This document shows positions 1-64,000 of a stretch of DNA of 64,000 bases, piece after piece (the first letter of the stretch is position 1; every line of letters begins with the position of its first letter). Made by a program: the position numbers and the translations under genes. Source of the stretch: Eisenbergiella porci (GTDB taxonomy: Bacteria; Bacillota; Clostridia; Lachnospirales; Lachnospiraceae). The notes beneath the pieces were generated by a model that worked only from the letters and a program-made list of their open reading frames with translations, did not search any database and had not been told where the DNA came from. The stretch covers positions 1 to 64,000 of the forward strand of contig NZ_VUMI01000031.1 in assembly GCF_009696275.1 (NCBI RefSeq), in the 5' to 3' direction.

Positions 1-41
1 CCAATATCCTTTTCAATAAACTAACGAAAGTTTAAATATAG

Positions 42-72
42 AAAAAACGCCCCGGCGCGCCAACGCCAGGGC
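42..72 (-). terminator. Intrinsic terminator, minus strand
   Basis: The arms GCCCCGGCG (49-57) and CGCCAGGGC (64-72) form a GC-rich hairpin, followed on the minus strand by six T (42-47). No minus-strand gene lies between here and the tRNA, so the transcript it stops is unclear; read-through from tRNA-Pro or an antisense RNA is possible. Confidence 0.5.
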
Positions 73-151
73 AAAACCAAATGAATACTATACAGGCCTG
101 GAGGCCGGTAAAGCATCCCTATCACAAGGATATTTTACCACAAAACTCCGG

Positions 152-165
152 CACCTGTACAGGTG
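152..165. promoter_or_regulatory. 14-bp perfect palindrome upstream of integrase
   Basis: CACCTGTACAGGTG is a perfect palindrome with no loop, so it fits a dimeric protein-binding site better than an RNA hairpin. It lies about 40 bp before the integrase start and could be an operator controlling integrase expression. The binding protein is unknown. Confidence 0.35.
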
Positions 166-205
166 TTATTTTTTTACGCAAAAATAAGGAGGTACAGAAG
201 AAATC

Positions 206-1243
206 ATGGCAAAAGCAAAAAAACTACCATCTGGCTCTTGGAGGGCACAGGCCTACGATTATACTGACGATAGCGGGAAAAGACATTATAAGTCATTCAC
301 GGCGCCAACAAGAAAAGAGGCAGAATTCATGGCTGCCGAATACCAAATAAATAAAAAGAAGCCTGCTGGGGAAGATATAACCTTTGGCGATGCATTAGAA
401 CATTATATAACACAAAGAACACCTGTATTGTCTCCCGCCAGTATCAGAGAATACAAGAGAGCTGTAAAAAATTATAATGATATTCAAAAAATAAAAATAA
501 GAGAAATAACACAGGATATTATACAGGAGCATGTTAATAATTTCAGTATGGGGCATTCTTCCAAAAGTGTACGGGACAATCATGCACTTATCACGGCTGT
601 ATTGCGTATATATCGGCCTGACTTTGCTCTCAACACGGTTTTACCGCAGAAACGCAGACCTGAGCTTTATATTCCAACTGATGCTGATATAAAGAAGGTT
701 ATCGCGGCCGCTGAAGGAACAGAAATGGAAGTTCCAATCCTTTTGGCAGCTTTCGGACCGATGCGGCGGGGTGAAATTTGTGCCTTGCGGCACGAGGATA
801 TATCTGGAAACCAGGTACATGTATGCCGCAACATGGTGATGGATGAACATGGGAAGTATATTATTAAGCAGCCAAAGTCTTACGCCGGTGACAGATTCAT
901 TGATTATCCTGACTTCGTAGGAGCAAAACTAAAAGGAAAGTCCGGCAATGTAACAAATTTAAATCCAAATATGATCACCCAGCGCTTCAATCACGTTCTG
1001 ATTCAAGCTAATGTTCCGCATTTCAGATTTCATGACCTTCGACATTATGGAGCCTCCATCCTTCATGCGCTTGGTATGCCTGATGCATATATTATGGAAC
1101 GCGGAGGATGGGGTAACGATGGAACACTCAAAAATGTATATAGACATGCATTAGAAGACCAAAAGAAGCAGCTGAATGATAAAGTAAATAAATACTTTGA
1201 TACTATGCAACACAAAATGCAACACGAAAACAAAAAAGCCTAG
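206..1243 (+). CDS. int: Tyrosine recombinase / phage-type integrase
   Basis: Site-specific DNA integrase of the tyrosine recombinase family (345 aa), expected to integrate and excise a mobile element. The N-terminal ~60 residues resemble an arm-binding domain (SGSWRAQAYDY), followed by a SAM-like core-binding region and a C-terminal catalytic domain. Visible catalytic elements are the first Arg in PMRRGEICALR, the box HDLRHYGAS and the candidate nucleophile Tyr in KNVYRHA near residue 310. An AGGAGGT precedes the ATG, slightly far (about 12 nt). The stop codon lies 20 bp from the 3' end of tRNA-Pro, the usual position for the integrase of an element inserted into a tRNA 3' end, so the element should extend left of this window. 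It appears intact. Confidence 0.92.
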   Translation: MAKAKKLPSGSWRAQAYDYTDDSGKRHYKSFTAPTRKEAEFMAAEYQINKKKPAGEDITFGDALEHYITQRTPVLSPASIREYKRAVKNYNDIQKIKIREITQDIIQEHVNNFSMGHSSKSVRDNHALITAVLRIYRPDFALNTVLPQKRRPELYIPTDADIKKVIAAAEGTEMEVPILLAAFGPMRRGEICALRHEDISGNQVHVCRNMVMDEHGKYIIKQPKSYAGDRFIDYPDFVGAKLKGKSGNVTNLNPNMITQRFNHVLIQANVPHFRFHDLRHYGASILHALGMPDAYIMERGGWGNDGTLKNVYRHALEDQKKQLNDKVNKYFDTMQHKMQHENKKA

Positions 1244-1260
1244 TAAATACCAGGCTTTTT
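1232..1260. terminator. Bidirectional terminator between int and tRNA-Pro
   Basis: AAAAAAGCCT (1232-1241) pairs with AGGCTTTTT (1252-1260), giving a hairpin with a T tract in both directions. It overlaps the int stop codon and serves the convergent integrase and tRNA-Pro transcripts. Confidence 0.7.
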
Positions 1261-1263
1261 CCA

Positions 1264-1336
1264 TCGGAGTGACAAGACTTGAACTTGCGGCCTCTACTTC
1301 CCTAAAGTAGCGCTCTACCACCTGAGCCACACCCCG
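1264..1336 (-). tRNA. tRNA-Pro (anticodon AGG)
   Basis: The minus strand folds into a cloverleaf. The acceptor stem is CGGGGTG/CACTCCG with discriminator A, the D arm contains GGCTCAGGTGGTAGAGC, the anticodon stem is CTACT/AGTAG with loop TTAGGGA (anticodon AGG), and the T loop is TTCAAGT. The 3' CCA is not encoded. The 3' end faces the integrase gene, so this tRNA is the likely attachment site of the element to the left. Confidence 0.93.
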
Positions 1337-1382
1337 AGGCTTTCTTATGTCGTCCGGGCTTTCGCTCCAACCGACGAATGTT

Positions 1383-1411
1383 AGTATACAAAAAAATCCC
1401 AAATCTGTCAA
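1383..1411 (-). promoter_or_regulatory. Sigma-A promoter of tRNA-Pro
   Basis: On the minus strand TTGACA (1406-1411), a 17-nt spacer and TATACT (1383-1388) lie about 45 bp upstream of the tRNA 5' end. It is nearly consensus and correctly spaced. Confidence 0.8.
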
Positions 1412-1578
1412 TATGTTTTTTTATTTTTTGCAAAAATATGTTTTGTGATTTTTTTATTATTTTTTGTCACTTATGAAAATGCCCCTAAGAAGCGTCAATG
1501 CTTTCATAAATAAACATAACTGTTCTAAAAAATAACGCTTCCCACAAAGGTATTTTCTGACCAGCAATATAAAATCAT

Positions 1579-2289
1579 TCAGCCACTTTCCACCGTAAGA
1601 TAAAGTAATATATCCACTGTAAATATATTTTTATCGCAGGTTATCTTCATATCACCATTATACTTTTTAATCATATCCTTTACGCTATCCAGTCCCAGGC
1701 CATGGTTTTCCTTATCCTCTTTTGACGTTAGAAGTTTATTGTCTGAGGTCTTAATGCAGCCACAATATGAATTGGATACACGAATAAAAAGTATCCCTTT
1801 ATCCGCGGTAATTTGCAGGGACAGCCATTCCTCCGTCTGCCGTGCTGCTTCAATCGCATTATCAATAATATTTCCAAGAATAACCGCCAGCTCAAATGAA
1901 CAGGTATGCAAATCCTCCGGTATTTTGACCTGAACATCAACTTTTTTAAGAATAGATACCGCTTTCTCCAGCATAAAATTGAGAATACCATCGATATCCT
2001 TATCCCCCGAACTGACATGCTCCCTGGGATTTATCATTGCCTGCTCCATTTTATCAAGATATTCCAACATTTCCGCGTTCTTATTAAGCGAAGCCATACT
2101 ATACAGCTGCATAATATGATGGACCATATCATGCCGCAGCCGCCTGATTTTTTTCTGCGTCTGCGTGATTGTTTCCAACTGGCCGGAATAAACTTTTACC
2201 TTTAACTCCATCATCTCTTTTTCACGGAACTGATGATGCACTTCCATAAGCATATAATACAAATAAAATACAACGATATTGTCTCGCAC
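1579..2289 (-). pseudogene. GHKL sensor histidine kinase, N-terminally truncated
   Basis: C-terminal 236 residues of an AgrC/CitA-like sensor kinase. The phospho-acceptor region reads IRRLRHDMVHHIMQL, the N box is ILGNIIDNAIEAA, and the G box is GLGLDSVKDMIKKY near the C-terminus. Such kinases usually carry five to seven membrane helices first; here only the end of the last helix (IVVFYLYYMLMEV) remains. The frame opens at a GTG and is blocked by a stop just upstream, with no ribosome binding site. The sequence upstream runs directly into a lipoprotein gene in another frame, so a deletion appears to have fused the two. The kinase core looks intact, but membrane sensing is lost. Confidence 0.8.
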
Positions 2290-3042
2290 TAATAGTCACT
2301 ATATAGCTGCCCTCAAGATCAAGATCCACAAAATAGCTGCCTGTCAGCATATCGCTTTCCTCAAAATAGATATCGCCTTCTTCATCCTCGATCTTAATAT
2401 CCAGGCTTCCTTTCTGAGTATAACCTTCTATAACAGCGGTCACCGGCGCCCCGATTTTAACATATAAGGCCAGAGCATCATCCGTAAAGTCCTGATTCTT
2501 CCTGCTCACCTCATACGGCCAGTCCGCCACAAGTTCAGGGTCAAAGGATTGTCTGTCGAGCAGCCGCCCCAAAAGCCTCAGTCCCAGGCTATTCATTTTA
2601 TCTTCATACGGATTCTCCTTCACCGGCACAAAGTCAATCCTCTGGTTTGCAGTAATTTTCAAATCAAAGCTGTACCGTCTCTCACCTTCCCCATCAGATA
2701 TACTGATCCAGCCTTTCCCCCTGGGAATAACTATTTCCTGGTCAATTACATCCTTGTTATTTTCCCTTTTTATAACGATTTCTTCCTCAGAGGAGCGATA
2801 AGTTATTTTCATATCGCTTTCCATAGTACCTGATATATGAATGCGGGTATCATTTTTGCCGTTATTTCCGCCAGAACCCTTTCGTCCTGATTTTCTGTCC
2901 CGGATAACGTGCCCTTAATCGTATACGCATCCTCGGTCTGCCCCATTGCATAATTTTCATCAGCACTTTCAGCACATCCTCCTATTAGGAGGAAAGCCCC
3001 CAATAAAAAACATAAAGCAGCGCTTCCATTCTTTAATCTCAT
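2290..3042 (-). pseudogene. Secreted lipoprotein, frameshifted and 3'-truncated
   Basis: The start encodes a clear lipoprotein signal (MRLKNGSAALCFLLGAFLL then IGGC with the lipid-attachment Cys at residue 23). After about 60 codons the frame closes at 2809. The sensible continuation is in the next frame (residues TRIHISGTMESDMKITYRSS and on) through two beta-rich segments to about 2290, so a single-base indel near 2880-2900 split the gene. Its 3' end runs out of frame into the truncated kinase, ending in an unrelated tail (QYRCILFVLYAYG). Function unknown; the pairing suggests an exported protein sensed by, or encoded beside, the kinase. Confidence 0.65.
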
Positions 3043-3270
3043 AATTTCCCCAGCCGGATACGGTCACATATAACATAAAATCCAACGATTGCTTATTTCC
3101 ATTGAAAAAGTATACACTGCATTATCGCCGACAAAATACAGTTTGCTACCCTTCCGGCTTCAGGAAGCCGGACAGTTCCCCGAACTTCTTCTCAGTCCCT
3201 CCATTCCTTTGCGGGCAGGCGAAAGTGTTCACGCCGCACAAAAAAAGATGCCTGAAGGAATCTCCTTAAG

Positions 3271-3311
3271 GAAAAAACAGCTAACCTGAAATTTCCCCCA
3301 GATTAGCTGTT
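3271..3311 (-). terminator. Terminator hairpin, minus strand
   Basis: AACAGCTAATCTG and CAGGTTAGCTGTT form the stem on the minus strand, followed by a T6 tract. It lies in the 844-bp gap 3043-3886, which otherwise holds a short inverted repeat near 3151-3170 and AT-rich sequence with no gene I can support. Confidence 0.6.
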
Positions 3312-3848
3312 CCTCTTCTATTGTTCAATTTTTACTATTTTAGATATATTTCTGAAATGATTTCAGCTCAGGATAGGCAGCCTCCCCCCCCGAAAACCGG
3401 AAAAGAATTTGCCGCGTACAGTAATTGGGCTGAAAAGCTATGTTTATCAGTGAAACAAACCGGCATAAGGATACAGTCTTCCATCCATGTCAGTTTTTAT
3501 ATTACAGCTTCCATTATTAAAATCACATGTCAGCTGCAGTTTAAACAAATCCACTGCCACCGATTCCACAATAACATACCAAAACTCTCTTGGCACGTAT
3601 ATAATCGGACAATATCCTATCAATATCTCATCTTTACTGAAAAATTCAACTAAATTTTTGTCATGGCAAAAATATTGTAAAATTTCCAAAACGTATAAAT
3701 TTTTTCTCATTCGTAGTTACCGTAAATTCTATTGAAAAAAATTATACGCCAGCAGATACAGGCATTCAATATACCAATAGATAATATCCTGCAATAAAAA
3801 CATTCTAAATGTTAATATTATTCGCCTCTTTAAAATAAAAGGCACAAC

Positions 3849-3872
3849 AGGCGCAGATAATCATCTGCGCCT
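3849..3872 (-). terminator. Terminator of the chemotaxis-receptor remnant
   Basis: AGGCGCAGAT and ATCTGCGCCT form a perfect 10-bp stem with a 4-nt loop, followed on the minus strand by a T-rich tract (GCCTTTTATTTT). It lies 15 bp after the original receptor stop codon. Confidence 0.7.
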
Positions 3873-3886
3873 ATTGCATATTCATA

Positions 3887-4296
3887 TCAGACACACTCCT
3901 GCAATTCCTTCAGTTTGAACTGCTCCGCCAGATAACTTAATAACTGCGCCTATTCTGCGCCTCCACATCAGCCTGTTTTGCATTCCGGGCATTTTTTTCC
4001 ACCCGGACCGATATCCCGCTAATCGTACTGGAAACCTCTTCTACGGAAACAGCCTGTTCCGGCGCGCCCCGGGCCAGGCTCTGGGCGCCGGAGGCCACCT
4101 GCTCCGAACCGGACGCCACTTCGGCGGAAGCCTGCCTGATTTGAAGCAAGGTCCCGCTCATCCTGACGTTAATCTCATGCATGGACAGCAGAAGCTGCTT
4201 CAGTTCCCCTACATAACTGCTTTCAAAATTACTGTGCACATTAAAATTACCGGACGCCATTTCCTTCAGCAAGCTGGATTCGTCACGTACGTCCAC
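3887..4296 (-). pseudogene. Methyl-accepting chemotaxis protein remnant
   Basis: Part of a transducer: the end of a HAMP domain (EMASGNFNVHS), then the start of the signalling coiled coil (ASAEVASGSEQVASGAQSLA). The frame is cut at 3937. Translation in another frame gives QLLSYLAEQFKLKELQECV, a typical receptor C-terminus ending at 3887. So the conserved signalling hairpin was deleted while the last ~19 codons survive, and the sensor and membrane parts are missing at the 5' end. GGCGCAG occurs on both sides of the junction and may have mediated the deletion. It cannot function as a receptor. Confidence 0.75.
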
Positions 4297-4390
4297 CAGG
4301 CTGTTCCCCCCTGGTCTTTCCGCTTCTCCAATGGTTTTGTCAAATGGGAATCAATCCCCAACAGCCGGCCTGTCCCTGTATCCCCGCCCC

Positions 4391-4783
4391 CTATACTTCC
4401 TGTTCCTGCTTTCCGCCGTCGGGAACCCGGGAAAATGATACTGTATACTTTTCTATCTGTACATAAATTTCCAGAAGCTCCATAACCTTTCTTTTTCCCT
4501 CCTGGTTGAACCTGGAAAAGGCGTCCATAATCTGTTTCTCCAAAAGATGTTCACCCATGCTCCTGCTGCCCGTAAGCGGCGTAAAATCAATGGGATCAAG
4601 CTCCAGCAGCATGCATATTTTTAACATTGTACCATAGCTCATGGTATATGCCCCGTTATTCAGCATTGACACCAGTGAACTGTAGGGTATTTCAATTCTC
4701 TGTGAAAATTTCCTCAGATTTCCATACTGCCGTTCTATTTCATTTGCCAGATTCTGCGTTTTTGGGTCATCAAATTTTCTCAT
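4391..4783 (-). CDS. XRE-family helix-turn-helix regulator
   Basis: 130-aa DNA-binding protein. Residues ~20-65 form a Cro/C1-type helix-turn-helix (NLRKFSQRIEIPYSSLVSML, then a recognition-helix region and LKICMLLELDP). The C-terminal half is charged and helical and may dimerise. GGGAGGT sits 6 nt before the ATG. Its neighbour downstream is the chemotaxis-receptor remnant and htrA is divergent upstream. Targets unknown. Confidence 0.8.
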   Translation of the reverse strand: MRKFDDPKTQNLANEIERQYGNLRKFSQRIEIPYSSLVSMLNNGAYTMSYGTMLKICMLLELDPIDFTPLTGSRSMGEHLLEKQIMDAFSRFNQEGKRKVMELLEIYVQIEKYTVSFSRVPDGGKQEQEV

Positions 4784-5223
4784 CGTGTACCTCCCACACC
4801 ATTTTCCCAGCTGTTCCGTTATATATCATGCCTCATACTTAAGCTTTTCCGCATACAGCCAAAAAAGCATCTCCTCCCTTGCCCCCCCATACAACAGGTT
4901 TCATCTTTATTCACATACTAATTGCATTCTAGCATGCAACGGCTGACTGCGCAATCTTTTCCGGTATATTGCCTGATTACAAAGCAGATACCTTAAGGTA
5001 AAAGCCGCCCGGACACTCTGTTCCGTTATAAAACCCTGCCGCGTTCATTTTCTTCTGCATGAGCAAAGATAACAGTTCTGGCAGCAAACACAAAATTACC
5101 ACATTTTTTTCGCACTCTCATCACAATTCCATAATAATTCCATCACAATTTCTTTTTATACTACATCTATGAAACAGGAAATAAAGATTCTTTCATAAAA
5201 AAGGTGAAAAGGAGTTGACCATT
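4784..5223. other. Intergenic control region upstream of htrA
   Basis: A 440-bp gap between divergent genes. Near its right end CATCACAATT occurs twice (about 5118-5127 and 5144-5153) just before a possible -10 (TATACT, ~5157-5162). These direct repeats could be regulator sites for htrA. No gene is visible. Confidence 0.3.
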
Positions 5224-6639
5224 ATGTTTGAATATCAGAATAATAACTATGAAAACAGAAACCAGATGTATGATTATTACCAGATGCCGGAAACCGGCGG
5301 CCCGGCTTGCAACAGGCCTTCAGGCCCTAAAAAAACCGGAAAAGCAGGGAAGCTTGTAAAAAAAATCGGCGCCATAACTTTAAGCGCCGCGCTCTTCGGC
5401 AGTGTTGCCGCAGGCTCCTTCCAGGCTGTCAACACACTCATCGGCCCTACGGAGACTTCAGATAATACTGCTGCCACAGAAAACACCTCCGCCAGTCTTT
5501 TAAAGGCAGCCGCCATTCCCGGCGCAGCGTCTGAAAAGGGCAGCCTTGATGTATCGGATATTGCGGAAACCGTCATGCCCTCCATAGTTTCCATCACCAA
5601 TAAATCCGTTCAGGAGATACAAAATTACTTCAGCATGTTCGGTTACGGAGGACAGACCATTCCTCAGGAAACAGAAAGCCGGGGTTCCGGCATTATCATC
5701 GGTAAAAATGATACCGAGCTTTTAATCGTAACCAACAACCATGTCATTGAAAACGCGGATACGCTTTCCGCAGGCTTCATCGACAACCAGGTTTACGAAG
5801 CAAACGTTAAGGGTACGGATCCCGCAAACGATCTGGCCGTAATTGCGGTTCCTCTTGAAAGCATTTCAGCGGATACCATGTCGCAAATTGCAGTTGCATC
5901 CATCGGTGATTCCGATTCCCTGAAAGTGGGCGAACAAGTGGTAGCCATCGGCAACGCACTGGGCTACGGCCAATCAGTCACCACAGGTATCGTAAGCGCT
6001 ACGAACCGTACCATGGGCTCCAATACCCAGGTAGTAAATACCTCTGCTGACGGTTCCGCCCTGCCTACCTATATCCAGACAGATGCCGCCATCAATCCCG
6101 GCAACAGCGGAGGCGCGCTTGTTAACATGAAGGGTGAAGTCATCGGCATCAACTCCGCCAAAATGGCCAGCACCGAGGTAGAAGGCATGGGTTATGCCAT
6201 CCCCATGTCAAGAGTTTCCGATATTATTGAAACCCTCATGAACGAAACCACCCGCACTAAGGTAAGCGCGGATCAGAAATCCAGCATCGGCATTTCCGGC
6301 CTTACCGTAAATGAATCTGTTAACAGCATTTATGGCATTCCTTCCGGCGTCTATGTAGCCAGCGTAACGCCAGGAAGCGGCGCAGATAAAGCCGGGATCA
6401 AAAAAGGCTATGTGATTACCGGCTTTGACGGCAAAACTATCACGCAGATTCAGGAGCTGACCGAACTTCTGCAGTACTATCCCGCCGGGGAAACCGTGGA
6501 AATCACAGTTAAAATCCCTGCCACCGGCGGAACTTATACGGAAAAAACATTATCCGTTACGCTCGGGGCGGCGGAAAACAGCAATAATACCCAAACGGAA
6601 TCCGGGCAGCAAGAAGACAAAAATAATTCAATTTACTAA
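5224..6639 (+). CDS. htrA: HtrA/DegP-type membrane serine protease
   Basis: Surface quality-control protease (471 aa). A cytoplasmic N-terminus precedes one membrane segment (residues ~46-66, around KKIGAITLSAALFGSVAAGS), then a trypsin-like domain with catalytic His in NNHVIENAD (~173), Asp in DPANDLAVI (~202) and Ser in NPGNSGGAL (~293). One C-terminal PDZ domain follows (GIPSGVYVASVTPGSGADKA). The ATG at 5224 is preferred because AAGGAG lies 9 nt upstream; a TTG nine bases earlier overlaps that site. Monocistronic with its own terminator. Expected to degrade or refold misfolded exported proteins. Confidence 0.93.
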   Translation: MFEYQNNNYENRNQMYDYYQMPETGGPACNRPSGPKKTGKAGKLVKKIGAITLSAALFGSVAAGSFQAVNTLIGPTETSDNTAATENTSASLLKAAAIPGAASEKGSLDVSDIAETVMPSIVSITNKSVQEIQNYFSMFGYGGQTIPQETESRGSGIIIGKNDTELLIVTNNHVIENADTLSAGFIDNQVYEANVKGTDPANDLAVIAVPLESISADTMSQIAVASIGDSDSLKVGEQVVAIGNALGYGQSVTTGIVSATNRTMGSNTQVVNTSADGSALPTYIQTDAAINPGNSGGALVNMKGEVIGINSAKMASTEVEGMGYAIPMSRVSDIIETLMNETTRTKVSADQKSSIGISGLTVNESVNSIYGIPSGVYVASVTPGSGADKAGIKKGYVITGFDGKTITQIQELTELLQYYPAGETVEITVKIPATGGTYTEKTLSVTLGAAENSNNTQTESGQQEDKNNSIY

Positions 6640-6654
6640 TATCTTCTTCTGACC

Positions 6655-6705
6655 CTCCGGCGCATTGTCATTTCAGCAGAAATGTGCGTGTGCCGGAGTT
6701 TTTTT
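6655..6705 (+). terminator. htrA terminator
   Basis: CTCCGGCGCA pairs with TGTGCCGGAG, followed by T7, directly after the htrA stop. Confidence 0.75.
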
Positions 6706-6750
6706 CACTTCATCATTTGTTATCTATGTTCAAATTTCCTTCTTCCATAT

Positions 6751-7428
6751 TCATCCATGCAGTCCTCTTCCGGATTTTTCATGCAAAGATGTATGGCTTC
6801 GCCCGTCCCCGATTCCCAAAATATCCAGTATCTCCCCGTGGGGCCGCCGCGCATCCTCCTGAAATACATGAATCCGCCCCGAATCCCCGCACCGGTCAAT
6901 ATAAGCAGGGAATAAAAAACCGCACTCCGGCTTTCCCGGTTCATATTCCCCCACCAGCGGGCAAACCGCGCATATCAGATATTCAAATACCTCTTCCGAT
7001 TCCCAAAGCCGCTCCTTGTCGGAAGCCTTTGCCGGGATATCATAGCAGTCATGGAAAACAAGGATTGCATACTCCGAAGCCGCATGATAATGTTCCATAA
7101 CCATATCATAAAAAGTATCCATCAGAGCGTCATTCTTCAGCCCGCACGCTTTCATTGCCATAAGCATCTGCCACATACTCCCCGGTTTCTGCACGCTATC
7201 CGGGAATTCATAATCCTTCAGATTTACATTGGTTGCCGAAAAAGGAATTGTTTTGGCCAATTCCAGCTTTTTCGCTCTTTCCGGTGAAGATAATTTCAAA
7301 AAATTCGTATTAAAACTTCCCTCAAACTCTCCGTCCCTGTCCACATAACACCCTGCAATCCTCGTTATGGAAGTCCGCGAAAGCGTCATCCGCCTCGTAA
7401 GCTCCAGCATGTCTTCTCTGTTAATCAT
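6751..7428 (-). pseudogene. DUF4317 family protein, C-terminal half missing
   Basis: Matches the DUF4317 family of Clostridia in its N-terminal half: an opening like REDMLELTRRMTLSRTSITR followed by AGCYVD, LKSDALMDTFYDMV-type helices, and the GFLFPAYIDR block. Family members are usually close to 400 aa; this frame stops at about 225 aa in unrelated sequence and meets the htrA terminator. The start at 7428 has GAGGAG immediately upstream. Function of the family is unknown. I judge it truncated rather than a short variant because the conserved block is interrupted. Confidence 0.6.
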
Positions 7429-7542
7429 ACGCTCCTCTTTCCTCACATGCATCAGAATGGGCACCCCTCATTTCTGATTGATGCCCTGCAAAAATACATT
7501 TCTTTTTTCAAATCACAGACTGCTGTGGTTTTTCACATCTGT

Positions 7543-7899
7543 CTACTGCATCAGCTCTTTCTTTTCAAGAATCGCCTCCACGGCAGCACAGGCCGGACAG
7601 TCACAATATTTAGCCCCGGCCGCCTTAATTTCCCTGGCATGGGCCGCAATATTTTTTGCATTGTCAGCCCCGAAAACACTGGCTCCTGCTTCGGACTGCG
7701 CAAAACTGATTAATCCGTCAACCGTCACGATATCCGCTTCCAGCTCAGCAATATACTTCGCCGTCTCCGCCGCCTCCCTGTCAGTCCCGACCGCATCCAG
7801 CCAAACCTGGGCCGCCGCTTTCGCCTCGCTGCTGCAGGATGCAGCGTCCATTAATTCATGTGTTTTTTTCACTACAAAATCCAATACTTCTCTGTCCAT
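7543..7899 (-). CDS. Conserved small protein of unknown function
   Basis: 118-aa acidic, Ala-rich helical protein. It carries a CDCPAC motif near the C-terminus (AKYCDCPACAAVEAIL), which could bind a metal or redox partner. Similar Lachnospiraceae proteins are sometimes labelled molecular chaperone Hsp90, but nothing here resembles the Hsp90 ATPase. AAGAAGG precedes the ATG. Conserved hypothetical is the safest call. Confidence 0.7.
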   Translation of the reverse strand: MDREVLDFVVKKTHELMDAASCSSEAKAAAQVWLDAVGTDREAAETAKYIAELEADIVTVDGLISFAQSEAGASVFGADNAKNIAAHAREIKAAGAKYCDCPACAAVEAILEKKELMQ

Positions 7900-8256
7900 A
7901 ACCTAATACCTTCTTTCCCCGAATTTTGCTTTTATTTTACCATAATTAACGGGTCGGCGCAATTCGGAGCTGCACTAAATTCTTTAGGTTAGAATCGATG
8001 ATGGGATAAACGAAAAAGCAGTTTTGGCATTCCAGTGAACGGCCCTTTCGTTTACACCATTTTCGATTTGACCTAATTGAACAAAGTGAGTGTCCGGGGA
8101 GCCATTACCTATGGACTTTCAATCTTTTGTTCTTACCCATGATTATACAGGATTTTCCTTGCAGAAGCTACAGAAATTAAGTGTTTCCGGATAAATAGGT
8201 ACGACAATAAAACCTCAAACCTTGAGGCTTCAGAAAACGTATGAAAGAACAAGATT
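7900..8256. other. Gap with hairpin element and IS remnant flank
   Basis: Between the small protein and the IS91-like remnant. It contains the long inverted repeat at 7984-8076 and about 180 bp of non-coding sequence that may be the old insertion-sequence end. Confidence 0.35.
7984..8076. repeat. 93-bp long imperfect inverted repeat
   Basis: Starts TTAGGT and ends ACCTAA. Pairing continues inward: AATCGA with TCGATT, ATGG with CCAT, and TAAACGAAA with TTTCGTTTA, leaving a ~30-nt loop. No coding content and no obvious target duplication. It may be a small hairpin element or the terminal secondary structure of the adjacent IS91-like remnant. Confidence 0.5.
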
Positions 8257-8690
8257 TTAACATCTTTGTGGTATACGAAGCTGTTGTTTTCCAAGATGCC
8301 CGCCACAGGATTTACACACACAAATGTTTATCTTATAAAGCTGTTTTAATATTTCCGGCATCTCCTTGCCTCGAAGCTTCGAGAGGTACTTCCGACATCC
8401 AAGGAGATTCCGGCATAAAGTAAGTTTCTTGTGTTTGCTGCGGGAACAAAGAAGTCCGTAATGCCGAATCCTGACAAAACGTTTTGGCGGTACATGCATC
8501 AGAAACCGCCGTATGAATTCAACACCGGATATGGTCATTCTTTCCATTGTCCTTTGTTTCGGTAATCTTTTACAGAAAAAGTAACGTTTTCATCGTCCAT
8601 GCGGATGATGCGGTGATTACTGATGGCAATCCTATGGGTATACTTTCCAAGGTAGTCAATCACAGACCGTGCGTCGTTAAAAGTTTTGCA
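8257..8690 (-). pseudogene. IS91-family transposase C-terminal fragment
   Basis: Minus-strand translation gives DARSVIDYLGKYTHRIAISN, then MDDENVTFSVKDYRNKGQWK, then in the next frame MTISGVEFIRRFLMHVPPK and RHYGLLCSRSKHKKL, ending in a zinc-ribbon-like CKSCGGHLGK. This is the C-terminal part of a Y2-type (HUH) IS91 transposase. A 1-nt deletion at the GGAAAGAATGACC junction (~8539) splits it, and the catalytic N-terminal domain is missing. Confidence 0.8.
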
Positions 8691-8945
8691 GCGCCTGGAT
8701 ATTTTGCCGTTCTACGCCCTGCTCCATCAGATGAGTTGCAAAGCTGTGACGGAGACAGTGTGGAGTTGCGTTTTTTGGAAGCTCAGCATCGGATACTGCT
8801 CGCCGCATCACTTGTTCCAGCGCACTGACGGTTAGGTAATTACCCGTAAATTTATTAGGAAACAGAATTCCACGGGAACGTCCTTTTTCAAACCAGTGTG
8901 TAAGGATGTCCAGACACCGTTCGGGAAAGCGGCAGGGAATATCTT
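8691..8945 (-). pseudogene. Tyrosine recombinase fragment linked to IS91-like element
   Basis: Minus-strand translation reads DILTHWFEKGRSRGILFPNK then SALEQVMRRAV and HCLRHSFATHLMEQGVERQ, the C-terminal catalytic block of a XerC/D-like integrase. The nucleophile Tyr region is lost at the junction with the transposase fragment. Some Firmicutes IS91-like elements carry such an integrase upstream of the transposase, matching this order. Its upstream end abuts the broken ABC gene at ~8945. Confidence 0.75.
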
Positions 8946-9647
8946 CGGAGGCGTTGTCTTCGGCCAGAAATCCAATCTTTGGACAGACCTGCCTGTCGAG
9001 GAAAGCTATCAGGCCGTAAAAACCCTGTACCGGCTGGATCCCGGAGAATACAAGAAGAACTATGACATGATTGTGCAGCTGCTGGAGCTTGCCCCGATTT
9101 TATCTTCTCCCGCAAGAAAGCTCTCCCTGGGCCAGCGTATGAAGGCGGATATCGGTATGGCTATCCTGCATTCTCCCAGGCTTTTATACCTGGACAAGCC
9201 GACTATCGGCCTGGATATTAATATCAAGTATACCATCCGCAGTTTTCTGAGGCAGATGAATCAGGAAAATGGCGTCAGCATATTCCTCACCAGTCACGAT
9301 TTGGATGATATTGATGAAATCTGTGACGACGCAATAGTCCTTTCCGGCGGAAAGCTTTTTTACAACTGTTTCTGGATACCTTGAAGCAGCAGTATGTCCA
9401 TGAGCGTTCCATCAGGGTCACCGGCGTCCAGAAGTCCGATATCCGTAAATATCTTCCGGATGCCAGGATTTCCAGGAAAGGCCGCGTCACCCGCATCGAT
9501 TACCCCATGCAGGCCTACGGGGCGGAAACTGTCCTGAATGCCGTATCCCAGGCCTTTGACATTGAAGATATTTCCATCCAGGCCCCGGATATCGATACGG
9601 TGGTTTCCCACATATTTTCCCGGGAAAAGGAGGCGTACGCCTTATGA
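8946..9647 (+). pseudogene. ABC transporter ATPase, truncated and frameshifted
   Basis: ATPase of an ABC-2-type exporter. The region before GVVFGQKSNLWTDLP, including Walker A, has been replaced by the IS91/integrase remnant. The signature LSLGQRM and the Walker B region YLDKPTIGLD are present, but the catalytic Glu after the Asp is Lys (DKP instead of DEP). Near 9365 a 1-nt change in a T run moves the C-terminal third (LDTLKQQYVHERSIRVTG and on) into another frame. Three independent lesions make it non-functional. It overlaps the permease start by 4 bp. Confidence 0.85.
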
Positions 9648-10171
9648 GAAACTTTCTGAAGCTGACCGCAATGTCCCTGCAGAGCCAGATGTACTATCGG
9701 ACCAGTTTCTTCCTTAGCGGCATGGGGCTTCACGGGATCGGCGTGGTCCTGTTCGGATTCATCAGCCTGAATTACAGCCTGATCCGGCTGGGGATTTTCC
9801 GTCCTGCGTCCATGCTGATGTGCCTTTTCTTTGTCCTCTGCGGCACCATAATCTGTATGTCCAGCTACCTGCTTACAAACAGCCTGGTCTTCTGGTACGA
9901 TGCGGGCGGCAGGACCAGCATTCCTTATATGATAACCGAAATCGGCTCCTATGCCCGGTATCCGATCATGATCTATCCCAAAATCCTGCAATTTATCCTG
10001 CTCTTTGTTGTGCCCTACGCTTTTATCGGCATGGTCCCGGTAATGATCCTTACCGGGCAGCATATGCTGTCCCTGTGCGCGGCACTGGTCCTGATAAGTC
10101 TTTTCAGCCTTCTCGGCGCCAGATTTGTTTTCTACAGAGGGATTTTGCACTATGAAAGCATGGGTATGTAA
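9644..10171 (+). pseudogene. ABC-2 permease with internal deletion
   Basis: 175-aa hydrophobic protein, partner of the preceding ATPase. It begins MRNFLKLTAMSLQSQMYYR and ends like an ABC-2 permease (ALVLISLFSLLGARFVFYRG), but family members are usually around 260 aa with six membrane helices. About 90 residues appear to be missing around FLSGMGLHGIGVVLFG. The frame stays open, so an in-frame deletion is likely. Confidence 0.6.
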
Positions 10172-10184
10172 GCGCCGTATAACG

Positions 10185-10222
10185 ATAAAAAAATCCGAAC
10201 CCCCATAAGAGAGTTCGGATTT
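10185..10222 (-). terminator. Terminator of the tRNA-Val/tRNA-Ala transcript
   Basis: AAATCCGAAC (10191-10200) pairs with GTTCGGATTT (10213-10222), followed on the minus strand by a T tract. It also suits the plus-strand permease. Confidence 0.75.
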
Positions 10223-10234
10223 AAACTTTTTGAG

Positions 10235-10307
10235 TGGACCCGAAGGGATTCGAACCCTCGGTCTCTGCGTTGCGAACGCAGCGCTTTCCCAGCTAAGCTA
10301 CGAGCCC
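10235..10307 (-). tRNA. tRNA-Ala (anticodon CGC)
   Basis: Cloverleaf on the minus strand: acceptor GGGCTCG/CGGGTCC with the alanine identity pair G3-U70 and discriminator A, anticodon stem CTGCG/CGCAG with loop TTCGCAA (anticodon CGC), and T loop TTCGAAT. The 3' CCA is not clearly encoded. Reads GCG codons. Confidence 0.95.
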
Positions 10308-10328
10308 AAATTAATTTTCCGAAAAAAA

Positions 10329-10401
10329 TGGAGGCAACGAGGCTCGAACTCGTGACCTTTCGCGTGTGAGGCGAACGCTCTCCCGGCTGAGCTATGTCTC
10401 C
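10329..10401 (-). tRNA. tRNA-Val (anticodon CAC)
   Basis: Cloverleaf on the minus strand: acceptor GGAGACA/TGCCTCC, D arm TAGCTCAGCCGGGAGAGC, anticodon stem TTCGC/GCGAA with loop CTCACAC (anticodon CAC), and T loop TTCGAGC. It lies 21 bp upstream of tRNA-Ala and is probably co-transcribed with it. Both read G-ending codons. Confidence 0.95.
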
Positions 10402-10468
10402 ATGGGTATTATTTTACCACATTTTTCGAAATTGGCAAGAGAATGTTTGACAAAAATCCTGTAAATTT

Positions 10469-11140
10469 TCAGGCATTATTACCTGAAGGCCCATTTTCCG
10501 CAGTTTCCCTGGCATTTTTAGGCTGTCCTTTTTTCCCCTTAGGAGCCGGTTCGGCGCTGTATGCGTCAAGAAGCTTTTCAATCAGCAGCTTTTTCACGTA
10601 TACATCAAAACTGAGCATGCAGACAAAAGAGAACAGCTGCAGGAACTTCCGCTCTTCTTCCTCCGTCTCCTTGAAGGTCTGGCCGGCTTTGGTGAATTTC
10701 TCCACCAGATCCTTCTTCAATACCTCGACCTCTTCCCTTTCCAGACTGAACACCTCATTGTAAATATCCTCCAGCGTAAGATCGGACTGCCCCTTAAAAT
10801 ACCGTTCCGTAATCGGCTGGAGAATGGTCTGGATATCATTTATGGACATCACACCTTTATAATAGTAAATAAAAATCAGGATCAGAACATGCTCCTTGGA
10901 ATATTTCTTCTTCACAGGGGGCGGAAGCAGATTGTTCTTTGCATAGTTATTGATCATCGTCTTCGTAAGGATTTTGTCGCCGTCCGGATTCCTGGTACTG
11001 TTTTTCAGCTTGCTGTCCATCAGCGTGGTTACCTGATCCATATATAAATCAATATTGGGAATATCCTCCGGCTTTACATAATCAATTCTGTCAAGGCTTT
11101 TCAAAATGCTGTTCAGTAAATCTTCTGTCGAAATCGTCAT
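10469..11140 (-). CDS. DUF1836 domain protein
   Basis: 223-aa protein of the DUF1836 family of Firmicutes, thought to contain a MerR-like helix-turn-helix (TKTMINNYAKNNLLPPPVKK, then YSKEHVLILIFIYYYKGVMS). The middle is helical (SLEREEVEVLKKDLVEKF) and the C-terminus is a Lys/Pro-rich tail. Probably a cytoplasmic regulator; targets unknown. No frame damage. Confidence 0.85.
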   Translation of the reverse strand: MTISTEDLLNSILKSLDRIDYVKPEDIPNIDLYMDQVTTLMDSKLKNSTRNPDGDKILTKTMINNYAKNNLLPPPVKKKYSKEHVLILIFIYYYKGVMSINDIQTILQPITERYFKGQSDLTLEDIYNEVFSLEREEVEVLKKDLVEKFTKAGQTFKETEEEERKFLQLFSFVCMLSFDVYVKKLLIEKLLDAYSAEPAPKGKKGQPKNARETAENGPSGNNA

Positions 11141-11301
11141 TCTCTGCTCCTGTCTTCCGTCCTTTCATGCACGGACACCGCGGCCCGGAATTCCCAAACT
11201 GTAAATATGGAACCGGATATATGATAATATATATCTGTTCTTTATTATATAGTATCGAAAACTACATGACAAGCATAATCTTCCTGGCGCAGACATTTTT
11301 C

Positions 11302-11330
11302 TTTACTTTAAAACTTTAGTATGTTAAAAT
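11302..11330 (+). promoter_or_regulatory. Promoter of yerC
   Basis: TTTACT (11302-11307), a 17-nt spacer and TAAAAT (11325-11330), about 78 bp before the start codon. Confidence 0.55.
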
Positions 11331-11407
11331 CGCAGTATATGAGGGACAGAAGTAAACTATATTTTGTCTTCCCTGGATAGACACAGGAATCGTACGGAGG
11401 TAAAGAA

Positions 11408-11701
11408 ATGAACAAGAAAATAAAAACAGACGCAGTGGACCATCTGTTCGAAGCTGTTCTGAGACTGGAGAATAAGGAGGAATGCTACAGCTTTTTTGAA
11501 GATCTGTGCACCGTGAATGAACTCCTTTCCCTTTCCCAGCGTTTTGAGGTTGCCGCCATGCTGCGTGATCACAAAACCTATCTGGATATCGCAGAGAAAA
11601 CCGGCGCATCCACAGCCACCATCAGCCGCGTGAACCGCTCCCTGAACTATGGAAACGATGGCTACGAACTGGTATTTTCAAGGCTGAATAAGGAAGCGTA
11701 A
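11408..11701 (+). CDS. yerC: TrpR-like protein YerC/YecD
   Basis: 97-aa member of the YerC/YecD family, which shares the TrpR fold. The helix-turn-helix is visible as YLDIAEKTGASTATISRVNR (about residues 58-77), preceded by the helical ELLSLSQRFEVAAML block. ACGGAGGT lies 7 nt before the ATG. TrpR-like DNA binding is likely, but no tryptophan link is visible nearby. Confidence 0.9.
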   Translation: MNKKIKTDAVDHLFEAVLRLENKEECYSFFEDLCTVNELLSLSQRFEVAAMLRDHKTYLDIAEKTGASTATISRVNRSLNYGNDGYELVFSRLNKEA

Positions 11702-11760
11702 GCCGGGAAAATTACTGGTAAATATTTTCAGAAAATAAGTGGTATAACGTAAAAAAGCAC

Positions 11761-11789
11761 TTTACATTCGAATATTCTTGTGATATTCT
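11761..11789 (+). promoter_or_regulatory. Promoter of the cold-shock gene
   Basis: TTTACA (11761-11766), exactly 17 nt, then TATTCT (11784-11789). It predicts a ~50-nt leader. Confidence 0.75.
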
Positions 11790-11792
11790 GAC

Positions 11793-11811
11793 TATGTTGC
11801 AAGGCAACATA
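11793..11811 (+). promoter_or_regulatory. 5'-leader hairpin of the cold-shock mRNA
   Basis: TATGTTGC and GCAACATA flank a 3-nt loop right at the predicted transcript 5' end. A stable 5' hairpin may protect the mRNA or take part in thermal control. Confidence 0.5.
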
Positions 11812-11844
11812 CTAATTCTTATTTTTTTGCGGAGGTATCCTAGA

Positions 11845-12045
11845 ATGAACAAAGGTACAGTAAAGTGGTTTAACAACCAAAAGGGTTACGGTTTCATCTC
11901 TGATGAAGCAGGACATGATGTTTTCGTACACTACTCCGGACTGAACATGGACGGCTTTAAGTCTCTGGACGAGGGAGCAGCTGTGGAATACGATGTTGTC
12001 GAAGGTGAAAAAGGACCCCAGGCTGTTAACGTAACCAAATTATAA
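11845..12045 (+). CDS. csp: Cold-shock protein, CspA family
   Basis: 66-aa single cold-shock domain with the RNA-binding motifs KGYGFI and VFVHYSG. It opens with [12 protein letters not shown] and ends QAVNVTKL, full length for the family. GCGGAGGT precedes the ATG. Acts as an RNA chaperone that melts mRNA structure, often in growth as well as cold. Confidence 0.97.
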
Positions 12046-12330
12046 GATCAGGCATCCTGTTGACCTGTCTTATCACGAACCATCACAATGTGCCTTTTTT
12101 GATCAAATATATATTTGTAGAATAAGCTGTACAGTTGTAATGGATTCCACCAATGGCTCCGCTTCCCCATGTACCGAAACGACCATTGAATTTAAAAAGG
12201 AGCGTTCTGAAACCGGCATCTGCCGCATCGGAACGCTCCTTTTATATCTCTGTACAAAATCATATTTTTTCACTTCCGGCCAGCCCGCCACATTTACGCG
12301 CCAGAAACCGTTAAAAGCCGCCGGAGTATC
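12046..12330. other. Intergenic with a strong terminator only
   Basis: A 285-bp gap between csp and the convergent hisA. Apart from the hairpin at 12194-12243 I see nothing in it. Confidence 0.6.
12194..12243. terminator. Bidirectional terminator between csp and hisA
   Basis: AAAAAGGAGCGTTC pairs perfectly with GAACGCTCCTTTT around a 23-nt loop. A/T tracts on both sides serve both convergent genes. Confidence 0.85.
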
Positions 12331-13113
12331 TCACAGCTCTTCTTCCGCATATGCCTGTACCCTGTCAAAATCAAGGCTGCCGCCGTAAAGGTTCAGTGCG
12401 CTTCCCACCGTAACGTGTATCTTATTCCGGCCCAGCTCCTTAATGCTGCGGATATCCTCCAGGGAGCGGATTCCGCCGGCATAGGTAATGGGTATCCGGT
12501 TCCATCTTCCCAGAAGCGCCACCAGATCCTTTTCAATGCCGCATACCTTGCCCTCCACATCCACCGCATGAATCAGGAATTCATCGCAGAAGGAGGCAAA
12601 CATGTCAAGCACATCCTCATTCAGGATCACCTTCGTATATTTCTGCCACCGGTCGGTAACGATATAATAGGAACCATCCTTTTTCCGGCAGCTTAAATCC
12701 AGGACCAGTTTCTTCTTTCCCACGTTCTCCAGTAGGCGGTTCAGATTCTCATAGGAAATCGTCCCGTCACGGAATACATAAGAAGTGACAATGACATGGG
12801 AAGCGCCCGCGTCCAGATACTCATGGGCGTTCTCCGCAGTTATGCCGCCACCGGCCTGCAGCCCTCCCGGGAATGCCCGGAGCGCTGAACGAACCTGTTC
12901 CCTGGAGCTTTCATAATAGGGGCTTCCCTTCTTGTTGAGAAGAATTACATGCCCGTTTTTCAGTTTTTTTTCCTCAAAAAGCCTGGCATACCAGGCTGCA
13001 TCCTTCTCAGACACGAAATTTTCCTGCGCGCTGTCACTGATATCCGCCACACTTCCGCCAACCAGCTGCTTCACTTTTCCATTGTGCACATCTATACATG
13101 GTCTGAATTCCAT
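12331..13113 (-). CDS. hisA: HisA, ProFAR isomerase (eukaryotic-type)
   Basis: Phosphoribosylformimino-AICAR ribotide isomerase, a (beta/alpha)8 barrel of the histidine pathway, 260 aa. It opens with the catalytic Asp in CIDVHNGK; phosphate-binding loops are visible in LQAGGGITAENA and ITYAGGIRSLED. The sequence (HVILLNKKGSPYYESS, KKLVLDLSCRKK) resembles the eukaryotic HIS6-like branch more than classical bacterial HisA. AGGGAGAT precedes the ATG. No other his gene lies nearby. A 131-bp mobile repeat sits between its promoter and the start codon, so its leader is altered. Confidence 0.88.
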   Translation of the reverse strand: MEFRPCIDVHNGKVKQLVGGSVADISDSAQENFVSEKDAAWYARLFEEKKLKNGHVILLNKKGSPYYESSREQVRSALRAFPGGLQAGGGITAENAHEYLDAGASHVIVTSYVFRDGTISYENLNRLLENVGKKKLVLDLSCRKKDGSYYIVTDRWQKYTKVILNEDVLDMFASFCDEFLIHAVDVEGKVCGIEKDLVALLGRWNRIPITYAGGIRSLEDIRSIKELGRNKIHVTVGSALNLYGGSLDFDRVQAYAEEEL

Positions 13114-13151
13114 TTCTTTATCTCCCTGCCTCTGAATTAGAAAACTTTTTT

Positions 13152-13282
13152 GTAACTGTTCAGCAGGTCAGCGCATTTACTGCGCTGACCGTAAGAAAAT
13201 GATTCAGGAGTGCTAAAATCCATCGCCAAAGGCGATTTAGGATGGATTTTAGCAGTAACTGTGAGGGGTACTGAACAGTTAC
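13152..13282. mobile_element. 131-bp MITE, copy 1 (hisA leader)
   Basis: Non-coding element with perfect 12-bp terminal inverted repeats GTAACTGTTCAG / CTGAACAGTTAC and a perfect 8-bp direct repeat ACTTTTTT on both sides (13144-13151 and 13283-13290). Inside are two hairpins: GGTCAGCGCA/TGCGCTGACC, and GCTAAAATCCATC with GATGGATTTTAGC. It differs from copy 2 at only two positions. The GTAA ends and 8-bp duplications match what is known of IS66-family elements, so it is probably mobilised by an IS66-type transposase elsewhere. It lies between the hisA promoter and gene. Confidence 0.9.
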
Positions 13283-13306
13283 ACTTTTTTTTACAAAATT
13301 AGGTAT

Positions 13307-13335
13307 ATTTTACACGAATTTATCCCATTTGACAA
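13307..13335 (-). promoter_or_regulatory. Promoter of hisA
   Basis: On the minus strand TTGTCA (13330-13335), 17 nt, then TAAAAT (13307-13312). The predicted start at ~13300 puts the whole mobile repeat into the hisA 5' untranslated region. Confidence 0.7.
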
Positions 13336-13457
13336 TTCCCTTTTCCGAATAAAAAGAATTTTTCCGAACATAATAAAAAACGGACAGATATTTTGTTCAA
13401 AAGTGCGCTTCTGTTTTACAGACACACCCAATCACAAAGAAAAAAGGAGTGAGCAAA

Positions 13458-13931
13458 ATGAAAAAGCTGAACAGAATAATACCTGCAGCTCTGATTCTGC
13501 TGATGCTTGCCAGTGTTACAGCCTGCGGCAGTAAGAAAAACAACGCGGATGACATGGCAGGAAATACAACAGAGTCTGCTTCTGCTACGGAAGAAACAGC
13601 AGGTATGAACAACACCACAGGAAACGGCGCTGCAGGAAACGAAACGGCAAATGAAACAAATACGACAGGTATGAATGAAACAGGCACCATGGAAGGCACT
13701 ACCGAAACCGCGGGCCTGAATGATACTACCGGTATAAACGGCACCAACAACGGCACCACCGGCGGCAAAAGCACTGCAAACGAAGGTTCCAATATCGTTG
13801 ACGGCGCCGGAAATGCCATCGATGACGCAGGCGATGCCGTGGGCAATGTTGTTGATGATGCCGGAAATGCAGTAAAGGATGCAGCTGACGGGGTGGCAAA
13901 CGGCGTCAAGGATATTACCAACAATAAATAA
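13458..13931 (+). CDS. Low-complexity Thr/Asn/Gly-rich lipoprotein
   Basis: 157-aa exported lipoprotein. A hydrophobic signal (IIPAALILLMLASVTAC) ends in a lipobox with Cys about residue 23. The mature part is almost entirely Thr, Asn, Gly, Glu and Ala (NNTTGNGAAGNETANETN), then repeated Asp/Ala blocks (DDAGDAVGNVVDDAGNAVKD). Start taken at the ATG 8 nt after AAAGGAG, not the GTG overlapping that site. Likely a surface-anchored disordered protein; function unknown. Confidence 0.85.
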   Translation: MKKLNRIIPAALILLMLASVTACGSKKNNADDMAGNTTESASATEETAGMNNTTGNGAAGNETANETNTTGMNETGTMEGTTETAGLNDTTGINGTNNGTTGGKSTANEGSNIVDGAGNAIDDAGDAVGNVVDDAGNAVKDAADGVANGVKDITNNK

Positions 13932-14067
13932 TCCTGCCGATTCCTCCTGTCTTTGACCGCAAACCTTTGACCACAAACAGGGCAGGCCCCGCCTGCCCTG
14001 TACATATCAGGCCGCCTGTAACATGAAATATCTGTAACTGTGAAAATACCGCACAGTTTTATTTTTA

Positions 14068-16029
14068 TCACACGCCTTTTTCTATAAGCGTACCGTCCCT
14101 GTAGGCCGCAAGCAGCTCCTCCAGATAACAGATGCTTTCCTTGAGCTCCGCGCCGATGTCCGTATCCGCAACCCGGATCCGCCTGGGCGCCGTTTCCACA
14201 ATAATGGAGTCGGAAAAAATATCCGATTCCTTCCGAATGGCCGCCTCCGCCGATTCAAAGGGTTCATGGGCCACCAGCGTCATGCCGTGGGAATTTGCCA
14301 CCAGCGTATAGCCTGCGATTCCTGTTTTTCCCTGATAGGCCTTGGAAAAGCCGCCGTCGATAATCAGAAGCTTTCCGCCGCATTTAATAGGCGTTTCCCC
14401 CTTTTTCAGCTCTACGGGGACATGGCCGTTGATGATGTGGCATTTTTTGTCCAGGCCGAATTCCCGCAGAATCCGGTTAAGCACCTCCTCGTTGTCCATC
14501 AGGCGGTAATAGCTGTTCTTTATCTCCACATGGGTGCTCTTATCCTCAACAAAATAGCGTTCGAAGGTGGCCATTTTATCTTTTCCGAAGACCGGGGAAT
14601 TGGGGCCGGTCCAGATATACCAGATAATATCCTTCCCTTTTTCCCGTTCCTCCTTATCCTGGGAGTAATAGCCCTTTCTGGCATAGTGATCCAGAATATC
14701 ATACAGCTCCTTACCGCTGTATTCCTTCCCGTAGACGTTCACCTTCAGGAAATTTCCCTCTTCATCCATGGGCACGCAGCCGTGGTAAAGAAGGTTGGAA
14801 TTGTATACCTTGTAAAGGCTTCCCTTGGAAAAAAGGAAACGTACATGCCGCTGCAGCTTCTCGCAGTGCACAAACGCATGGCGCAGCCTCTCCACCACCT
14901 GCTCTTCTTCCTCCGTCAGCCGGTAAGGGTCGGCCGGGTCAATGGTGGGGAAATCCATGTCCTTCATGGCATATTCCGTACCGTTAATGGTTACCGTATT
15001 TTTTTCATAATTTATTTTGTCCAGAAGGAGTCTGTCGGCCATGTCGAATTCCGGCCGTTTCTGAATCAGCTGGCCCTCCAGCTTGAACTGGATGATGGCA
15101 ATGGCTTTGTGCATCTTCATATCCAGCTCCATATCCTTCATGTCGTAATCTTCCCCGTATTTGATGGAAAAAACGCTGCAGTCTGAGTCCGCATAGGTAT
15201 TCATGGCAAAGGTGGCAAGAGGGATCAGGTTGATTCCATAGCCTTCCTCCAGGATATCCAGGTTGCCATACCGGGCGGAAACCCGGATAATATTGGCGAT
15301 ACAGCTGGTCTGGCCGCTGGCCGCGCCCATCCATACCACGTCATGGTTGCCCCACTGGATATCCACCGAATGGTACTGGCTTAAGGTATCCATAATAATG
15401 TGAGGCCCCTTGCCCCTGTCAAAAATATCCCCCACAATATGCAGATGGTCTATCACAAGCCGCTGTACGAGATTACACAGGGCAATAATGAATTCCGGCG
15501 CCCTGCCAATGCGGATAATCGTATGGATGATTTCGTTATAATACGCTTCCTTATCCTGCACCTCTTCCTTTTCCGTGATCAGTTCCTCAATAACATAGGA
15601 AAAATCCTTGGGAAGGGCCTTCCTCACCTTGGAGCGGGTATATTTGGAGGCTACGCGCTTGGTCATCTGCACCAGCCTGTGAAGGGTGATTTTAAACCAG
15701 TCCTCCAGGTTTTCCTGGCTGTCCTCCTCCTGCATGATCAGCTCCAGCTTCTCCTTTGGATAATAAATCAGTGTCGCCAGGCTGCGCTTATCCCTGCTGC
15801 TTAAGGTGTTCCCGAATTCTTCGTCGATTTTACGCTTTACGCTTCCGGAGCCGTTCTTGAGCACATGGTTGAACTGCTCATATTCCCCGTGGATATCCGT
15901 CAGAAAATGCTCCGTTCCCTTCGGCAGGCTCAATATGGCCTGCAGGTTAATTATTTCCGTGGCAGCATCCGCAATGGTGGGAAACTGCTTGGACAGACTT
16001 TTCAGGTAAGTTAATTCCAAATCCTGCAT
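14068..16029 (-). CDS. fbp: Fructose-1,6-bisphosphatase class III
   Basis: Gluconeogenic phosphatase converting fructose-1,6-bisphosphate to fructose-6-phosphate (653 aa, full length for the Firmicutes class III enzyme). The metallophosphatase motifs are clear: GDIFDRGKGPH, WGNHDVVWMGA and, near the C-terminus, INGHVPVELKKGE with GGFSKAYQGKTGIAGYTL. AAAGGGG lies upstream of the ATG. A terminator and a long inverted repeat separate it from dapB, so it probably has its own promoter, which I could not place. Confidence 0.97.
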   Translation of the reverse strand: MQDLELTYLKSLSKQFPTIADAATEIINLQAILSLPKGTEHFLTDIHGEYEQFNHVLKNGSGSVKRKIDEEFGNTLSSRDKRSLATLIYYPKEKLELIMQEEDSQENLEDWFKITLHRLVQMTKRVASKYTRSKVRKALPKDFSYVIEELITEKEEVQDKEAYYNEIIHTIIRIGRAPEFIIALCNLVQRLVIDHLHIVGDIFDRGKGPHIIMDTLSQYHSVDIQWGNHDVVWMGAASGQTSCIANIIRVSARYGNLDILEEGYGINLIPLATFAMNTYADSDCSVFSIKYGEDYDMKDMELDMKMHKAIAIIQFKLEGQLIQKRPEFDMADRLLLDKINYEKNTVTINGTEYAMKDMDFPTIDPADPYRLTEEEEQVVERLRHAFVHCEKLQRHVRFLFSKGSLYKVYNSNLLYHGCVPMDEEGNFLKVNVYGKEYSGKELYDILDHYARKGYYSQDKEEREKGKDIIWYIWTGPNSPVFGKDKMATFERYFVEDKSTHVEIKNSYYRLMDNEEVLNRILREFGLDKKCHIINGHVPVELKKGETPIKCGGKLLIIDGGFSKAYQGKTGIAGYTLVANSHGMTLVAHEPFESAEAAIRKESDIFSDSIIVETAPRRIRVADTDIGAELKESICYLEELLAAYRDGTLIEKGV

Positions 16030-16074
16030 ACTTGCTGTTTACCCCTTTCCGATCTCAGGCGCTTCTGAACTTAA

Positions 16075-16102
16075 CAAAAAAGGGAATCCTCAGATTCCCT
16101 TT
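16075..16102 (-). terminator. Terminator after dapB
   Basis: AAAGGGAATC and GATTCCCTTT form the stem, with a T6 tract on the minus strand. It ends the dapAB transcript before fbp. Confidence 0.8.
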
Positions 16103-16106
16103 ATTT

Positions 16107-16162
16107 CCGCGGGCAACGAGCCAAGCAGCCATGCCTGCATGGCTATTTGGCGACTGCCGCGG
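16107..16162. repeat. 56-bp long inverted repeat between fbp and dapB
   Basis: Nested arms CCGCGGGCA/TGCCGCGG, CCAA/TTGG and AGCCATG/CATGGCT around a CCTG loop give a nearly continuous GC-rich hairpin. No T tract follows directly, so it is not itself a simple terminator; the separate terminator next to it is complete. It may be an intergenic repeat family member, a 3'-end stabiliser of dapAB mRNA, or a protein-binding cruciform. Confidence 0.6.
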
Positions 16163-16177
16163 GGGTCAAAGTCCGCA

Positions 16178-16963
16178 TTACACGCCTTCGATTACATCAC
16201 TCATATCATACAGTCCCGCAGGCTTGCCCTTCAGGAATTTGGCCGCCTGTACGGCGCCCTTGGCAAATACATTCTTGGAGTATGCCGTATGGGAAAAGGT
16301 GATGACCTCATCCTCCCCTGCGAAAATCACGTCATGATCTCCTACTATTGTACCACCGCGCACCGCAGAAAGTCCAATTTCTTTTTTGTCTCTTTTCTGC
16401 CTTCTGGTGCTTCTGTCATAAACATAGGTGTATTCATTATTAAATTCTTCATTGATGGAATCCGCCAGCGCCAGCGCGGTGCCGCTGGGAGCATCCACCT
16501 TCTGGTTGTGGTGCTTTTCCACAATTTCGATGTCAAAGCCAGCCGGGGCCAGCACGCCCGCCGCTTCCTTCAGAAGCTTAAGCAGCAGGTTGATTCCCAG
16601 AGACATATTGGCAGATTTCAAAACCGCCGTCTTACGGGAAAGGGCCTTCACCCGCTCCAGCTGCTCCGGGGAAAGTCCCGTAGTGCACAGCACACTGGGC
16701 ATCAGCTGCGCTTCACAGTAATCCAGCAGCTTATCCACAGCGGCTGCCGAAGAAAAATCAATGGCCACATCCGCCAGCAGGGAACCGTCCTGCCCGCAGG
16801 CCTGCCTGTAATCCTCCAGGCTTTTATAAACCGGATAAGCATTGGAAATGTGGTCGGATACGTCCACTCCCGCAATTATTTCCATATCGGCTTCCGCTTC
16901 CACCAGACGGGTAATCACCTGTCCCATGTGGCCGTTGCAGCCGTGCATCAGTATTTTTACCAT
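16178..16963 (-). CDS. dapB: 4-hydroxy-tetrahydrodipicolinate reductase
   Basis: Second committed step of lysine and meso-diaminopimelate synthesis (NAD(P)H-dependent reduction). The N-terminal dinucleotide fold has the motif HGCNGHMGQ; the catalytic segment is EKHHNQKVDAPSGTA, with His and Lys in the expected places. About 261 aa. The start MVKILMHG fits the family; 13 codons further upstream are also open. It follows dapA by 51 bp on the same strand and shares its lysine-controlled transcript. Confidence 0.97.
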   Translation of the reverse strand: MVKILMHGCNGHMGQVITRLVEAEADMEIIAGVDVSDHISNAYPVYKSLEDYRQACGQDGSLLADVAIDFSSAAAVDKLLDYCEAQLMPSVLCTTGLSPEQLERVKALSRKTAVLKSANMSLGINLLLKLLKEAAGVLAPAGFDIEIVEKHHNQKVDAPSGTALALADSINEEFNNEYTYVYDRSTRRQKRDKKEIGLSAVRGGTIVGDHDVIFAGEDEVITFSHTAYSKNVFAKGAVQAAKFLKGKPAGLYDMSDVIEGV

Positions 16964-17014
16964 ATCATTACCATCCGCGCCGGGGGCGCGCCTTTCTTCC
17001 AAACGAAATACGGA

Positions 17015-17902
17015 TTACAGGATGCCGAAATCCTTCATGGCCTTCTCCAGCTTCACCGCATTTTCCTCTTCCATTTCCGTCAGCGGCCTTCTTAAGGGAC
17101 CTGCCTCCAGTCCCATCAGGTTCATGGCCTTCTTAACAGGGATCGGGTTCACCTCGCAGAATAATGCCTTGCAGAGCGGAATTGCCTTCAGCTGGATTTC
17201 CCGGCTGCCCGCCACGTCTCCTGCAAAAAATCTGGCGCACATATCATGGGTCTGTCTGGGCGCCACGTTGGAAAGAACGGAAATCACGCCTTTTCCTCCA
17301 AGGGAAAGCAGCGGCACTACCTGATCGTCGTTGCCGGAGTAAAGATCCACATCCTCCCCCGCCATGCTCATCAGCTGGGCCACCTGGCTGATATTGCCGG
17401 TAGCATCCTTTACGCCGACAATATTGGGAACCTCCCTGCACAGCCTTACCACCGTTTCCGGAAGGATATTGACGCCGCCGGTTCTTCCCGGGATATTATA
17501 AAGAATCATGGGAACATGGATGGCCTCCGCCACGATTTTAAAATGCTCATAAAGCCCCTTCTGGGTAGCCTTGTTGTAATAGGGAGTTACCACCAGAACA
17601 CCGTCAACTCCAGCCTTTTCCGCTTCCTGGGAAAGATAGACCGCTGTCTGCGTACAGTTGGATCCTGTTCCTGCAATAACCGGGATTCTTCCGGCCGTCT
17701 GCTCCACACAGAAACGGATTACCTCCAGATGCTCCTCATGGGTCAGCGTGGAAGCCTCGCCTGTAGTCCCGCATACAATGATGGCATCCGTGCCGCCCGC
17801 AATCTGGGCCTCGATATGCTCAGCGAACTTCTCGTAATTGACACTTCCGTCCTCATGAAAAGGGGTGATAATCGCTACGCCTGCTCCTGTAAAAATTGCC
17901 AT
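17015..17902 (-). CDS. dapA: 4-hydroxy-tetrahydrodipicolinate synthase
   Basis: Condenses pyruvate with aspartate semialdehyde, the entry step to lysine and DAP. 295-aa TIM barrel. The Schiff-base Lys lies in IVGVKDATGN, the catalytic Tyr in VTPYYNKATQ, and the substrate motif GTTGEASTL is intact. AAGGAGGAG lies just before the ATG (MAIFTGAG). First gene of the dapA-dapB operon, read from a promoter at 18293-18321 through a lysine riboswitch and terminator. Confidence 0.97.
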   Translation of the reverse strand: MAIFTGAGVAIITPFHEDGSVNYEKFAEHIEAQIAGGTDAIIVCGTTGEASTLTHEEHLEVIRFCVEQTAGRIPVIAGTGSNCTQTAVYLSQEAEKAGVDGVLVVTPYYNKATQKGLYEHFKIVAEAIHVPMILYNIPGRTGGVNILPETVVRLCREVPNIVGVKDATGNISQVAQLMSMAGEDVDLYSGNDDQVVPLLSLGGKGVISVLSNVAPRQTHDMCARFFAGDVAGSREIQLKAIPLCKALFCEVNPIPVKKAMNLMGLEAGPLRRPLTEMEEENAVKLEKAMKDFGIL

Positions 17903-18052
17903 ATGCTCCTCCTTGTTTACGCACTGTACTGCGTTTCTTATGTGGCGGCGTCTTCCGGCCCGCCTGATGAAAGTTACCATGAATATAATGCTGCCGGATA
18001 CGGCAGAAACGGTAACTGACACACAGCTGCAGATTTGTGCAGCCGGCAGCAA

Positions 18053-18114
18053 CAAAAAATTCTCCGGCCATCCTGCTTATGTAAAAATCCAGAGGCGGCC
18101 GGAGATAAATTTCC
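18053..18114 (-). terminator. Riboswitch-controlled terminator of dapA
   Basis: On the minus strand TCTCCGGCC and GGCCGGAGA form the stem, followed by ATTTTTTG. It lies directly after the lysine aptamer and before dapA, as expected for attenuation. Confidence 0.8.
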
Positions 18115-18121
18115 TTTTTAT

Positions 18122-18284
18122 GATAGCGCCCCATCTGTTATAGATGACAGTCATATGGTTGTTCACCCTATGCCCAAGATTCCGGCCGCAGGAGCCTTTC
18201 TCTTTCGGCGTTCTCCCCTTTCCCTCTTCCTCAACTGTGCCTGTCACATCGGAAAAGCTACTCTTGAATCACGCAACCTCTATC
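18122..18284 (-). promoter_or_regulatory. Lysine riboswitch (L-box)
   Basis: The 163-nt aptamer has the conserved L-box landmarks in order on the minus strand: GATAGAGGTTGCG, AAGAGTAG, GAGGAAGAGGGAAAGGGG, CGCCGAA, a GGGTGAACAAC segment, TGACTGTCAT and the closing GGGGCGCTATC, which pairs with the 5' GATAG to form P1. Lysine binding should favour the downstream terminator and shut off dapAB. Confidence 0.9.
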
Positions 18285-18292
18285 TGGAAATA

Positions 18293-18321
18293 ATCATAGC
18301 ACGCGCACAGGTTCCTGTCAA
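18293..18321 (-). promoter_or_regulatory. Promoter of the lysine riboswitch-dapAB transcript
   Basis: TTGACA (18316-18321), 17 nt, TATGAT (18293-18298) on the minus strand. Transcription starts just before the aptamer. Confidence 0.85.
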
Positions 18322-18357
18322 CGCGCAGATGTGATGATTATGTGTGTTCCTTTCTCC

Positions 18358-18393
18358 AAAAAAACGGAGAAGCATGCCCCGCACGCTTCTCCG
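18358..18393 (-). terminator. Terminator of the adenosyltransferase gene
   Basis: CGGAGAAGC and GCTTCTCCG form the stem, with T7 following on the minus strand. Confidence 0.8.
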
Positions 18394-18527
18394 GCCGCCG
18401 CAGGGAAAGTCCCCGCGGAACCAATCTTTATTTTTTTATCCAGCCCCGCTGCCGCCGCTTCCTTGTTATAACGCAGGCAACCCTGCAACGTGGTCTTCCG
18501 CAGAGGCATACAGCCGCTGCCGATCCG

Positions 18528-19013
18528 TCACTTGATTGTGCGTATCTCGGAAACATAGTCTGCCAGGGCGCATACATCCTTATCCAGGGAAATCCCGGTC
18601 ATGATAATATCCGTCTCACCATCCCTGGATTCAAGGACATTTTTCAAATCCTCCACGGTAATGATTTTATTATCAATCAGGCCCAACACCTCATCCAGTA
18701 TCAGCATATCGCATTCTCCGGTATTGAGCACCTTTTTGGCATAATTCAGGCCGTTTCTGATATTCCTGGCCTCTTCCTCCTGCTTTTCTTTGGGAAGAGT
18801 TACAAAATCTTCATCGGATTTTTCAAAACGGAACAGCTTGATCTCCGGCTCCAGCCTGCGCTGATAATCATTCTCCGTCAGGCCCTTGCCCTTCAGGAAC
18901 TGGATAATCACTACCTGCGCGCCCTTGGCCGCCGCTATCAACCCACAGCCTATGGCTGCCGGCGACTTGCCGTGTCCTGTTCCCCCATAAATATATACTT
19001 TTCCTTCTTCCAT
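18528..19013 (-). CDS. Corrinoid (cobinamide/cobyrinate) adenosyltransferase
   Basis: 161-aa P-loop protein of the CobO/CobA (BtuR) type, which transfers adenosyl from ATP to a Co(I) corrinoid. The nucleotide-binding loop is YGGTGHGKSPA, slightly off the usual GNGKGKT pattern. The family block DMLILDEVLGLIDNKII and the C-terminal DIIMTGI match. Slightly shorter than the usual 170-200 aa. Isolated from other cobalamin genes, so a salvage or housekeeping role is likely. Assignment to the family is firm; the exact substrate is not. Confidence 0.85.
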   Translation of the reverse strand: MEEGKVYIYGGTGHGKSPAAIGCGLIAAAKGAQVVIIQFLKGKGLTENDYQRRLEPEIKLFRFEKSDEDFVTLPKEKQEEEARNIRNGLNYAKKVLNTGECDMLILDEVLGLIDNKIITVEDLKNVLESRDGETDIIMTGISLDKDVCALADYVSEIRTIK

Positions 19014-19200
19014 ATGTACGCCCCTCTACGGTATTTACGCGGTCGCAGCCGCCGTCTTCTTCCGTTCGCCCGCCCTCAGGCAGCGACAGCCAAACAGACC
19101 TTCCCGGCGGACTGTCTTTTTTTTCCATTTTTTATCATACCATATGCATCAGGCCGATGCAACTTTTATTGCAGCCGTACAGTTTATTCATAATTTTCCA

Positions 19201-19830
19201 TTATTCTTCAACCAGCTCCAGCTTGCTGACGGACACCTCATAGGCAATCCTTTTTTCCAGCTGGTCCTCGCCGATTTTTTTCATATATTCACGGCTCTGG
19301 ATTCTGCCCCAGATTTCGCAGCGCTCTCCCACGTTGAAGCCGCCGGCGAAACGGGCGTTGCGTCCCCAGCAGATACAGGGGATGTAATCAGATTTTCCGT
19401 ACGGCCGGTTTACGGCCAGGAGCACGTCGGCAATTTCCCGTCCCAGAGGAGTCTTTCTGTAAACCGGTTCCTTGCAGATATAGCCGTCCAGGTAAATCTG
19501 ATTGGTTTTGGAGCTTTCCTCCAGTTCCTCCACAAATTCAATCTCTCTTGCGAATACGGACAAAATCAGTCGGTTCTTTCTCTCTTCGTGGCGGTTATAG
19601 GAACGGAATTGCCCGGACACACACACATAGGCCCCTTTATAATCCTCTTCCACATCGAGAAGCCTTTCGGAAACCATCAGGGGGATGATGTCATAAGAAT
19701 CGCTGAGTCTTGCGACCTCAACGTCCACCATGTAGAAGCCCTCTCCGAAAATCTCGTGGCTGAATTCAAAGTCGCTCACGATTTTCCCCATAATGATTAC
19801 CTGGTTGTTTTCAATTACCTTATCTGTCAT
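19201..19830 (-). CDS. SSB-like OB-fold protein
   Basis: 209-aa protein related to single-stranded DNA-binding proteins, apparently with two OB-like halves. The first covers MGKIVSDFEFSHE to RLILSVFAREIEF. The second begins NQIYLDGYICKEPVYRKTPLG and runs through IPCICWGRNARFAGGF, close to the ssb/primosomal-protein pattern. It lacks the acidic DDIPF-type tail of replication SSB, so it is probably an accessory rather than the main SSB. AAGAAGGGAG precedes the ATG. Confidence 0.8.
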   Translation of the reverse strand: MTDKVIENNQVIIMGKIVSDFEFSHEIFGEGFYMVDVEVARLSDSYDIIPLMVSERLLDVEEDYKGAYVCVSGQFRSYNRHEERKNRLILSVFAREIEFVEELEESSKTNQIYLDGYICKEPVYRKTPLGREIADVLLAVNRPYGKSDYIPCICWGRNARFAGGFNVGERCEIWGRIQSREYMKKIGEDQLEKRIAYEVSVSKLELVEE

Positions 19831-19945
19831 TTTTTGTTCTCCCTTCTTGGGCCCCGGTTTGACCGGAACCGCATGTAAGAATTTTTTCCTGTCATGTATT
19901 ACTATTTTATGGCACGCAAGCCCATCCTAGAACCGCCATGGGTCG

Positions 19946-19985
19946 CCCCGATTTCCGTAAAATCGACAGATATCGGGGGTTTTTG
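19946..19985 (+). terminator. Terminator-like hairpin before the typA promoter
   Basis: CCCCGAT and ATCGGGG close a stem followed by a T5 run on the plus strand. No plus-strand gene lies upstream, so it may insulate typA or stop antisense transcription. Confidence 0.45.
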
Positions 19986-19996
19986 CAGGTTTGGTG

Positions 19997-20025
19997 TTGC
20001 AAGTTGATTTTATCGGTGCTATACT
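19997..20025 (+). promoter_or_regulatory. Promoter of typA
   Basis: TTGCAA (19997-20002), 17 nt, TATACT (20020-20025). It gives a leader of about 210 nt before the typA start. Confidence 0.75.
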
Positions 20026-20074
20026 ATTTTAGTTTGAAGCATTTTGCATAATAATAAGGTAGTTCCTCATGTCG

Positions 20075-20175
20075 GAATTCTTCCCCGGATTTAGACGGAA
20101 CGGCATTGTGCCGGTCTTTGGGCGCAGCTCTTCGGCTTCCATAACGCCGACGCGTCAGAATCCGGGGAAAAATTC
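20075..20175 (+). ncRNA. Candidate structured leader RNA of typA
   Basis: The arms TTCCCCGGATT (20081-20091) and AATCCGGGGAA (20159-20169) pair perfectly; the stem continues after a 2x2 internal loop as GACG/CGTC. Enclosed are a hairpin CGGCA-TTG-TGCCG and a second one, GGCG...CGCC with AGC/GCT, giving a three-way junction. No T tract follows, so it is not a plain terminator. It lies between the typA promoter and its ribosome binding site. I do not recognise it as a known riboswitch class. Confidence 0.45.
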
Positions 20176-20244
20176 AGGTATGCGTACTGCCTTTTATGCA
20201 GATAATGAACTGTAATCATGTTATGTCCAAGGAAGGAATTTTGT

Positions 20245-22080
20245 ATGAATCAGAAAAGAGAAGACGTGAGGAATGTTGCGATCATCGCCCACGTTGATCA
20301 TGGTAAAACGACACTTGTAGACGAGCTGCTCAAGCAGAGCGGCGTATTCAGGGAAAATCAGGACGTGGCCGACAGGGTCATGGATTCCAATGATATTGAG
20401 CGCGAAAGAGGAATCACGATTCTTTCCAAAAATACCGCTGTTATGTATAAGGGAACCAAGATTAATATCATAGATACTCCCGGGCATGCCGATTTCGGCG
20501 GCGAGGTGGAGCGTGTACTGAAGATGGTAAACGGTGTTATCCTGGTGGTAGATGCCTTCGAGGGGCCGATGCCCCAGACGAAGTTCGTTCTCCGCAAGGC
20601 GCTGGAGCTGCAGCTGCCTGTTATTGTATGCGTAAATAAGATCGACCGTCCGGAAGCCAGGCCGATAGCTGTTGTAGATGAGGTCCTTGAGCTTTTCATG
20701 GATCTGGATGCCAATGACGAACAGCTGGACTGTCCTTTTGTATTCGCTTCCGCCAAGACAGGAAGCGCCACGCTGAACCTGACCGTAAAAAACAAGGACA
20801 TGAAGCCGCTGTTTGACACCATTGTGGATTATATTCCCGCGCCGGAGGGCGATCCCGAAGCAGGAACGCAGCTGCTTATCAGCACCATTGATTATAACGA
20901 ATATGTGGGCCGCATCGGCGTGGGCAAGGTGGACAACGGTACCATTTCCGAAGGCCAGGAGGTGGTTATTGTCAACCATCACGAACCTGAAAAGCAGAAG
21001 CGTGTGAAGGTGAGCAAGCTCTATGAATTCGACGGACTGAGCAAGATCCCTGTAAAAACCGCTTCCATCGGATCCATTGTGGCGATTTCCGGTATCACGG
21101 ATATCCATATCGGGGATACCCTGTGCTCTCCCGAGAATCCGCAGCCGATCCCGTTCCAGAAAATTTCCGAACCTACCATTGCCATGCATTTTATTGTAAA
21201 TGACTCTCCCTTCGCCGGCCAGGAAGGGAAATTCGTTACCAGCCGCCACATAAGGGACAGGCTGTTCCGCGAATTGAACACGGACGTTTCCCTGCATGTG
21301 GAGGAAACCGACACTACGGAAAGCTTCAAGGTTTCCGGCCGCGGCGAGCTGCATCTGTCCGTCCTGATTGAGAATATGCGCCGCGAAGGCTATGAATTTG
21401 CAGTGAGCAAGGCGGAGGTACTCTACAAGACGGACGAACACGGCAAGAAGCTGGAGCCTATGGAAATCGCTTACATCGACGTTCCCGAAGCTTTTTCCGG
21501 AAGCGTTATCGAAAAGCTGAGCCAGAGAAAGGGCGAGCTTATCAACATGGGCGCGGCCAACGGCGGCTATACCCGTCTGGAATTCAACATCCCCTCCAGA
21601 GGGCTGATCGGCTACCGTGGTGAGTTCATGACGGATACCAAAGGCAACGGCATCATGAACACCGCTTTCGCAGGCTACGGCCCCTATAAGGGAGAAATCC
21701 AGTACAGAAAACAAGGCTCCCTGATCGCCTTTGAAACAGGCGAATCCATCACCTACGGCCTTTTCAATGCCCAGGAACGGGGAACGCTTTTCATCGGACC
21801 CGGCGAAAAGGTATACGCAGGCATGGTCATCGGCCAGAACGGCAGAGGCGAGGATATCGAGGTCAATGTGTGCAAGAAAAAACAGCTCACCAACACCCGT
21901 TCCTCCAGCGCGGACGAAGCGCTGCGCCTCACCCCGCCCAAAATCCTCAGCCTGGAACAGGCCCTGGATTTCATCGAGACGGACGAGCTGCTTGAGGTAA
22001 CCCCCAAGAACCTGCGTATCCGCAAGAAAATCCTGGACCCCACCAAAAGAAAAAGAGCAAACATGAACAGGAATTCATAA
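20245..22080 (+). CDS. typA: Ribosome-binding GTPase TypA/BipA
   Basis: Translational GTPase of the EF-G/LepA superfamily, 611 aa, linked in other bacteria to ribosome assembly and stress adaptation. G1 is AHVDHGKTTL, the switch I region contains RERGITI, G3 is DTPGHADFGGEV and G4 is VNKIDR. The BipA-specific C-terminal domain is present (GLIGYRGEFMTDTKGNG). AAGGAAGG lies 8 nt before the ATG at 20245; an ATG nine codons upstream has no site. Monocistronic with promoter, structured leader and terminator. Confidence 0.97.
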   Translation: MNQKREDVRNVAIIAHVDHGKTTLVDELLKQSGVFRENQDVADRVMDSNDIERERGITILSKNTAVMYKGTKINIIDTPGHADFGGEVERVLKMVNGVILVVDAFEGPMPQTKFVLRKALELQLPVIVCVNKIDRPEARPIAVVDEVLELFMDLDANDEQLDCPFVFASAKTGSATLNLTVKNKDMKPLFDTIVDYIPAPEGDPEAGTQLLISTIDYNEYVGRIGVGKVDNGTISEGQEVVIVNHHEPEKQKRVKVSKLYEFDGLSKIPVKTASIGSIVAISGITDIHIGDTLCSPENPQPIPFQKISEPTIAMHFIVNDSPFAGQEGKFVTSRHIRDRLFRELNTDVSLHVEETDTTESFKVSGRGELHLSVLIENMRREGYEFAVSKAEVLYKTDEHGKKLEPMEIAYIDVPEAFSGSVIEKLSQRKGELINMGAANGGYTRLEFNIPSRGLIGYRGEFMTDTKGNGIMNTAFAGYGPYKGEIQYRKQGSLIAFETGESITYGLFNAQERGTLFIGPGEKVYAGMVIGQNGRGEDIEVNVCKKKQLTNTRSSSADEALRLTPPKILSLEQALDFIETDELLEVTPKNLRIRKKILDPTKRKRANMNRNS

Positions 22081-22129
22081 CTGTAAGAATCCTGAGCACC
22101 CATAAATATCCAAGAAGCCAATTTAACGC

Positions 22130-22170
22130 AACTGCCCGGCAGATATCCCCACCTGCCGGACAGTTTTCTA
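22130..22170 (+). terminator. typA terminator
   Basis: AACTGCCCGGCAG and CTGCCGGACAGTT form the stem, followed by TTCTATTACTTTT. Confidence 0.75.
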
Positions 22171-22575
22171 TTACTTTTAATTTATCCACACACATCAGGA
22201 ATATGCACCCATTCCCGTCACCCAAAACAGTCCGTCTGCCTCATAACCAGCCCTTCTCCAACTCCCAATCCAGTCTAATTGCTGCCCGAATATTTGTCAA
22301 ACAACATCTCCCATTCTGATAAACTCACTTTACATTACAATACGGCAGCTGTCTGAGGAGCCTGCGACGAGTTTCTGCCGTATCAGGACTGCCAAAGCTT
22401 ACTTCGGACACTTTTAGAAACAACCCAAAACTGAGTAGCATCAGTGAAATACCCGAAGCCCCCCGCCCTGCATGGAACTTTCGTCCCCCCGGGAAGGATG
22501 GCGGTGCAAACCCGCCGGGGGCGCAGGACAATGCCGGCACGAAACACGAAGGCCTCCAAAATTTCCCGGCTTTGC
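22171..22575. other. Intergenic stretch, no gene seen
   Basis: About 400 bp between typA and the TetR-type gene. I see no convincing coding frame or RNA; a few short open frames lack ribosome binding sites. Confidence 0.5.
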
Positions 22576-22604
22576 TTGCCCCATGGAGAAATTTTGCTTA
22601 TAAT
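22576..22604 (+). promoter_or_regulatory. Promoter upstream of MITE copy 2
   Basis: TTGCCC (22576-22581), 17 nt, then a consensus TATAAT (22599-22604). The predicted start (~22611) lies just before the element, so the element becomes part of the regulator's 5' leader. Confidence 0.7.
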
Positions 22605-22617
22605 GAATAGGTACGGT

Positions 22618-22748
22618 GTAACTGTTCAGCAGGTCAGTGCATTTACTGCGCTGACCGTAAGAAAGTGATTCAGGAGTGCTAAAATCCATCGCCAAAGGCG
22701 ATTTAGGATGGATTTTAGCAGTAACTGTGAGGGGTACTGAACAGTTAC
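22618..22748. mobile_element. 131-bp MITE, copy 2 (TetR-gene leader)
   Basis: Same length as copy 1, with the same 12-bp terminal inverted repeats. It is flanked by a different perfect 8-bp duplication, GGTACGGT (22610-22617 and 22749-22756), proving an independent insertion. One of its two differences converts a G-C to a G-U pair in the first internal hairpin. It ends 37 bp before the start of the downstream regulator gene. Confidence 0.9.
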
Positions 22749-22785
22749 GGTACGGTAATAAAATGTCCCGCGTCAGGAGAGAAGA

Positions 22786-23358
22786 ATGGCTGATTCCAAT
22801 ATCACAAAAAATGCGCTTGCATCATCCCTGAAATTGCTGATGACGCAGAAGCCCTTCAGCAAAATCAATGTAAATGACATATGTGAAGGCTGCGGCATGA
22901 ACCGCAAAAGCTTTTACTATCATTTTAAGGATAAATACGATCTGGTGAACTGGATCTTTTATACAGAATTTGTTTCCAGCATCCATTTGGAGCAGTATGA
23001 CAACGGCTGGCTGCTGCTGGAGGATATCTGCCGCTATTTTTACAGTGAAAAGGAGTTTTACCGCTGCGCCTTTGCCATTAAGGGCCAGAACTCCTTCCAG
23101 GATTATTTTTTTGAAGTGATAAAGCCCCTGATTCCGCTGTTTCTTTCAGACAGTATCGTAAACGGCGAGGATCAGAAGTTCTTCCTTGATTTTCTCTGCG
23201 ACGGTTTTGTATCCGCCCTCGTCCGCTGGCTTTCCGTAGAAAATGAGACCACCGCTGAGGAATTTGTGGGACATCTGAAAAAAATTCTGCTCATCTTCGC
23301 CCGGGAAGTTTTTCAGGAGCTGGGGGACGATGCCTCCGCCATAGATACCGAAAATTAA
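22786..23358 (+). CDS. TetR-family regulator (DhaS-like C-terminal type)
   Basis: 190-aa regulator. The N-terminal helix-turn-helix reads FSKINVNDICEGCGMNRKS then FYYHFKDKYDLVNWIF (residues ~25-62), typical of the DhaS-like subgroup. The C-terminal ligand/dimer domain is helical. AGGAGAGAAG precedes the ATG. Its leader contains MITE copy 2. It converges with the flippase/radical-SAM pair, which it might regulate given the palindromes at 25981-26043; this link is inferred from position only. Confidence 0.88.
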   Translation: MADSNITKNALASSLKLLMTQKPFSKINVNDICEGCGMNRKSFYYHFKDKYDLVNWIFYTEFVSSIHLEQYDNGWLLLEDICRYFYSEKEFYRCAFAIKGQNSFQDYFFEVIKPLIPLFLSDSIVNGEDQKFFLDFLCDGFVSALVRWLSVENETTAEEFVGHLKKILLIFAREVFQELGDDASAIDTEN

Positions 23359-23362
23359 CAAT

Positions 23363-23400
23363 AAAAGGGCTGGCTGTCATCTCTGACTGCCGGCCCTTTC
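23363..23400. terminator. Bidirectional terminator
   Basis: AAAAGGGC-GGC and GCC-GGCCCTTT form the stem between the convergent TetR and flippase genes. It overlaps the last codons of the flippase gene. Confidence 0.7.
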
Positions 23401-24417
23401 ATTGTTATTGCGGATGCGATCCATCCTTCTTTTTTTATTCCACCGGAAATGCCGCCATGCCAGCGCGGCGCCGGGGATACAGGGAAACAGGAAGGTGGCG
23501 AAGCGGTACACAAGAGAGGCTGAAACCGCGCTCACGCCGCTTACATAGGTGCCAAAAAACAGAGAAAACACATACTCTACAGCGCCGATTCCGGAAGGGC
23601 ACGGTATCACAGCCGCCAGCGTCTGTATCAGGGCGGTAAGCAGCATGGTATCCGGAAGGCTTAAGGAGGTTGTCCCGGCAAACAGGAGCCAGGGAACCAT
23701 ATACCAGCAGCTGAGCTTCACCGCATCCAGCAGGCAGACAATTAAAAGAGCTTTTTTATCATGCAGCAAAACGCCTCCCTCCTGCTGGCAAAGCTCCGCC
23801 TGCTTTCGAAAGGTATGCGCCTTCTGCTCCGCTTTGCTTCCCGGCTTCAGTTTTTTATCCAGAAGCCGGAAAATACGGGCGGTGATTTTCTTTCCTGAGG
23901 CCGCCGTAATGAGAACCGCGGTTATCAGGGCTGTCAGGATGCATCCCAGAACCATCTGCGGCCGGTAGCTTCGTACCACAGCGTCTCCCTGGATGCATAG
24001 GATAATAAAGCCGGTGATTCCATAGAGCGCCACTGCGACCTTGTGCAGAATATACTGCACAAGGCTCATCCCGGTGGCTGTGCCCGCTTCAATTCCTCTG
24101 GTATTCAGATAGTAAATTTCCGCCACGCCGGAACCGCTCCCCAATGTGGCCACCCGGTAAAAAGCGCAGTAAAGGGCGCAGGAAATCCCTTCCCTGCAGG
24201 TAAATTCCGGCCGGTACCGTTTTGTCATGTAATGGATAATCGCGCCCTCCGCCAGAAAGTAGCCTGCGGAAAGCAGGCATGCCGCGCCGATAACCATCGG
24301 CGGCGTCTTTCCTACCTCCCGCAGTATTTCAGGCAGTGACTGCCTGTTCGCCAGACAAACCAGTATGACGAGTGCCAGCACAAGCAGCCATTTCCAGTAT
24401 TTTTTCAGGGTTTTCAA
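23377..24417 (-). CDS. Flippase-like membrane protein (LPG synthase TM domain)
   Basis: 346-aa polytopic protein of the lysylphosphatidylglycerol-synthase TM / UPF0104 (YbhN) family. About eight hydrophobic segments are visible, with family blocks YRVATLGSGSGVAEIYYL and AVIPCPSGIGAVEYVFSLFF. It lacks the cytosolic aminoacyl-transferase domain of MprF, so a lipid-translocation role is more likely than lipid lysylation. Its start lies 7 bp after the stop of the radical-SAM gene, so the two form an operon. Confidence 0.85.
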   Translation of the reverse strand: MKTLKKYWKWLLVLALVILVCLANRQSLPEILREVGKTPPMVIGAACLLSAGYFLAEGAIIHYMTKRYRPEFTCREGISCALYCAFYRVATLGSGSGVAEIYYLNTRGIEAGTATGMSLVQYILHKVAVALYGITGFIILCIQGDAVVRSYRPQMVLGCILTALITAVLITAASGKKITARIFRLLDKKLKPGSKAEQKAHTFRKQAELCQQEGGVLLHDKKALLIVCLLDAVKLSCWYMVPWLLFAGTTSLSLPDTMLLTALIQTLAAVIPCPSGIGAVEYVFSLFFGTYVSGVSAVSASLVYRFATFLFPCIPGAALAWRHFRWNKKRRMDRIRNNNERAGSQR

Positions 24418-24423
24418 AGCCTG

Positions 24424-25884
24424 TCATCCTTTCGCCTGATGGTGCATCCCTGTATGGGCGCTCTCCGTCCGTTGCTTTTCCGCTTTTCTTTCCGCCTTTT
24501 TCTCTTCTTTTTCCTGCTTCTTTTCCATTTCCGCTGACCAAAGCTCCTCCGCCACCGGCTGCCACTCCTTTGCATAGGCCTCGCATTTTCCGCACAGATG
24601 GGCAGCGCTTTCCGGGCATTGCAAATCTGTGGATTTCGCGCCGGTCCTTGCTATCATTTCCTGCAGCTTTTCCGGATTTTCCAGCATCGGGCAGGGACGA
24701 AGCAGGTTATCGTTAAAGGGCTGTCCCTCTCTGTATGCCATAAACAACGGCTGCTTTAAGGCATCCAGCAGGGATACCTCCCTGATATTCGCGCCTGAAT
24801 AATGGATGAAAACGCAAGGCTCCACATCGCCGTTGGGATTGATATGGCAGTAATTCCTGCCGCCGGCAATACAGCCGCCCACAAACTGTCCGTCATTCTG
24901 GAAGTCAAAGGCAAACAGCTGCTTTCCGCCCTCCATGGCACGGATCTCACGGACCCTGTGGAACATATAAGTGCGCTGTTCCATCGTAGGCATCAGCTCC
25001 GGCGCCGCATCGTTGCCTACGGGCATATAATGGAAATACCAGGCATAACGGCAGCCCTTTTCAATAATCATATCCAGGAATTCGTCGCTTGTCACCGCCT
25101 CCACATTATTTCTGGTATAGCAGATGGAGGTGCCGAAAATCAGGCCGTGCGCCTTCAGACGGTCCATGGCTTCCATAACCCTGTCAAAGCAACCGTCCCC
25201 TCTTCTGCCGTCGTTGGCGTTTTCAAAGCCCTCCAGGCTGATGGAAAGGGACAGATTCCCCACTCTCCTCATCTCCTCGCAGAAGGCGTCATCCACCAGC
25301 GTACCATTGGTAAATGCATGAAATTCACAGTCATTATGCTTCTCGCACAGCTTAATGATATCATCCTTGCGCACCAAAGGCTCGCCGCCGGTGTACATAT
25401 ACAGATAGACGCCCAGCTCCTTGCCCTGGGTAATGATGCTGTCCAGCTCATCATAGCTTAAATTCAGCCTGTTTCCGTATTCCGCCGCCCAGCAGCCGGT
25501 ACAGTGCAGGTTACAGGCACTGGTGGGATCCACAAGAAGCAGCCAGGGGATGTTGCAGTTATGTTTTTTTCTCATCTGGTTAATTCTCTTGGTTCCATAG
25601 AAAAAGGCTTCAAAGCCAAGGTCCAATGCCGTCATTTTAACAACATGGGGATCAATCTCCTTCAGGATGCGGTCCGCATACTGCATCCACTTTCCCTCCG
25701 AATCCCTGACCAGCTCCCTCGCCCTGTCATAGTCCTCTTTTTCGAATTTATCTCCGCCCATGAAATTCTCGGCCAAATCAATCAGCTGTAAAAAGCTCTT
25801 TTCCCTGTCCTTTTTAACATGTTTTAAAGCGCCGTCAATGGCGATACTGAATGCCTTCCGTTCTGCTGCATGTGCTAATTCCAT
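24424..25884 (-). CDS. Radical SAM enzyme with SPASM-like C-terminus
   Basis: 486-aa radical SAM protein. An unusual ~115-residue helical N-terminal domain precedes the barrel. The [4Fe-4S] motif is CNLHCTGC (CX3CX2C) near residue 125, followed by the SAM-binding GGEPLVRKDD. More cysteines downstream (CIAGGRNYCHINPNGDVEPC, then CPMLENP and CPESAAHLCGKC) suggest auxiliary clusters as in SPASM proteins. The C-terminal tail is Lys/Glu rich. The start at 25884 has GGAGG 8 nt upstream. Co-operonic with a lipid-flippase-like gene; the substrate is unknown. Confidence 0.88.
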   Translation of the reverse strand: MELAHAAERKAFSIAIDGALKHVKKDREKSFLQLIDLAENFMGGDKFEKEDYDRARELVRDSEGKWMQYADRILKEIDPHVVKMTALDLGFEAFFYGTKRINQMRKKHNCNIPWLLLVDPTSACNLHCTGCWAAEYGNRLNLSYDELDSIITQGKELGVYLYMYTGGEPLVRKDDIIKLCEKHNDCEFHAFTNGTLVDDAFCEEMRRVGNLSLSISLEGFENANDGRRGDGCFDRVMEAMDRLKAHGLIFGTSICYTRNNVEAVTSDEFLDMIIEKGCRYAWYFHYMPVGNDAAPELMPTMEQRTYMFHRVREIRAMEGGKQLFAFDFQNDGQFVGGCIAGGRNYCHINPNGDVEPCVFIHYSGANIREVSLLDALKQPLFMAYREGQPFNDNLLRPCPMLENPEKLQEMIARTGAKSTDLQCPESAAHLCGKCEAYAKEWQPVAEELWSAEMEKKQEKEEKKAERKAEKQRTESAHTGMHHQAKG

Positions 25885-25950
25885 AATAAAATCCTCCATT
25901 CTGCGGCTTAGTCCAACGTATCTTTCGCAGGCTGCCAACTAATTAATTTT

Positions 25951-25979
25951 ATTTTATCCGCAGGTCTTTTGCCTGTCAT
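25951..25979 (-). promoter_or_regulatory. Promoter of the radical SAM-flippase operon
   Basis: On the minus strand ATGACA (25974-25979), 17 nt, TAAAAT (25951-25956). Confidence 0.6.
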
Positions 25980-25980
25980 T

Positions 25981-26043
25981 GGACACTTAATTCCCTGTGT
26001 CCTTATTTGGGACAAATAAAAAAATTGTCCAATTTTTGGACAA
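25981..26043. promoter_or_regulatory. GGACA/TGTCC palindrome array between divergent promoters
   Basis: Five half-sites in 63 bp: GGACAC (25981), GTGTCC (25997), GGGACAA (26009), and the perfect palindrome TTGTCCAATTTTTGGACAA (26025-26043). The array lies exactly between the two divergent -35 boxes, so one regulator could control the radical SAM enzyme and its homologue together. Which regulator is not shown; the TetR-type protein at 22786 is one candidate. Confidence 0.6.
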
Positions 26044-26065
26044 CCTGCCAAAAACGTCCCTTTTC

Positions 26066-26094
26066 ATGACAAAGACGTACAAGTATGATACAAT
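26066..26094 (+). promoter_or_regulatory. Promoter of the cluster-less radical SAM homologue
   Basis: ATGACA (26066-26071), 17 nt, TACAAT (26089-26094). The -35 box is identical to that of the divergent promoter. Confidence 0.6.
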
Positions 26095-26134
26095 TAGTCG
26101 GGAGAAGCTATTCTGCCGAAAAAACGATTAGGAA

Positions 26135-27163
26135 GTGATACCACTGAAACCGGAAAAAATTACGCGATTTATGATAGAGGCTGCCGTAGACCGGGGAATC
26201 CGGGAAATGCAGGAGGATCCTAAGCGCAGCGTACGCAAGCTTGCCGATCTGGGAAGGCAGTTCTCCAGAGGACGGTTCCAGAAGAATTTTTTTGACCTGT
26301 CCCAGACCCTGCTTCAGGATGACAACAGCCCCTACTATACCATCCTCTCCCGTCTCACCCGGGAGACCAACCATGAAACTTTAAAAAAATTTGGGGTAAA
26401 TATCGGTTATACCAGCTGGACCTACGGCGCCAGCCTGATCCGTTCCTATGAAAAGGAGCACGGCTATGACGTTCCATGGACGGTTTTCATGCATTATCTC
26501 CCGGACGGCCCGCTCGGTCTGAAACAGATCGGGGGACTGATAGATGAGGGGCGTTCTATCGGCATCTATACCTATTTTATTTATCTGGAGGAAATGCCGG
26601 AGGACTGGACGGAACTGACGGAACTGTTCCATAGCTTTGACAACAGCGCCTTCCTGCTGCTTCTGCCCGACAGGGAACTGGAGGACGGGGATGTTGATTT
26701 GCTTTCAGGATGCCGCAATCTGCTGGTTTCCGCGGAAATCGCCTCCTGTTACCGTGAAAATATCCGCCTGTTAAAGCAGCGCGGCTGTATCGTAGCCAAC
26801 CATTACTACTATTACACCAACGATCCGGAGGAAATTACCCGGCAGGTGAAGGACTGTGAATCGCCTCTTCTGTTTTTTATTGCCAGAGACGACTGCATGC
26901 CGGAGGATCGCAGACGGGTGGCGGATGCGGTTTATGACATACGCTATCATCCCGAATTCCCTGTTTTCCCCGTGGAGCTGCACTCGGATTTCAGACGGGT
27001 GGATCAGATCATCTCCGGACGGACCTGCTTGCTTGAGGTGGAGGCAAACGGAAAGGTTTCCCTGCCGGACGGAAGTTTTCTTTCCGCACTGGATCCGGAT
27101 ATGACGCTTGCAGGCCTTCTCAGGAAAATTTCCGGACAGACCGTCTGCGGAGAATATGCCTGA
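26135..27163 (+). CDS. Radical-SAM-like protein lacking the cluster cysteines
   Basis: 342-aa protein related to the N-terminal two-thirds of the divergently encoded radical SAM enzyme. It has the same helical N-terminal domain (IEAAVDRGIREMQ, KKFGVNIGYTSWTYGASLIR), then DVPWTVFMHYLPDGPLG where the enzyme has IPWLLLVDPTSACNLHC. No CX3CX2C motif remains, so it cannot bind the SAM cluster. The reading frame is intact, and a promoter and terminator are present, so it looks like a maintained non-catalytic partner rather than debris. The start is uncertain: GTG at 26135, or ATG twelve codons later. Confidence 0.75.
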   Translation: MIPLKPEKITRFMIEAAVDRGIREMQEDPKRSVRKLADLGRQFSRGRFQKNFFDLSQTLLQDDNSPYYTILSRLTRETNHETLKKFGVNIGYTSWTYGASLIRSYEKEHGYDVPWTVFMHYLPDGPLGLKQIGGLIDEGRSIGIYTYFIYLEEMPEDWTELTELFHSFDNSAFLLLLPDRELEDGDVDLLSGCRNLLVSAEIASCYRENIRLLKQRGCIVANHYYYYTNDPEEITRQVKDCESPLLFFIARDDCMPEDRRRVADAVYDIRYHPEFPVFPVELHSDFRRVDQIISGRTCLLEVEANGKVSLPDGSFLSALDPDMTLAGLLRKISGQTVCGEYA

Positions 27164-27179
27164 ACAGCGGCTGAAAACA

Positions 27180-27212
27180 GCCCCGCCCCAGGGTATCCTG
27201 GGGCGGGGCTTA
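27180..27212. terminator. Strong bidirectional terminator
   Basis: GCCCCGCCCCAG and CTGGGGCGGGGC form a 12-bp GC stem, with A-rich and T-rich flanks, between two convergent genes. Confidence 0.8.
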
Positions 27213-27251
27213 TTTTATATGCGTAACTTGTTAACCAGTTACCTTTATCCT

Positions 27252-28076
27252 TTAATTAATTCCGGTAATGGCAAATCCGCTGTCCCGCCCTTCATCCTTC
27301 TGGAAAATAATGTTAGGGCGGCCTTCCTCAGCTCCCAGCACATATTTTCCGCCGGAAAGCTCCTTTACTTCAAAAAGATTAGTGGAAAGCACGGCCTTCA
27401 CCCGTTCGTCCGACAATACCTCCGATACAGGAAGCTTCAGAAGATCTCCTCCGTTTTCAATCGTCTGATCCTCATCTCCCAGATTCACATAAAGAGGATA
27501 TCCGGCCAGAGAGGAAAGGGAATTGATATCCCTGTATTTACAGGCAAACAGGATATCCGCTGCAAAAGCCAGCGCTTCCCGATCCGCTGCAGGCTTCATG
27601 GCACAGTCCTTTATGCCGGAAGCAACGCCGTCCTCGCAGGTGACCGTCACCGCCTGCCCAAGAAGGATGCCGTCACTGGTTTCCACCACATCTTCTGTTT
27701 CGGGAAGGCTTACCGCATACATCATCCCTTCCGCCGTATCAATAACCAGGCTGTTCATGGCCGCATCCACAACAATTCCGTCATAGGTTCCGGATACTGC
27801 CATGGGGATTTCCTCCGATGCCATATCAAAGGTCCCGCTTTCCTCTGTGCTTCCTGTCTCTTGTGTACTTCCTGTTTTCTCAGTGCCTTCCTGCGCAGAT
27901 CCTGTCTGCGTCGCTTCGGCACCCGCCGTTTCCGGCGCTGCCGCCGCTTCCTCCGCAGGCTGCGTCACAGTCTCCGTCTTTTTCCCGCAGGCCGTAAAAA
28001 CAAGGCCGGATATCATGAGCGCCGCAAGCAGAAATGCACCTGCCGCCTTTCTCTTTGCCAAACTGATTTTTTTCAT
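27252..28076 (-). CDS. Lipoprotein of unknown function
   Basis: 274-aa exported lipoprotein. The signal region AGAFLLAALMISGLVFTAC ends in a lipobox Cys. A Glu/Thr/Ala/Ser-rich linker of about 60 residues follows, then a globular domain (SGTYDGIVVDAAMNSLVIDT and on to GRPNIIFQKDEGRDSGFAI). The start at 28076 has GGGAG 6 nt before the ATG. I do not recognise the domain. Confidence 0.8.
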   Translation of the reverse strand: MKKISLAKRKAAGAFLLAALMISGLVFTACGKKTETVTQPAEEAAAAPETAGAEATQTGSAQEGTEKTGSTQETGSTEESGTFDMASEEIPMAVSGTYDGIVVDAAMNSLVIDTAEGMMYAVSLPETEDVVETSDGILLGQAVTVTCEDGVASGIKDCAMKPAADREALAFAADILFACKYRDINSLSSLAGYPLYVNLGDEDQTIENGGDLLKLPVSEVLSDERVKAVLSTNLFEVKELSGGKYVLGAEEGRPNIIFQKDEGRDSGFAITGIN

Positions 28077-28165
28077 ATATACTCCCATCCGCACATCATG
28101 CGTGCTTTTAAAACAGAGGACGGCAACTGTCCCTTATTCCGTTCCGTTACAGTTACCGGGACCGC

Positions 28166-28924
28166 TCATTCCTCTTTCAGGAACAGGCCCACCGGGCAAT
28201 GGTCGGAACCCATTACGTCCTTATAGATCACCGCATCCTCCAGCCTTTCCTTTAACTGAGAGGATACCAGGAAATAGTCAATGCGCCATCCGGCGTTCTT
28301 CTCTCTCGCATGGAAACGGTAGGACCACCAGGAATAGGCACCCTCAGCCTCCGGGTAAAAATACCGGAAGGTATCAATAAAGCCGTTTTCCAGCAGCACG
28401 GAAAACTTCTCCCTCTCCTCGTCCGAAAAGCCCGCGTTTTTCCTGTTGGTCTTCGGGTTCTTCAGATCGATTTCCTTATGGGCCACATTCAAATCTCCGC
28501 AGAATATCACCGGTTTACTTTCTTCCAGCTTCTTCAGATATTTCAGGAATTCTTCTTCCCAGGTCATACGGTAGGGCAGCCTTGCCAACTCTTCCTGGGA
28601 ATTGGGCGTATACACGGTAACCATATAAAAATCAGGGAATTCCAGGGTAATCACCCTGCCCTCCTGATCATGCTCCTCTATCCCGATTCCATAGGAAACG
28701 GAAAGCGGCTCTTTTTTTGTGAAGACAGCTGTCCCGGAATAGCCCTTCTTTACCGCATAATTCCAGTACTGATGATAGCCCGGCAGCTCCAAGGAGATCT
28801 GTCCTTCCTGAAGCTTGCTCTCCTGGATACAGAAAATATCTGCGTCCGCTTCCTCAAAAAATTCCATAAAGCCCTTGCCCATACAGGCTCTCAGGCCATT
28901 TACATTCCATGATATCAGCTTCAT
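28166..28924 (-). CDS. xth: Exodeoxyribonuclease III (AP endonuclease)
   Basis: 252-aa Xth/ExoA enzyme of base-excision repair; cleaves at abasic sites and removes 3' blocking groups. Metal and catalytic motifs are intact: SWNVNGLRA at the N-terminus, [13 protein letters not shown], and the C-terminal SDHCPVGL. The length is typical. It appears monocistronic. Confidence 0.96.
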
Positions 28925-28966
28925 ATTATTCTCCTCGGCTTCCTGATTCCGTTTCCGGCAGGCGCA

Positions 28967-30307
28967 CTAAAAATGCAGCAGCCTGGTCGCAATCTGGAAA
29001 TAAATGATCAATGACAGCGCATCCACAATTGTTGTAATAAAAGGGCTTGCCATAACGGCCGGGTCAAAGCCCACCTTTTTGGCAAACATGGGAAGCGTAC
29101 AGCCCACAATCTTTGCTACAAATACAGCTACGATGAGGGTCAGGCAGATAACAAGGGCGACCATGACTCCCACCCTGTCAAAAAGCATCAGCTTTACAAA
29201 ATTGGCCGCCGACAAAGTCGCGCCGCACAGCAGGGACACCCTGGCTTCCTTCCAGATAACCCCGGGCAGATCCGCAAACTGTATTTCATCCAGGGAAATA
29301 CCACGGATGATGGATACGCTTGCCTGGCTTCCTGCATTTCCGCCCGTATCCATCAGCATGGGGATAAAAGTGGAAAGCACCATACAGGCGCTGAGTGCCG
29401 TCTCATAGCCGGCGATGATACGCCCGGTAAAGGTGGCGGACACCATCAGCATAAGCAGCCAGGGAATCCTTTTTTTCCAGGTTTCCAGCACGCCTGTCTT
29501 CATATATGGTTTGTCACTGGGCACGATAGCCGCCATCTTCTCGATATCCTCCGTCGCTTCTTCCTGGAGGATATCCACGATATCGTCTACCGTAATAATG
29601 CCCACCAGCCTGTTTTCATTATCCACGACAGGCATGGCCGTAAAATCGTATTTCTGGAACTGTCTGGCAACCTCCTCCTGGTCCATCAGGGTATTGATGG
29701 AGATTACGTTTTCATGCATGATATCCGCAATGATTTCATCCGGCTGGCTCAGCAGCAGGTAGCGCAGAGCCACCGTTCCCACCAGCTTTCTTCTGCTATC
29801 CAGCACATAACAGATATTTATAGTCTCACTGTCCACGCCGATTTTCCGGATCCTGGCTATGGCTTCGTCCACAGTCAGATTTTCCTTAAGATCCACATAT
29901 TCCACCGTCATTATGCTTCCGGCAGAATCCTCAGGATATCGGAGAAGGTGATTGATATCCCTCCGTGTCTCCGGGCTGGCGTTTGCCAGGATTTTCTTTA
30001 CTACATTGGCCGGCATCTCTTCCATAAGATCGGCCGCATCATCCGCCATCAGGTTATCCACGATTCCCGCGGCATCCCTTTCTGACAGGGAGGTGATGAT
30101 AAACTGCTGATTGTCCACATCCATATAGGAAAAGACATCAGCCGCCAGATCCTTGGGCAGAATACGGAAAACTTTCAGCATATCCTGCTCTTCCAGCTCC
30201 TCCAGCAGGACTGCGATATCAGCGTCGTTCAGCTCTGCCAGCATCTGGCGGAGCCTTGTATACTGCTTGCTGTCAAGCAGCTCCCTTACTTCCTTGCTTT
30301 CTTCCAT
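28967..30307 (-). CDS. mgtE: Magnesium transporter MgtE
   Basis: 446-aa Mg2+ channel/transporter of the cytoplasmic membrane. An N-terminal superhelical domain (RQMLAELNDADIAVLLEELE) is followed by two CBS domains (VEYVDLKENLTVDEAIARI; FTAMPVVDNENRLVGIITVD), a linker helix and five membrane helices including the pore region MDTGGNAGSQASVSIIRG. All parts are present. The GGAAGGAG site lies within a longer upstream reading frame that overlaps the start, so expression may be coupled to its translation. The leader is about 270 nt. Confidence 0.96.
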   Translation of the reverse strand: MEESKEVRELLDSKQYTRLRQMLAELNDADIAVLLEELEEQDMLKVFRILPKDLAADVFSYMDVDNQQFIITSLSERDAAGIVDNLMADDAADLMEEMPANVVKKILANASPETRRDINHLLRYPEDSAGSIMTVEYVDLKENLTVDEAIARIRKIGVDSETINICYVLDSRRKLVGTVALRYLLLSQPDEIIADIMHENVISINTLMDQEEVARQFQKYDFTAMPVVDNENRLVGIITVDDIVDILQEEATEDIEKMAAIVPSDKPYMKTGVLETWKKRIPWLLMLMVSATFTGRIIAGYETALSACMVLSTFIPMLMDTGGNAGSQASVSIIRGISLDEIQFADLPGVIWKEARVSLLCGATLSAANFVKLMLFDRVGVMVALVICLTLIVAVFVAKIVGCTLPMFAKKVGFDPAVMASPFITTIVDALSLIIYFQIATRLLHF

Positions 30308-30482
30308 GACAATCTCCTTCCGGCGGTGTCATGACAGCTTTCAGGCATGGCTTCATCCCCGGCGGGGTGCATCCGGCAGCATCCCCGGAAAGCATCACAT
30401 CCGCCTTACACGTTATTTTGTTTTGCTTCCAACTTCGCCCGGGGACAGGAACATCACCGCTGCTTGCCTTTTTGCTCTTCAT
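30273..30482 (-). CDS. Putative 69-aa leader ORF overlapping mgtE
   Basis: A small frame with a good ribosome binding site (GGAAGGTGG before ATG) starts 175 nt upstream of mgtE and overlaps it by 35 nt in another frame. The product is Lys- and Pro-rich, with VPVPG, TPPGMKP and TPPEG. PPG and PPE are known weak spots for translation without EF-P. The TPPE codons cover the mgtE ribosome binding site, so slow translation there could change mgtE initiation. No homologue is recognised; it may be a regulatory leader or a chance frame. Confidence 0.35.
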   Translation of the reverse strand: MKSKKASSGDVPVPGRSWKQNKITCKADVMLSGDAAGCTPPGMKPCLKAVMTPPEGDCHGRKQGSKGAA

Positions 30483-30581
30483 TAAAACCACCACCTTCCG
30501 GAAAATTATTTTTGTGTCCGCGCGTAAAAACGCCGGTCTGTCAGGCAATTAGTGCCTCTTTTACTTATTTAATACTTTTAC

Positions 30582-30610
30582 ACTATAACTTCCCGCTTAA
30601 TCTTTGTCAA
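30582..30610 (-). promoter_or_regulatory. Promoter of mgtE, inside the end of yigZ
   Basis: TTGACA (30605-30610), 17 nt, TATAGT (30582-30587) on the minus strand, overlapping the yigZ stop codon. It predicts a ~270-nt mgtE leader. Confidence 0.7.
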
Positions 30611-31244
30611 CAAAATAGTACCTGTCAACCACTTCCAGCTCCGCCCGCGCGCCGGTTGCCTCCGTCAGTTCCTTTATAAGCCGTTCCTCCTCCGGGGCAG
30701 GCACCACCGTTTCCAGCGCCACCCGTTCCGTATATTCCGCATTTTCCTGGGGATAGCCCTTCTGTCCCAGAAGGTACTGTATCCGGCCGATATCCGAATA
30801 ATCCGTTCCAATGCGTATCCGGCTTCCATAGCGCATCGTCGCCGTCCGGCTCGCCTCCAGCCCGGCCTTCACCGCCGCGCCATATGCCCTCACCAGCCCG
30901 CCGGTGCCCAGCAGGGTTCCTCCGAAATACCGGGTTACCACCACCGCTGCATCGCAGATGCCTTCCCCCAGCAGTACCTCCAGCATGGGACGGCCTGCCG
31001 TTCCTGAAGGTTCTCCGTCATCCGAGCATCTGGTCAGCTGCCCGCGCCGGCCGATGACAAACGCCGAGCAGTTATGGGAAGCGTCCCAGTATTTCTTTTT
31101 CATCTCTTCTATAAAGCTGACGGCTTCTTCTTCCGATTCGGTTCTGCGTACTGTGGCTATGAAGCGTGACTTCTTTTCTGTTATTTCAGCGGTGCCTCCT
31201 GTGAGAACACAGCGGTAAGGCTGAAAATTCGTTGTATTGTCCAT
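30597..31244 (-). CDS. yigZ: YigZ/IMPACT family protein
   Basis: 215-aa protein of the YigZ (UPF0029/IMPACT) family. The conserved block is KKKYWDASHNCSAFVIG followed by SDDGEPSGTAGRPMLEVL and TRYFGGTLLGTGGLVRAY. A second ferredoxin-like domain forms the C-terminus. The start at 31244 has GGAG upstream; a longer open frame before it has no site. Proposed roles include translation-linked regulation; not firmly known. Confidence 0.9.
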   Translation of the reverse strand: MDNTTNFQPYRCVLTGGTAEITEKKSRFIATVRRTESEEEAVSFIEEMKKKYWDASHNCSAFVIGRRGQLTRCSDDGEPSGTAGRPMLEVLLGEGICDAAVVVTRYFGGTLLGTGGLVRAYGAAVKAGLEASRTATMRYGSRIRIGTDYSDIGRIQYLLGQKGYPQENAEYTERVALETVVPAPEEERLIKELTEATGARAELEVVDRYYFVDKD

Positions 31245-31681
31245 GTTATTAACTCCATTTGGGATAGATGAAAATATATAATGTGTACCGCTGACAGTGT
31301 CCGGGAAGAAAGGGACGGGGGCATGCAGAGCCGGCCGAAGGCAATGCTTCCTCAAAGGAAGGGCAGCTTCAGTTGCCTAACCTCCTTACATTACAAGCGG
31401 TTTTCCACGCATATTTTATCTTACCATATTAAAGGGGAAAAGTGTATAAATTTCAGGCACGATTTAGAATGCCAGCAATCAGTGCTTTGGCGCTTTCTTC
31501 CTCCCAGGCTTTGCGAATTAACATAAAACTATATGATATGGCATCAAAAAAGCGGCCATCCTTATATAGACAGGATGACCGCTTTTTGGTTGATTTTATA
31601 CCCTTTTTATATTATACCCATTTTGATGGGTATTTTCAAGAAAAAAAACGGGAAATATAATTACGTCAGAGGTAGTGGCGT
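31245..31681. other. Intergenic with one terminator
   Basis: About 440 bp. It contains the hairpin at 31546-31587, then a possible promoter (TTGATT ... TATACC) and a short hairpin ATACCCA/TGGGTAT (31615-31634) before the small XRE gene. Confidence 0.4.
31546..31587. terminator. Bidirectional terminator
   Basis: AAAAAAGCGGCCATCCT pairs with AGGATGACCGCTTTTT around a 9-nt loop. Confidence 0.75.
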
Positions 31682-31879
31682 ATGATTAGTTATGAACCAT
31701 TTTTTGATACTATGAAAAAGAAAAATATTTCTTCCTATTGGTTAATTATGCACGGACTTTCCAAGGGAACTTACGAGTCATTGAGGAAGGGGAAGCCATG
31801 CAGTACTGTTACCATTGACAGGTTGTGTACGTTGATGGACTGTGATGTGCCGGATATAATAACTTTTAAGAAAGATTGA
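31682..31879 (+). CDS. Small Cro/C1-type DNA-binding protein
   Basis: 65-aa protein that is almost only a helix-turn-helix: FDTMKKKNISSYWLIMHGLS, then GTYESLRKGKPCSTVTIDRL and a short tail (DCDVPDIITFKKD). Such solitary HTH proteins are common in Firmicutes. AGAGG precedes the ATG. Target unknown; it sits 130 bp before the TetR gene. Confidence 0.8.
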   Translation: MISYEPFFDTMKKKNISSYWLIMHGLSKGTYESLRKGKPCSTVTIDRLCTLMDCDVPDIITFKKD

Positions 31880-31934
31880 TGCGCGGTAGAACATGAAAAG
31901 TTTTGCCGCGTTTTTTATTTTTTTGAAAAATAAG

Positions 31935-31963
31935 TTGACATACATACTGCCGGTATGTATAAT
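31935..31963 (+). promoter_or_regulatory. Consensus promoter of the TetR gene
   Basis: TTGACA (31935-31940), 17 nt, TATAAT (31958-31963): a perfect sigma-A promoter. Such strength normally requires repression, which the embedded operators could supply. Confidence 0.9.
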
Positions 31964-31983
31964 CAGACATACCGATGGTATGT
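31941..31983. promoter_or_regulatory. Two TetR operators, O1 and O2
   Basis: O1 is TACATACTGCCGGTATGTA (31941-31959), filling the promoter spacer. O2 is ACATACCGATGGTATGT (31967-31983), covering the start point. They share the half-site ACATAC with centres 25 bp apart, typical of autorepression by a TetR dimer. Confidence 0.8.
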
Positions 31984-32013
31984 TTATTGTACATAGTGTG
32001 AAGGAGGGTTCTC

Positions 32014-32676
32014 ATGGCGAGGAATAAGTATCCGGAGGAAACGCGTAATCTGATTGTGGATACGGCGGCCAGGCTGTTTGTGGAGAAGGGGTATGAACGT
32101 ACTTCCATCCAGGACATTATTAATAATCTGGGCGGACTGAGCAAGGGAGCTATTTATCATCATTTTAAATCTAAGGATGAGATAATGAATGCGGTGGCCG
32201 ATAAGCTTTATGCGGGGGCTACGGAAAAAATGAATGAGATTGTCCGGCGTAAGGATCTGACGGGGCTTGAGAAGCTCCGGATGGTATTTCAGGCGTCTAT
32301 TTATTCCTCGGCGCAGGAGGAGCTGTTTGCCGCGGCCCCGGATATGCTGGATAATCCGCAGCTTCTGTCGCTGTTTATCCGGAATTCCGTGCAGCAGGAG
32401 GCTCCGGCCATGATACAGCCTATTTTAGAGGAGGGTATCGCGGATGGTTCAATTTGTACGGATTATCCGAAGGAGTTGTCTGAGGTGCTTATACTGATGG
32501 GAAATCTCTGGCTGAATCCGCTTGTTTATCATTGTGACACGTTACAGCTGATAAACAGAATGAGATTTTTCCAGCATATGCTCCGTCTCCTGGGACTGGA
32601 TATTATTGATGATGAAATGTTCATTCCTTTGGAAAAGTACGCACAGATTTATCAGGAGCATCAGGGTCGCAGATAA
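32014..32676 (+). CDS. TetR/AcrR-family transcriptional regulator
   Basis: 220-aa regulator. The HTH is YERTSIQDIINNLGGLSKGA followed by IYHHFKSKDEIMNAVADKLY (residues ~30-68); the C-terminal domain is a helical ligand-binding fold. AAGGAGGG precedes the ATG. It is preceded by a consensus promoter with two operators; a third similar site lies after the gene, ahead of a collapsed ABC transporter and an intact MFS pump. Probable role: ligand-relieved repression of efflux genes. Confidence 0.92.
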   Translation: MARNKYPEETRNLIVDTAARLFVEKGYERTSIQDIINNLGGLSKGAIYHHFKSKDEIMNAVADKLYAGATEKMNEIVRRKDLTGLEKLRMVFQASIYSSAQEELFAAAPDMLDNPQLLSLFIRNSVQQEAPAMIQPILEEGIADGSICTDYPKELSEVLILMGNLWLNPLVYHCDTLQLINRMRFFQHMLRLLGLDIIDDEMFIPLEKYAQIYQEHQGRR

Positions 32677-32762
32677 TACGGCGGCAGCCGTTCTTTGAGA
32701 ATTTGTCTTATGTTCAGAAAAATAACTGCTCTTCATGGGCAGCTTATTTTTGGCGATTATTC

Positions 32763-32779
32763 ATACCAACGGTCGGTAT
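32763..32779. promoter_or_regulatory. Candidate third operator of the TetR regulator
   Basis: ATACCAACGGTCGGTAT carries the ATACC/GGTAT half-sites of O2 with wider spacing. It lies just before the ABC remnant and MFS genes. Confidence 0.45.
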
Positions 32780-32800
32780 CAAAGTTTAAAGGAGGATTCT

Positions 32801-32936
32801 ATGATAAAATTTTCAGATGTAACAAAAGCTTATCAAATGGATGAGCCTGGCAGGTTTTGCCGCGATCATGGGAGCGCTGTATTTTATTGTTTACCGGAGC
32901 CTTTCCCGTAAGGTTTCTCTTATGGAGGTTCTGTGA
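32801..32936 (+). pseudogene. ABC transporter operon collapsed to its two ends
   Basis: Starts as a MacB-like ATPase (MIKFSDVTKAYQMDE, with AAAGGAGG before the ATG). After about 14 codons the sequence becomes, in another frame, the last ~35 residues of an FtsX-type permease (LAGFAAIMGALYFIVYRSLS, then RKVSLMEVL and stop). One deletion thus removed nearly all of both genes. Confidence 0.75.
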
Positions 32937-33084
32937 ACCTGACGTAAAGCGGCTGATGTACAGCTTGTTTTTGAAACCGGCCGCTGCTGTAAATTCCGGC
33001 CGCTGCCGCCAGAGTTTTGGCAGCATGAATATATTTACCGGCGCATCTGATTTTATGCGCCGACAGTTTCGTCTGGAGGTTAAT

Positions 33085-34320
33085 ATGAAAAAAGGATTTT
33101 CCAAGGATTTTTATCTCGTTGTAATCGGTCAGATCATTTCCCTGTTCGGAAATGCGGTTATCCGGTTTGCCCTTCCGCTGCACCTGCTTTCCGTTACCGG
33201 ATCGGCGGCGCTTCTGGGTGTGGTATCCGGCGTAGCGTTCCTCCCTCTTGTTGTCATGTCTCCCATCGGCGGCCTGATTGCGGATCGGATGAATAAAAGG
33301 AACATCATGGTTGTGCTGGATTTCTTTACGGCAGGCCTGGTTCTTCTTTTCCTGGTGTTAAGCGGGAGGGGCAGCCTGGTTTCGCTAATTCTGATTATGC
33401 TTTTTCTCCTGTATGGGATTTCCGGCGCTTATCAGCCTTCCGTGCAGGCCAGCATTCCTTTGCTGGTATCGGAGGAAGCCGTCATGCCTGCCAATGCCAT
33501 TATCAATATGGTGTCCTCCCTTTCCGGACTGCTGGGGCCTGCCCTGGGCGGCATTGCTTACGGCCTCTGGGGCATAACCCCCATACTTTATGTCTGCATG
33601 GGCTGTTTTTTCCTGTCTGCGGTCATGGAAATTTTTATCCATATTCCGTTCGCTAAAAGGGTGCGCACGGATACGCTGCTTCATGAAACTATCGCAGATA
33701 TGAAGAGCAGCCTTATTTTTATCGGACGTGAAAAAAAAGAAATCGGAAAGCTGACATTTTGCTGCGCGGCGGTAAACCTTTTCCTATCGGCTCTTATGAT
33801 TGTCAGCCTGCCTGTTATTGTTACACAGGTACTCGTTTTCCCCCGGAACAATGCTTCGGAAATGTATGGTTTTCTGGAAGCCCTCATGGCGGGAGGGGGA
33901 CTGCTGGGCGGGCTTGGCGCAGGGCTTTTAAGCAAACGGCTGAATGTCAGAAGCACCTGGAAGCTGCTGTTTTGCTGCGGAATGCTGCTTCTTCCCATGG
34001 GCGCGGCTCTTTATAAGGGGCTTCCGGTATATCTGGCTTATCTGATTCTGGCTGTGTCGGGGATTCTTATCATGGCGATGGCATCCCTTTATACGATTCA
34101 GGTAATGTCTTATATCCAGATCACGACGCCACCCGGGCTGATCGGCAAGGTAATCTCATGGATTATTGCTCTTTCCACCTGTGCGCAGCCACTGGGGCAG
34201 ATCATGTATGGCTTCCTGCTGGAGCATCTGCGCGGGATGCTGTGGATCGTGTTTGTTGTGACCGCTGCGGCTACCATGCTTTTCGCCCGGTGGAACAGAC
34301 GGGAGGCGGAACGGCTGTAG
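33085..34320 (+). CDS. MFS efflux transporter
   Basis: 411-aa major facilitator with about 12 membrane helices, of the macrolide-efflux-like/DHA3 group. It opens GFSKDFYLVVIGQIISLFGN and has the loop 2-3 motif GGLIADRMNKRNIM. A second half-repeat appears around GLLGGLGAGLLSKRLNVRS. TGGAGGT lies 4 nt before the ATG at 33085. Located behind the TetR gene and the ABC remnant, it is the likely remaining TetR-controlled exporter. Substrate unknown. Confidence 0.9.
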   Translation: MKKGFSKDFYLVVIGQIISLFGNAVIRFALPLHLLSVTGSAALLGVVSGVAFLPLVVMSPIGGLIADRMNKRNIMVVLDFFTAGLVLLFLVLSGRGSLVSLILIMLFLLYGISGAYQPSVQASIPLLVSEEAVMPANAIINMVSSLSGLLGPALGGIAYGLWGITPILYVCMGCFFLSAVMEIFIHIPFAKRVRTDTLLHETIADMKSSLIFIGREKKEIGKLTFCCAAVNLFLSALMIVSLPVIVTQVLVFPRNNASEMYGFLEALMAGGGLLGGLGAGLLSKRLNVRSTWKLLFCCGMLLLPMGAALYKGLPVYLAYLILAVSGILIMAMASLYTIQVMSYIQITTPPGLIGKVISWIIALSTCAQPLGQIMYGFLLEHLRGMLWIVFVVTAAATMLFARWNRREAERL

Positions 34321-34342
34321 TCCGGGCCTCAAACCTGGCATG

Positions 34343-34383
34343 AAAAAGGTGATGCTTTCCTCTGTGTGAGGGCATCACCTTTT
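34343..34383. terminator. Bidirectional terminator
   Basis: AAAAAGGTGATGC and GCATCACCTTTT form the stem between the convergent MFS and heptad-repeat genes. Confidence 0.8.
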
Positions 34384-34398
34384 GGCTTCTTATATAAT

Positions 34399-34995
34399 TC
34401 AGGACTCCAAAGCAGTCAGCCTTGCTTTTGATTCCTGCACCTGCCCCCAGTTTTCAAGGGCAAGCTCATATGTTTCATTTACTTTATCGGATACACGTTT
34501 TAACTCCTGACGCAGCTTCTGCTGGCCTTCCTTCAGGGCTCCGATTTCACTTTCCACTCTGTCGAGGCGGCTATCAATCCTGTCGAGACGGCTATCCATC
34601 TTGTCAAAACGGCTATCCATACCGTCGAGACGGCTATCCATCTTGTCAAAACGGCTATCCATCTTGTCAAAACGGCTATCCATACCGTCGAGACGGCTAT
34701 CCATCTTGTCAAAACGGCTATCCATACCGTCGAGACGGCTATCCATCTTGTCAAAACGGCTATCCATACCGTCGAGACGGCTATCCATCTTGTCAAAACG
34801 ACTATCCATACCGTCGAGACGGCTATCCATCCTGTCAAGACGGCTATCCATACCGTCGAAACGGCTATCCATACCGTCGAAACGGCTATCCATACCATCA
34901 AGCCGGCCCTCCATCCTGTCGAGCCGATTATGTACGGGCTGCAATTTTTCATCTAATAATCCTGACAATACGTTTATCAGTAATTTCTTGTCCAT
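34399..34995 (-). CDS. Heptad-repeat coiled-coil protein
   Basis: 198-aa protein. After a short head (MDKKLLINVLSGLLDEKLQP), residues ~24-149 consist of about 18 heptads of the form RFDKMDS / RLDGMDS. A conventional coiled coil follows (EIGALKEGQQKLRQELKRVS). Met/Leu/Phe at fixed heptad positions give a long rod that should oligomerise. No signal peptide. Function unknown; similar repeats occur in proteins of phage or scaffold type. The repeat number is likely to vary between strains. Confidence 0.8.
   Translation of the reverse strand: MDKKLLINVLSGLLDEKLQPVHNRLDRMEGRLDGMDSRFDGMDSRFDGMDSRLDRMDSRLDGMDSRFDKMDSRLDGMDSRFDKMDSRLDGMDSRFDKMDSRLDGMDSRFDKMDSRFDKMDSRLDGMDSRFDKMDSRLDRIDSRLDRVESEIGALKEGQQKLRQELKRVSDKVNETYELALENWGQVQESKARLTALES
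34549..34926. repeat. 21-bp tandem repeat array (coding VNTR)
   Basis: About 18 units of 21 bp. Alternating unit types (CCATCTTGTCAAAACGGCTA and CCATACCGTCGAGACGGCTA) form a 42-bp higher-order repeat. Near-identity at the DNA level indicates recent expansion. The opposite strand stays open for a long way only because the repeat lacks stops. Confidence 0.9.
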
Positions 34996-35232
34996 TTTTA
35001 CTCCTTATCTGCGCTCTAATCCGCATAACAAACCTACAGCTGAAAGTGCATTTCTTTCAGCTTTTGAAAGTGTTTTTCTTTCAGCTTCTTTGTGCATTAC
35101 AGGCCTCCGGAGCCATTATCCTGCTGTCTCTGATTACAGATAAATACTATCACAGGAAGGAGATAATGTCTATGTGTATTTTCGTATTTTTCTGTATACA
35201 TTCTGCGTGCAGACGACGACATATCTGCCGTT
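34996..35232. other. Short intergenic region
   Basis: About 240 bp of AT-rich sequence. I see no gene, only an AGCTTTTGAAAG-like direct repeat near 35060-35090. Confidence 0.3.
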
Positions 35233-35913
35233 TTATCCGAGAATATACTTCTTCACTTTCCTCTCCGGCGCCTGGGGATTCAGTTTATAAATCTGTTTTT
35301 CAATCTTTCGGAAGGCTTCTTCACCGGAAATCTCCGCGGCCGCGTCAAATACCTCTTTCCCGAACAAATCCTCCGTCAGGCAGAAAACCGTTGAAGACCA
35401 TCCGTATTCCTCACCCTTCCGGGATTTCTTTCTTGTCCTGCCGCAGAGTGAAACGTAAAATTTCATCTGCAGCTCAGTCAGCGCATTATCAAATCCGCTT
35501 TTGTCCTCTCTGGAAAAACCGCCGTACTGCTTCAGAAGATGCACCGGAAGCTCCTTTTCCTCACTGAGCACATCATAAATCCGTTTCGCCATCAGGGTAA
35601 CATTGCCTTCCTCATATTCCTCATAAAGGTCCGCCCTTCCCCTCCTGGCTGCCAGGAAATAGGGATACCATTCTTTCGTTATATAACCGCTTTTCTTAAA
35701 AAAGAGCTTTCCATAGGCAATATCGCGATACTCATCCAGGACCCGTATCCTCCATTCCCATGGATCCGTATCATCGTCCTCCGTATGCCAGTGTATTTTA
35801 TCACTAAAGTAATCGCTTAATGTAAAAACCCCTTCTCCGTTTTCACCGCCGATTGTAAAGCCCGCTAACCTCAGATCGTCTACAAAATCCTGAAAGCCGT
35901 TTATTTCTTTCAT
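35233..35913 (-). CDS. AlkZ-related hypothetical protein
   Basis: 226-aa cytoplasmic protein. The block TLSDYFSDKIHWHTEDDDTD followed by PWEWRIRVLDEYRDIAYGKL matches a family often labelled AlkZ-related (winged-helix, distantly like DNA glycosylases). No catalytic claim is possible. The start at 35913 (MKEINGFQDF) has GGAGGACA upstream. Probably the last gene of a four-gene operon from 37066. Confidence 0.65.
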   Translation of the reverse strand: MKEINGFQDFVDDLRLAGFTIGGENGEGVFTLSDYFSDKIHWHTEDDDTDPWEWRIRVLDEYRDIAYGKLFFKKSGYITKEWYPYFLAARRGRADLYEEYEEGNVTLMAKRIYDVLSEEKELPVHLLKQYGGFSREDKSGFDNALTELQMKFYVSLCGRTRKKSRKGEEYGWSSTVFCLTEDLFGKEVFDAAAEISGEEAFRKIEKQIYKLNPQAPERKVKKYILG

Positions 35914-35951
35914 TGCCTGTCCTCCCTGTTCCAACCTCTGATTTCTGATTC

Positions 35952-36815
35952 TTAATTTCTGTCTTCAAGCTTATCAAGCAGCCTCCTTATACGCCAGGTA
36001 CAGTCGGCAATCCTGTTTTCTTTCTTTTTCCAATTGTCGGAAAGCGGAAAATATATCCCGTCTTTTACCTCGCTTCCCATAACCCAATTTCCTTCTTCCC
36101 TTTGATTTGCATACAGCCATTTTGATGCAAAATGCAGCATGTCGATGCTGTTCCTGTATTCCGCAAGCAGTTCCAGCGCCGCCAGATATTTTCCCGCCTC
36201 TCTGGATGCAAACGTTTCCGGGACATTACAGATCCGGGAATCTCCCGATGGTCTGCTAAAAACATAATAAATTCCTTTGTCATAATGAAGCACATAATCC
36301 ATCATCAGGCGCTCCGTTCTTTCATTCAGCATGCCGGGAAGGAGGGAAAGCTGATAAAAAGTCACAAAATCCACCAGCCGTCCGCCTCGCGGCGGTTCTC
36401 CGAAAATCTCCGTATATGCCAAAGCACAGTCCTCATGGCTGAAGCTCCCGGAAGAGAACGCCCGGGTTATAATATCGGCCCATTTCCCGGCAACACGGTT
36501 CGCGCTCCTATCTGCCAATGTGAATTTCCTGATCCAGACAGCGAGCATCAGCTCCGTAAAAATATCCCAGTTATGCATTTTTTCCCGCCTGTCCGGCATT
36601 TGTTTCCTGCCTTTCAGGCAATCGCTCATATATGTAACGGTTCTGGCAATCGCCTCATCATTGATATCAAAGCCTAAAACATACAGTCTGCGCAGCGCCT
36701 GTTCCGTTGTGATTGGCGCTTTGGACGGCTTACTTAATGTATGGAAATTTCCCCACAGACCATTTTCATCCTGCTGCGCCAGAATTTCTTTCGCCCATTT
36801 AGTGTCCTTATACAA
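35952..36815 (-). CDS. Hypothetical alpha-helical (terpene-cyclase-fold-like) protein
   Basis: 287-aa protein. The opening WAKEILAQQDENGLWGNFHT, TTEQALRRLYVLGFD and YANQREEGNWVMGSE resemble the repeated QxxDGxW pattern of alpha/alpha-barrel prenyltransferase/squalene-cyclase-like proteins. No DXDD motif is seen, so cyclase activity is unlikely. GGGGAG precedes the ATG by about 10 nt. Function unknown. Confidence 0.6.
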   Translation of the reverse strand: MYKDTKWAKEILAQQDENGLWGNFHTLSKPSKAPITTEQALRRLYVLGFDINDEAIARTVTYMSDCLKGRKQMPDRREKMHNWDIFTELMLAVWIRKFTLADRSANRVAGKWADIITRAFSSGSFSHEDCALAYTEIFGEPPRGGRLVDFVTFYQLSLLPGMLNERTERLMMDYVLHYDKGIYYVFSRPSGDSRICNVPETFASREAGKYLAALELLAEYRNSIDMLHFASKWLYANQREEGNWVMGSEVKDGIYFPLSDNWKKKENRIADCTWRIRRLLDKLEDRN

Positions 36816-36883
36816 ATTTTTCTCCCCGATTCCATGCCTGTTCAGAATATTTTATATCTTTATCCGGGATTTTCCGAATCCAT

Positions 36884-36994
36884 TCAACGTTCCCGGCCTC
36901 TTTTGAATTTTCTCACTGCGGCGTCAAGCAGAGATTTATCGCCTCTTTCTTCCATAAATTTATCTGATATCCAATTCAGTAATTCCTTCCCCAT
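36884..36994 (-). CDS. Possible 36-aa small protein
   Basis: Short basic helical frame (MGKELLNWISDKFMEERGDK, LLDAAVRKFKRGRER). It begins 9 nt after the stop of the 20-aa frame and lies 68 bp before the next gene. Its ribosome binding site is weak. It could be a real small protein of the operon or chance. Confidence 0.35.
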   Translation of the reverse strand: MGKELLNWISDKFMEERGDKSLLDAAVRKFKRGRER

Positions 36995-37003
36995 TCCCGT
37001 CCA

Positions 37004-37066
37004 TTAAAACCATATAGCAACCAAAATACTGATTGCAAGCAATATCCCATAATTTAATCTTTTCAT
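37004..37066 (-). CDS. Possible 20-aa membrane microprotein
   Basis: Sequence MKRLNYGILLAISILVAIWF: a positively charged head and one hydrophobic helix. AAGGGAGGGG lies 5 nt before the ATG, a very strong site for so short a frame, and a promoter lies 56 bp upstream. It appears to head the operon down to 35233. Confidence 0.5.
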   Translation of the reverse strand: MKRLNYGILLAISILVAIWF

Positions 37067-37121
37067 GCACACCCCTCCCTTGTTACGCCCAAATATGTAT
37101 AGTAAAATAATTGTTTTCTTC

Positions 37122-37151
37122 ATTCTACCATGCCTGCTCCGCCTTTATCAA
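37122..37151 (-). promoter_or_regulatory. Promoter of the small-protein operon
   Basis: TTGATA (37146-37151), 18 nt, TAGAAT (37122-37127) on the minus strand. Confidence 0.6.
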
Positions 37152-37224
37152 CAACTACTAAAAAGATCACCTTCCTTCGCCCCTTCTGGTTACTGTTCAC
37201 CCCTTCTGAAAAACGGCACAAGAA

Positions 37225-37455
37225 TCCCGATTGTTTGCGCTTCACCTTCACGACAACATGGGTATCAACGATGATCACCTCGCTCCCGGAGAAGGAATGG
37301 TAAACTGGGCAAACGTCAGGGATATTATCGATGCCTCCTCCTATGAGGGCTCCTATACCCTGGAAAGCGACAGCGCCATCATTCCTGCCGGACGAACACC
37401 CCTGGAACACCTGCTGCTTCATTATAAAGGGGCAAAAGCAATGCTTTTTCCGTAA
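37225..37455 (+). pseudogene. Sugar phosphate isomerase/epimerase, C-terminal fragment
   Basis: The last ~75 residues of a xylose-isomerase-like TIM barrel protein: LFALHLHDNMGINDDHLAPG then GMVNWANVRDIIDASSYEGS, with the metal-binding His/Asp still present. No start, no ribosome binding site and no upstream remainder, so it is an orphan 3' end left by deletion. Confidence 0.75.
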
Positions 37456-37492
37456 TCGCTTCCGGTACATATAGTAAGTCCGGCGTCTTTCT

Positions 37493-37544
37493 GCTTTCAT
37501 TGCCAGCTTGCATTCCCCTGCGCCTGCAGGCTGGCAATGAAAGC
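37493..37544. repeat. Perfect 15-bp inverted repeat
   Basis: GCTTTCATTGCCAGC (37493-37507) and GCTGGCAATGAAAGC (37530-37544) with a 22-nt loop. No T tract on either side, so not a standard terminator. Confidence 0.6.
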
Positions 37545-37834
37545 CATAACAACGGTTCTCCCATGTAAAATTTATGTAAAGAAACCGCCCTGTCTCTTGC
37601 TCTCCTTCACCCACTCCCCTATAATAGGGACAACATTAATCCTCAGTGTTTTATAAAAGAAAGGAATTTTCCCATGGACGACGCCCACAGTGACGCTGCC
37701 CCAAACATATATACACATACCTGTTTTTTAAACGGCAGCCTGTTAAAAACAGGAACACACAGGCATAGTCTGCGTTCCTCCGGGAATACGGGCCATGCTT
37801 TTTTGTGTCCTGCGAGATGAAAAGGAGAAAAAGC

Positions 37835-38547
37835 ATGGATCTGCAACTGGAAAACATAAGAAAAGCCTATGGCGACAAGCAGGTGCTCAGGGACTGCACC
37901 TTTGCCTTTAAAAAAGGAAAATATACGGCCTCCTGGGCAAAAACGGAGCTGGCAAAACCACTCTTTTTAACTGCCTGACAGATGAGGTGCCCGCGGACGG
38001 AGGACGCGCGCTGCTTTTTGACGGCGACGGCGCGCCGCGGCCGCTTACGCAGGATCAGGTGGGGTATGTATATTCCACGCCTATTCTGCCGGATTTTCTT
38101 ACCGGCTATGAATTCATACGTTTTTTTATGGATCTTCATGAAGGAAATGTTCCTGTGGGAAAGACAATTGATGACTATTTTGATATGGTAAAAATCGATG
38201 TCCACGACAGGCACAAGCTGATCAAGGGGTATTCCCACGGAATGAAAAACAAAGTGCAGATGCTCATGCTTCTCATAGCCCGCCCGCCTGTGATTTTGCT
38301 GGACGAGCCGCTTACCTCCTTCGACGTGGTGGTGGCCCTGGAAATCAAACAGCTTCTCCGTGAAATCCGGCCGGATCATATTCTTATTTTTTCCACCCAT
38401 ATCCTGCAGCTTGCCACAGATTTGTGTGACGAAATCGTAGTGCTCAGTGACGGGCGGCTCAGCCGTCTCGACCATTCCCTGCTGGATAGCCCTGACTTTG
38501 AAGCCAGGCTGATAGAATTATTAAAGGATGAAAATGCCCATGATTAA
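37835..38547 (+). pseudogene. ABC transporter ATPase with early frameshift
   Basis: Starts MDLQLENIRKAYGDKQVLRD with AAAGGAG upstream, but a 1-nt loss in the A-rich GGAAAATATAC stretch (~37920) shifts the frame before Walker A. In the corrected frame KIYGLLGKNGAGKTTLFNCL follows, then the signature YSHGMKNKVQML, Walker B PPVILLDEPLTSFD and the switch His in FSTHILQ. Everything else looks intact, so this is a recent lesion. Confidence 0.85.
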
Positions 38548-38738
38548 TACCTGCAGATAAAAAACCCGTTTTTTTCCGTCATCAATATCATCATGTATGC
38601 TCTCTATTTCCTCTGCCTGGAAATCAAAGTGACCGGAAGCCTGTTTACGCTGGGCGTGCTCGGCTTTACGGTGATATATATTGCGGCGGCGCTTGTTCTT
38701 GTATATTTTCGTTCGCCGAAGGCCTTCCGGGTAAAGTA
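38534..38738 (+). pseudogene. ABC permease remnant (both ends only)
   Basis: The start overlaps the ATPase end (MPMINTCR, then stop). In another frame the C-terminal ~60 residues follow: IKNPFFSVINIIMYALYFLC and TLGVLGFTVIYIAAALVLVY. Two membrane segments remain of an ABC-2 permease normally several times longer. Confidence 0.7.
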
Positions 38739-38779
38739 AATTATTGTACAGGCATTACCGGAGCCGCGGCTCCGGCACG

Positions 38780-40132
38780 TCAATGGCGGAATACAGCACC
38801 GCGTCGTAGGCAGAGGCTTCCTCCTTTATCCGGGAGGACAAAGCTGATGCAGGAGCCTTTCCCCGGTTCACTTTCGATTTCCAGCTTGCTCCCATGAAGG
38901 AGAAGGATTTCCGCACACAGGGCCAGGCCCAGGCCGGCCCCGTTCTTGCTTCTGGAGCGTGACTTATCCACCATGTAGAAGGCTTTGGTGATATTTTTCT
39001 GTTCTTCCCTGGGGATCCCCACACCCACGTCCTTTACCTCAAAACGGTAGCCTCTCTCCGTGAGCTTCCCCCTCACCTCAATGGGGCTTCCCGGCTCCGA
39101 GGCCTTGCAGGCGTTATCCAGCAGATTCACCAGCACCGACTTGATCAGGTTTGCCTCGGCCCTCACCATGCAAGACTCATACTGAAAATGAAATTCCATC
39201 TCAGTATGGGATGCAAACATATCCTTCAGATATTCGAAAAGGGAAGCGGCAGGCACCAGCTGGAACTGCACTTCCTCCTTCTTGGTGACAATGATATCCA
39301 GAAGCCGCAGGGACATGGCCTCCAGCCGCTTTCCTTCCGTATATATATAATTGGCGGACAGGAAGCTTTTTTCCTCATCCAGCTTACGGGAACGCAGCAT
39401 GTCCGCATAGCCTATGATAGCCGTCAGCGGAGTCTTCAGCTCATGGGCAAAGGCAGCCACGAAATCCTCCCTGGCCTGGATTTCCTCCTCCAGCTTGTTG
39501 CTATTTTCCTCCAGCACATTTGCCATATGGTTAAAATCCGTGGTCAGCTGTCCCAACTCGTCATTGCTGATCTGCCTTGCCCGGTAGCCGTAATCTCCCG
39601 CCGCCATGCGCTTCGTCGCCCTGGTAAGCAGGCGGATGGGCTTGGTCAGCCAGGAGGAAATCACCAGCATCAGCACCGTCCCGAATACCAGCATCAGTAT
39701 CGTCACCCGGCGGTACACGGAAAAGCCCAGATGCCTTTCCCGGAAAACCTCGGACACATCCTTCAGCGTTTCCAGATACAGGATCCTGTCCAGCGCATTC
39801 ACCGTTATCCCGGTCTGGATATAATAGCTGTCCTCCTGCCTGATCACCCGGTAGGTTTTGGTATTTTCATCCGTCTGGTCCAGCAGGCCGTTGTCCGCTT
39901 CAAAGCCGCTGCTGATATAGAGCACGTTTTTTTCCTCGTCGGACAGGCGCAGCAGACGGCTGCTGTCATGGCTGCCGGTCTCCATGTTGGAGGCGACCTG
40001 CTCTATGGTATGATCCTGAAGCACATCGTATTTTGCGGGCACGTTAAGCGCGGCCGTCTCAAAGGCGAACCGGAGGATGCTGTTTTCATCCAGCGCCTGC
40101 CCCACCTCCCTGTCCAGAGCGGTCTCAAACAC
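38780..40132 (-). pseudogene. Sensor histidine kinase, 5' end lost by deletion
   Basis: 450 residues of an EnvZ/BaeS-type kinase. An extracellular part is followed by a membrane helix (RRVTILMLVFGTVLMLVISS), HAMP (RMAAGDYGYRARQISNDELG), the H box FAHELKTPLTAIIGYADML, the N box VNLLDNACKASEPG and the G1/G2 boxes DVGVGIPRE and GAGLGLALCAEILL. The first membrane helix is missing: upstream the frame runs into GFSGFYFVNYV and then the beginning of a response regulator in another frame. The catalytic part is intact but the protein would be mis-anchored. Confidence 0.75.
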
Positions 40133-40262
40133 ATAATTGACAAAATAAAATCCGCTGAATCCCGTCCTGGACAGTCCGGCACTGGTAGCCTGAGGCGGAA
40201 AGATTCAGATCTATCAAATCGCAGATGGGCTTTTCGTCATCCACTATCAGTATTTTTATCAT
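40125..40262 (-). pseudogene. Response regulator, first ~34 residues only
   Basis: MIKILIVDDEKPICDLIDLN then LSASGYQCRTVQDG is the start of an OmpR-type receiver domain with the acidic DDE pocket. The sequence then jumps, near GTCCAGGACGGGATTC, into the kinase gene. The deletion removed the phosphorylated Asp, the DNA-binding domain and the kinase start. Confidence 0.75.
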
Positions 40263-40329
40263 CGGTACAATGATGCTCCTTTCCCAAACAATTGTTTCCC
40301 GGCAGGCTCTGGCCCCTTCCGGCCCCTGT

Positions 40330-41435
40330 TTACACGGACCAGCCCCAATAGGCGCGCGCCCTTAGCACCAGCTCCTCCGTCGTGACGTTTTCCCCAATCC
40401 GGTACAGCTTCTTATACTCCGTATCGGCGGAAAAACCTCCCGTTCTCTGGTAATAGATCTCAAACTCCGTTCCAATCACCGCCTCCGCCTGTTCGCTTTC
40501 ATAGCTGTAGCGGCCCAGCACGATGATGTCCTTCAGGCCGTCCCCGTCCACATCCTTGCAGACAAGGCCCTTGAGCGCATACAGATTATCGTATTCCCCC
40601 ATGGGCTGGAAGCTCCAGACGATGTAACCCTGCTCATTTACCAGATAAATCATAAATACATTATAATCCGCCATGGTATAAGTTCCCGGCACCACCTGAA
40701 GCCTGCCCATCTTTTCAAAATTCCGCCAGTAGCACTGTTCTTCTATAATCCGGAAGCCATGATCCAGCTGCGCCTTTTGCGTCATGGCCGTATACAGGAA
40801 TTCCGTGGAATTGCCGTCCCGCACAAAGGAGGTGATGAACCGGATGCTTTTATTCATGCTGAAGCGGTTGATTTTATCGGAAATCCGCCAGTCCTGGTAG
40901 AAGCCGTCCCTGCTTCCGAACAAAACATCCCCTACCTTATAGGTTTTCTCCGGGCGGGAGCTGTTTTCATTGATGCAGGAGGTGATCAGCACAATATCCG
41001 TGTAGCCGTCCCCGTTCAAATCCTGGAAGGAAACCGCCGCCATGCCTTTATTGGGCTGCTCCAGCATGCCCCGGTTCCGGTTGTTGGTTTCCAGTCTGTC
41101 GGTTTTGTATACCACCCGGTCCTCCCCGTCCGTCAGGAACAGGGCAAACCGGTTATATTCCGTATCCAGCGCCGGAATGAAAATCACTTCCCCATAAGGC
41201 TCCAGCGTTACCGGAAACGCCTGGGTATCGATGATCCTAAACCCCTGCGCCGGAATATCCCCCAGCTTGTCAATCGCATCAAACCGCTGCCTGTACGCCT
41301 GGTATTCCTGCGCCGGCTGTGCCGATTTTCTTTTTCCGTTCCCGCAGCGAACAGGGAAAGCGGACAGCACAGAAACACTGTCAGGAGGATACATGCGCCC
41401 CGGGCCAGGCGGGTTCTTATTTTTTCATACAGCAA
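40330..41435 (-). pseudogene. Secreted FG-GAP/VCBS-like protein, frameshifted
   Basis: The signal peptide MLYEKIRTRLARGACILLTV/FLCCPLSLFAAG is in one frame; the mature protein (GKRKSAQPAQEYQAYRQRFD onward) is in another. A 1-nt loss in the A-rich stretch near 41330-41350 accounts for this. The mature part has FG-GAP-type calcium loops (SFQDLNGDGYTDIVLI; CKDVDGDGLKDIIVLG), a partial beta-propeller. Encoded just upstream of the response regulator and kinase, it was probably the exported sensor component of that system. Confidence 0.7.
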
Positions 41436-41454
41436 GTCTTTTCACCCGCCTCTC

Positions 41455-42078
41455 CTATTCCTTCCTGTCCGCTTCCGCCGCCTTTTGAATCAGCCGCTCT
41501 ATCCCCTCCAGAGAATAGGAAAGCAGCCGCCCGAATGCACAGGCTGTCTCATAGCTTTTCTGCTTTGTATACCCGCCGGTTTCCTGCAGCCTCCGCTGTT
41601 CCTCCTTCAGCCGCAGATATTCCTCCAGCACATCGTCAGTATAGTAAAAAAGGAAATTATATTTGCCCCGGTTGGCCTGCGCAGGGAATAACTCCGTGAT
41701 AAAGGCCTCGTCTTCCGGGTAATATTTTACCCCGTATTTTTCACAAAGCTTCTTTACTTCCGGCAGATAGCTGTTGCGTTCCTGCCTGGTGTCACAGGGA
41801 TGGCTCATGGCCAGCTTCTTCGCTCCCGCCGCCGTCATCTCACAGAAAACATCCATTACGCCCAGCTCATAGGAATACCGGTCAACCTCACGTTCCCCGG
41901 CGGCTTCCTCCTCCCATGGCTCATACTCTTCCTTATCCAGGGAAAGGGGAATGCCCGTCCTGCTGGTCACATTCACTCCGCCATACCAGGTACTGTCTAT
42001 TTCAAAAATATCGCCCACCTGATATTCCATGGAAAATTCATCATTCTTTTTCACTATCCTTATCTTCTGTCCGCTCAT
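41455..42078 (-). CDS. Conserved hypothetical protein
   Basis: 207-aa soluble protein: beta-rich N-terminus (KIRIVKKNDEFSMEYQVGDI then FEIDSTWYGGVNVTS), then helical, with an LRLKEEQRRLQE coiled segment. AGGAGAGCAG precedes the ATG. I do not recognise a family. It is intact and lies 20 bp upstream of the decayed FG-GAP/two-component genes. Confidence 0.65.
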   Translation of the reverse strand: MSGQKIRIVKKNDEFSMEYQVGDIFEIDSTWYGGVNVTSRTGIPLSLDKEEYEPWEEEAAGEREVDRYSYELGVMDVFCEMTAAGAKKLAMSHPCDTRQERNSYLPEVKKLCEKYGVKYYPEDEAFITELFPAQANRGKYNFLFYYTDDVLEEYLRLKEEQRRLQETGGYTKQKSYETACAFGRLLSYSLEGIERLIQKAAEADRKE

Positions 42079-42310
42079 ATCTGCTCTCCTGCTTTCATCC
42101 TTCCCCGTTGATCCGAAATCTTTTAATCAGTCCCATGGGCAGCTGCGCCTGTGCCGAAAGCTCCCGGCCCTGCTGCTTTTCTGGCCGCTTTAATAATTAT
42201 GCCATGTTTTTCCCAACTCTTATGCTCAGTTAATTATATCATAGCATGAAAGAATGACAACGATTAAAAAACCTTTCCCTTCCGCCGGCTCTGTCCAAAA
42301 TACCGCAATC
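42079..42310. other. Intergenic, nothing recognised
   Basis: About 230 bp; no frame, RNA or repeat that I can support. Confidence 0.4.
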
Positions 42311-42353
42311 GATAAAAAAGAAGAGGCGCCGGCGGCTCCTCTTCTTTTTTATC
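42311..42353. terminator. Strong terminator after guaB
   Basis: GATAAAAAAGAAGAGG pairs perfectly with CCTCTTCTTTTTTATC (16-bp stem, 11-nt loop). Confidence 0.9.
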
Positions 42354-42393
42354 AAACACGGTAACTATTCGTTACACCCACAGTTACCCAATA

Positions 42394-43887
42394 TTAACGT
42401 TTATCCCTCAGCATAACATCATGGGCTCCGCCTTCCACAATGCTTGTGGAGGAAACAAGGGTGATTTTGGCCTTTGCCTGAAGCTCGGGGATGGTCAGAG
42501 CGCCGCAGTTGCACATGGTGGAACGCACCTTGCTCAGCGTAAGATTTACATTATCCTTCAGGCTTCCGGCATAGGGCACGAAGGAATCCACGCCTTCTTC
42601 AAAGGTTAGCTTCTTGTCTCCGCCCATATCATAGCGCTGCCAGTTCCTGGCCCGGGCGCTTCCTTCCCCCCAGTATTCCTTCATGTAGCTGCCGTTGATA
42701 TTTACCTTCTTGGTGGGGCTTTCATCAAATCTTGCAAAATATCTGCCCAGCATGACGAAATCCGCGCCCATCGCCAGCGCCAGCGTAACGTGATAATCAT
42801 GTACAATGCCGCCGTCGGAGCAGATGGGAACGTAAATACCGGTTTCCTTATAATACTCGTCCCTCGCCTTCGCCACTTCAATTACGGCTGTCGCCTGGCC
42901 TCTGCCGATACCCTTCTGTTCACGGGTAATGCAGATGGCCCCGCCGCCGATTCCGATTTTTACAAAGTCGGCTCCGGCGTCAGCCAGGAAACGGAAGCCT
43001 TCGGCGTCCACCACATTGCCTGCACCCACCTTCACCTTGTCCCCGTAATTCTTCTTAATATAATCCAGGGTGATCTTCTGCCATTCCGTAAAGCCTTCCG
43101 AGCTGTCGATACAGAGCACATCCGCGCCGGCTTCCAGAAGCGCCGGAACCCTTTCCGCATAGTCCCTGGTATTGATGCCCGCGCCCACCAGATAACGCTT
43201 GGAGGCATCGATGGATTCATGCTCGTTCTTCTTATGCCTGTCATAGTCCTTGCGGAATACCAGATAAACCAGTTCCTGCTTCTTATTCACCAGAGGGAGA
43301 CAGTTGATCTTATGATCCCAGATGATATCGTTGGCTTCCTTGAGCGTTGTATCCTCGTCCGCATAAATCAGGTCTTCGAACTTCGTCATAAATTCGCTTA
43401 CCTTCATATCCGGCTCCATGCGGCTGACACGATAATCCTTATTCGTCACAATGCCCAGCAGCCTGCCGCCCGCTTTGCCGTCTTCCGTAACGGCAATGGT
43501 GGAATGGCCGGTCTGTTCAGTGATCCGAAGCACATCCTGAAGCGTCATATCCGGTGATACGTTGGAGTCGCTCACCACAAAGCCGGCACGATAGCGCTTC
43601 ACCCTCCGGATCATCTCCGACTGATCCTCAATGGACTGTGAACCATAAATAAAGGACAGGCCGCCCTCCTGCGCCAGCGCAACCGCCAGCCTGTCATCCG
43701 AAACAGACTGCATGATCGCGGACACCATGGGTATCTGGATGGACAACGCAGGTTCCTCGCCCCTGGCGAATCTGACCAGCGGGGTCTTCAGACTGACCTC
43801 AGACGGAATGCACCTGGTGGATGAATACCCCGGAACTAAAAGGTATTCACTGAACGTTCTGGATGGTTCCTCGTAATAAAATGCCAT
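42394..43887 (-). CDS. guaB: IMP dehydrogenase
   Basis: Oxidises IMP to XMP, the first step to GMP. 497 aa with an inserted CBS pair ([20 protein letters not shown] ... [18 protein letters not shown]) in the TIM barrel. The catalytic Cys loop is [15 protein letters not shown], and the phosphate-binding segment [20 protein letters not shown] is present. AGGGAGAG precedes the ATG. It has its own promoter and a strong terminator. Confidence 0.96.
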
Positions 43888-43936
43888 ATCAACTCTCCCT
43901 TCCTGACAGTTAACCGGTTCTTATATATTGTCAACC

Positions 43937-43965
43937 AGCATATCACACCGCTCAGCCGTTGTCAA
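43937..43965 (-). promoter_or_regulatory. Promoter of guaB
   Basis: TTGACA (43960-43965), 17 nt, TATGCT (43937-43942), about 50 bp before the guaB start. The leader is too short for a purine riboswitch. Confidence 0.75.
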
Positions 43966-43975
43966 CGACACTTTA

Positions 43976-44335
43976 TTACAAAAACTCCTCCCGCATCGGA
44001 GTGAAAATATCCAACAGAATTCCCTCCTTCAGACAGACGCACCCATGCTCCACACCATCCTTTTTCAGCATGCTGTCACCCGGATTCACAATTTTTTTCT
44101 CACCTGCTATCTGAAACTCAAACTGCCCGGATACCACATAGGTTATCTGGGTATGGGGATGGTGATGCACAGCGCCCCTGGCCCCTTCCATAAAATGATT
44201 CTCCACGCACATCAGCCCGTCCGTGAACGCAAGCACCTTACGCTCCACACCCGGCGCACAGGCCTGCGCGGCTATATCGCTGTTTTTCACCCAGGCCTGA
44301 TCCTTCATTGCCCTTGCATATTCTGTTTCTTTCAT
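43976..44335 (-). CDS. Small single-domain cupin
   Basis: 119-aa cupin. Metal-site histidines are in AVHHHPHTQITYVVSGQFEF (first motif); the second motif is reduced to NPGDSMLKKDGVEHGCVCL, still with one His. Such proteins act as small dioxygenases, isomerases or sugar/metal sensors; no substrate is evident. Upstream of guaB on the same strand. Confidence 0.85.
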   Translation of the reverse strand: MKETEYARAMKDQAWVKNSDIAAQACAPGVERKVLAFTDGLMCVENHFMEGARGAVHHHPHTQITYVVSGQFEFQIAGEKKIVNPGDSMLKKDGVEHGCVCLKEGILLDIFTPMREEFL

Positions 44336-44401
44336 GAAATAATCCCTCTCTTTTCCTTATTAATAATGTTTATAATGGTTTCCGGCCCTGCTGGATCCCC
44401 G

Positions 44402-45754
44402 CTATTCCCTTGTCAGCTTCCGAATCCAGTTCCCATAATGGGATTCCAGAAACGCCGGAATGCATTTGAAGATCTGATCCGCATTCAGGCAGCAGACCAC
44501 TGTCGCCGGCGAAGCCTTCACCACAAAGGCCATGACAAATGACAGCGGTATCACGATTCCCCATATGCTGATAAGATCCATCTTCACAACAAACATAGCA
44601 TTCCCTCCTCCGCGGATAATGCCATTGTTGGTCGGCATCTGGTAGGACATGCCTATGACCACAACGCTCAGTATTATAAGGAAGGTATTGGCCATCTCCT
44701 TGGTGGAAGCGGACAGATCATACAGCTGCAGAATGGGCACCCGGATAAGGAACAGAAGAAGCCCTGACACCAGGCCGATAACCACAAAAATACGCTGCAG
44801 CCTTCCGGAATATTTTTTTACCAGAGCGATATCCCCCGTACCTATCGTATTCCCGATGATGATGGAAGCGGTGGAGGCCGCACCCACAGCCATGGACTTG
44901 ACCATCATAAAAATAGTGGAGGCAACGCTGTTTGCCGCAATGGCCGCCGCAGTCATATGGCCCAGGATGACGGTCTGCAGCGCGGTATTCACGCCCCACA
45001 GCCCCTGCACCACCAGCATGGGCGCCGTCTCTCTGAAGTAATCCCCGGAAAGGACACGGTCATGCTGCAGATAGCTGCGAATGCTCAGATGCAGTTGCTT
45101 TTCCTTTTTGATAATGTAGATAATCAGTACCACAAGCTCCGTCATACGCGCCGCCAGCGTCCCTATCGCCGCACCCGCGGCCCCCATTTCCGGCGCACCG
45201 AAATGGCCGTATATCAGCACGTAATTGATTCCGCAGTTGACAAAAAACGTCATCACCGAAAGGTAGAAGGCGATTTTCACCACCTCCACACTGCGCAGCG
45301 TGGCCAGCAGAATCTGGGTGACAGCAAAAAAGAGATAGGTAAAGCGGATAATGGAAAGATAGCTTACGCCCTCACGGATGATGCTCTCCTCTGTCGTAAA
45401 AATCCCCACCGCCTGGCGCGGGAAAATACTGACAAGTGCAAACAGCAGTATCGCGATCAGCAGGCCCGCATGCATGGCCGTTGCCGAGATCTTTTTCATT
45501 GGTTCCGTCTGCCGCTTTCCCCAGTACTGGCTGCAGAAAATAACAAGCCCGTCTCCCAGGGCCATAAGCAGCTGCTGATAAATAAACTGGATCTGGTTCA
45601 CCGCCGCCACGCCGGACAACGCCGTTTCGCTGTAGGAGCCAAGCATCATATTGTCGGCCAGGTTAACGCTCAGAGTTACCACATTCTGCAGTACAAGAGC
45701 TACATAGATAGTTAAAAATTTTCTGTAAAATGAAGTGTCTACTTTCCGTTTCAT
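44402..45754 (-). CDS. MATE family multidrug efflux transporter
   Basis: 450-aa membrane protein with 12 predicted helices in two homologous halves, of the NorM/DinF-like MATE superfamily. It opens with FLTIYVALVLQNVVTLSVNL and ADNMMLGSYSETALSGVAAV, the usual first-helix pattern. Couples drug or metabolite export to Na+ or H+. There is no clear ribosome binding site before the ATG, so the start is slightly uncertain. Confidence 0.93.
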   Translation of the reverse strand: MKRKVDTSFYRKFLTIYVALVLQNVVTLSVNLADNMMLGSYSETALSGVAAVNQIQFIYQQLLMALGDGLVIFCSQYWGKRQTEPMKKISATAMHAGLLIAILLFALVSIFPRQAVGIFTTEESIIREGVSYLSIIRFTYLFFAVTQILLATLRSVEVVKIAFYLSVMTFFVNCGINYVLIYGHFGAPEMGAAGAAIGTLAARMTELVVLIIYIIKKEKQLHLSIRSYLQHDRVLSGDYFRETAPMLVVQGLWGVNTALQTVILGHMTAAAIAANSVASTIFMMVKSMAVGAASTASIIIGNTIGTGDIALVKKYSGRLQRIFVVIGLVSGLLLFLIRVPILQLYDLSASTKEMANTFLIILSVVVIGMSYQMPTNNGIIRGGGNAMFVVKMDLISIWGIVIPLSFVMAFVVKASPATVVCCLNADQIFKCIPAFLESHYGNWIRKLTRE

Positions 45755-45851
45755 AAGTTTTTTCTGTTTTTACTTTCTTTTTTTATTATTCTTACGTATT
45801 AAAAAGATCTTGGGAATAGAAAAATATATCCACTGGCGGAAGGGCGGCTTC

Positions 45852-47093
45852 TCAGCCTCTGGGATACCGCTTCTTGTTCCGCCTTTTGCATTCATACATC
45901 TGCGCATCCGCCGTTTTGATAATCTCCTCCAGCGTCAGCCGTTTACCAGTTCTCCTGATTTCCACTACGCCGTAGCTGAAGCTCACCGGATACTCCTCTT
46001 TGTTTTCCGCCACAAAAAGCTCCAGAAGCTCCGCAAACTTCTTCTCCGCCGTTTCCTTCTCCACCTCCGGTATCACCACACAGAATTCATCCCCGCCGAT
46101 CCTGGCGAAAATATCCGTGGAACGGACCGAACTTTTCATAAGGGAAACAAAGCTGCGGATATAATTATCCCCCTGGTTATGTCCGTAATGGTCATTTACG
46201 TATTTCAGACCGTCCAGATCCAGATAGCAGAGAGTCACTTCCCTGCCCTCCTCCAGCACGCTTTCCATATATTCATCAAAAAACAGCCTGTTATGGATGC
46301 CGGTGCCCGGGTCCAAATACGCTTTGCTGTTCAGGCGGTTGGCCGCCTGCTTTTCATCGGTAATATCCGCCACAATATGGGCATAGGCATTCTGCCCCCG
46401 CCATTCTATATGGAAGGTGGTGATGCGGTAATATCCCTGCTCCTCATCTCCCGCTTCCCATACCTTATACTGTTCGCTGTCCTGCCAGTTCAAAATATCA
46501 TTTCTGAAGGAAAGCCTGTGCCGGCATTTTTCACAGAACTCAGGATCGATCTGCTTTTCATCCTTTCTCTTGTTGCAGTAAACAATATCCCTGTTTTGTG
46601 CATCCACCACCACAATCCATTCTTTCCTTCTGCGCGTCATCTCCACAAGCAGATCATTATATTCCTCAATAACCTGCGCCCGCTTCTGGACCTTCTGCGC
46701 TTCCTCCTTCAGCTGTGTCTCCCGCTCCTTCAGCTGGGCCGTCATGGTATTGAAGGCCTCCGAAAATTCTCCCAGATAGGAAACATGCTGAGAGTAATCC
46801 CCGCTCGCCACCTGCTTTGCCTGCCAGGTCAGATGATTCAGGTTGGCATGGAGATTTTTCAGATTAACGCACAGGAAATTGTCCCTGGACGGATAAGCCC
46901 CGGACAGATTGCCCCGGGAAAGGTCTTCCGTATACGCGAGCATTTCCTCCACCGCCTGCTGCAGGAATGCAAGCCCCTTCCCAAGCTTTTGATAAGGCTC
47001 GTCCAGCTCCTTGACATCAAGCGGACGGATCTGCTGATCATACAGAATACTTCTCAGGTATTCAAACAGCAGCTCACAATTATCCTTTTCCAT
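45852..47093 (-). CDS. Diguanylate cyclase with PAS domain
   Basis: 413-aa soluble signalling protein. The N-terminal ~130 residues are helical with a HAMP-like stretch (QVASGDYSQHVSYLGEFSEA), then a PAS region (EWIVVVDAQNRDIVYCNKRK), then a GGDEF domain with the intact active site ARIGGDEFCVV and the inhibitory RSTD (RxxD) five residues before it. It should make c-di-GMP with product feedback. Starts 3 bp after the V4R gene ends, so the two form an operon and probably a sensor-output pair. Confidence 0.92.
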   Translation of the reverse strand: MEKDNCELLFEYLRSILYDQQIRPLDVKELDEPYQKLGKGLAFLQQAVEEMLAYTEDLSRGNLSGAYPSRDNFLCVNLKNLHANLNHLTWQAKQVASGDYSQHVSYLGEFSEAFNTMTAQLKERETQLKEEAQKVQKRAQVIEEYNDLLVEMTRRRKEWIVVVDAQNRDIVYCNKRKDEKQIDPEFCEKCRHRLSFRNDILNWQDSEQYKVWEAGDEEQGYYRITTFHIEWRGQNAYAHIVADITDEKQAANRLNSKAYLDPGTGIHNRLFFDEYMESVLEEGREVTLCYLDLDGLKYVNDHYGHNQGDNYIRSFVSLMKSSVRSTDIFARIGGDEFCVVIPEVEKETAEKKFAELLELFVAENKEEYPVSFSYGVVEIRRTGKRLTLEEIIKTADAQMYECKRRNKKRYPRG

Positions 47094-47096
47094 CTC

Positions 47097-47639
47097 CTAC
47101 CTCTTCTCTTCCGGTTCCACACGGAACCGGCATACACGATCCCCTGTCGCCCAACAATCAACCTCCACGGCAGAATACTCTTTTCCCGTATAAGAGGATA
47201 AAATACCGGCGATAAAGCCTTCATCATAATTACATACCGTTTTCCCCAGCAGCGGAAGGCCGGAGCAGTCCGCGTCCTCCGATACGGTAAGCATGATCCT
47301 TCCTGTTTCTTCATCGAATTTTTCTATCCGCAGGACGCCGATTTTCATCTCTTCCATCTTGGACTGCAGCGACGCTATGAATGCGTTGAGCGGCAGGGAT
47401 ATATCCAGTATGTTCTCCGCGAAATAGGCGCCGGCCTTAAAGCCGGCCTTTCGGAAAATACGCACCTGCTCCTCTTCCCCCAGCTGTTCCCCCAGCTGTT
47501 CGCGTATGGAATATTCCATAAGCCTGTATACGGCCACCGGAAGCTGATCCCCCAGATTTCCCCTGTCGTTGGTATTATAATTCATGTATTCAGTCAGGCT
47601 GAGCTTTCTTTTGTTCTCCAGAAAAACGTTCTCTGCCAT
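47097..47639 (-). CDS. V4R (4-vinyl reductase) domain protein
   Basis: 180-aa cytosolic protein with a V4R fold, which binds small hydrophobic or heme-like ligands in other bacteria. The typical C-terminal block is AVEVDCWATGDRVCRFRVEP, with two conserved Cys. The start at 47639 has GGAGGAAAGG upstream. Directly precedes and is probably co-translated with the GGDEF protein; it may serve as its sensory input. Confidence 0.8.
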   Translation of the reverse strand: MAENVFLENKRKLSLTEYMNYNTNDRGNLGDQLPVAVYRLMEYSIREQLGEQLGEEEQVRIFRKAGFKAGAYFAENILDISLPLNAFIASLQSKMEEMKIGVLRIEKFDEETGRIMLTVSEDADCSGLPLLGKTVCNYDEGFIAGILSSYTGKEYSAVEVDCWATGDRVCRFRVEPEEKR

Positions 47640-47703
47640 ACTGCCTTTCCTCCTCTGTCCTGTATTTTTCCGTCCTATGCAGCGGTGCATTTTATATGAA
47701 ATG

Positions 47704-47709
47704 ATTATA
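47704..47709 (-). promoter_or_regulatory. Extended -10 promoter of the V4R-GGDEF operon
   Basis: TGCTATAAT on the minus strand (TATAAT = 47704-47709). No good -35, consistent with an extended -10 promoter. Confidence 0.5.
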
Positions 47710-47755
47710 GCACAAAATAACCTTAACACCTGACTTTATTTCAAAAGTTATATTT

Positions 47756-48157
47756 TTGGGCTGCGGCGAATGCGTCCGCGCCTGTCCTGCAAGCGCCTGG
47801 ACACGTCAGGAAACCAAGTTCTACCGCGTGATCCTGGGAGGACGCACCGGCCGTCAGACACCCCGTACAGGAAAAATGTTCCTCAACTGGGCCACTGAGG
47901 ATGTGGTATTAGGCGTTCTTGGAAACTGACAGAAGTTCTCCGCCTGGGTAATGAACTACAAGCCCGAATATCTCCACGGCGGCCACCTCATTGACCGCGC
48001 CGGCTACAAAAAGTTCAAGGAGCTGATGCTTAACGGCGTTACATTAAACCCGGAATGTCTGGTAGCGGAGGATATCTTCTGGCAGGAGACGGAGTATCGC
48101 TCCAACTTCAATGTAAAACCCCTTTCCATGCATCATACTGCCGGCCCACAGGAATAG
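47756..48157 (+). pseudogene. Sulfite/nitrite reductase-like 4Fe-4S protein, fragment
   Basis: C-terminal ~130 residues, starting inside a ferredoxin-type motif (GCGECVRACPASAW). It continues FYRVILGGRTGRQTPRTGKM and, after an in-frame TGA at 47927-47929, KFSAWVMNYKPEYLHGGHLI. The TGA stands where the family should have Trp (GNW-QKF), one G-to-A change. Resembles AsrC-like anaerobic sulfite reductases. The N-terminal two-thirds is absent. Confidence 0.75.
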
Positions 48158-48179
48158 GGAACGGCATTGCCCTACTCAT

Positions 48180-48217
48180 AAAAAGGCCCTCCGGAAACTC
48201 TCCGGAGGGCTTATTTT
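48180..48217 (+). terminator. Terminator after the reductase remnant
   Basis: GGCCCTCCGGA and CTCCGGAGGGC form the stem, followed by TTATTTTTAT. Confidence 0.75.
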
Positions 48218-48237
48218 TATCAAATATACGGCCGTTC

Positions 48238-48717
48238 CTACTCTTTCAAAATCTTTTTCTTAAGCAGATGGTAAAGCTGCTCCGGGTCTATCGGCTTGGC
48301 CATATGGGCATTCATTCCCGATGCGGCAGCCTTGACCATATCCTCATGTAACGCATCCGCCGTCATTGCAATGATGGGGATCGTAGCGCTCCTGGGACAT
48401 TCCGCCCGGCGGATTAGCTCCGTGGCCTGATAGCCATTCATCAGCGGTATCTGCACATTCATAAGGATGGCGTCATATTTTGACGGTTCCATCAGGAACA
48501 GCAGGGTGGTAATGAAGCCCTTCATGTCCAAAAGCCTTGACCGCATGGCCCGAGCTTCATTGGACACCGTGTAGGGATGCTCATAAATCATGGTTGCCGT
48601 ATTCTGCATCCGCCGTACAGACAAAATGCCGGCTACGGTAAGCAGGACCTCCAATGCGCAGATCCCCGTAATCCCAGCCAGCATTAATTTGGAATTTTTT
48701 CTCCTGGAAACGTTCAT
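48238..48717 (-). pseudogene. Hybrid histidine kinase collapsed to its ends
   Basis: 159-aa open frame. Residues ~1-70 are a membrane-anchored sensor start (MLAGITGICALEVLLTVAGI, then RRMQNTATMIYEHPYTVS). From ~76 onward it is the second half of a receiver domain (SKYDAILMNVQIPLMNGYQA ... IIAMTADALHEDMVKAAASG). The kinase core and receiver start are missing by an in-frame deletion. The phospho-acceptor position reads LMNVQIP where LMDVQMP is expected, so the receiver could not be phosphorylated either. Confidence 0.75.
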
Positions 48718-49061
48718 GGTGCAATACTCCTTCGTAGGATACCCTCAGTTAAGATCCGTTCCTTCTGTCTGCTCCGGTACAGCATTGCAGTCTAATCCAG
48801 GCTCCGGTCCTTGTTCATGTTGTGCTATATTTAGACTTATCTTCCAGTAAATATAACATAGACCTTTTCAAATCACAAGGGGCACAATTATTTCCTGCCT
48901 TTAAGTACAAGAAACTGTGTTAATTTGGCCAGAATGGCAGACTCCTTTGACCGTGTCTGCCATTCTCCGAATATCCTCATTCTTTTTTGTCACTCATGCA
49001 TCACAGCCAAATAGCCTGTATGCGCGGTATATGCGGGGAATCTTCCCGTTGTCCGCCGCTA
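48718..49061. other. Intergenic with one inverted repeat
   Basis: About 340 bp. AGAATGGCAGAC (48931-48942) and GTCTGCCATTCT (48955-48966) form a perfect 12-bp inverted repeat with a 12-nt loop and no T tract. No gene seen. Confidence 0.5.
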
Positions 49062-50563
49062 TCAGCAACCCGGATCCAGGCCGAACTTTTTTACGGAAAA
49101 AACTGCCGAACCGTCACAGGAGAAACAAATACCGTCAGCCTGCAGCCGCGTATAAATCAGGGTGCTCATCGCCTGCTCACCGCCGTTTACAAATATCTCC
49201 AGCGTAAATTTATCCATAAGAATGCGTAGGGACAGCTTTCCCCCATGCGGCTGTACATACATGCTCCTGGTACACAGACAATCGTGTACCAGGCCGGAAT
49301 AGGTTCTGTCTGTGGTCAGCGTTTTCATTTCCCGGTCATAAATCAGGGAGGTTCTGTTTTTCTCATCCGCAGCCAGGGCAATTTCAAAGCGTCCAAAGCC
49401 ATGGTCTTCCAGTTCTACCGTCATATCGAAAACGCGTCCCTTCACTCCTTCCGGTGTCACCGTACCATCTTTCTCTTCCAGCCTGATATTCTGATGTACA
49501 ATTTCCTGTGTATGATACTGGTCCAGCTCCCTCACCGGGGTCTGCACCAGTCTTCCCCTTTCAGGGAAAGCTCTCTTGGAACCGTCATCACCCCGGACCA
49601 GTCCGCAGTCTCCGGCGTCAGGTAATTGTCCCAGCTTTGCAGCCAGCCAATCATCACTCTGCGTCCATCCTTGGTTTCCACGGTCTGCGGCGCATAAAAA
49701 TCCAGGCCGTAATCAATTGCATGGCCTTTCCCCCGAAGGAATTCCCTGCTTTCCTCCCCATATTCCCCCACAAAGTAAATGGAATTGTTTCCATTATGGA
49801 ATTCCAGTCCCTCCGCCTGCATCAGCTGCGGGGATACGATCAGGACCTGTTTCTGATCCAGCCGGAAAAAATCAGGACATTCCCACATACTTCCGTAACG
49901 GTTATCGCTGCGGTCCAGTATTCTCTCAAACTGCCACTGCAATGCGTCCACAGAGGAAAAGAGGGCGATCTGGCCGCTTCCGTCGGCACTCCTGCTGCCG
50001 ATTACCGCATAAAAGGTATCCTTTTCCTTCCAGATCCGCGGATCCCTGAAATCCTCCAAAGAGCTTCCCTCCGGGAGCGCCCCGGCCCCTATCACCGGAT
50101 TTTGCGCCGCCTTGACATAATTGACGCCGTCCCCCGCCGCAATACTCTGAGTCTGCCTGATCTGCCGCGTACCGTCTTCCAGTTCCCTTTCCTGCACACT
50201 GGTATACATCAGGATATGTTTCCCGTCCTGCTCCACCGCAGAGCCGGAAAAACAGCCCTGCCCGTCATAGTCCCTGTCCGGCGCCAGCGCGCATGGAAGC
50301 TGTTCCCATCTGATAAAATCCGTTGTTTTGCAGTGCCCCCAATGCATGGGACCCCAGACCGTACTGTAGGGATGGTACTGGAAAAAAAGATGATATTCTC
50401 CCTGATAAAGTGAAAAGCCGTTGGGATCATTCATCCAGCCCACAGGAGGCGTCACATGAAATACCGGCCTCATTTCCGGATTTGACTGTTTCCATTTTTC
50501 CTGTTCATATATACGGGCCTGCATCAGTTTGTCATTTTCTGCCTTCTGCCTGGTTTCACTCAC
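49062..50563 (-). pseudogene. GH32 beta-fructosidase / sucrose-6-P hydrolase, frameshifted
   Basis: Cytoplasmic-type GH32 enzyme (no signal peptide). The N-terminal propeller is complete: nucleophile motif GWMNDPNGFSLY, stabiliser FRDPRIW, acid/base Glu in MWECPDFF. At ~49550 a 1-nt loss in a G run (AAAGGGGAAGA) shifts the frame, and the C-terminal beta-sandwich (RELDQYHTQEIVHQNIRLEE on) continues separately. Start at a GTG overlapping the previous gene's end, with GGAG upstream. Last gene of the fructan locus; likely inactive unless the lesion is a sequencing error or slips. Confidence 0.85.
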
Positions 50564-51643
50564 ACCTTATCTCCTCCTTATTTTCCGGGTATCTTTCCAT
50601 GACAGACATGGAAACCGATTCAAATACTGTTTTTCCAAAAGAAAACAATGACAGTCTTCTGTCTTTAAAATCATACATGCGAAAGCTCAGGGCCGCTTCA
50701 TCATTTACATAGACAACGCCGATGCTGCCCTCCGTTACAATTTCCATATGATAACTACCGTCTCCGGTATCCCTTATAGGTGTCTCCATTTCCACATCAT
50801 AAGGGAAGGTTTTTCCGCCGCCCTCCGACATTCTCAGCCAGGAACGGTATACAAGACGTTTCCTTTCCGGCTCCACATAAAGATAATACCCTTCCTTCAT
50901 ATCCTCATCTGCATGCAGGATAACCCCAGCCTGCTGTGCTCCCTGTACTTTCATCTGTACATTTATCAGGCATCGTTCCGGCAGTTGCTGCATCAGCAGC
51001 ATCTGCTGGGAGACCTCCTGCAACGCGGTCAAACGGCCGCTTTCTTCCTTCCAGCCCTCGGTTATGGGAAGGAAACAGTTGGGAATCCGGTGCGTGAAAA
51101 GCTCCTTTTTTGCCTGTGCCGCCTTGGATAATACACCGGCTTACGGTATTCCCAATGCTTCAGATCCCTGGAAACACACAGTCCCACGCAGCCGGTCTGG
51201 CTGTGCCCTTCATTGGCCCTGGCCGCCAGGAACATCCAGTATTCCCCCAGTTCCTCCCGGTACACAATACGGGGATCCCTCCAGTCCGGTCCCTGATAAA
51301 TCACACCGTCAGGGCCAAAGGTATCCTCTTTTACATAATCCCAGTGATCCAGACTGCCGTCCCTGCTGATATAATGGGTTACGAACTGTTTTCCTTTCGG
51401 GAAAATACAGGCAAAAAGATGCCACTGTCCATCTTTGAAAATCAGTCCCCCGTACCTTCCTGAATGTAAAGAGGTGTCTCTTCGCTCATATGGATGAGAT
51501 CCCTGCTTTCCATCCGGTGCCATCCATGTACCACATCAAGCCCCTCCGGGTTTTTCCACCCCTTCATAAATCCCATCAATGTATTTGGGGATAACATCCC
51601 CGGTACGCGCTCCCGGCGCGCTGTAAAAAAGCTTTTCTTCCAT
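50556..51643 (-). pseudogene. GH32-like protein with at least three frameshifts
   Basis: Starts MEEKLFYSAPGARTGDVIPK with AAGGAG upstream. It then changes frame repeatedly: VVHGWHRMESRDLIHMSEE (frame 2), GLIFKDGQWHLFACIFPKGK onward (frame 3, with DWRDPRIVYREELGEYWMFL, the propeller RDP motif), and from ~51090 SKAAQAKKELFTHRIPNCFL to the end. One break lies in a G5 run at ~51448. The C-terminal beta-sandwich is open. In the intact part no WMNDPN nucleophile motif is visible. A decayed GH32/43-clan protein. Confidence 0.75.
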
Positions 51644-51656
51644 CCTCTTCTCCTTT

Positions 51657-53861
51657 TTATCCTTCATAAACCGCATCCATTTCCCACAGTTCAAATTCTG
51701 TAATTCTTCCCATGTTCTCATCTATCCGGAATGCGCGTGTATTTCCCTGAATATAATTGCGCAGTGTCATAGATTTCCGCTGATTCAAATATACCTCCAG
51801 CATGGAATGATCCAGGAAAAATTCCATGCAGATGCTTTCTCCTTTTATATCCACCAGATCCTCCCGCCCCCTGCACTTGCCAAGCGGCCTGCCGTTTTCT
51901 TCCTGTGCAGCAAAAAGTCCCGTATCCCTGTTATAGAAAATCTTCCCCTTTTTCTCCGCTTCGTATTTCCGGCAGGAAGCGGCCGCGGTGCAGTTTTCTG
52001 TTAAGCTACTGCTTTCTTCTTCAACGCAGCCCTCTGTTATGCCGCAGATTTCCGCCGCAACATAGTCTCCCTCCACACAAAGCCGCAGCCAGAGCCGGTT
52101 GCCCATGATTTTTTCAAGCTGTCTGTTCGCTTCCCGGGCGGAGACAGCTTCCAGCCTGAGCAGTCTTTTCTTTTTCAGCCCGTAGATTTCCCTGACAGGC
52201 TGCAGCCGCAGTTCTCCTTCCGCCACGGACAGTTCCACCGGCAGACCGCCATTATGCGCCCAGCCGGAATTAAATTCTTCCTCCGGCCCGCGCTTGCCCT
52301 GGGCAATGGTAAACACCACGCTTCTTTGATCCGGCGTAACGAAACCGCTGGGACCTGTAAAGGTTCCGTTCCCCAGGTCAAGAAGCATGGCCCTGTCATG
52401 GAATTTCCGGAAGGTTTTTCCTTCACAGTCCCAATGGCCCAGGAAAAAATAGGTTTCCACCGCCTCATTTTCTATCTGGCAGGCACAGAGCAGCAAAATA
52501 TGGCAGCTGATTTCCCCAGTTTCATCCCGCAACGGCAGCAACACCGGCAGTTCCCACACATGGCCGGTTTCCATATTTTTTTCATAATCATAGTCCAGCA
52601 GGAATCCGTGGGATTCCCATTCTAGTCCGTCCGGCGAGGAATACAGCACCGCATTACCGCCGCCATTATTCTCATCTCCTGTCCCTACCAACATAAAATA
52701 GGTATCCTTCTCCAGCCAGACAAAGGGATCTCTGAATTCCCCCCGCCAGCCTTCTGCCTGCTCCCTTACCACTCCATATTTGTTCCATTTTTTCAGCCGT
52801 CCGTCCCCGGCCGCTGCCATGGCCATGGCTACTGACTGGTTGGGAAATTTTTCATTATTTCCTGCTGTGTAATAAATACGCGGCTGTCCGTCTTTATCCG
52901 TCAGCGCACTGCCTGACCAACAGCCGTCCGGGTCCGGCGCATTCTCTTCCGTTTCCAGCGCCAGGGGCAAATCCTTCCAGTGAACCATGTCATCGCTGAT
53001 CAGATGTCCCCACTGCAGGTGGTTCCAAAGAGGGGCGTGTGGGTTGGCCTGGTAGAAAATATGATATTTCCCCTGAAACCAGAACGGCGCATGAGGCTCG
53101 TTCATCCATTTCCCCGGCGCAATCAGATGGTACTGCGGACGCTGCCTGTCATCCAGGTAGCAGCTCCTGTCCGGAATCAGCGGGGCAAGTTCTTCACCGC
53201 AGGGATATTGTGCATGCAGCGCCTTTACCTGCGTATCGGAAAGACAGCCCTCCTGCAGCAGTACACATTTCATAAGTCCGCAGAAAATCCCCGTCCGCAC
53301 CTTTTCCGGATCCCCTGCTCCGTCCTCATACCTCCCAAGAAATGCCGGTGCTTCCGGCCAGCCTAACGGCGTATGCCTGCGAAACTGTTTCCGGTTGGAC
53401 AACCGTCCGTTCAGATATAAATCGCACCATCCCGCCTCCTGACGAAACACCACCGTCAATATGCTCCACCGGTTCTTCTGTGCCCTTTCTCCAAGGGAAG
53501 TAAAGGAATACAGGTTCCTGCCGTCTCCAAAGCCCACTTCTATTTTCCCATGCTTAAGCAGCCGGATGTAAAACCCTTTTTTCTCCGTTGCATTAAAATA
53601 AGAACAAATTCCATCGCCCTCGTCAGAATATTCCTGTGGGGCAAAAAAGAAGCTGCTGGTGAAATCCCCGGTAAAATCCCATTTTTCCTGCGTTCCTTCA
53701 AACCAGGTGGAATAGCCGTCGAAGACAAAGCCATCCTCCTGAAGAATGCATGCCCGGTTCTCATATTTTCTGCCGTCATTTAACAGAAATCGGATGACAT
53801 TTTCTTCCTCACAGCAGAGGAATTGGCCGTTCCTGTCTTTCTTAAATGTCAATTGAATCAT
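51657..53861 (-). CDS. LamG-like/GH32 protein with altered nucleophile motif
   Basis: 734-aa protein without a signal peptide. Residues ~1-215 form a concanavalin-type beta-sandwich (GFVFDGYSTWFEG; VFRQEAGWCDLYLNGRLSNR). A GH32 five-blade propeller and C-terminal sandwich follow. Where GH32 enzymes have WMNDPNG, this one has KWMNEPHAPFWFQ, so the usual nucleophile Asp is Glu. FRDPFVW and the acid/base region VWELPVLLPL are kept. It may have different chemistry, or bind rather than cut. It follows the solute-binding-protein gene, suggesting use of imported fructan-type sugars. Confidence 0.85.
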   Translation of the reverse strand: MIQLTFKKDRNGQFLCCEEENVIRFLLNDGRKYENRACILQEDGFVFDGYSTWFEGTQEKWDFTGDFTSSFFFAPQEYSDEGDGICSYFNATEKKGFYIRLLKHGKIEVGFGDGRNLYSFTSLGERAQKNRWSILTVVFRQEAGWCDLYLNGRLSNRKQFRRHTPLGWPEAPAFLGRYEDGAGDPEKVRTGIFCGLMKCVLLQEGCLSDTQVKALHAQYPCGEELAPLIPDRSCYLDDRQRPQYHLIAPGKWMNEPHAPFWFQGKYHIFYQANPHAPLWNHLQWGHLISDDMVHWKDLPLALETEENAPDPDGCWSGSALTDKDGQPRIYYTAGNNEKFPNQSVAMAMAAAGDGRLKKWNKYGVVREQAEGWRGEFRDPFVWLEKDTYFMLVGTGDENNGGGNAVLYSSPDGLEWESHGFLLDYDYEKNMETGHVWELPVLLPLRDETGEISCHILLLCACQIENEAVETYFFLGHWDCEGKTFRKFHDRAMLLDLGNGTFTGPSGFVTPDQRSVVFTIAQGKRGPEEEFNSGWAHNGGLPVELSVAEGELRLQPVREIYGLKKKRLLRLEAVSAREANRQLEKIMGNRLWLRLCVEGDYVAAEICGITEGCVEEESSSLTENCTAAASCRKYEAEKKGKIFYNRDTGLFAAQEENGRPLGKCRGREDLVDIKGESICMEFFLDHSMLEVYLNQRKSMTLRNYIQGNTRAFRIDENMGRITEFELWEMDAVYEG

Positions 53862-53939
53862 GGCTTCTCCTTTTTAATCTTTACAGAGCAGTCTAAATCT
53901 TATCTTTAACCTTAAAGCAACTTTTTCCGGTTAAAACAA

Positions 53940-53973
53940 CAGGGCAGGCAGCTGACCTGCCTGCCCTGCATTT
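53940..53973 (-). terminator. Hairpin between binding protein and GH32 genes
   Basis: CAGGGCAGGCAG and CTGCCTGCCCTG form a 12-bp stem followed by TTGTTTTAACC on the minus strand. It probably lowers expression of the hydrolases relative to the binding protein. Confidence 0.7.
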
Positions 53974-54011
53974 AATTTCTGTCTGTTTGTACTAACGGCT
54001 TGCTGCCCAGT

Positions 54012-55649
54012 TTATTTTGCCAGGGCTTCCTGATAACGGTCATAGGCCGCCTGCCAGCAGGCAATAACATCGTTGAGTCCCATATTTTCCAGATCGGACA
54101 GATACTGATCCCATTCTGTCTCTATACCGCCGTCTCTGAGCCAATGCGCCGTCTTTTCCTCCGTCAGGGATTTGATATCGCTGAGTTTGTCGTTGATAGT
54201 TTCAATCTCTTCCGCCGTATAGGTTACCGTAGGATAATATTCCGTGCTGTCCACATAGTTAAACCAGAAATTCTTCAGATCATCCAGTCTTTCCTGAGCG
54301 CGGTCTTCCAGATAGTAATAGGTACCGTAATCCTCAGCCAGCTGCTCCGTAGGTCCCTGCAGCTCAGATTTGGATTTCAGTTCGCCGGCAGTCTCGCCAT
54401 CTTTTAATTCTCTCATAGAGTAGCAGCCGTTTTCATCGGGTTCTTCCGTCCAGTAGGTGCCAATCGGTCCGTAAATTGCCTGCATGCTGATGATGGGGTC
54501 ATACATCTGATCCACCCATTTCAGCAGCAGCTCCGGATTTTTGCAGGCTCTGGTTATGGAGAACTTATCGCGTCCCGTGGTTCCCATTTCATTCAGATTC
54601 ACTCCATGGGTGCCGTCAGGTCCGTTGAGAATCGGCAGATATTCATAGCTCTGCGCACGCTCCGCGCCCACAACCTCAGGGATTTCCCACCATACGAACA
54701 CGCCGAGCCTGGGATCCTCGCCGTTTCCTTTGGCGATATACTGACTGGAATCCTGGGAAAATACTTCGATGTCAATCAGCCCTTCTTCAAACCAGGAATG
54801 ATAATAGGCAATGGCGTTCCTATATTCTTCGGAAGCCGCCTGGTAATATACCTTTCCATCCTTGATTGCCCTGTGATCCAGCTGATAGTCCGTACAGCCA
54901 AAGGGCGCCAGCAGGGTTCCGATTCCGGCGCACCAGGAACCGTTTTTCTCAGGGAAGATGAAGGACAGCGGGATTTCATCCGAAGGGTCCCCGTTGCCGT
55001 TTACGTCATTGTCCTTAAATGCCTTGAGCACGTCATGGAGTTCATCCACCGTAGTGGGCATTTCCATATTCACAGCCTCCAGCCAGTCCTTGTTAATCGC
55101 CGTAAACTGGGGGATGGCGCCGATATAGTAGGTTTCGCCGTCCGTATGCTCAAATCCCATCTCGGAAATTGTGGGAAGTCCATAAATATGGCCGTCCGGC
55201 ATGGTGCACACTGCAAGCAGCTCCGGACGCTTTTCCACGATTTTCATCAGGTTCGGCATGGTTTCCTCATTGATATAGCTTTCCAGGGGAATCAGCATCC
55301 CGTTACCGCCATAGGTGATAAGCTCACTGTCGGAAAGGTTGGCAGACATCAGCGCATCCGGGAGATCATTTCCCGCATTCAGGAGCAGGTTTTTCTTCTC
55401 TGTCAGCGTGTCGCCGGAAACGCAGTTCCACTCAATTTCCACACCTACCGCTTCATTCATCTGCTTCACCAGGGGCTTTTCACTGTTATCCGGCGACAGC
55501 GGGCTGATGCCTGCAAAAATCTTGAAGTTTGTCTGCGAGGTATCCGCCTGTACGCTCCCGCTGCTTTCTTTTCCCCCGCAGGCCGCGGTGGACAGGACTA
55601 CCGCTGCGGTCAGTCCCAGTGCAATCAGTTTCTTGAGATTCCTTTTCAT
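54012..55649 (-). CDS. Extracellular solute-binding lipoprotein (ABC, family 1-like)
   Basis: 545-aa sugar-binding lipoprotein. The signal LIALGLTAAVVLSTAAC ends in a lipobox Cys; the mature part resembles LplA/YtcQ-type oligosaccharide-binding proteins (DKLSDIKSLTEEKTAHW, EWDQYLSDLENMGLNDVIAC near the C-terminus). The start at 55649 has AGAGGA upstream. No permease genes remain beside it, so transport would need permeases elsewhere, or the system is now incomplete. Confidence 0.9.
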   Translation of the reverse strand: MKRNLKKLIALGLTAAVVLSTAACGGKESSGSVQADTSQTNFKIFAGISPLSPDNSEKPLVKQMNEAVGVEIEWNCVSGDTLTEKKNLLLNAGNDLPDALMSANLSDSELITYGGNGMLIPLESYINEETMPNLMKIVEKRPELLAVCTMPDGHIYGLPTISEMGFEHTDGETYYIGAIPQFTAINKDWLEAVNMEMPTTVDELHDVLKAFKDNDVNGNGDPSDEIPLSFIFPEKNGSWCAGIGTLLAPFGCTDYQLDHRAIKDGKVYYQAASEEYRNAIAYYHSWFEEGLIDIEVFSQDSSQYIAKGNGEDPRLGVFVWWEIPEVVGAERAQSYEYLPILNGPDGTHGVNLNEMGTTGRDKFSITRACKNPELLLKWVDQMYDPIISMQAIYGPIGTYWTEEPDENGCYSMRELKDGETAGELKSKSELQGPTEQLAEDYGTYYYLEDRAQERLDDLKNFWFNYVDSTEYYPTVTYTAEEIETINDKLSDIKSLTEEKTAHWLRDGGIETEWDQYLSDLENMGLNDVIACWQAAYDRYQEALAK

Positions 55650-55845
55650 CTTGTATCCTCTGAGGATGGCGAACTGTTCGTTTCCTCTATCTGCCAGCCC
55701 ATTCAGCAGCTGGCGGAAAAATGTGTGGAAATTGTTCTGATGCAAGATCATTCCACGATTCCCAGCTTAACACTTCTTCCCGTGAAATACGAATATGGCG
55801 GAACCACCCTGCGGCCTGAGAATCCTCCAAATTGCGCCGGTCATT

Positions 55846-55893
55846 AAAGACAGAAAGAGGCACCTGCGATTGCAGATACCTCTTTCTGTCTTT
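55846..55893. terminator. Long inverted repeat / terminator after ABC permease
   Basis: AAAGACAGAAAGAGG and CCTCTTTCTGTCTTT are perfect 15-bp arms; inner CTGC/GCAG pairs as well. It follows the ABC permease stop on the minus strand, with only a short T tract. Confidence 0.65.
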
Positions 55894-55907
55894 ATATACA
55901 CCTAAGC

Positions 55908-56930
55908 CTATGCCCTGATCTCCTGCCTCATAAACCCAATATAAGACAGTGCAAAACACACCGCCGTCAGCGCCACCATACACACCAGATGGGGCCAGAC
56001 GAGAAGCAGGCTCTGCCCAAAGGGCAGATACCCCGCAATGGCGCCTGAAAGCTGGGAATTGGTGATTACGCCTATGCTCCTGATGTTGGGATTTAAAATG
56101 GTGGCCGCAGCCTCCCCGAACAGATAATAAGGGGAAATCCTGTTCAGTCCCAGCTGAAGGTTATAATTATCCATCATATGGAACATGCCTTCTATGCCCT
56201 CCGTAGGATAGACCATATCGGCAACCGCTCCCGCCACCATACTCATGAAAAAGGACAGGAAAATCCAGATGGAGATTCCCGCCAGGGCCGCTGTCGCCGC
56301 ATGTCTCCACAAAACGGAAAACAGAATGGACAGCCCCAGCCAGAAGGAAATATAAAATACCGTAAAAAGCAAAAACGCCGTAATACGAAGCACTTCCTCA
56401 ACCGACGGAGGAAGCCCGATGGCAAGCAGTCCGATGGCGCTCACCAGGATTCCCAGGGAAAACACCATCATAAAAACGGCCGCAAAGCCTGCCATAAATT
56501 TCCCGTTAATGATTGCATCCCTGTAAATGGGCTGTGACGTCAGGCGGTTCAGCGTTCCCAGCGAACGTTCCCTATTCACACAGTCAAAACCCATGACGAT
56601 GCCTGCCAGCGGCCCCAAAAAGGCCAGGAAGGTGGAGATGGAGGGAATGGATTTTCCTCCTGTGGTAAACAGCGTTAAAAAAATAAATTCGCTGCTATCC
56701 GTCGCGGCATCACGGACACTGCCCAGCGCGCCGTAAAGGCTTGCCATGCTCGTCAGCGTCAGAAGAGCCAGCATCAAAAGAAACCGGGCGCTTTTCAGAT
56801 GATCCGTCAGCTCCTTGCGAAACAGCACCAGCAGGCCGTGCATGGAGCTGTTATCTTTTTCCGATTTTAGCTTTGACAGCGCTCCTGATGCCGTCCCTGA
56901 AAGTCTTTCTTTTATCTGTATAGCCTTCAT
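55908..56930 (-). CDS. ABC-2 family permease
   Basis: 340-aa membrane protein with an N-terminal cytosolic region, one membrane helix (RFLLMLALLTLTSMASLYGA), an external loop, and at least five more helices. The segment MGFDCVNRERSLGTLNRLTS is typical of NosY/GldF-like ABC-2 permeases. The start at 56930 (MKAIQIKER) lies 80 bp inside the ATPase gene, with GCAGGTG before it. Third gene of the NEW3-ABC operon. Confidence 0.88.
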   Translation of the reverse strand: MKAIQIKERLSGTASGALSKLKSEKDNSSMHGLLVLFRKELTDHLKSARFLLMLALLTLTSMASLYGALGSVRDAATDSSEFIFLTLFTTGGKSIPSISTFLAFLGPLAGIVMGFDCVNRERSLGTLNRLTSQPIYRDAIINGKFMAGFAAVFMMVFSLGILVSAIGLLAIGLPPSVEEVLRITAFLLFTVFYISFWLGLSILFSVLWRHAATAALAGISIWIFLSFFMSMVAGAVADMVYPTEGIEGMFHMMDNYNLQLGLNRISPYYLFGEAAATILNPNIRSIGVITNSQLSGAIAGYLPFGQSLLLVWPHLVCMVALTAVCFALSYIGFMRQEIRA

Positions 56931-57879
56931 ACTGTTCACCTGCCATTTCAAAATATTTACTGTAGATTTCATCCAGATCACCGCCGCGCTGGCGCAGCCT
57001 GCGCATATCATAGCCATTGGTAAGCAGCGCCGTGATCACTGCAGTGTGGCAGTCCCTGTCCGAATGCACAAGAAGCATTCCGTTTTCCCGGGTAATCCGT
57101 TTAACGCCCTCCATACCGGCCAGCAGGCGTTCCAGCGCCCTGTCGTTGGGCCATGCCTCAAGCTCCAGCACATAATTGCCTGCGCTGCGCAGCTGTACCG
57201 CCAGATCGTTTATGGATCCGCAGGCAATCAGCTTTCCTTTGACAAAAATGCCCACCCGGTCACAGATCTGCTGAATCTGGTGCAGCTGATGGGAGGAAAT
57301 CAGGATGGTTCTCTTATCCTCCTGCGCCAGCCTGTGAATCAGCCCCAAAAGCTCCCGCATGCCCTCCGGGTCAATTCCCAATGTAGGTTCGTCCATAATG
57401 ATTACCTGCGGATCCTTCATCAGCACATCCGCAATCCCCAGCCGCTGCTTCATTCCTCTGGAATAGGTGCCCGCCTTCCGGTCTGCGGCTTCCCACATGC
57501 CCACTTTTTTTAGCATCTCCTCAATCCGCTTTTCCAGCGCTTCCCCGTTCAGGCCGTTCAGACGGCCGGTGAAACGAAGATTCTGGCGGCCCGTCATATC
57601 CGGATAAAAGCCTACGTTGTCCGGCAGATAACCGGTAATTTTTTTCACCTGCAGGGAGTTCCGGGTACAGTCGAAGCCTCCGATGAAGGCAGTGCCAGCC
57701 GTAGGCTCCGTCAGCCCCAGAAGCATCAGGGTTGTGGTTGTTTTCCCCGCGCCGTTGGGACCCAGCAGGCCGAATACCTCGCCCCGCCGGATATCCAGAA
57801 ACAGACTATCCACCGCGGTAATACTGCCGTAGCGCTTGGTCAGCCCTTCTATTTTAATGATTGTATCTTCCATAATCAT
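56851..57879 (-). CDS. ABC transporter ATPase
   Basis: 342-aa ATPase of the ABC-2/NosF type. Walker A GPNGAGKTTTTLML, signature YSRGMKQRLGIADVL, Walker B PQVIIMDEPTLGID and switch His in LISSHQLHQ are all present. The C-terminal ~100 residues form the accessory domain common in this group. The ATG overlaps the stop of the NEW3 gene (ATGA), indicating translational coupling. Confidence 0.94.
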   Translation of the reverse strand: MIMEDTIIKIEGLTKRYGSITAVDSLFLDIRRGEVFGLLGPNGAGKTTTTLMLLGLTEPTAGTAFIGGFDCTRNSLQVKKITGYLPDNVGFYPDMTGRQNLRFTGRLNGLNGEALEKRIEEMLKKVGMWEAADRKAGTYSRGMKQRLGIADVLMKDPQVIIMDEPTLGIDPEGMRELLGLIHRLAQEDKRTILISSHQLHQIQQICDRVGIFVKGKLIACGSINDLAVQLRSAGNYVLELEAWPNDRALERLLAGMEGVKRITRENGMLLVHSDRDCHTAVITALLTNGYDMRRLRQRGGDLDEIYSKYFEMAGEQYEGYTDKRKTFRDGIRSAVKAKIGKR

Positions 57880-59069
57880 CGTCTCCCATACTTATGGAAT
57901 ACCCAGCCCAGGCCCGCGAAGACACAGATAATCAGGAGAACTCCCACGATCCCCCATACCGTTTCCGTCTTGATGGAAATACGGAATTCCGCTGTATCTG
58001 AGGTTTCGGAGCCGGCCGCCTTTACTGTCACCACATAGTCGCCGGACAGCGCATCCTTTCCGGGTGTCAGTCTGGCCGTTACTTCAACGGAGGCGCCCGC
58101 TTCAATGACCTCTACTGCAGGCTGGCTGAAGCTCATGCTCCATCCGTCCGGCGTGGTTGCGGTAAGGTTGACATTTTTCAAATCCGTATTGCCGTTATTG
58201 GTCAGTTTCAGCGTAATTTCCTTTTGCTTGTTGGGATACGCCTCGGTGCTCAGCCGGCCGCTGGGTGTGGAAACATCCAGAGAATAATTTCCCGTAATCG
58301 TCGCCTTAAGATCAGTTTTCAACGTTTCTCCCGCCGAAACCGCAGAACATGAAATGGTATAATCCCCGGCCTGCGCATCCACGGAGGGCGTCACTCCGAT
58401 GGTAACCGCCTGACTCTGCCGCGGCTCCACCGTAATGCTGTTCACCGGGCTGCTCTCTCCGGAAGGGGTGAAGCTCACCGTCCAGCCGGCAGGCGCATTG
58501 GAGGAAAAGCTGTAGTTCTGCTGGGACGCGCTGTTGTTTACAAGGGAGGCTTCAAAGCTGAAGCTGGCTCCGGATGCGCCCTCCTGCTCCGGATACTGGG
58601 ATTCGAAGCTGCTGCTTCCGATTTCCTCCGCCGCAACCTTCAGCTTTAATGTAAGCGTATCCTCTGCTTCCGTGCCCGCAAAGGCCCGCAGCACCACCTC
58701 GTAATCTCCACTGGCCGCCTCGTCCGGGATGGACAGGGAATAGGCAGCCGCCCCCGCATTATCGCCGCTCTTTACATAGACCTGGCTCACTTCACTTCCA
58801 TTGCCTGTAAAATACCCCTTCCAGCCCTCAGGGAGGGAAACCGTTTCCAGGGAGACTGCCATTCCTGCTCCCGTGGTATTGGAAAAATCCAGGGAAAAGC
58901 TCAGATCATCCCCTGCATTTACCGTCATGCCCGGATAGCCCGTGCTCATCTGCAGCCCTCCAGCGGCGGATACTTTCCCTCCGACGGTAAAAAACAGGAC
59001 AGCCATGATAAAAAGGGCCGTTATTATCTGCGCTGCTGTTTTGTTCTGCGTTGCTGTGATAGCTTTCAT
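57876..59069 (-). CDS. Secreted NEW3/COG1470-type membrane-anchored protein
   Basis: 397-aa exported protein. The signal peptide ends near VGGKVSAAG. Three Ig-like NEW3 (NPCBM-associated) repeats follow, each with a GDYEVVLRA / GDYTISCSA / GDYVVTVKA type strand. One C-terminal membrane helix (VWGIVGVLLIICVFAGLGWV) and a short basic tail end it. It sits on the outer surface and is encoded with an ABC ATPase and permease, so it is probably an extracellular accessory subunit of that transporter. AAAGGAG precedes the ATG. Confidence 0.88.
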   Translation of the reverse strand: MKAITATQNKTAAQIITALFIMAVLFFTVGGKVSAAGGLQMSTGYPGMTVNAGDDLSFSLDFSNTTGAGMAVSLETVSLPEGWKGYFTGNGSEVSQVYVKSGDNAGAAAYSLSIPDEAASGDYEVVLRAFAGTEAEDTLTLKLKVAAEEIGSSSFESQYPEQEGASGASFSFEASLVNNSASQQNYSFSSNAPAGWTVSFTPSGESSPVNSITVEPRQSQAVTIGVTPSVDAQAGDYTISCSAVSAGETLKTDLKATITGNYSLDVSTPSGRLSTEAYPNKQKEITLKLTNNGNTDLKNVNLTATTPDGWSMSFSQPAVEVIEAGASVEVTARLTPGKDALSGDYVVTVKAAGSETSDTAEFRISIKTETVWGIVGVLLIICVFAGLGWVFHKYGRR

Positions 59070-59131
59070 AATTCTCTCTCCTTTTCCTTTCGGTTAGTGA
59101 AACGGCCATCAGCCGTTTTTCTTTGCTTTTG

Positions 59132-59137
59132 ATTATA
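59132..59137 (-). promoter_or_regulatory. -10 box of the NEW3-ABC operon
   Basis: TATAAT on the minus strand, about 63 bp before the gene. No good -35, so activation by the neighbouring two-component system is plausible. The leader holds a small hairpin AACGGC/GCCGTT. Confidence 0.5.
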
Positions 59138-59156
59138 GCCCGCGAAGTATAAATGA

Positions 59157-59201
59157 ACTTAAAAAAAGATCCCGCAGACCTCCCTGGTCCGCAGGATCTT
59201 A
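59157..59201 (-). terminator. Terminator after the sensor kinase gene
   Basis: AAGATCCTGCGGACC and GGTCTGCGGGATCTT form a 15-bp stem with a T7 tail on the minus strand. Confidence 0.85.
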
Positions 59202-59218
59202 TGTGAAAGTTTTGTGAA

Positions 59219-60445
59219 CTACTGCCTGGGGAGCGTCACTGTAAAGCAGACGGTCCCGTCCTCATATTCCGCGCTGATTTTTCCCTTATGCCCGTCCGTC
59301 ACCGCCCTGGCAATGGACAGGCCGATGCCGTAGCCCCCGCTCTTACGGGAGCGTGAGCTGTCGGCCCTGTAAAAACGGTCAAATAGGTTCGGCAGCTGGG
59401 AAGCATCCAGATCCGCACAGGGATTAGAAATCTGAAGCATAAGCTGGCGGCCCTTCTTTTTCAGCGTCAGCCTCACCGTTCCTCCGTCATCGCAATATTT
59501 TACCGCATTGTCCAGAAGCACCGTCAGCAGACGCAGGATGGCCTCCTGCTGCCCCTTCATATAAAGCTCCGGCTCTATTGTGGTTTCCAGTTGTTTTCCC
59601 TGCGCCTGCGCCGATGTGCGGAAGGTATCCGCCGCATTCCGGGCGGCCTCACTTACGTTAAAAACCCGCAGCTCCCCGGCTTTCCCCATCTCCTCGGACT
59701 TTGCCAGCTCAATCAAATCCCTGATCAGGCTGTCCAGCCGCCTGACCTGGTTCTGGGTGCTTTCAATCCATTCATCCTTTCCGTTTACGATTTCCAGCAC
59801 TCCCATGTTGGCGGAAATGATGCCCAGGGGCGTTTTCAGCTCATGGGAAACATCCGTGATGAAACGCTTCTGGCGCTCCATGTTTTCCGCAAAGGGACGC
59901 ATCACCCTGCCGGAGAGAAGCAGCAGAAGGAAAAAAACAATGGCCACACAGCACAGGAACACCAGCAGGGTTACCTGCAGCACGTTATGAGCCGACTGGA
60001 GCTGTAAAAAACAGTTCAGCACCACAATCGTATTTTTGTCCGCCTCTTCATAGACCCGGTAGCGGTAATAGCCCACAAAACCGCTTTTCTTCCCTTCTTT
60101 TACGATATCTCCCACCAGATCCTCCACACGATCCCGATCCAGGGCCGCAATGTGCTCAATATCAACCTCTATCACCTCTCTCTTTTTCGTGAGGTAGACG
60201 ATGCAGTAACGAGTCTCAAAGGGCGTCTCCTCCGTGATCTGGAACCCCCCGGCCACATTGGGGACAGCGGCATCCGGCAGAGGGAAGGAACCGTCATTGC
60301 GGTAAAGCAGCTCAATGGCAGTATCCGCCAGCCGGATAATCCGGAACAGATTTCCCAGATTAATGGCAATTCCAATCAAAAAAAGCGTCCCCATCAGGGA
60401 AAGCATTGCCGTCAGAATAAACCTTCTGCGAAGCGTCTGTATCAT
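59219..60445 (-). CDS. Sensor histidine kinase
   Basis: 408-aa membrane kinase. Two membrane helices (LSLMGTLFLIGIAINLGNLF; VLQVTLLVFLCCVAIVFFLL) flank a ~120-residue external sensor domain. There is no obvious HAMP. The H box is DVSHELKTPLGIISANM, the N box LLTVLLDNAVKYCDDGG, and the G2 box GGYGIGLSIARAVTD. Encoded right after its response regulator and next to the NEW3-ABC operon, which it probably controls. Confidence 0.94.
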   Translation of the reverse strand: MIQTLRRRFILTAMLSLMGTLFLIGIAINLGNLFRIIRLADTAIELLYRNDGSFPLPDAAVPNVAGGFQITEETPFETRYCIVYLTKKREVIEVDIEHIAALDRDRVEDLVGDIVKEGKKSGFVGYYRYRVYEEADKNTIVVLNCFLQLQSAHNVLQVTLLVFLCCVAIVFFLLLLLSGRVMRPFAENMERQKRFITDVSHELKTPLGIISANMGVLEIVNGKDEWIESTQNQVRRLDSLIRDLIELAKSEEMGKAGELRVFNVSEAARNAADTFRTSAQAQGKQLETTIEPELYMKGQQEAILRLLTVLLDNAVKYCDDGGTVRLTLKKKGRQLMLQISNPCADLDASQLPNLFDRFYRADSSRSRKSGGYGIGLSIARAVTDGHKGKISAEYEDGTVCFTVTLPRQ

Positions 60446-60530
60446 TTACAATCCTCCGTTAATACGCCGTTAAAATCCGCAGCCCTTTTATGGCTTCCTC
60501 CGCCCCTTTGGCTTCCTCTGCCCGGCCGGT

Positions 60531-61211
60531 TCATTGTCCGCCCTCCGCCTCCAGCATGTACCCCCGCCCGCGGCTGGCCGTTATTTTCACATCGGCTCCC
60601 AGGGAGGCAAGCTTCCTGCGCAGATAGGATATGTATGCCCATACCACATTGATTTCACTGTCGCATTCATAGCCCCAGATCCGTTCCATAAGCTGTTCCG
60701 TAGAAATGAACTGCCCCTGACGGCGCATCAGAAGCTCCATCATCTGAAATTCCTTGTTTCCCAGCCGCACGGCTGTCCCGCCGCTGCTCAGCTCAAAGGT
60801 GGAGCGGTTGAGGCTTACCTTCCCAACCGTAAGAATCTGGGGCGTAAAGGTGCCGCCCCTGCGTGTGAGCGAACGCACCCTCGCCAGGAACTCACGCACA
60901 TCAAAGGGCTTGGGAAGGTAATCATCCGCGCCGCAGTCCAGCCCTGCAACACGATCCTCCACCTCCCCCTTTGCCGTCAGAAGCAGCACCGGGGTGGAAA
61001 TGCCGTTCTCCCGCAGCTTCTTCAGGACCTGAAGGCCGTCAAGCCCCGGCATCATGATGTCCAGCACCAGACAGTCACAGCTCTCTGCCAGGCCGTAATC
61101 CAGCGCCGCCAGACCGTCGTGAACCGTATCCACCGAATAATGCTCATGCTTCAGAATCGCAGACAGCGCCTGCGTCATTTCCTTTTCATCGTCCGCTATC
61201 AATATACGCAC
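60531..61211 (-). CDS. OmpR/PhoB-family response regulator
   Basis: 226-aa regulator. The receiver domain has the acidic pair in LIADDEKEM, phospho-acceptor Asp in LVLDIMMPGLDG and the conserved Lys in YLPKPFD. The C-terminal winged helix ends in the typical INVVWAYISYLRRKLASLG. A GTG start at 61211 with AAGGGAAG upstream is preferred over an ATG 14 codons earlier that lacks a site. Cognate kinase downstream. Confidence 0.94.
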   Translation of the reverse strand: MRILIADDEKEMTQALSAILKHEHYSVDTVHDGLAALDYGLAESCDCLVLDIMMPGLDGLQVLKKLRENGISTPVLLLTAKGEVEDRVAGLDCGADDYLPKPFDVREFLARVRSLTRRGGTFTPQILTVGKVSLNRSTFELSSGGTAVRLGNKEFQMMELLMRRQGQFISTEQLMERIWGYECDSEINVVWAYISYLRRKLASLGADVKITASRGRGYMLEAEGGQ

Positions 61212-61351
61212 CGTTTTTCTTCCCTTCTCTTCCGTAATTATCTTTCTTCCCATTGTAAGGTCGGCTCATTTTTCTGTCAATGCCGCGCCTGGCCAGGCAT
61301 AACAGCCACAGCCCCGGCCAGGTATGGCAGCCTGCACAGGGCAGGCGTATG

Positions 61352-61732
61352 CTGCAACAAAGCCACCGCATCTATGATGAAAACACCGTCTGCCGCCTCC
61401 GCCGGATTCTGCTGCTGCGCAAGCTGCGCATTCCTGTCCGGCAGATTAAGATTTTCCTGCAAAATCCCAGTGCCGCCACAGCCGTGGAGATTTTTCAGAA
61501 AAACATCAATGAACTGAACGAGGAAATCACCGCGCTTTCCACCATCCGTGGAATTCTCAGCCGTTTTGCCGGCGGCCTGTATGCCGCCCATATGATTGCC
61601 TTCGGCAATTTTAATGAATGGGAACAGCTCTTTATCTGGGCAAATCAGAGCGAAAAATATGAATTTGCAGGGGATATGAAGGATCAGGAGCATATGTGCG
61701 GCATGCTGGAGGAGCATCTGAATCCCGGATGA
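61352..61732 (+). pseudogene. MerR-family regulator, N-terminus missing
   Basis: Encodes the second half of a MerR HTH (RIYDENTVCRLRRILLLRKL then RIPVRQIKIFL) and the effector/coiled-coil part (IFQKNINELNEEITALSTIR). The first ~20 residues with the turn and recognition helix are lost; upstream codons are unrelated. DNA binding is unlikely. Confidence 0.65.
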
Positions 61733-62197
61733 TTCCCCTGATGTCCGACGCCTGTCCCTGATGGGTGGAGGTCAGATTTTCCTCTATTAATGTGCGGAAT
61801 ATTTCTTCATTCTTATTCTGATATATATGCAGCAAAAAAAGACCGTAAATCCCATCACGGCCGTTCCTATTGCTATCAGCACCATTCCCCGGTTTCTCAC
61901 TGCTTTATGCAGATCCTTACCCTTCGTTTTTCCATATGCTGCCTCTCCTGACCCCAGCGCCCTATCCTACCTATTTTATAACCGTTCAGTTTCCTTTACA
62001 GTTACCATATTTTTCTGCTGATTTCAGGGCTTTTATTTATAAAATGATTCTATCCCTTTTTCCAGGACCGCGCAATCCCTTCCTGTCCGGAATAATACTG
62101 CGTGTCCGGAATATTTTTATTTGCCCGGAATACTTTCGTCTGGATCCGCAGCGGCAGTTTTTTATGTACACGGCAGTTTTTTGTGTGCGTTTCTTTC
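61733..62197. other. Intergenic, no gene seen
   Basis: About 465 bp of T-rich sequence. I find no credible frame, RNA or repeat before the promoter at 62198. Confidence 0.45.
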
Positions 62198-62227
62198 TTG
62201 ACACGAACAGTTCTCCGTATATAAAAT
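62198..62227 (+). promoter_or_regulatory. Promoter of the broken ABC exporter
   Basis: TTGACA (62198-62203), 18 nt, TAAAAT (62222-62227), about 60 bp before the start codon. Confidence 0.6.
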
Positions 62228-62287
62228 AAAAACTATGATAAGATGCGCACGACACTCCTATAGATGCCGCATCGGAAAGGCAGCTTT

Positions 62288-63717
62288 ATGAATCTGATCC
62301 TGACTTATATCCGGCGGCATATCGGTATGTTTGCCACGGCTCTTTTTTTCCTGAGCCTGGAAACGCTGGCGGATCTGATGCAGCCCACCTAGCAAAAAAG
62401 CTGGATGATTCCTATGACCCTTATAAAGCCGCTTATGCCTCCATGCCTTCCCATGCCGCCTCCAATCCGGCTATCCAGCAGATGTATATCAACGGGCATT
62501 TCTGCTATGCCTATAAATTCGGCATTATCACTAATGGGCTTGGCATTGTCCGGGATATCACTTTTTACAACAAGGACTTTCACCACCATTTCGGACTCGC
62601 TTACGCAGCTGATGACATATGGTTTTACGATTATAGGCATACTGTGCATTATGCTGCGGCTCAGCCTGCCATTGACCTGTATTGCCTTTATATCCGTATG
62701 GCTTATCTTTCTGCTGACCCGCACGATTACAAAGCATACGAGGAAGCTGTTTGCCCAACAGCAGCAGATTCTGGGAAAGCTCAACGGACAGGTGGAGGAA
62801 AGTATTTCCGGCCTGAACATGGTAAAGGCCTTTGGCCGGGAAGCCGAAATTACAGAGCAGTTTGAGGAAAGCAACGCCAGGCTCTGCCAGGTGGCTACAA
62901 AGGCACAAATCTGATCCGGTTTCCTCATGCCACTCACCAATGTAATCAACAACCTGAATTTCGTCATTGTGGCGGTCGTCAGCGGTATCCTGGCGGCTTA
63001 CGGCCGTATCAGCGTGGGGCTGATTTCCAGCTTCCTGCTGTATTCCAGGCAGTTTTCCAGGCCCTTTGTTGACATTGCAAATATTTACAATAACTTTCAG
63101 ACGGCTGTGGCAGGCGCGGAACGTATCTTCGAAATATTGGAGGCGGAACCGGAGCCTGCGGATGCGCCGGACGCGCTACCGCTTACGGCTCCCCGCAGGG
63201 AAGTGGAATTTTCCCATATCACCTTCGGCTATCAGGCGCAGGAACCTGTCTTAAAGGATGTAAGCTTCCGCGTGCCCGCCGGAACCCGTGTGGCGGTGGT
63301 CAGCTCCACCGGCGGGGGAAAAACCACACTCATCAACCTGCTGACCCGTTTTTATGATGTCAACAGCGGCAGCATCCTGTTAGACGGCCGCGATCTCCGG
63401 CAGTACCGGCTGCCGAATCTGCGCCGCACCTTCGGCGTGGTGCTTCAGGATACGGCGCTCTTTGGCATGAGTGTCCGGGACAATATCAGCTACGGGAATA
63501 AGGACGGTTTGCCGTAACGCATCCGGGCCGCAGCGAAAACTGACACTCACCCGTGGGCGGACTTCCTTTATTATCGCCCACCGGTTTTCCACCATCCGGG
63601 ACGGATCTCATCCTGTTGATAGAAGACGGCCGGATCGCCGAGAGAGGCACCCACGAAGAGCTGATGGAGCTCAACGGCAGGTATGCCGGGATGTACCGGA
63701 CCCAATTGGGGGAATAG
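62288..63717 (+). pseudogene. ABC exporter (half-transporter), multiply broken
   Basis: Begins MNLILTYIRRHIGMFATALF but stops at a TAG after 34 codons, where a transposase fragment has been inserted. The membrane domain resumes at ~62576 (LTQLMTYGFTIIGILCIMLR, LNGQVEESISGLNMVKAFGR), meets an in-frame TGA at 62912 in place of an expected Trp (AQI-W-SGF), then continues to Walker A (SSTGGGKTTLINLL) and the Q loop VLQDTALFGM. The signature and Walker B are deleted. The tail (RTSFIIAHRFSTIRD; IAERGTHEELMELNGRYAGM) remains. Four separate lesions. Confidence 0.85.
62395..62575 (+). mobile_element. Internal fragment of a DDE transposase
   Basis: Reading KLDDSYDPYKAAYASMPSHA then QMYINGHFCYAYKFGIITNG and VRDITFYNKDF is a stretch from the middle of an IS1182/IS5-like transposase. 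Only ~60 codons remain, in a different frame from the ABC gene it interrupts. No terminal repeats are visible, so it is debris, probably from an insertion followed by deletion. Confidence 0.7.
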
Positions 63718-63767
63718 GAGGCGCCTCCCCCGTCCGGGAATCCGGCTGCCATAACGCACCTTTCCCA

Positions 63768-64000
63768 TTATAATTCATAGGAAAAATATTTCGCTTTTTC
63801 CGGAAACGCTTTGTCTCCTTTCAGCTTCAACGCAAACTTCTGCACAACAAAATTATAATCATCCCAGGAACCGGAGGATGCCATATAAATGATCCGTCCA
63901 TCCTCAGTCATCCATTTCACAGGAAAGTTGGGCTGATAATCTCCATAGCTGCCCCACCGGTCATCCCGGTAAAACAGCTTCCAGGGCCCCCAGGGCTCCG
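63768..64000 (-). CDS. C-terminus of a DUF4185-like secreted hydrolase (partial)
   Basis: The last 77 codons of a gene that continues beyond the window: EPWGPWKLFYRDDRWGSYGD, KWMTEDGRIIYMASSGSWDD, then FVVQKFALKLKG and stop. The pattern resembles DUF4185-type beta-propeller glycosidase-like proteins. Function is inferred from this tail only. Confidence 0.6.
   Translation of the reverse strand, partial: EPWGPWKLFYRDDRWGSYGDYQPNFPVKWMTEDGRIIYMASSGSWDDYNFVVQKFALKLKGDKAFPEKAKYFSYEL

Follow-up and report, generated by a model that had tools for sequence, protein, structure and literature searches.

Elements and genes in the window

Two copies of a 131-bp MITE lie in the window (the whole 64,000-nucleotide stretch of DNA that was analysed), one upstream of hisA and the other upstream of a gene encoding a TetR-type regulator (Table 1). 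The two copies have mismatches only at element positions 21 and 48 over the 131 bp compared. A sequence-only reading of this DNA had described two copies with two differences, perfect 12-bp terminal inverted repeats, and perfect 8-bp target duplications, and all of these were confirmed on the sequence. It had also described two internal hairpins; both are present, but a third hairpin exists and occupies the right 28 bp. No open reading frame had been seen in the element, which at 131 bp is too short for a transposase gene, and a mechanical 84-aa open reading frame (22441-22695, minus strand) overlaps copy 2 only in part. The gene start had been placed 38 bp from the element at both loci, which is correct for hisA but is 37 bp for the TetR gene. 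None of the four Rfam matches in the window overlaps an element.

Table 1. Coordinates of the MITE copies, their parts and the neighboring genes in the window.
Feature	Position	Strand	Remark
hisA (PF00977)	12331..13113	-	
Left 8-bp target duplication ACTTTTTT, copy 1	13144..13151	.	Identical to right one over 8 bp
MITE copy 1, subfamily A, 131 bp	13152..13282	+	Downstream of hisA promoter
Left TIR GTAACTGTTCAG, copy 1	13152..13163	+	First 8 bases recur directly at 13255-13262
Hairpin 1, copy 1, 10 pairs	13166..13190	+	Covarying
Hairpin 2, copy 1, 13 outer + 4 inner pairs	13211..13254	+	Covarying
Hairpin 3, copy 1	13255..13282	+	Right end + internal left-end copy; unit also standing alone
Right 8-bp target duplication ACTTTTTT, copy 1	13283..13290	.	
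hisA promoter TTGTCA-17-TAAAAT	13307..13335	-	Present in 11/11 same-genus hisA loci
Promoter-like TTGCCC-17-TATAAT before TetR gene	22576..22604	+	
Left 8-bp target duplication GGTACGGT, copy 2	22610..22617	.	
MITE copy 2, subfamily A, 131 bp	22618..22748	+	
Hairpin 3, copy 2	22721..22748	+	
Right 8-bp target duplication GGTACGGT, copy 2	22749..22756	.	Identical to left one over 8 bp
TetR-type regulator (PF00440 + PF14278)	22786..23358	+	
Possible decayed 28-bp scar	61978..62005	.	8-bp flanks CCTATTTT/CATATTTT, 1 mismatch; one end 2 mismatches

Both copies sit, as had been stated, between a promoter-like site with 17-bp spacing and the gene. Three promoter-like sites were found in the hisA stretch compared with 0.9 in shuffles, and one was found in the TetR stretch compared with 0.2. 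All 11 hisA loci found in 12 same-genus relatives retain the TTGTCA-17-TAAAAT promoter, and their leaders lack any end-like 8-mer. The site preceding the TetR gene, TTGCCC-17-TATAAT, is absent from the aligned upstream DNA of the relatives G012 and G001 and differs from the promoters found in both (TTGACT-17-TACACT in G012 and TTGACT-17-TAAACT in G001), and the -10 of these two promoters coincides with the position of the duplicated 8-mer. A search of Rfam over the hisA leader gave zero matches at E up to 1, and a terminator scan of 13090-13470 gave none. The single terminator match near copy 2 is on the minus strand (22778-22766) and outside the element.

Family size and insertion sites

The window copies are members of a large family of tiny mobile elements with IS66-type ends. 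A genome search for the 131-mer, which had been proposed as a check, gave at least 42 matches with 40 of the 135 candidates scored. The terminal sequence GTAACTGTTCAG, allowing at most one mismatch, occurs 215 times in the genome and 16 times in the control. An 8-bp duplication (at most one mismatch) flanks 42 of the 612 end pairs in 1.13 Mb compared with 0.17 per shifted control, and the duplications therefore exceed chance. Sixteen of these 42 pairs span 23-31 bp, 23 span 126-149 bp, and 3 have other sizes. The duplication-bearing set used below consists of 75 elements, 28 full elements and 47 short ones that we refer to as minis. Viral contigs gave no exact match to one 20-mer, plasmids gave none, and a phage collection gave three fecal scaffolds without annotation at 81-84%.

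None of the 75 elements falls within a reading frame as called here; the calls come from a home-made hexamer model in which a gene broken by an insertion would be called as ending at that point. The insertion sites are AT-rich (up to 0.70 vs 0.56), and clean empty sites, which had been suggested for comparison, were found in relatives, including opposite minis. Sites in tandem gaps (50 scored) have a mean value of 0.62, a skew to the upstream stop. Additionally, -10-like hexamers occur within -20..+10 of the sites 28 times on the sense strand and 30 times on the antisense strand, and AT-richness alone is insufficient to account for them because a local composition shuffle gives 18.4 (sd 4.0, maximum of 500 = 28).

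The sequence-only reading had raised a preference for promoter-to-gene leaders. Insertion might favor the zone around -10 regions, perhaps via open transcription complexes, leaving the element as a putative structured 5' UTR. Both window copies fit this idea, as do the -10-like hexamers in excess of the shuffles and the slight under-use of convergent gaps (3/74, expected share 0.103, p 0.045). However, the excess is equal on the antisense strand, tandem sites lean towards upstream stops, the orientation relative to the nearest gene is not significantly biased (18 same, 10 opposite, p 0.18), and the hisA leader resembles no Rfam family at the threshold used. A preference for leaders is therefore not clearly supported and we consider it improbable. 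The two leader copies do not show promoter aiming by the family; two insertions are insufficient to infer it, and their placement would be mostly ordinary tolerated intergenic insertion.

Relationship to IS66 elements

The assignment to the IS66 family, which had been made from the GTAA ends and the 8-bp duplications, holds, as the duplications are found in both and the right end matches closely. The right end of the element matches the best ends of the complete ~1.8-kb IS66 elements of E. plexicaudatum ASF492 and Lachnospiraceae GAM79 at 17/18 and 16/18 bases, respectively, and the IS66 end of its own genome at 16/18. The left end matches IS66 ends at 13-15 of 18 bases. Such ends together with a duplication were found at 14 of the 34 IS66 loci examined, and 12 of these duplications are perfect. 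Two of the 14 complete elements were checked for their coding content, and each has one open reading frame of at least 100 aa (481 aa in ASF492, 485 aa in GAM79; loci L218 and L214).

A search for an IS66 element with the same ends had been proposed. Complete ones occur in other Lachnospiraceae, but the own genome gave one end only, which adjoins an interrupted TnpC on a short contig; the second end was sought in the IS66 loci of this genome and was not recovered. G012 was considered as a source of the transposase and rejected, as the search there turned up only a TnpC relative with 25% identity. ASF492 has many IS66 copies yet no such MITEs (2 pattern matches vs 8 in the control). ISDge4, a member of the ISBst12 group of IS66, whose elements have a single open reading frame, is described as having the end GTAACTGCTCAGCA and an 8-bp repeat (PMC12898284). 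As part of the overall explanation given below, the MITEs are probably non-autonomous, IS66-derived elements that are mobilized by a putative trans-acting IS66 transposase.

Three-hairpin layout and standalone hairpins

The third hairpin is at the right end in 28/28 full elements, and its inner arm repeats the left end. This internal repeat is 27-31 bp from the right end in 27 of them, and the hairpins are supported by covariation. The minis are standalone hairpins of 22-46 bp (27 bp in 28 of the 47) that have the same duplications, resemble hairpin 3, and are more numerous than full elements in the stretches examined. Hairpin 3 of subfamily A is the best match for 40 minis, that of C for 6, and that of B for 1; about ten of these fits are weak, and at the duplication limit of two mismatches ~1.8 of the 47 are expected by chance. 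By sequence, the minis fit a remnant left by deletion between the internal direct repeats with the duplications kept, and the elements appear to be trimmed in situ to a ~27-base hairpin scar. Perfect duplications are present in 20/28 full elements vs 8/47 minis, and the scars therefore look older.

In subfamily D the left end and the internal copy differ, and the direct repeat is broken. Minis with duplications account for 1/23 distinct hairpin-3 sites in D vs 30/67 in A (p 2.6e-4), with 18/67 A and 5/23 D sites unassigned; A is represented by two genomes and D by eight, most of them fragmentary, such that the contrast is not phylogenetically independent. No site among the 14 aligned (6 + 5 + 3) across G000, G012, and G001 is occupied by a full element in one of them and by a scar in a second, and the conversion of full element to scar is therefore one that we infer. 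One candidate pair (L141 vs L184), a mini in G000 and a full element in G012, was rejected; their flanks and their positions within the same gap differ and they are therefore read as independent insertions.

Proposed mechanism and alternatives

The ends, duplications, empty sites in relatives, copy number, and three-hairpin layout were read directly from the genomes. We put the probability at about two in three that IS66-type MITEs moved in trans and were then trimmed to scars by deletion between direct repeats. An ISBst12-group IS66 transposase would move the MITEs in trans and insert them into AT-rich intergenic DNA, duplicating 8 bp. The left end and its internal copy would then act as short direct repeats on either side of two strong hairpins, and the intervening DNA may be lost by replication slippage or single-strand annealing. 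What remains would be hairpin 3, as a rule 27-31 bp long and still flanked by the two target duplications. Besides the absence of full-and-scar site pairs, the non-independent A/D contrast with its unassigned sites, the chance expectation for minis, and the findings for G012 and ASF492 given above, two observations count against this model. An 8-bp repeat is short for slippage, and repeat length does not predict the number of scars smoothly, as subfamily B (7-base repeat) has 1 mini vs 8 full elements and subfamily C (9-base repeat) has 6 best-fit minis, one strong only, vs 4 full elements.

The inverted ends, 8-bp duplications, and empty sites of the minis would also be expected if the 27-31 bp hairpin transposed itself, the IS66 transposase taking the internal left-end copy and the right end as a complete tiny element. 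A single hairpin of this length whose arms are its ends would be smaller than any other transposable unit known, and the MITEs of 131-152 bp would be its longer carriers, which is doubtful. This origin of the minis is unlikely given their older appearance and given that D-type hairpins with perfect 8-bp arms are nearly never found alone with a duplication. A 27-bp duplex would also be too stiff to join both ends in the usual DDE complex. The minis might instead be made by the transposase in aborted excision or gap repair, not by host replication slippage, as repair jumping between the two observed GTAACTGT copies would give the same products. We regard this as rather unlikely; the copy-and-paste movement reported for ISDge4 (PMC12898284) leaves no donor gap.

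Comparison with known systems

The MITEs resemble the ISBst12 group of IS66, as described for ISDge4 (PMC12898284), in their GTAACTGYTCAG-type ends and 8-bp duplication but differ in being 131 bp long, in having no transposase gene, and in having hairpin 3 at the right end, which was not seen in the IS66 ends compared. Like MITEPye1 (PMC11578231) and MITECca01 (PMC9769881), they are short, have terminal repeats and no transposase, and resemble an IS of the host; MITEPye1 is also described as intergenic, foldable, and flanked by direct repeats. In contrast, those two elements resemble IS1182 and IS982, and the passages describing them make no mention of a size-locked scar population. Among the matches listed from the open PMC literature, there were no IS66-linked MITEs in Lachnospiraceae and no scar population. 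The family would represent a large Lachnospiraceae MITE population tied to ISBst12-group IS66 elements, and its scars, which are so short that ordinary repeat searches miss them, would be a genome-wide record of past insertions.

The proposed trimming would correspond, in nature, to the "nearly precise excision" of Tn10 and Tn5, reportedly described by Foster in 1981. In that process and in DIRex, inverted repeats stimulate deletion between short direct repeats (PMC5991714; PMC5576700). The repeats tested in the laboratory for DIRex are described as 20-30 bp, whereas the MITEs carry an 8-bp repeat of their own, and many of their remnants stand in natural genomes. These remnants would be evidence from natural sequences that bacteria trim mobile elements through hairpin-assisted deletion between 8-bp repeats.

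Distribution of the MITE

The sequence-only reading described a MITE in two copies, and these are as it described: 131 bp with two differences, 12-bp perfect terminal repeats and perfect 8-bp duplications. The genome-wide search that it proposed was carried out with the 131-mer in the E. porci genome (6.1 Mb in 149 contigs), and at least 42 matches were obtained, from 100% down to ~76% identity, with 40 of the 135 candidates having been scored. Allowing up to one mismatch, the 12-base end is present 215 times when both strands are counted, compared to 16 times for the reversed control. MITE matches are present in 19 of the 98 genomes searched (E. porci included), and 95%-identical copies were found in the same-genus genome G012. 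Full-length copies that are 81-84% identical also lie on two unannotated human-feces scaffolds labeled 'Bacteriophage sp.' (MT837311.1 and MT836459.1; L247 and L248), which may be bacterial contigs rather than phage.

Coordinates of the MITE copies and other features
Feature	Location	Strand	Description
MITE copy 1	window 13152-13282		hisA leader
MITE copy 2	window 22618-22748		upstream of TetR-type gene
Lysine riboswitch RF00168	window 18116-18290	-	101 bits; downstream genes presumably dapA and dapB
Element pair	L126:8690-8961		two back-to-back full elements with common duplication CATAGATG, as if one inserted at the flank of the other
69-bp element (G009)	L078:749-817		perfect duplication; another deletion derivative, with hairpin 1 but without hairpins 2 and 3
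Elements supplying a stop codon	L188:10001; L137:11917; L120:9968		examples
Mini of G012	L175:16423		empty in E. porci and in its relative G001
Minis of E. porci and G012	L121:9983; L187:10001		same intergenic gap, different positions; apparently independent insertions

Relationship to IS66 elements

When the IS66 transposase domain was searched for, an interrupted TnpC was found on a short E. porci contig, with the outer end GTAACTGTTTAGGACCCC. The TnpC frame (locus L061, contig C140) diverges from its relatives right after DNNQA, the divergent stretch recurs at other contig ends, and the gene is probably interrupted by another element. Relatives of this TnpC comprised 36 loci from named genomes, 34 of which were inspected for ends; 14 of these 34 are 1.7-1.8 kb elements that have GTAAC ends and are flanked by an 8-bp duplication (perfect in 12), and both IS66 elements checked contain a single ORF (481 and 485 aa). 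At 17 of 18 bases, the right end of the MITE agrees with the left end of the element in E. plexicaudatum ASF492, and the MITE's left end agrees with IS66 ends at 13-15 of 18, so the proposed IS66-type ends are borne out. Additionally, short elements bearing GAM79's own variant of the IS66 end are numerous in that genome (27 forward pattern matches vs 6 in the control); no such excess was seen in the ASF492 genome (2 vs 8). We infer that the MITE is mobilized by IS66.

Three-hairpin structure and minis

When GTAACTGT-like ends were paired in every combination within 3 kb, 42 of 612 pairs carried an 8-bp duplication (at most one mismatch). These fall into two size classes, 16 at 23-31 bp and 23 at 126-149 bp, plus 3 at other sizes. 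Every full element (28 of 28) has an internal copy of the left end, with a distance to the right end of 27-31 bp in 27 and 21 bp in one, and the right end is therefore a hairpin. The subfamilies of these full elements are ~60-75% identical to each other. The three hairpins covary: both partners are changed in 9 of 35 pairs, and pairing holds in 95% of cells, compared to 29-39% when slid, in a set of 21 sequences (subfamily A and relatives) for which the structure was derived from one member, which favors the result. The minis, short standalone hairpins with 8-bp duplications, resemble the right-end hairpin alone; 28 of 47 are 27 bp, and the best-fitting subfamily is A for 40, C for 6 and B for 1; some ten of these fits are weak (scores 9-14).

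Insertion sites

The empty sites sought in relatives were found at both window genes. hisA was located in 11 of 12 same-genus relatives, all 11 of which keep TTGTCA-N17-TAAAAT with no end-like 8-mer between this promoter and hisA; in G004, one of the 11, element-like sequence precedes the promoter. At the TetR locus the element is absent from two relatives, whose promoters (TTGACT-17-TACACT or TTGACT-17-TAAACT) place the -10 at the duplicated 8-mer. The TATAAT promoter that the sequence-only reading placed just outside the TetR copy is thus less certain.

Placement was determined in 1.13 Mb of E. porci (55 stretches chosen for holding elements, plus the window) and 25 G012 stretches, where a simple hexamer model was used to call genes and gave a coding fraction of 0.85 for E. 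porci. Requiring an 8-bp duplication with at most two mismatches, 75 elements were collected, 28 of them full (120-155 bp) and the other 47 mini (no longer than 46 bp); shifted controls at this limit gave 1.2 and 1.8. None of the 75 lies inside a called gene: 53 are in tandem gaps, 18 in divergent gaps, 3 in convergent gaps, and the last one borders a contig edge. Convergent gaps hold 3 of 74 elements vs 10.3% of intergenic bases (p 0.045), a weak deficit, and tandem-gap sites (50 of 53 scored) are skewed toward the stop codon of the upstream gene (mean position 0.62 on a scale running from start to stop). In 8 of the 75, a called gene entering the element takes its stop codon from the TAA within the terminal GTAAC (or ATAAC). 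Full elements share the orientation of the nearest downstream gene in 18 cases and oppose it in 10 (n = 28, p 0.18).

A preference for promoter-to-gene leaders had also been suggested. AT content in three 10-bp bins around 71 sites (4 of 75, convergent or edge, were dropped) is 0.67-0.70 vs 0.56 at 2810 distance-matched random sites. Between -20 and +10, -10-like hexamers number 28 sense and 30 antisense vs 18.4 (sd 4.0) in local-base shuffles, so AT-richness accounts for only part of them. The excess is real, but because the remainder is strand-symmetric promoter targeting is not established; the symmetry favors a TA-rich target over a directional promoter, and promoters at the insertion sites may still contribute to the remainder.

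Origin of the minis

Deletion between the left end and its internal direct repeat would leave the right-end hairpin as a scar; alternatively, the hairpin itself could transpose as a separate element. Clean empty sites are found opposite minis in relatives, and one mini is common to G012 and G001 and absent from E. porci. Duplications are perfect in 8 of 47 minis vs 20 of 28 full elements, so those of the minis look older. A full-to-mini pair was found at none of 14 aligned sites, and in subfamilies B and C mini numbers do not track repeat length smoothly.

The most telling test is the contrast between subfamilies A and D. In D, from other same-genus genomes, the arms of the right hairpin match perfectly (GTTACAGT), but the left end differs from the internal copy: of the 11 full elements that have duplications, 8 carry GTTACTAT there and the other 3 a different 8-mer, likewise non-identical. 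The 25 D hairpin sites from 8 of 10 genomes (23 distinct after removal of two duplicates) comprise 1 standalone mini with duplication, 11 full elements, 6 hairpin-adjacent and 5 unassigned sites; the 67 A sites comprise 30, 15, 4 and 18, respectively. Minis are thus rarer in D (1/23 vs 30/67, p 2.6e-4, from few genomes that are not independent), a scarcity that deletion between direct repeats predicts and transposition of the hairpin does not.

Comparison with known systems

ISDge4 of the ISBst12 group has ends of a like type and an 8-bp repeat, as in the MITE, according to PMC12898284. The proposed scar-forming deletion has laboratory precedents, namely inverted-repeat-stimulated deletion between short direct repeats (PMC5576700) and Tn10 nearly precise excision (cited in PMC5991714). 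The MITE as such is of a known kind; the built-in right-end hairpin together with abundant presumed scars is what is new.
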